From: Bacteroidota bacterium
Lineage (GTDB): Bacteria; Bacteroidota; Bacteroidia; Flavobacteriales; Flavobacteriaceae
Reading direction: 5' to 3'
Assembly: GCA_022601215.1 (NCBI GenBank)
Contig: JAHZIZ010000159.1
Coordinates: forward strand, 1 to 14,599
Length of the DNA stretch: 14,599 nt
Of the stretch, positions 1 to 14,599 are shown in pieces. The first letter of the stretch is position 1, and every line of letters begins with the position of its first letter. Below the pieces are notes generated by a model. That model searched no databases. It was not told the origin of the DNA and saw only the letters and a program-made list of their open reading frames with translations. The position numbers and the translations under genes are program-made.

Positions 1-629
1 ATTTTTATTTATATGGTCAATCTTGGGGTGGGATTTTAGCCATGGAATATGCCTTAAAATATCAAGAACATTTAAAAGGATTAATAATTTCCAACATGGT
101 TCCTTCTATACCTGATTACATGGAATACAATGAAAAAGTATTGGCTCCTCGACTTCCAGAAGATGTATTGGAAACTATTATGAAGTATGAAGCGGCGGAA
201 GATTATGGGAATGAAGAATATTTAGGTTTAATAGTTGAACATTATTATCCCAAGCACGTGATTAGAATTCCTCCAGACCAATGGCCAAATTCTATTAACC
301 GTGGTTTTAACCATCTCAACCCTGAAGTTTATGTTACGATGCAAGGTCCAAGTGAATTTGGTGTAAAAGGAAATGCTACGCTTAAGTTTTGGGATGTAAA
401 GGATCGCTTAAATGAAATTGCGACCCCTACCCTATCTATTGGAGCTCAACATGACACTATGGATCCAAAACAGATGGAGTGGGTTGCTAATGAAGTTCAA
501 AACGGCAGGTATCTACATTGCCCAAATGGGAGTCATTTATCGCAATATGATGATCAGGAACATTTCTTTCCTGGACTTATCTCTTTTATTAAGGATGTGG
601 ACACTGGAGATTTTCCACCTAAAGTCTAA
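1..629 (+). CDS. pip: Proline iminopeptidase-like alpha/beta hydrolase (5' partial)
   Basis: The reading frame is already open at the window edge (first full codon at 3), so the N-terminus is outside. The visible part begins just before the nucleophile elbow YGQSWGG (codons 12-32), the GxSxGG motif of family S33 proline iminopeptidases, which remove N-terminal proline from peptides. The other members of the triad fit GAQHDTMDP (Asp, near 457) and NGSHLSQYDD (His, near 532). The GGPG oxyanion motif expected upstream cannot be seen. The C-terminal length and the spacing of the triad residues fit the family. The protein is probably cytoplasmic, as the missing start cannot be checked for a signal peptide. 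An ATG at 42 exists but would cut off the catalytic serine, so it is not the start. Another S33 hydrolase is possible. Confidence 0.88.
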   Translation, partial: FYLYGQSWGGILAMEYALKYQEHLKGLIISNMVPSIPDYMEYNEKVLAPRLPEDVLETIMKYEAAEDYGNEEYLGLIVEHYYPKHVIRIPPDQWPNSINRGFNHLNPEVYVTMQGPSEFGVKGNATLKFWDVKDRLNEIATPTLSIGAQHDTMDPKQMEWVANEVQNGRYLHCPNGSHLSQYDDQEHFFPGLISFIKDVDTGDFPPKV

Positions 630-662
630 CCGAGATAATAGAACCTTTTATCGAAAAGAGTA

Positions 663-690
663 GTTTAACCAGTATAAATAAAGGTTAAAC
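663..690. repeat. Perfect 8-bp inverted repeat, operator or weak terminator
   Basis: GTTTAACC (663-670) and GGTTAAAC (683-690) are perfect inverted arms around a 12-base spacer. The arm centres are 20 bp apart, about two helical turns, as in a dimer operator. It lies 34 bases after the iminopeptidase stop and 58 bases before the LysM gene. No uridine-rich tract follows directly, so a terminator role is less likely. The function is not known. Confidence 0.45.
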
Positions 691-748
691 GAGGAAATTT
701 TAGGTAAAATTTGTAACTTTAACAAACTAATTTAAAAAACTGATTATA

Positions 749-1126
749 ATGGTTAGAGCAAAATATGCAAGCGTGCTTGAGCTTGGCGAAAAATTAAATA
801 TCCAAAATGGAGACGTAAAGGAAGAAAATGGTGTGTTACATGTAACGGGTACTGCGGCCAATCAATATGAGAAAAACCTATTATGGGATGCTATTAAAGA
901 AGCTGGTGGTGAAAGCCCAGGTGATATCATGGCTAATATTGAAGTAGCAGATGATTCTATATATGCACGTCATACTGTAGCTGGTGGAGAGTCTTTAAGT
1001 AAAATTGCAAAGCATTACTACAAAGACCCAATGAAATATACTGCAATCTTTGAAGCAAATCGAGGGTTGTTAGATAATCCAGACGTAATTCACCCTGGAC
1101 AGGAATTAGTGATTCCAAATCTCTAA
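749..1126 (+). CDS. BON/LysM protein, YgaU/Kbp-like
   Basis: This 125-residue protein has no signal peptide. Residues about 19-66 resemble a short BON-type domain (LNIQNGDVKEENGVLHVTGT). Residues about 74-123 form a LysM domain (HTVAGGESLSKIAKHYYKD, then PDVIHPGQELVIP). The order and length match the E. coli YgaU/Kbp family, which has BON followed by LysM and in E. coli binds K+ in the cytoplasm. LysM otherwise binds peptidoglycan, but with no export signal here the Kbp-like reading is preferred. The start is the first ATG in the frame. A -7-like box TAACTTTA lies at 714-721. The gene is followed by a strong intrinsic terminator and so is probably a single transcription unit. Confidence 0.85.
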   Translation: MVRAKYASVLELGEKLNIQNGDVKEENGVLHVTGTAANQYEKNLLWDAIKEAGGESPGDIMANIEVADDSIYARHTVAGGESLSKIAKHYYKDPMKYTAIFEANRGLLDNPDVIHPGQELVIPNL

Positions 1127-1145
1127 TATTAGACAAGAAATTGAT

Positions 1146-1176
1146 AAAGCCCCGCCTAGTGCGGGGTTTTTCTTTT
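1146..1176 (+). terminator. Strong intrinsic terminator after the LysM gene
   Basis: A GC stem CCCCGC (1150-1155), loop CTAGT and GCGGGG (1161-1166) is extended by a G-U and A-T pairs, and is followed by TTTTTCTTTT (1167-1176). It is 20 bases after the LysM stop. It ends six bases before the likely start codon of the next gene, so a transcript starting upstream would have to pass it to reach the exporter. Confidence 0.88.
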
Positions 1177-1182
1177 CCAACA

Positions 1183-1950
1183 ATGAGTATGAATCTGGTT
1201 CTTGAAGATATTTCCTTTATTTCGCTCCTTCTTTTATTCGTATTAGGAGCTAGCACTTTTACACTCTCTACAATTAGTGGCGGTGGTGGTGCTATGATGC
1301 AAATCCCAGTTCTCAATGTGCTAATTGGAGCTTCTCAAACCGCCCCAGTGATTAACCTTGGCGCTTTTATTAGCCGCCCTACTCGTATCCTTATCTTTTG
1401 GAAACATATCGTGTGGAAAGTCTTTTGGTTCTTTGTTCCAGCAGCAATGATTGGAGCCTTACTCGCGACTTGGCTTTTTTCAGAGGTGAAAATCTATTGG
1501 CTACAACTCATCGTAGGACTTTTCTTGGTGAGTACGGTGTTTCAGTATCAATTTGGTAAGAAGGAACGATCTTTTAAGGTAAAACTCTGGTATTTTATTC
1601 CTCTAGGTTTTTTAATTTCTATCATTGGTACGTTTACGGGGGGCATGGGTCCAATTCTCAATCCATTTTTGATCAATGCAGGAATTGACAAAGAACAACT
1701 AGTAGGAACCAAAGCTGCTCAGTCTTTTTTCTTAGGATTAGCTCAAGTGAGTGGTTATGTTTTTTTTGGTTTACTCACCAAGACACTCTGGATCTACGGC
1801 ATTGCCTTAGGGATAGGGGCCATCGTTGGAAATCTTATTGGAAAATGGTTGCTTTTTAGAATGAGCAAATTAGCTTTTAGGCGCTGGCTTATTGCTATTA
1901 TGGTAATTAGTGGGATAGTGCTAATTGTACGTTCAATACCGCACCTGTAA
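1183..1950 (+). CDS. Sulfite exporter TauE/SafE family membrane protein
   Basis: This 255-residue integral membrane protein belongs to the TauE/SafE (DUF81) family, which includes putative exporters of sulfite, sulfoacetate and other anions. Both family half-motifs are visible: STISGGGGAMMQIPVLNVLI with NLGAFISRPTRI near the N-terminus, and GTFTGGMGPILNPFLINAGI with LVGTKAAQSF in the second half. This agrees with an internal duplication. About seven or eight hydrophobic segments can be counted. The frame could open at a TTG at 1141, but that would translate the terminator hairpin, so ATG 1183 (or 1189) is chosen. The substrate cannot be assigned. No sulfur-metabolism neighbour is present. Confidence 0.87.
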   Translation: MSMNLVLEDISFISLLLLFVLGASTFTLSTISGGGGAMMQIPVLNVLIGASQTAPVINLGAFISRPTRILIFWKHIVWKVFWFFVPAAMIGALLATWLFSEVKIYWLQLIVGLFLVSTVFQYQFGKKERSFKVKLWYFIPLGFLISIIGTFTGGMGPILNPFLINAGIDKEQLVGTKAAQSFFLGLAQVSGYVFFGLLTKTLWIYGIALGIGAIVGNLIGKWLLFRMSKLAFRRWLIAIMVISGIVLIVRSIPHL

Positions 1951-1968
1951 CCGTTAGCGGTTCTATTT
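1949..1968 (+). terminator. Weak hairpin after the exporter gene
   Basis: AACCG-TTAG-CGGTT begins at the stop codon and is followed by CTATTTG. The stem has only five pairs and the T tract is interrupted, so it is at best a weak terminator. The TATCTTTA at 1970-1977, just before the next ATG, could be a -7 box. Confidence 0.3.
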
Positions 1969-1983
1969 GTATCTTTATGAAGT

Positions 1984-3132
1984 ATGAAAAATCATTCCAT
2001 TCTATTCGTTCTCTGTAGTCTACTTTTACTTTCTAGTTGTAAGGAGTGGAAATCTGTTGAAAAGAAACCACCCGAGGTGACAATCTCTCTACAGAGTGCA
2101 TTGGATTCTATTTTCCATGCTCACCCAACTGCTACAGGACTTATGGTGCATGTTGAAGCTCCTGACTTGCACATTTCATGGAGTGGTGCTTCGGGTATTG
2201 CTAATAAAACAAATGCAGTTCCTCTATCCGCAGATCAGCCAGCTTTAATAGCCAGCAACACTAAAACGTACACAGCTGCTACCCTACTGAAGCTTATTGA
2301 ACAAGATAGCATAAAACTAGGCGACTCCATAGAGGGACTCCTACAAGAGTCTACCTCCAAACTTCTTGCAGATAATAAATATGACCTTCAAGCGATAACT
2401 ATAGGACACCTAATGTCGCATACCAGCGGAATTACGGATTACGTAAATGAAGCATACATGGTGGCTATTGATCAAGACAAACAACATAGATGGACGCGAA
2501 ATGAGCAGATCAATCTTGCCATGATGTCCGGAGGCCCCCTTGGACAACCTGGCGAAGTATTTAGTTATGCAGATGTCAATTTTTTATTGCTTACTGAAAT
2601 AATTGAGAACCAAACCAATAAACCATTCTATGAAGCCATACCAGATCTATTAGGATTCCAAGAGTTAGGTTTAAATGATACATGGTTTGAGTCCCTACAG
2701 CCAAAACCACAGAATACAAAGTTATTAGCACATCAGTATTATTCTGAGATGGGATGGAATTCACTCGAACTGGATAAATCTTTCGATCTCTATGGAGCTG
2801 GAGGAATTGCAGCGACCACAAAAGATCTTGCATCCTTCTCACAGGAGCTTTTTAATGGAAACATTGTTAAAAACCCAGAGACACTCCATTTAATACATAC
2901 AAAAATTGCTACAGCGGACGGGATAGATCATCACTACGCAATGGGGCTCCAAGACTCAAAGATAAATGGCTATCAAGCATATGGCCACGGCGGTTTTTGG
3001 GGAACAGTGGTTCAATACTTTCCTGAATTAAACACCTCAATTTCGGTATATGTATTGGAACGAGATAAGCGTATGCTTAGAAAAGATATTCTTGAAACAC
3101 TAGTAGCAATTGTAGGTCAGGAACAAAAATAA
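1984..3132 (+). CDS. Serine hydrolase lipoprotein, class C beta-lactamase fold
   Basis: This 382-residue protein starts with a lipoprotein signal: MKNHSILFVLCSLLLLSSCK, with the lipobox LSSC and Cys19 as the lipidated residue, so it should sit in the envelope. The catalytic domain follows the class C beta-lactamase / D-Ala-D-Ala carboxypeptidase / esterase plan. The SxxK motif is Ser91-Asn-Thr-Lys94, LMSHTSGITDY is at 143-153, and the third-motif region is YGHGGFWG at 333-340. The usual Tyr-x-Asn reads Tyr195-Ala-Asp197, a substitution at a position that helps position the substrate. True beta-lactamase activity is therefore not inferred. A peptidase or esterase is more likely. It follows the exporter by 33 bases and may be read separately. 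Confidence 0.85.
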   Translation: MKNHSILFVLCSLLLLSSCKEWKSVEKKPPEVTISLQSALDSIFHAHPTATGLMVHVEAPDLHISWSGASGIANKTNAVPLSADQPALIASNTKTYTAATLLKLIEQDSIKLGDSIEGLLQESTSKLLADNKYDLQAITIGHLMSHTSGITDYVNEAYMVAIDQDKQHRWTRNEQINLAMMSGGPLGQPGEVFSYADVNFLLLTEIIENQTNKPFYEAIPDLLGFQELGLNDTWFESLQPKPQNTKLLAHQYYSEMGWNSLELDKSFDLYGAGGIAATTKDLASFSQELFNGNIVKNPETLHLIHTKIATADGIDHHYAMGLQDSKINGYQAYGHGGFWGTVVQYFPELNTSISVYVLERDKRMLRKDILETLVAIVGQEQK

Positions 3133-3270
3133 GAACTGCCTATGCGCTTGGTATTGAAAAGTAGCCCGATAGACTAAGTCCCGTTGTTTTTTTTACAAAA
3201 ATTATTTACAGCTTGTTACTTAATTTACATGTATCAGACTTATAGAGTAATTTCACTTTAAAATTAACTT

Positions 3271-3675
3271 ATGGACAACCCTCGCAACAATCTTGACACT
3301 TTTAGAATTCTTTATATTGTAAAAGGAATTCTCACACTCTTGTTTTCACTATTCTTTTTGGCTTATGCCTTTTTCGGTGTTTTTATTAGCACGGTAGACT
3401 CCTCGGCCGCTGAAGCCCCTTTTAACATAAGTATCCTATTTGGAATAATTGGAGGAATTGGTTTTTTGTTCACGGCAATCTTTGGAATCCTCACCTTATT
3501 AGCTGCGAAGTATATAAAAGAAACCCGCAATTACAATTTCATCTTTGTGATTGCAGTCCTAAATTGCCTTACTGGAGTTCTTGGGATATTACTGGGTGTT
3601 TTTACATTTATTGAGCTTACAAAGCCTGAAGTCAAAATGCTATTCAATCAAACAGCTACTCCAGCCACAGTTTAA
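3271..3675 (+). CDS. Small three-helix membrane protein, unknown function
   Basis: This 134-residue protein is not recognised as a named family. It has three long hydrophobic segments, at about residues 13-40, 53-79 and 88-115, with a polar linker EAPF after the first and KYIKETRNYN between the second and third. The short tail is Thr-rich. It has no catalytic motif. The last 20 bases overlap the 3' end of the convergent LytTR regulator gene, so the two transcripts must be antisense at their ends. It has no obvious functional link to either neighbour. Confidence 0.72.
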   Translation: MDNPRNNLDTFRILYIVKGILTLLFSLFFLAYAFFGVFISTVDSSAAEAPFNISILFGIIGGIGFLFTAIFGILTLLAAKYIKETRNYNFIFVIAVLNCLTGVLGILLGVFTFIELTKPEVKMLFNQTATPATV

Positions 3676-4411
3676 AATCCTTTACACGCTCTCTTGCCAC
3701 AATTACCTCTTGTTCTTTATAGGAATTAAGCTTGAGTTGTAATCGACTATTAGTGTAACTAATAATATCTCTAATGGCATTCACATTCACATAAAACTTA
3801 CGGTTGATCCTAAAGAAGGTTTCGGGAGATATCTCTCCTTCCAATTGCTCTAAGGTAGTATCTAACAAATAATCTCGTCCGTCGATAGTATGTGCATAAG
3901 TTCCTTTGTTTTCACTATAAAAGCATTCTATTTCATCCACTGGAATCATTTTTATATGTTGGCCAATCTTCGTGGTAAAACGTTTTTTGTATTCTCGTGA
4001 AACTGGGTTGGTTAACAGTTTTTTAATATCGTCAAAATTAAGTTGAACATTCTGTCCCTGAGGAGCGCGTGATTTGTATTTAACAACAGCAGCTTCAAGT
4101 TCCTCTTCATCTATCGGTTTTAGTAGATAATCAATACTATTTAACTTAAAAGCTTGTAAGGCATATTCATCAAACGCAGTGGTAAAAATGATTGCGCTCT
4201 GGATATCGACTTCTTCAAAAATTTCAAATGAAAGTCCATCACTTAATTGAATATCTAAAAAAATAAGGTCGGGATGTTGGTTATTAGCAAACCAATTTAC
4301 AGATTCTTCTACGCTGTGAAGCATTTGGTCCACATGGACCTCTAAACGTTCTAGCATGCGCTGTAAACGTCTTGCAGAAGGTTTCTCGTCTTCGATAATT
4401 AGAACATTCAT
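3656..4411 (-). CDS. LytTR-family response regulator (REC-LytTR)
   Basis: This 251-residue two-component regulator has a receiver domain at 1-115 with the acidic pair Glu7/Asp8, phosphoacceptor Asp53 (LIFLDIQLSDG) and conserved Lys98 (YLLKPID). A LytTR DNA-binding domain follows at about 144-248 (IKMIPVDEIECFYSENKGTY, TFFRINRKFYVNVNAI, and the tail VARERVKDFKLWLE). LytTR domains bind pairs of roughly 9-bp direct repeats about 12 bases apart. Three such repeats occur in this window (5810-5839, 8438-8467, 10721-10750) and are its probable targets. It is the last gene of the 2TM run, 31 bases after the preceding stop. Its cognate kinase is almost certainly the His_kinase protein at 5846-7177. 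All key phosphorylation residues are present. Confidence 0.95.
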   Translation of the reverse strand: MNVLIIEDEKPSARRLQRMLERLEVHVDQMLHSVEESVNWFANNQHPDLIFLDIQLSDGLSFEIFEEVDIQSAIIFTTAFDEYALQAFKLNSIDYLLKPIDEEELEAAVVKYKSRAPQGQNVQLNFDDIKKLLTNPVSREYKKRFTTKIGQHIKMIPVDEIECFYSENKGTYAHTIDGRDYLLDTTLEQLEGEISPETFFRINRKFYVNVNAIRDIISYTNSRLQLKLNSYKEQEVIVARERVKDFKLWLE

Positions 4412-4442
4412 ATTAGATAAAATTGATTGGTTGTATTTAGTA

Positions 4443-4769
4443 TTAAAAGCGTGTGGTATTTTTGAAATCCTCTTCTTCCTGATCCATGAATTCTTTCAGT
4501 TTTCGTTCTTCCCAATTTTTAAAGAAGGTAAAACTATTTTTAAAAACATGTAAGCCATGTCCTAAGAGGCCAATTCCCCAGAAAAATGGGGTTAGAAAGA
4601 AACCAATGTTTAGACTTCGACCTAAAAAATCTCCATCGTACAAACCCAAATGCCCGAGCATTAATAATACATTCACAACGAAATATATCGTCGCATGCCA
4701 ATAAAACCCTTTTATATCTTCTACCTTTTTACGGGCTCGTTCGTATTTATCTTTATCAAAATAATCCAT
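4443..4769 (-). CDS. Stand-alone 2TM-domain protein (copy D)
   Basis: This 108-residue protein consists almost wholly of one 2TM domain, a flavobacterial domain of unknown function in which two transmembrane helices are joined by a short linker. The order is a basic amphipathic N-terminal helix (YERARKKVEDIKGFY), TM1 at about 27-45, a linker (YDGDFLGRSL), TM2 at about 56-76 (FFWGIGLLGHGLHVF), and the conserved tail KNWEERKLKEFMDQEEE. Both family His residues are present, His25 (KGFYWH) and His71 (GHG). The linker is longer than in copy A, as it also is in copy C, so C and D form one subtype. It lies 29 bases after copy C and 31 bases before the regulator gene. A regulatory membrane partner of the kinase is inferred. 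Confidence 0.88.
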   Translation of the reverse strand: MDYFDKDKYERARKKVEDIKGFYWHATIYFVVNVLLMLGHLGLYDGDFLGRSLNIGFFLTPFFWGIGLLGHGLHVFKNSFTFFKNWEERKLKEFMDQEEEDFKNTTRF

Positions 4770-4798
4770 AATATTTTCACATTTAAAAAGTTCAGTTA

Positions 4799-5134
4799 CT
4801 ACTTTTCCTTTTCCATAATTTCTTGAATCTTCTTATCCTCCCACTTTTTGAATACTCTAACATTATATACCTTAAAACCATGAATAGCTAATCCAAAAAA
4901 CCATAAAACTGGGGTAATAAAAGTATTCCAGTTTAACCAGTTATTAAAACCCTCATCATCACTTACAATACCTAAGCTTGGCAGTATTAAAAAACGAGAT
5001 ATTAACAAGCCTACATTTATAATAAGAAAGACCAAAATGTGACCATAAAAGCCTTTAATTTGTTTGACTTGTTTCTTTGCTCTGTTGTATTTTTCGTAAC
5101 GGTCTGTATTCACTTCGTTCTGTATCAGTTCCAT
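4799..5134 (-). CDS. Stand-alone 2TM-domain protein (copy C)
   Basis: This 111-residue 2TM-domain protein starts inside the end of copy B (10-base overlap), which suggests translational coupling. It has a basic helix YNRAKKQVKQIKGFYGH, TM1 at about 33-53, an unusually long polar linker at 54-70 (SDDEGFNNWLNWN), TM2 at about 71-91 (PVLWFFGLAIHGFKVY), and the tail KKWEDKKIQEIMEKEK. His32 and His85 are the equivalents of the conserved pair. The TM2 motif reads WFFGLAIHG where the others have GWGxG. The function is unknown. It should form a membrane hairpin with both ends in the cytoplasm. Confidence 0.88.
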   Translation of the reverse strand: MELIQNEVNTDRYEKYNRAKKQVKQIKGFYGHILVFLIINVGLLISRFLILPSLGIVSDDEGFNNWLNWNTFITPVLWFFGLAIHGFKVYNVRVFKKWEDKKIQEIMEKEK

Positions 5135-5430
5135 TTTGTTGTGTTTTGCTCTTCTTCATCCATTAACTCTTTTATCTTACGTTCTTCCCAATTTTTGTTC
5201 ATAAAAGGCGTCCATTTATAGGCCTTTGCAGCTTGAAAAACCAGGCCAATTCCCCATCCAAAAGCTGCCCATAAAAACCACATATATCTCCACTCATTGG
5301 TATAGTAATTTAAGCCTCCTAAAAAACAAATGAATACGATATAAAACAAAAGGCTTGTGTAAAACTTCTTAATCTCGGCTACCTGCTCTTTGGCACGTAA
5401 ATATTTATTCTCTTTACTATCTAATTCCAT
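5125..5430 (-). CDS. Stand-alone 2TM-domain protein (copy B, lacks both His)
   Basis: This 101-residue 2TM-domain protein has a basic helix (YLRAKEQVAEIKKFY), TM1 at about 27-45, linker NEWRYM, TM2 at about 52-70 (FGWGIGLVFQAAKAY), and the best-conserved form of the tail (NKNWEERKIKELMDEEE). It keeps the GWGIG glycine motif. However, KGFYxH reads KKFYTS (Ser26) and the TM2 GHA reads FQA (Gln66). Both His residues shared by the other four domains are therefore missing here. It starts 19 bases after copy A and overlaps copy C by 10 bases. A structural or inhibitory partner of the His-containing copies is one possibility, by inference only. Confidence 0.88.
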   Translation of the reverse strand: MELDSKENKYLRAKEQVAEIKKFYTSLLFYIVFICFLGGLNYYTNEWRYMWFLWAAFGWGIGLVFQAAKAYKWTPFMNKNWEERKIKELMDEEEQNTTKWN

Positions 5431-5449
5431 AATACGTTGATTTAACCTA

Positions 5450-5743
5450 TTAAAATGAGTGGCTATCTTCGTCCATCAATTCTTTAATTTTTCTTGACTC
5501 CCAATCTTTACCGAAAAAAATATTGAATTGAAAGGTATCCGCCGCATGCCCTAAAACTCCTAAGCCCCATCCTGCAATTGGAAAAATGGCCCAAGGATAA
5601 CTTGTACTTTGCATATTTAACCATATAAAGACAAATACAAAAACGGTATAGATCGTTGCATGTGTATAAAAGCCTTTTAGCTTTTCAACCTGTTCTTTTG
5701 CTTTAGCATATCGCTGTTCTCGAGTGTTTTCTGAAAAATTCAT
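5450..5743 (-). CDS. Stand-alone 2TM-domain protein (copy A, first of array)
   Basis: This 97-residue protein is one 2TM domain. It has a basic helix (RYAKAKEQVEKLKGFYTH), TM1 at about 29-44, a short linker (QSTSYP), TM2 at about 50-68 (FPIAGWGLGVLGHAADTF), and the tail GKDWESRKIKELMDED. The conserved His residues are 28 and 66. It is the closest of the four to the C-terminal domain of the kinase: the linkers have equal length and the stretches PWA-FP, GWG-GV-GHA and GKDWE-RKI-ELMD are shared. The gene probably arose from that domain or the reverse. It is the first gene of a four-copy run ending with the regulator, and a LytTR-type direct repeat and promoter lie directly upstream. Confidence 0.9.
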   Translation of the reverse strand: MNFSENTREQRYAKAKEQVEKLKGFYTHATIYTVFVFVFIWLNMQSTSYPWAIFPIAGWGLGVLGHAADTFQFNIFFGKDWESRKIKELMDEDSHSF

Positions 5744-5768
5744 TGTTGTGTGTTTAATAATTACACTA

Positions 5769-5800
5769 TAAAAGTAGTCGCTATGTGCTTCTTGTTACAA
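5769..5800 (-). promoter_or_regulatory. Promoter of the 2TM-regulator operon
   Basis: Reading the - strand, TTG (5800-5798) is followed after 21 bases by TACTTTTA (5776-5769), one mismatch from the flavobacterial -7 consensus TAnnTTTG. The ATG of copy A is 25 bases downstream. The -7 box starts 33 bases from the edge of the direct repeat at 5810-5839, the same distance as at the two related promoters in this window. Confidence 0.6.
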
Positions 5801-5809
5801 TCATACTTA

Positions 5810-5839
5810 CTGAAGTGTCCAAAACAAATGATGAACTGT
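5810..5839 (-). promoter_or_regulatory. Putative LytTR site 1 (autoregulatory)
   Basis: On the - strand, ACAGTTCAT (5839-5831), 12 bases, then ACACTTCAG (5818-5810). Seven of nine positions agree. Each half also agrees at seven of nine positions with the 9-mer ACAGTTAAG recognised by AgrA, the best-known LytTR protein, whose sites have the same 12-base spacing. It lies between the kinase stop and copy A, upstream of a recognisable promoter, so it should control the 2TM array and the regulator itself. Confidence 0.72.
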
Positions 5840-5845
5840 ATAAAA

Positions 5846-7177
5846 CTAGTCTTTATCTTTATCCATGAGCTCTCTAATCTTTCTCGCTTCCCAATCTTTT
5901 CCTAGTAAAGGATTATAATTAAACGTCTCCATCGCGTGACCTGCAACTCCAAATCCCCAACCTACGATAGGAAACAATGCCCAAGGAAATCCTGTACTAA
6001 TTACATTCAGATAGATAAAAACAAGAACCATAACACAATAAATACCAAAGTGAATATAGAAGCCTTTTAACGCCTCCACCTTCTTCTTGGCCAGCTCATA
6101 TTTTTTAGCAGATATATATTCTTTCTGTGTTTCCTTTACAACAGTAACATGAGTAGTTAGCATAGGAATCGAGACAGAAAATGTTCGTTCGTCCTGATAA
6201 ATTTTCATTGGACGGTCGGTTATAATGCCGTACCGTTGTCTAATATTTTGAAGTCCAACACCGCTGCTTTTTTTAAGAACTTTTTTCGGCTGTATATTAT
6301 TCACAACCATCAAATTTCCATCCTCCTCTTTAATACTAATATGCAGTTTTTTTGAAGGAGTTACCTGATTGTGCTTTACCGCATTCTCTAATAACAATTG
6401 TAACGATAGGGGAACCACCCTTGCTTCCAAATTGCTAACAGTCTCAGGTACAGTAAAGACAATACTATCTTCAAAACGCATCTTAATTAGCGACATGTAT
6501 AACTTAGCAAATTTTAACTCCTCAGCTACTGTTACTAACTCTTTGTTCTTTTGCTCCAACACATATCGATATACTTTAGACAGCGCCGTGGTAAATCGTG
6601 TAGCAGCTTCAGGATTTTCTTCTATAAGACTGGTAAGTACATTTAAGCTATTGAATAAGAAATGTGGATCTAGTTGATTCTTTAAGGCATCAAATTGGGC
6701 GGAAGCAGTCTTCGCAATTATCTTTTGCTCCTTTACTTTATTTTCCTGTTTGTATCGATAGAAATAAATGGCATAGAATATCGCAGTGATCACCATGGAT
6801 ATAATAAAACTCCCATAGTAGTGTTCTATTCGTTCCGTGCCAATAAAATCGGTAATAGAAGTATCTTGAATAACCACCTTAGAAAAAAGATGAAGGAGGA
6901 ACAAAGCCACAACGGTAACTATCATTCCTCCAAAAATTCCCTTTAATAAGTTTTGTAGCTTGAACAATTTACTACCATACCTTTTAATAAGATAATTGAT
7001 TAAAAGCATATTGGCCATGTAAAGAACAATAGAATATAACTGATTGTATCCAAAGACAATTAAAATTTCCTTGCCAGTGTCATAGCTATACCCATTAAGA
7101 TATTGAATGACTCCAATTACAATAAATATTAGCACCCCTATAAAAAATGCTCTCCAAAGTTCTTTAAGTATCCGCAT
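5846..7177 (-). CDS. LytS-like histidine kinase with a C-terminal 2TM domain
   Basis: This 443-residue sensor kinase has four hydrophobic segments at about 9-27, 39-64, 81-98 and 123-141, then a coiled linker and a His_kinase domain. QLDPHFLFNSLN carries phosphoacceptor His172, LLLENAVKHN (261-270) contains the ATP-binding Asn265, and GVGLQNIRQRYG (306-317) is the glycine box. Kinases of this LytS/YehU-type family phosphorylate LytTR regulators such as the one at 3656-4411. After the catalytic part (about residue 342), residues 355-440 add a complete 2TM domain (KGFYIH with His376, GWGFGVAGHA with His414, GKDWEARKIRELMDKD). This returns the chain to the membrane after the kinase core, an unusual place for a sensor. 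Its ATG follows the TPR gene stop by one base. Confidence 0.95.
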   Translation of the reverse strand: MRILKELWRAFFIGVLIFIVIGVIQYLNGYSYDTGKEILIVFGYNQLYSIVLYMANMLLINYLIKRYGSKLFKLQNLLKGIFGGMIVTVVALFLLHLFSKVVIQDTSITDFIGTERIEHYYGSFIISMVITAIFYAIYFYRYKQENKVKEQKIIAKTASAQFDALKNQLDPHFLFNSLNVLTSLIEENPEAATRFTTALSKVYRYVLEQKNKELVTVAEELKFAKLYMSLIKMRFEDSIVFTVPETVSNLEARVVPLSLQLLLENAVKHNQVTPSKKLHISIKEEDGNLMVVNNIQPKKVLKKSSGVGLQNIRQRYGIITDRPMKIYQDERTFSVSIPMLTTHVTVVKETQKEYISAKKYELAKKKVEALKGFYIHFGIYCVMVLVFIYLNVISTGFPWALFPIVGWGFGVAGHAMETFNYNPLLGKDWEARKIRELMDKDKD

Positions 7178-7178
7178 A

Positions 7179-7805
7179 TTACTCTCCGCAGTTTTCTGCT
7201 AAGGCTTGCTTGGCATAATCGCCTCCACCTTTTGGGTGAAATGGGCCTTTTGGTTCATAAGTTTCATATAGTGCCGCTGCCTTTTTCAAGTCCTCGCAAA
7301 AGGAACTGGTATCTTGTCCAAAAAAACGTGCAGTTCCCATATCCCATTCTACTTTTCCGAAAGCCACTCTAGGGTTGCTAGGGTCAAGTTTATGGGCTTC
7401 AGAATATAGCTGAGCCACTTTCTGAGAATAGGTCATGCCGTATTTGGCACCGTCAAAAACAATCCAAGCGGTATATAGTTGTGCTTGTATTACTAAAATC
7501 TCAGCATTGTCTTTAGAAATGGCTTTCGCATCATTAATAAAATCTTGAGCTTTCTTTAACTGCGCAGTAAGCTTCGTTTCATCCTTCTCATTGAAGCTGT
7601 ACAGTACATTTATTTGGGCAACATAAAATGGAGGCAACCAATTGTCTGGTTCGGCTTGCGAAATCCGCTCAAATAAGTTCGCTGCTTCCCATTGTTTCCC
7701 TTCTTGCCAAAGCTCAAAGCCTTTCGTCATTCCCTTTTCGAACTTTGATTGACTAAATCCTGTAAAGGAGATTAAGGTAATGGCGATGATAAATAATTGT
7801 TTCAT
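7179..7805 (-). CDS. Secreted TPR protein
   Basis: This 208-residue protein starts with a Sec signal peptide (MKQLFIIAITLISFTGFSQS, cleavage probably before or after Gln19), so it should be periplasmic or envelope-bound. The body is helical with TPR-like units. The clearest are at about 25-60 (GFELWQEGKQWEAANLFERISQ, AEPDN) and 115-150 (YSQKVAQLYSEAHKLDPSNP). The C-terminal part contains two Cys (the first in FCEDLKKAAALYETY, the second in ENCGE). TPR units mediate protein contacts, and no enzyme motif is seen. An ATG at 7850 would add 15 residues ahead of a perfect signal peptide, so 7805 is chosen. It is translationally adjacent to the kinase, suggesting an accessory or sensory partner of the receptor-kinase system. 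Confidence 0.85.
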   Translation of the reverse strand: MKQLFIIAITLISFTGFSQSKFEKGMTKGFELWQEGKQWEAANLFERISQAEPDNWLPPFYVAQINVLYSFNEKDETKLTAQLKKAQDFINDAKAISKDNAEILVIQAQLYTAWIVFDGAKYGMTYSQKVAQLYSEAHKLDPSNPRVAFGKVEWDMGTARFFGQDTSSFCEDLKKAAALYETYEPKGPFHPKGGGDYAKQALAENCGE

Positions 7806-7833
7806 AATACTTGTTTTATGAGTTATAAAGTTA

Positions 7834-7947
7834 TTAAGATAAAAGGACATTTAATCCTATTCCTGTAAATAGTAATGCAAGACTCATCCGCATGAGTACT
7901 TTAAACGATAGATTTCTTCCTTGTAATTTTAATAGTATACCCAGCAC
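7834..7947 (-). CDS. Possible 37-residue membrane peptide or gene remnant
   Basis: This short frame starts at GTG 7947, ten bases after the DUF2141 stop, and ends at TAA 7834, 28 bases before the TPR gene. It would read LGILLKLQGRNLSFK then VLMRMSLALLFTGIGLNVLLS, a hydrophobic peptide with a basic middle. It fills the only sizeable gap in an otherwise packed operon. A TAG at 7956-7954 blocks any upstream start, and no ATG precedes the hydrophobic part except an internal one. It may be a real single-helix peptide or the C-terminal scrap of a lost membrane gene. It is not recognised as a family. Confidence 0.3.
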   Translation of the reverse strand: MLGILLKLQGRNLSFKVLMRMSLALLFTGIGLNVLLS

Positions 7948-7957
7948 AGCGATCTAT

Positions 7958-8371
7958 TTAGAGGTTTATATCCATTTTTTTTAGCGCTCCATTTTTGACC
8001 TCGAAACGTGCATCTTCCCATTTAGGTGGCCCAAAGAAACCTTTGGCTCCATTAGAACATCCGTATGGTTCTGCTGGAACCATACCCATCATCATATTGA
8101 GTTTCCCATTACTGTCCTTGTCATGATAACAAGAAATGGCATACACACCATCTGGTATTTCGGTAAAAGTTACTTTTGCTTTCTTGTTTGTGATTTCAGA
8201 AGATAGTGAGACATAGGTAGCAGCTAACCACTTAGCTTCTTCATTATATAACCCTACCATCACTTTACCATCATTATTCTTAAACTCATTAATTGAAACT
8301 TCAATAGTGTTCTGCGCTTGGGCAAAAATTCCAGTAATTAAAAAGACCAAATACACGAATACGTTTTGCAT
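7958..8371 (-). CDS. Secreted DUF2141 protein
   Basis: This 137-residue protein begins with a signal peptide (MQNVFVYLVFLITGIFAQAQ, cleavage near AQA-Q) and continues as a DUF2141 domain. The family marks are GKVMVGLYN, the central PDGVYAISCYHDKDSNGKLN with the DxDxNGKLN loop, and EPYGCSNGAKGFFGPPKWEDARF. The predicted fold is a beta-sandwich exposed outside the cytoplasm. The family function is not known. The Asp/Asn-rich loop resembles a Ca2+-binding loop, which is inference. It is the first gene of the operon leading to the TPR protein and kinase, with a LytTR-type repeat and a promoter upstream. Confidence 0.92.
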   Translation of the reverse strand: MQNVFVYLVFLITGIFAQAQNTIEVSINEFKNNDGKVMVGLYNEEAKWLAATYVSLSSEITNKKAKVTFTEIPDGVYAISCYHDKDSNGKLNMMMGMVPAEPYGCSNGAKGFFGPPKWEDARFEVKNGALKKMDINL

Positions 8372-8396
8372 GATTGTTGTTTTATAATTGATACTT

Positions 8397-8428
8397 CAAA
8401 TATCTATCGTAAGACCCTTTAAAAGAAA
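8397..8428 (-). promoter_or_regulatory. Promoter of the DUF2141-TPR-kinase operon
   Basis: On the - strand, GATATTTG (8404-8397) is one base from the TAnnTTTG -7 consensus. TTT stands at 8428-8426, where the 2TM promoter has TTG, again 21 bases away. The start codon is 25 bases downstream. The -7 box and leader (TTTGAAGTATCAATTA, 8400-8385) match the TonB receptor leader at 15 of 16 bases. The poor -33 element fits an activator-dependent promoter. Confidence 0.55.
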
Positions 8429-8437
8429 ACAGTCTTA

Positions 8438-8467
8438 CCCAATTGTCATTTTTGGCGACTCAACTGT
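8438..8467 (-). promoter_or_regulatory. Putative LytTR site 2
   Basis: On the - strand, ACAGTTGAG (8467-8459), 12 bases, then ACAATTGGG (8446-8438). Seven of nine positions agree between the halves. The distal half touches the last base of the TonB receptor stop codon. The proximal edge is 33 bases from the -7 box, as at sites 1 and 3, so the regulator would contact RNA polymerase in the same geometry. Confidence 0.7.
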
Positions 8468-10653
8468 TACAGAGTATCTAATTGATTGTCCGTTCCGTCT
8501 TCACTTATGGTCCAAAAGAAGCCAACAAAAAAGAACTGATCAGCAGCAGGACGTAACGCTCTTCTATTAAAATTCCCCATGGTATTCGGAGTGTTCGCAT
8601 ACTGGTATCCGTTAATATTGTTGAATCCAAAAGCATTGTTAACTGAGAAATACAATATTTTTTGTTGTGATATTAAATACGCCCAATTGAAACTTACGCT
8701 ATTGAATCCTTTAGTTTTATCTTGGAGAAAACCTTGATCATTAGGGTTGGTGAAAGCGCGACCACTTCCGTACTGATAACTCACTCCTACCTGGCTTTTC
8801 CAGTCGGTTATAAACCATTTTCCCACTACAGATAGGTTATGCGAGTTCGCAAAAGAAGGAGTTGTACTTATTGGGTAATTTCTGTATTTCCGTTCACTAT
8901 CCAAATATGAATAACTTATCCAATAGTCTACATTCTTAATAGATTCATTATCTCTGAAGAAGAAATCTAACCCCTGCGCATAACCGTCTCCATCATTGGT
9001 AAAATTACTATCAAAAAAAGGATCTTGGGTATCGAACATGACGAGACTTTTATATTCTTTTCTATATGCCTCAGCTCTAAATATTCTATTGTTCTTTGAG
9101 TACTGATAGTTTAAAATATAATGTTGTGTTTTCTGTGGGTCTAGGTCTTGTTGAAACTTTAAAATATCATTCAAAGGTTGCTGATAAAAATCTCCGTAAG
9201 CTAATGACACTTGGCTCCCTTTTCCAGTTTTATAGGCCACAGAAGCTCTTGGTGATATGGTAAATTTATCAAACAACTGGCTGTGTTCGGCACGTAGCCC
9301 TACCTTCATTGCAAACTTTCTAGAAAAAATGAGATCGGCTTCTGAAAATACCGCTGTAATATTGTTATTAAAGCCATAACTATCTATAGAAGTATCTATA
9401 AAAGGATTATCGAAAGATTCATTAAAATCGGTTAAAAACTGTTCAGCTCCAAAGTTTAACTTTACTCGATTACTAAAACGCTTGCGAAACTTAAGCTTAA
9501 AATGAGCGGAATTTTCAATATTATCAATCTCATTGTCAAGAAAACCAACTTTGTTATTACTATGCGTAAAACTTCCTCCTGCCTGTATCTTCCAGCTATC
9601 TCCCAAAGTACCACTATAGCTTGTATTTGTGTATAAATTTTTATTGTTAAGTTTAAAATTAACACCCTCCGGAATATTGATATCTTCTTGAGTCAACTCA
9701 AAATTAGTAGCGTCAAAAGCTGCATACATCTTAAACAAACCTTTATCAAACTTTCTTCTAAAAACAGTTTCTCCAGCAAAAGCTTGGAAAGGTTTTTCCC
9801 AATCATTCCTATCTGGAAAAGCAGCGATGTACGGAGCCAGGTTGATATAACTCGTATTAAAGCTTAAAGAACTCTTTTCCCATTTTTGTGTATTACCAAT
9901 GCTTCCTCCAACACTCATTATAGCAATATCCGTTTTTTCTTGAGTTGGTTCATCTATAGTATTTAGGAGTAGTACCGAAGACAAAGCTTGTCCATACTCT
10001 GCGGAGTAACCCCCAGTAGAGAATGTAATACCGTCGAATAAAAATGGGCTATATCGTCCACGAGTAGGAATATTATTAGTGCTAGGCGTATAAGGTGTAA
10101 ATACACGAATACCATCTATAAAAATTTGTGTTTCTCCTGCATCACCGCCACGCACAAACAAACGACCATCTTCAGCAACCGTTGTTGTTCCCGGCAAGGT
10201 CTGTAAAGCTCCCACAAAATCGCCTAAAGCACTTGCAGTGGTAACAACATCTAAGGGTTTTAGTACAGAAACTTTGCTGTTGTCACCTGCTTCAAAAGTT
10301 CCTGCAGATAGGACTACGGCATCTAAAGAATTTACATCCTCCCTTAGTGTAACGGTTAGACCATTTAACTGAGTAACATCCGCGGCCATCATAAACTCTT
10401 CATACGTCACATAAGAGACGATTAATGTTTGTACCCCTTCTTCTCCTGTGGAGAATGAAAACTGACCCTGCGCATTGGTAGAGCCCCCATCATAGGTTCC
10501 ATCTAGATAAACGTTAGCTCCTTCAATAGGCGTCCCATTTTTCTGAGTCACTGTTCCTGAAATTTCCGTTTGGGCGAAAGTATCATAGGGAATAGTGGTC
10601 AATAGAAAAGTGAGAATGACAGCAAGAATTAGATGTGGTCTAGAAAGATTCAT
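8467..10653 (-). CDS. TonB-dependent outer-membrane receptor
   Basis: This 728-residue protein has a signal peptide (about 1-28, ending DTFAQ), then a CarboxypepD_reg-like domain at about 30-110 (ISGTVTQKNGTPIEGANVYL, with GGSTNAQGQFSF). A plug domain follows at about 125-235 (LGDFVGALQTLPGTTTVAED, LFVRGGDAGETQIFIDGIRV, GGYSAEYGQALSSVLLLNT), then a beta-barrel to the end. It should carry a substrate across the outer membrane with energy from TonB-ExbBD. No SusD-like partner follows, so it is not a SusCD polysaccharide transporter. The barrel ends FFVGFFWTI but a 12-residue acidic tail (SEDGTDNQLDTL) follows the usual aromatic C-terminus. The promoter carries LytTR site 3. The substrate is unknown. 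Confidence 0.95.
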   Translation of the reverse strand: MNLSRPHLILAVILTFLLTTIPYDTFAQTEISGTVTQKNGTPIEGANVYLDGTYDGGSTNAQGQFSFSTGEEGVQTLIVSYVTYEEFMMAADVTQLNGLTVTLREDVNSLDAVVLSAGTFEAGDNSKVSVLKPLDVVTTASALGDFVGALQTLPGTTTVAEDGRLFVRGGDAGETQIFIDGIRVFTPYTPSTNNIPTRGRYSPFLFDGITFSTGGYSAEYGQALSSVLLLNTIDEPTQEKTDIAIMSVGGSIGNTQKWEKSSLSFNTSYINLAPYIAAFPDRNDWEKPFQAFAGETVFRRKFDKGLFKMYAAFDATNFELTQEDINIPEGVNFKLNNKNLYTNTSYSGTLGDSWKIQAGGSFTHSNNKVGFLDNEIDNIENSAHFKLKFRKRFSNRVKLNFGAEQFLTDFNESFDNPFIDTSIDSYGFNNNITAVFSEADLIFSRKFAMKVGLRAEHSQLFDKFTISPRASVAYKTGKGSQVSLAYGDFYQQPLNDILKFQQDLDPQKTQHYILNYQYSKNNRIFRAEAYRKEYKSLVMFDTQDPFFDSNFTNDGDGYAQGLDFFFRDNESIKNVDYWISYSYLDSERKYRNYPISTTPSFANSHNLSVVGKWFITDWKSQVGVSYQYGSGRAFTNPNDQGFLQDKTKGFNSVSFNWAYLISQQKILYFSVNNAFGFNNINGYQYANTPNTMGNFNRRALRPAADQFFFVGFFWTISEDGTDNQLDTL

Positions 10654-10679
10654 TTTTTGTTCGGTTTTAATTGATGCTT

Positions 10680-10711
10680 CAAAGATGTAGGCATTATGTC
10701 ATTTTCCTAAA
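10680..10711 (-). promoter_or_regulatory. Promoter of the TonB receptor gene
   Basis: On the - strand, CATCTTTG (10687-10680) differs from TAnnTTTG at one base, with TTT at 10711-10709 in the -33 position and 21 bases between. The leader TTTGAAGCATCAATTA (10683-10668) nearly repeats that of the DUF2141 gene. The ATG is 26 bases after the -7 box. Confidence 0.55.
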
Positions 10712-10720
10712 ATTAAAATG

Positions 10721-10750
10721 CTGAAATGTTATTTTAACTGACTCAATTGT
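10721..10750 (-). promoter_or_regulatory. Putative LytTR site 3
   Basis: On the - strand, ACAATTGAG (10750-10742), 12 bases, then ACATTTCAG (10729-10721). Seven of nine positions agree. The proximal edge is 33 bases from the receptor -7 box. The site is also 42 bases upstream of the divergent YdeI-like gene, whose possible -7 box TATCTTCA (10765-10772) is close enough that bound regulator could affect it as well. Confidence 0.7.
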
Positions 10751-10792
10751 AAAAAACAAAATAGTATCTTCACAAGACGAAACATTCTGGTT

Positions 10793-11386
10793 ATGAATAA
10801 AGCAAAAACAATTCCTGAGTACCTAAAGAATAACCAAAAATGGCAGGATGAAATCGATACATTGCGAGATATTCTAGCTAAAACAGAACTAACTGAAGCT
10901 ATTAAATGGGGAGCACCTGCCTATCTTTTAGATAAAAAAATATTGATAGGTATTGGAGCATTCAAAAATCATTTAGGGTTGTGGTTTCATCAAGGAGTTT
11001 TCTTAAAAGACACACATAGCAAATTGGTAAATGCTCAAGAATCTACAAAAGCCTTGCGGCAATGGCGCATTGAAAAAGGCGATACTATTGATGAAAGCAT
11101 AGTACGAGCATATGTGCAAGAGACTATTGAAAACTGTTTGGCGGGAAAAGAAATAAAGCCAGAACGAAAAACGGGAGTGTCCATTCCCCCAGAATTAGAA
11201 ACTGCTCTTAATTCAAATATAGATTTTAAAAATGCTTTTAGTGGTCTCACACCCGGTAAGCAAAGAGAATATGCTAATTATATTGCAGAGGCAAAACGAG
11301 AAGCTACGAAGCTATCGAGGTTAGAAAAAATTACCCCAATGGTCATTTCTGGGTCGGGATTACATGATAAATACAAGAACTGCTAA
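10793..11386 (+). CDS. YdeI/OmpD-associated family protein (DUF1801 + OmdA)
   Basis: This 197-residue protein has no signal peptide. Residues about 15-115 form a DUF1801 (YdhG-like) domain (LTEAIKWGAPAYLLDKKILI, FKNHLGLWFHQG). Residues about 135-195 form the OmdA / bacteriocin-protection YdeI domain (IPPELETALNSN, FSGLTPGKQREYANYIAEAK, then a short Gly-rich end SGSGLHDKY). E. coli and Salmonella relatives are linked to resistance to antimicrobial peptides, but the biochemical activity is unknown. It starts an operon, as the cyclase ATG comes six bases after its stop. It shares a 139-base divergent promoter region with the TonB receptor gene. Confidence 0.9.
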   Translation: MNKAKTIPEYLKNNQKWQDEIDTLRDILAKTELTEAIKWGAPAYLLDKKILIGIGAFKNHLGLWFHQGVFLKDTHSKLVNAQESTKALRQWRIEKGDTIDESIVRAYVQETIENCLAGKEIKPERKTGVSIPPELETALNSNIDFKNAFSGLTPGKQREYANYIAEAKREATKLSRLEKITPMVISGSGLHDKYKNC

Positions 11387-11392
11387 TCCTCT

Positions 11393-12493
11393 ATGGGGCT
11401 CCTTACAAATAGACGAATTGGTTTTTACGCAAAGCGTGCCATATGGATACTTATTATTTGGGTACTCATTTCGAATCTTATCTTTTTCTATGATCTCATT
11501 ACGTTGTCCAATGCAAGGGCTTTAGATAGCAATTTCGATTTCAGATCGGCTTTCATTGCCAATTTGGTTGTATCTATTTCTGCGGGAATTATTGGAGGTC
11601 TCATCACTGTAAACCTAATGGAGTATTGGTTGCGACAATACGCCTTCTGGAAAGCATTATTATTAATTATAGTTATTTATTGCGCCACGGCTATTTTAAT
11701 TAGCCTAATTGGGGCGGCTTATTTAGCCAGTGTAGAGTTCAATTTACCCATTTGGGATGCGGAAGTACTGGAAGAGGCAGGCTTTATTTTTGAGACATGG
11801 CGTTTTAGAAAAAGCTTCATCATTTGGTTATTTATCGTTGTACTCACCTTAATCGTCGTTATGATTAACGATAAATACGGACCCGGAGTTTTTCTAGATT
11901 ATTTAAAAGGGAAGTATTTCCAGCCTAAACGAGAACGCCGTATTTTTATGTTTGCCGATATTAAAGATGCGACCACCATTGCTGAAAACCTAGGTGAAGA
12001 ACGCTACTTTAACCTACTTAAGGACTTTTTTAAGGATATTGGAGGTCCCGTTGTACAAACAAGAGGCGAAATCTACCAATATGTTGGTGATGAGGTGGTC
12101 ATTTCCTGGAAGATGAAACAGGGACTACAAAATGCAAATGCCTTGAGTTGTTACTATTTAATGAATGATCGAATAGCAATCAAAAGTCAGCACTACATCA
12201 ATGCGTATGGTTTGGTTCCGCAATTTAAGGTAGGGTATCATTTTGGATCGGTCATGGTGGGGGAACTTGGTCAAATTAAGCGAGATATTGCCTTTTCTGG
12301 AGACGTGCTTAATACCGCAGCTCGAATTCAGGCAAAATGCAATGAACTTGAAGTTACTATTTTAGCGTCGGATGCTTTTTCCAATATCTTACCTTCTTTA
12401 CCAAATAGTTTAGTTAGACATAGTATGGGAAGGCACCACCTTAAAGGCAAAGCTCAGGCCATGGAACTTATCACCTTTCGGAACGAATATTGA
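11393..12493 (+). CDS. Membrane-bound class III adenylate/guanylate cyclase
   Basis: This 366-residue protein has four hydrophobic segments (about 15-36, 53-74, 88-112, 140-158), then a class III nucleotide cyclase domain at about 180-340. Both metal-binding Asp residues are present, Asp189 (FMFADIKDATTIAENLG) and Asp233 (YVGDEVVISW). The transition-state pair is Asn307 and Arg311 (LNTAAR). Asp304 (FSGD) occupies one of the two base-specifying positions. The other, usually Lys in ATP-specific enzymes, is Gln229 (YQYVGDE). The product is therefore probably cAMP, but this cannot be stated with certainty. Catalysis should be cytoplasmic. It lacks a HAMP or other known sensory domain, so the membrane part may sense or anchor. 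It is six bases downstream of the YdeI-like gene. Confidence 0.92.
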   Translation: MGLLTNRRIGFYAKRAIWILIIWVLISNLIFFYDLITLSNARALDSNFDFRSAFIANLVVSISAGIIGGLITVNLMEYWLRQYAFWKALLLIIVIYCATAILISLIGAAYLASVEFNLPIWDAEVLEEAGFIFETWRFRKSFIIWLFIVVLTLIVVMINDKYGPGVFLDYLKGKYFQPKRERRIFMFADIKDATTIAENLGEERYFNLLKDFFKDIGGPVVQTRGEIYQYVGDEVVISWKMKQGLQNANALSCYYLMNDRIAIKSQHYINAYGLVPQFKVGYHFGSVMVGELGQIKRDIAFSGDVLNTAARIQAKCNELEVTILASDAFSNILPSLPNSLVRHSMGRHHLKGKAQAMELITFRNEY

Positions 12494-12541
12494 TGTCATA
12501 GACATTGCATTACATCATTATAAACCATAAAACATTGAACC

Positions 12542-12886
12542 ATGAAAACAGATTCTTACACCAAAATTATCCTTACCATTATAGCCGGATGTTTAACTTT
12601 TAACGTAGTTCAGGACCTAGAAATTATTCCGACGGCACATGCCATTGGGAATCCTGTATTGGAAACGACTTTAGTGGGGCCTATTTCAGAAACCATTGAC
12701 GTTCGTATTGTCGATATTAACACCTACGACGAACTAAATGTAAATTTAAAAAGTGTGGACACCTATGACGAGGTAAAGGTTAACTTAAAGAGTATTGATA
12801 CTAGTGACGAATTGGATGTAAACATTGATGAAATAGGTGGTAGTTGGGTAAGTAATGGCAGTCCAATTCCCGTTACCATTAAATAA
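12542..12886 (+). CDS. Small secreted or anchored protein with 13-residue repeats
   Basis: This 114-residue protein is not recognised as a named family. Residues about 8-34 are a signal peptide or anchor ending PTAHA, a good signal peptidase site. The mature part contains three 13-residue units at residues 58-96, reading x-[IV]-[ND]-T-[YS]-D-E-[LV]-x-V-N-[LI]-[KD]. It ends with IDEIGGSWVSNGSPIPVTIK. The alternating hydrophobic and polar pattern predicts a small beta structure with a repeating acidic edge. It is 48 bases after the cyclase and in the same direction, so it may be part of that operon. It ends 15 bases from the convergent NDH-2 gene. No function is proposed. Confidence 0.75.
   Translation: MKTDSYTKIILTIIAGCLTFNVVQDLEIIPTAHAIGNPVLETTLVGPISETIDVRIVDINTYDELNVNLKSVDTYDEVKVNLKSIDTSDELDVNIDEIGGSWVSNGSPIPVTIK
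12713..12829 (+). repeat. Three tandem 39-bp coding repeats
   Basis: Three 39-base units encode DINTYDELNVNLK, SVDTYDEVKVNLK and SIDTSDELDVNID. The units are more alike in protein than in DNA, so they are old or under selection for the protein pattern and not a recent slippage product. Confidence 0.75.
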
Positions 12887-12901
12887 ATAGCCAGAACCTA
12901 T

Positions 12902-14179
12902 TTAGCTTTTGTGGTTTTTAAAAGGTCTTATAATAAGTCTAGCGGCTTTGTCATAATTGATATAATTATAGGTCCAGTTAAAAAAGGTGATCACTCTGTT
13001 TCGAAAGCCTACTAAAAACCACAAATGCACAAACATCCATAAAAACCATGCAAAAGGTCCTCCCAAAGATCTTTTGCCAATATCGCAAACCGCTTTATTT
13101 CGTCCAATGGTTGCCATTGTTCCTTTGTCGAAATAAACGAAGGGCTTCATCGAACCACCACCGAGCTTCGCTTTCATATTTTTAGCAAGTTTTTTTCCTT
13201 GCTGAATTGCAGGTTGAGCCACTTGCGGATGACCTTTGGGGAAAGCTTCTGTTTCCATATAAGCTATATCTCCAAGCGCATATAAATTTTCATAGCCCTC
13301 AATTTGATTATATCTATTGACCTTATAACGATTCGATCTAAGCAAAGCGTCCCCGTCTAGTCCTTTAATGGGAGCACCAATAACACCTGCCGCCCAAATA
13401 AATGTAGCCGTTTCCAACGTTAACGTGCTATTAGTCTTTACCGTAATGCCATCATAATCTTGAATAAAAGTGTTTAAATGAATATTAACGCCTAATTTTT
13501 CAAGAAATTTTTGCGCATTTTTAGAGGCACGATGACTCATGGGAGACAATACTCTATCCGAACCTTCAATGAGATGTACTTCCATCTCTTCGCGCTTTAA
13601 AAAGGGATAATCATTTTGAAGAATACTTTTACGAAATTCGGCAATAGCGCCAGCTAGTTCCACTCCCGTTGGGCCAGCTCCAGCGATCACAAAATTAAGT
13701 AGACGTTTTCTTTCGTCTGCCTTTTCTGAAATATCTGCCCGCTCTATGTTTTGTAAGATCAAACTCCTAATATTAAGGGCTTGAGGTATATTCTTCATAG
13801 CCATTCCATGTGTTGCAATGTTATTATTCCCAAAAAAGTTGGTTTTAGTCCCAGTTGCGAGCACTAAATAGTCATATGAAAGATTCCCTATTGAAGTTTC
13901 GATGGTCTTAGTATGGGTAGTAATGTGATTCACTTCAGCCATTCTAAAATGAAAGTTTTTATTTTTCCTAAAAACCTTACGCAAAGGATAAGCGATAGAA
14001 TCGGGCTCCAAACCGGCCGTAGAAACCTGATATAACAAGGGTTGAAACGTATGGTAATTATGTCGATCAAATAAAACTATCTGAACTTTAGATTTCTGCA
14101 AGCCTTTGATGAGTGAAATACCTGCAAATCCGCCCCCAACAACAACGATTCGAGGGGTTTTAGTATCGGGAATATTCAT
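12902..14179 (-). CDS. ndh: Type II NADH:quinone oxidoreductase (NDH-2)
   Basis: This 425-residue FAD enzyme transfers electrons from NADH to the quinone pool without pumping protons. The FAD site is IVVVGGGFAGISLIKGL (11-27), followed by YDYLVLATGTKTNFFG. The NAD(P)H site is FVIAGAGPTGVELAGAIAEF (163-182), with ATFIWAAGV at 258-266 and YALGDIA (300-306) completing the FAD contacts. The motif AQPAIQQG (321-328) is the NDH-2 quinone-side signature. The end (FAWFLWMFVHLWFLVGFRNR) is an aromatic-rich membrane-binding segment. The length is normal for Bacteroidota NDH-2. It stands alone, divergent from the sigma factor and convergent with the repeat protein. Confidence 0.93.
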   Translation of the reverse strand: MNIPDTKTPRIVVVGGGFAGISLIKGLQKSKVQIVLFDRHNYHTFQPLLYQVSTAGLEPDSIAYPLRKVFRKNKNFHFRMAEVNHITTHTKTIETSIGNLSYDYLVLATGTKTNFFGNNNIATHGMAMKNIPQALNIRSLILQNIERADISEKADERKRLLNFVIAGAGPTGVELAGAIAEFRKSILQNDYPFLKREEMEVHLIEGSDRVLSPMSHRASKNAQKFLEKLGVNIHLNTFIQDYDGITVKTNSTLTLETATFIWAAGVIGAPIKGLDGDALLRSNRYKVNRYNQIEGYENLYALGDIAYMETEAFPKGHPQVAQPAIQQGKKLAKNMKAKLGGGSMKPFVYFDKGTMATIGRNKAVCDIGKRSLGGPFAWFLWMFVHLWFLVGFRNRVITFFNWTYNYINYDKAARLIIRPFKNHKS

Positions 14180-14305
14180 AAAAAAAGATATGTTACAAAT
14201 TTAAACTATACAGAGGCAAAAGAGAATTTATATTGTATTTTTATTATTTCTGTAACAAATCATAACGTTACGCCACTAATGCAATAAGCTAATCAATTAC
14301 AACCA

Positions 14306-14599
14306 TTGACAAAAGAACTAGAACATAGTTTTGTGAGCCAGTTAGAGCAAAATCAAAACATTGTGCATAAAATATGTCGTTTGTATACAAACAACAGTGA
14401 TGCGCACAATGATTTGTTTCAAGAAATAACCATTCAACTCTGGCGCGCTTTTCCAAAATTTAGAGGAGACTCTAAGTTTAGTACTTGGATGTATAGAGTG
14501 GCATTAAATACTGCCATTACATTATACAGAAAAAACAAAAGAAAAGTACAGACACAAGATTTTGAAGGAGTTAGTTTTAAAATTACTGCTGAGGAATAC
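14306..14599 (+). CDS. ECF sigma factor (3' partial, cut by window end)
   Basis: The frame runs open from a stop at 14285 to the window end, giving 98 codons from TTG 14306. The N-terminal part (LTKELEHSFVSQLEQNQNIV) and region 2 (LFQEITIQLWRAFPKFRGDS, then KFSTWMYRVALNTAITLYRK) are typical of flavobacterial ECF-type sigma-70 factors, where this region binds core polymerase and the -10 element. No in-frame ATG occurs ahead of the conserved part, so TTG is the likely start. Region 4 lies beyond the window. An anti-sigma gene usually follows such genes but cannot be seen. The palindrome TAACGTTA is in its upstream region. Confidence 0.88.
   Translation, partial: MTKELEHSFVSQLEQNQNIVHKICRLYTNNSDAHNDLFQEITIQLWRAFPKFRGDSKFSTWMYRVALNTAITLYRKNKRKVQTQDFEGVSFKITAEEY

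Follow-up and report, generated by a model that had tools for sequence, protein, structure and literature searches.

The window, by which we mean the whole stretch of 14,599 nucleotides that was analysed, is contig C329 of a 2.83-Mb Flavobacteriaceae genome that is 80% complete. A cluster on its minus strand carries, in order of transcription, genes for a TonB-like receptor, a DUF2141 protein, a TPR-like protein, a LytS-type kinase with a 2TM end, four 2TM proteins and a REC-LytTR response regulator. The TonB-dependent-receptor-like gene (8467..10653; CarboxypepD_reg-like and Plug domains, Pfam PF13715 and PF07715) is followed by the DUF2141 gene (7958..8371; PF09912) and the TPR-like gene (7179..7850). 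The TPR label was given by an earlier, sequence-only reading of this DNA; the protein matched no Pfam family at E 0.001 and matched NCBIfam LcrH/SycD at a sub-threshold score only, and its homologues are present in the operon of many relatives. The histidine kinase (5846..7177) combines PF06580 with a C-terminal 2TM domain (PF13239). Downstream of it, the 2TM genes at 5450..5743, 5125..5430, 4799..5134 and 4443..4769 (all PF13239) and the regulator gene at 3656..4411 are separated by intergenic gaps of at most 31 bases and are presumed to form one operon, of which the first 2TM gene is the head. The sequence-only reading had placed a LytTR regulator within this cluster, and the 3656-4411 product indeed scored above the cut-offs of both PF00072 and PF04397. 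With its gene closing the presumed 2TM operon, the regulator probably controls its own expression. Compared by kinase within a named collection from which very near records may have been omitted, the closest loci were those of a Flavobacteriaceae MAG (71%) and Altibacter sp. (70%), and that of Ulvibacter antarcticus reached 65%.

Three LytTR-type direct repeats were found on the minus strand of the window, each followed after exactly 33 bases by an octamer resembling a -7 element. The repeat ACAGTTCAT-N12-ACACTTCAG (5810..5839) and its octamer TACTTTTA (5769..5776) precede the 2TM-regulator operon; ACAGTTGAG-N12-ACAATTGGG (8438..8467) and GATATTTG (8397..8404) precede the DUF2141-TPR-kinase genes; and ACAATTGAG-N12-ACATTTCAG (10721..10750) and CATCTTTG (10680..10687) precede the TonB-like receptor gene. 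From octamer to start codon there are 25, 25 and 26 bases, respectively. Positions, strand and this fixed geometry were all as the sequence-only reading had described them, the three sites being exact matches to the search pattern ACANTTSRK-N12-ACANTTSRK (reversed for the control), and its statement that the other intergenic regions hold no such pair was borne out, since they are the sole matches in the window at up to two mismatches. Like known LytTR DNA sites, each has two directly repeated 9-mers with a gap of about 12 bp between them, immediately before the inferred -33 position. Shuffled windows gave an expectation of 0.00 exact matches and a mean of 0.41 matches at up to two mismatches, with at least three reached in 1 of 200 shuffles, although this is an unfair test because these three sites had themselves supplied the pattern. 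The site at 8438-8467 overlaps the TonB stop codon, beginning at its final base; that at 5810-5839 begins 6 bases past the end of the kinase ORF.

The sequence-only reading had made its proposal depend on conservation of the repeats near orthologous genes. In the kinase loci of 29 relatives, every locus had at least one site at up to two mismatches. Among 56 sites collected there (at most one mismatch, or two if near an operon gene), the box NANNTTTG was located at +33 in 42 and TANNTTTA at +33 in six, a box lay at +34 in four, and four had none; the TonB genes of relatives were also preceded by a site. We then used 80 named loci with a kinase orthologue (1,567,076 bases), whose related genomes are non-independent samples. 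Exact matches occurred only with the 12-base spacer (56 on the operon strand and four on the opposite strand), whereas spacers of 8-11 and 13-16 bases gave none, and the reversed pattern gave none either. Allowing one mismatch, the 12-base spacer yielded 120 operon-strand and 11 opposite-strand matches, against at most five for each of the other spacers and two for the reversed pattern. In this way 76 of the 80 loci were seen to carry a site on the operon strand. The box NANNTTTG, which played no part in picking the 120 sites, stands at exactly +33 in 109 of them, and five other distances are used once or twice each, such that the fixed distance claimed from three promoters is kept well beyond them. 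When up to two mismatches were accepted and a box was required at 32-34, 77 of the 80 loci had sites; there were 145 in all, and the distance was 33 in 142. Considering regulon families only, the next such gene lay within 400 bases of 142 of these 145 sites and was a kinase gene in 34 cases, TPR in 33, 2TM in 25, TonB in 22 and DUF2141 in 19, plus nine on the other strand; three sites had none. No site was found in locus L118 (21.7 kb), and none with a box in L131 and L137, where only 310 and 473 bases precede the kinase match.

Exact copies elsewhere are rare. The whole source genome has four exact matches, three of them in the window, and none to the reversed pattern, so that the many equally good random matches that might have undone the sequence-only reading are not there. 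Matches at two mismatches and lacking a box are mostly noise (82 versus 55 reversed). A scan of 60 genomes (the source and 59 relatives) for the pattern at up to one mismatch plus a NANNTTT box gave 99 matches in 33 genomes, versus three for the reversed pattern. Of these, 45 fall inside kinase loci, and most precede TonB-like, DUF2141, TPR-kinase or 2TM-regulator genes or, in other genera, DUF2807 genes. Nine off-locus matches that had first been set aside by eye as chance were submitted to an ORF test, and all nine lie inside ORFs.

The presence of sites largely tracks the presence of the kinase-regulator system, as far as orthology can be judged by sequence. A kinase orthologue (E below 1e-80) was detected in 30 of the 60 genomes, 27 of which have a site-plus-box match; the other three (G019, G040 and G053) have a two-mismatch site with a box at +33. 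Among the 30 genomes with no kinase orthologue, matches occurred in six. In G031 and G048 these fall within ORFs. In G038 one site is operon-linked, beside a kinase lacking 2TM, and a second match falls within an ORF. Two incomplete members of the same genus, G002 (82% complete) and G006 (76%), have sites, and the regulator was not found in them. The clear exception is G014 (99% complete), where two good sites precede a DUF2807 and a DUF2141 gene and where no orthologue of the kinase or of the regulator (searched at E 1e-30) was found. Over 296 genomes of the phylum, the source included, there were 78 matches versus three reversed; matches were present in 28 of the 30 genomes from the family of the window and in 13 of 266 others. 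Four of these 13 were examined in context and have the site at the regulator's operon; they belong to two other families of the class. In three of them (family f22) the site precedes TonB-TPR-kinase-regulator genes, and in G103 (family f21) it precedes a 120-aa protein, a kinase and a regulator. The 120-aa protein resembles part of the 2TM kinase and was taken as a probable 2TM protein. The remaining nine matches outside the family may be due to chance.

The profile of the 109 sites with a box at +33 reads T-ACA[AG]TTCA[TG]-CC...AAAA.[TC].-ACA[AG]TT[CG][GA]G-T, followed by a T-run, 20 bases and [GC]ANNTTTG. The Bacteroidota promoter consensus is TTG at -33 and TAnnTTTG at -7. The T-run (site positions 40-43, with T in 98% at position 41) would thus occupy the expected place of the -33 element. 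The octamer begins with G or C at 67 of 69 sites. Of 170 further NANNTTTG boxes, taken from 819 upstream non-coding regions in these loci, 25 begin in this way (Fisher, 1.7e-35), and T comes first in 99. Over all 145 sites the first base is G or C in 132, T in 11 and A in two. Most of these promoters are therefore one base off the consensus, as expected of an activator-dependent promoter. This deviation is not universal, because many boxes of the g49 genus start with T; the 2TM promoter of the window and those of several members of its genus have TACTTTTA instead.

The regulator and the kinase have the residues and domains of a LytTR two-component pair. D8, D53, T78 and K98 of the regulator are invariant in 24 aligned sequences, and H172 and N265 of the kinase in 17; the kinase, of the LytS type by PF06580 and encoded nearby, would be cognate to the regulator. 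A PDB sequence search with the regulator returned receiver-domain matches among the matches listed, and the LytTR domain was added by the fold search. In the latter, the LytTR part of the regulator model resembled the AgrA LytTR-DNA complexes 3bs1 and 4xqj (TM 0.74-0.77, target length). The full-length model is moderate (pLDDT 79.6, pTM 0.47) and its top-ranked hit, full-length ComE, has a TM of only 0.37; for these reasons we relied on the LytTR part only. The best NCBIfam models, BtsR and LytR, scored 102.1 versus 246 and 98.5 versus 375 bits, far under their cut-offs.

The sites, their geometry and conservation, the gene families that follow them and their co-occurrence with the kinase are joined by one explanation, to which we assign a probability of about 0.85: the repeats would be the binding sites of the cluster's own regulator, which would activate an envelope regulon with positive feedback. 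In the proposed sequence of events, the 2TM/LytS-type kinase (5846-7177) probably phosphorylates the REC-LytTR regulator (3656-4411), whose predicted binding sites are the repeats. Two LytTR domains would sit on two 9-mers 21 bp apart, that is, two helical turns, and so on one face of the DNA. The bound pair would adjoin the poor, T-rich -33 element on its upstream side, with its centre about 48 bp before the -7 octamer. From this position it may activate RNA polymerase, both the -33 and the -7 element of the promoter being off consensus. The regulon would comprise the TonB-like receptor, the DUF2141-TPR-kinase genes, the 2TM-regulator operon (hence the positive feedback) and dispersed genes, which here may include a second DUF2141 gene and a beta-lactamase-family gene and, in other genera, DUF2807 genes beside pspC-like genes. 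The regulon is likely to serve a response of the outer membrane or envelope; the envelope role is suggested by the TonB-like receptor, the presumably secreted DUF2141 protein and the association with pspC/Toastrack genes. The sequence-only reading had proposed a single activator binding in one register, and conservation, the rarity of exact copies and the 33-base distance all favour it, with binding and activation as predictions from the letters.

A regulator that binds these sites and represses, or acts in both directions, instead of plainly activating, seems unlikely to us. AgrA is described as repressing bsaA from a site just downstream of the bsaA promoter (PMC4227749); here the sites lie upstream of the -33 position and do not overlap the -7 element, the off-consensus core fits a promoter that needs help, and the direct repeats described in S. 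mutans just upstream of -35 act positively (PMC6193735). We consider it a little less likely still that the sites belong to another regulator, of the LytTR or a different family, encoded elsewhere, with the cluster regulator as merely one of its targets. This would account for G014, which keeps its two sites with no regulator orthologue found, and it would agree with the cross-regulation described for LytTR systems of S. mutans (PMC6193735); a paralogous kinase-regulator pair is encoded on contig C115 of the source genome. Yet no site at up to two mismatches was found on this contig among the matches listed, and the sites accompany the kinase (in 27 of 30 genomes) and, even in two other families, stand at the operon of the regulator. 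In G015, G030 and G048, whose best regulator matches are 41-43% identical, pattern matches are absent or inside ORFs and there is no non-coding match; this argument is weak alone, since the regulator of G103 is 43% identical and has a site at its operon, and for the same reason regulator identity alone cannot tell orthologue from paralogue or predict use of the site. That chance or base composition produced the repeats, which were then selected post hoc, as the derivation of a degenerate pattern from these same three sites and the frequency of boxless two-mismatch matches in the source genome might suggest, has a negligible probability in view of the out-of-sample matches in the source and other genomes, which keep the spacer, the distance and the target families, and in our view is ruled out by the 80-locus spacer and distance result, the 60-genome scan and the exact matches over the whole genome.

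Several known systems come close to this one. AgrA of S. aureus (REC-LytTR, acting at agr P2/P3) shares with our system the LytTR fold, a direct-repeat pair upstream of the promoter and an off-optimum core, its promoter-proximal repeats being described as having their centre near -60, at promoters whose spacing is off the optimum (PMC4227749). It differs in phylum, promoter type, partner kinase and targets, and no quorum-sensing genes were seen in the window's cluster. The AgrA consensus, which we take to be ACAGTTAAG, is close to the half-site ACAGTTGAG of the window. The LytTR Regulatory Systems (HdrRM, BrsRM) use 9-bp repeats, mostly with a 12-bp spacer, just upstream of -35, an arrangement that leads to positive autoregulation in the S. 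mutans examples described in PMC6193735. These systems pair a LytTR regulator with a membrane inhibitor, whereas ours has a REC domain and a histidine kinase, and membership in them is ruled out by that kinase and receiver domain. In the B. thetaiotaomicron LytTR operon given in Table 3 of the same source, 11+4+19=34 bases separate the repeat from TATCTTTG, close to the 33 of the window, although the Bacteroides repeats are 11-mers of another sequence with an 11-bp spacer (PMC6193735). BtsSR/YpdAB-type pairs share the LytS-type kinase and LytTR regulator families with the cluster. To our knowledge they include no 2TM proteins, and their targets differ.

Among the open-access papers listed, none was seen to describe this regulon. 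For LytTR proteins, direct repeats ahead of the promoter are an established arrangement, and we therefore regard it as a new regulon with a known style of binding: the geometry is the LytTR rule, with a putative site sequence and regulon of its own. In short, a regulatory protein of marine flavobacteria seems to turn on a limited group of envelope genes through a paired DNA sequence whose distance from the promoter is nearly constant. The binding sites, predicted to the base, provide a testable regulon for a two-component system of many Flavobacteriaceae, whose TonB-like, DUF2141, DUF2807 and 2TM targets have no function that we know of. The Bacteroidota promoters that carry them, which probably depend on an activator, also form a natural series in which the distance from activator to -7 element hardly varies, and this series could help to study activation in a phylum whose promoters are unusual.

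The sequence-only reading had described a local regulon; the three window sites are real and conserved, but the regulon is not only local, as dispersed targets exist. We examined 44 matches outside or at the edge of kinase loci (L004 included), some of which belong to the operon itself or to the main operon where its contig is split (e.g., L176, L179 and L209). They precede DUF2141 genes (17), DUF2807 genes (11), an operon with DUF2807 second (one), TonB-like genes (eight) and a TPR gene (one), the family names being Pfam-confirmed on representatives only; three others precede single other genes, and three have no readable ORF, two of these at contig ends. All 12 DUF2807 sites sit between a pspC-like gene and DUF2807; the one from L191 that was read by Pfam has its pspC-like gene assigned to PF22571 and PF22744 and not to the PspC domain proper. 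A site at this junction in several other genera recalls the Lia/PSP modules (PspC and the Toastrack families DUF4097/DUF2154/DUF2807), and Toastrack has been linked to membrane signalling and sometimes to LytTR, as PMC11237479 describes. As a difference, the module of the source genome has no recognisable site, and no LiaRS-type pair was seen in the cluster. The pspC-like/DUF2807 module is present in the source genome, yet its four DUF2807 genes had no site at up to three mismatches with a box, and so membership of the regulon varies. We tentatively entertain, at somewhat less than even odds, an old envelope-stress regulon of several Bacteroidota families in which a LytS/LytTR pair, feedback-modulated by small 2TM proteins sharing a domain with the kinase, would jointly control the TonB-like receptor, secreted DUF2141 and, in many genera, DUF2807 beside pspC-like genes, all through one rigid 33-bp geometry.

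Two dispersed copies occur in the source genome itself. The fourth exact match (contig C412) is followed after 33 bases by CACATTTG and then by the second DUF2141 gene (147 aa), and a one-mismatch copy (contig C315) has GAATTTTG at +33 before a 339-aa beta-lactamase-family gene. A gene of another genus (L171), similar to the latter as judged by eye, also has a site.

The repeat predicted to be the target of the cluster's REC-LytTR regulator, ACANTTSRK-N12-ACANTTSRK, lies at a pspC-like/DUF2807 junction in 12 loci (L170, L182, L185, L189, L191, L194, L197, L199, L202, L205, L206, and L208), with the pspC-like gene on one side of the site and DUF2807 on the other in 12/12 cases. This position suggests an internal promoter that would split the toast-rack gene pair.

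Within the window's own genome, a fourth exact site (L004:1501-1530, contig C412) was located upstream of a second DUF2141 gene, and seven further members of the genus carry site-bearing genes similar to the latter (L172, L173, L174, L175, L177, L178, and L180). At the site upstream of the TonB-like receptor gene in the window (10721..10750, minus strand), the start of a divergent DUF1801 gene is just 42 bases away (10751-10792), such that the promoters of the two genes may overlap.

In a more distant family (L088 and L089), where the regulator identity is 46-47%, the half-sites have the sequence ACCGTTCRG or a similar one; among the six sites listed there, the -7-like box is placed at +33 in three and at +34 in two, and one has no box. 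Well-formed sites are also present at L206 and L207 of genome G014 (99% complete), in which a search for an orthologue of the kinase or the regulator found none. An operon-linked kinase from a genome of another family (L209:2564-3592) has no Pfam 2TM domain, and therefore the 2TM fusion may be dispensable for the system.

A one-mismatch site with the box at +33 was located in the own genome upstream of a beta-lactamase-family serine hydrolase gene (L009:764-793, contig C315). In another genus (L171), a site also accompanies a gene that resembles this one by eye.
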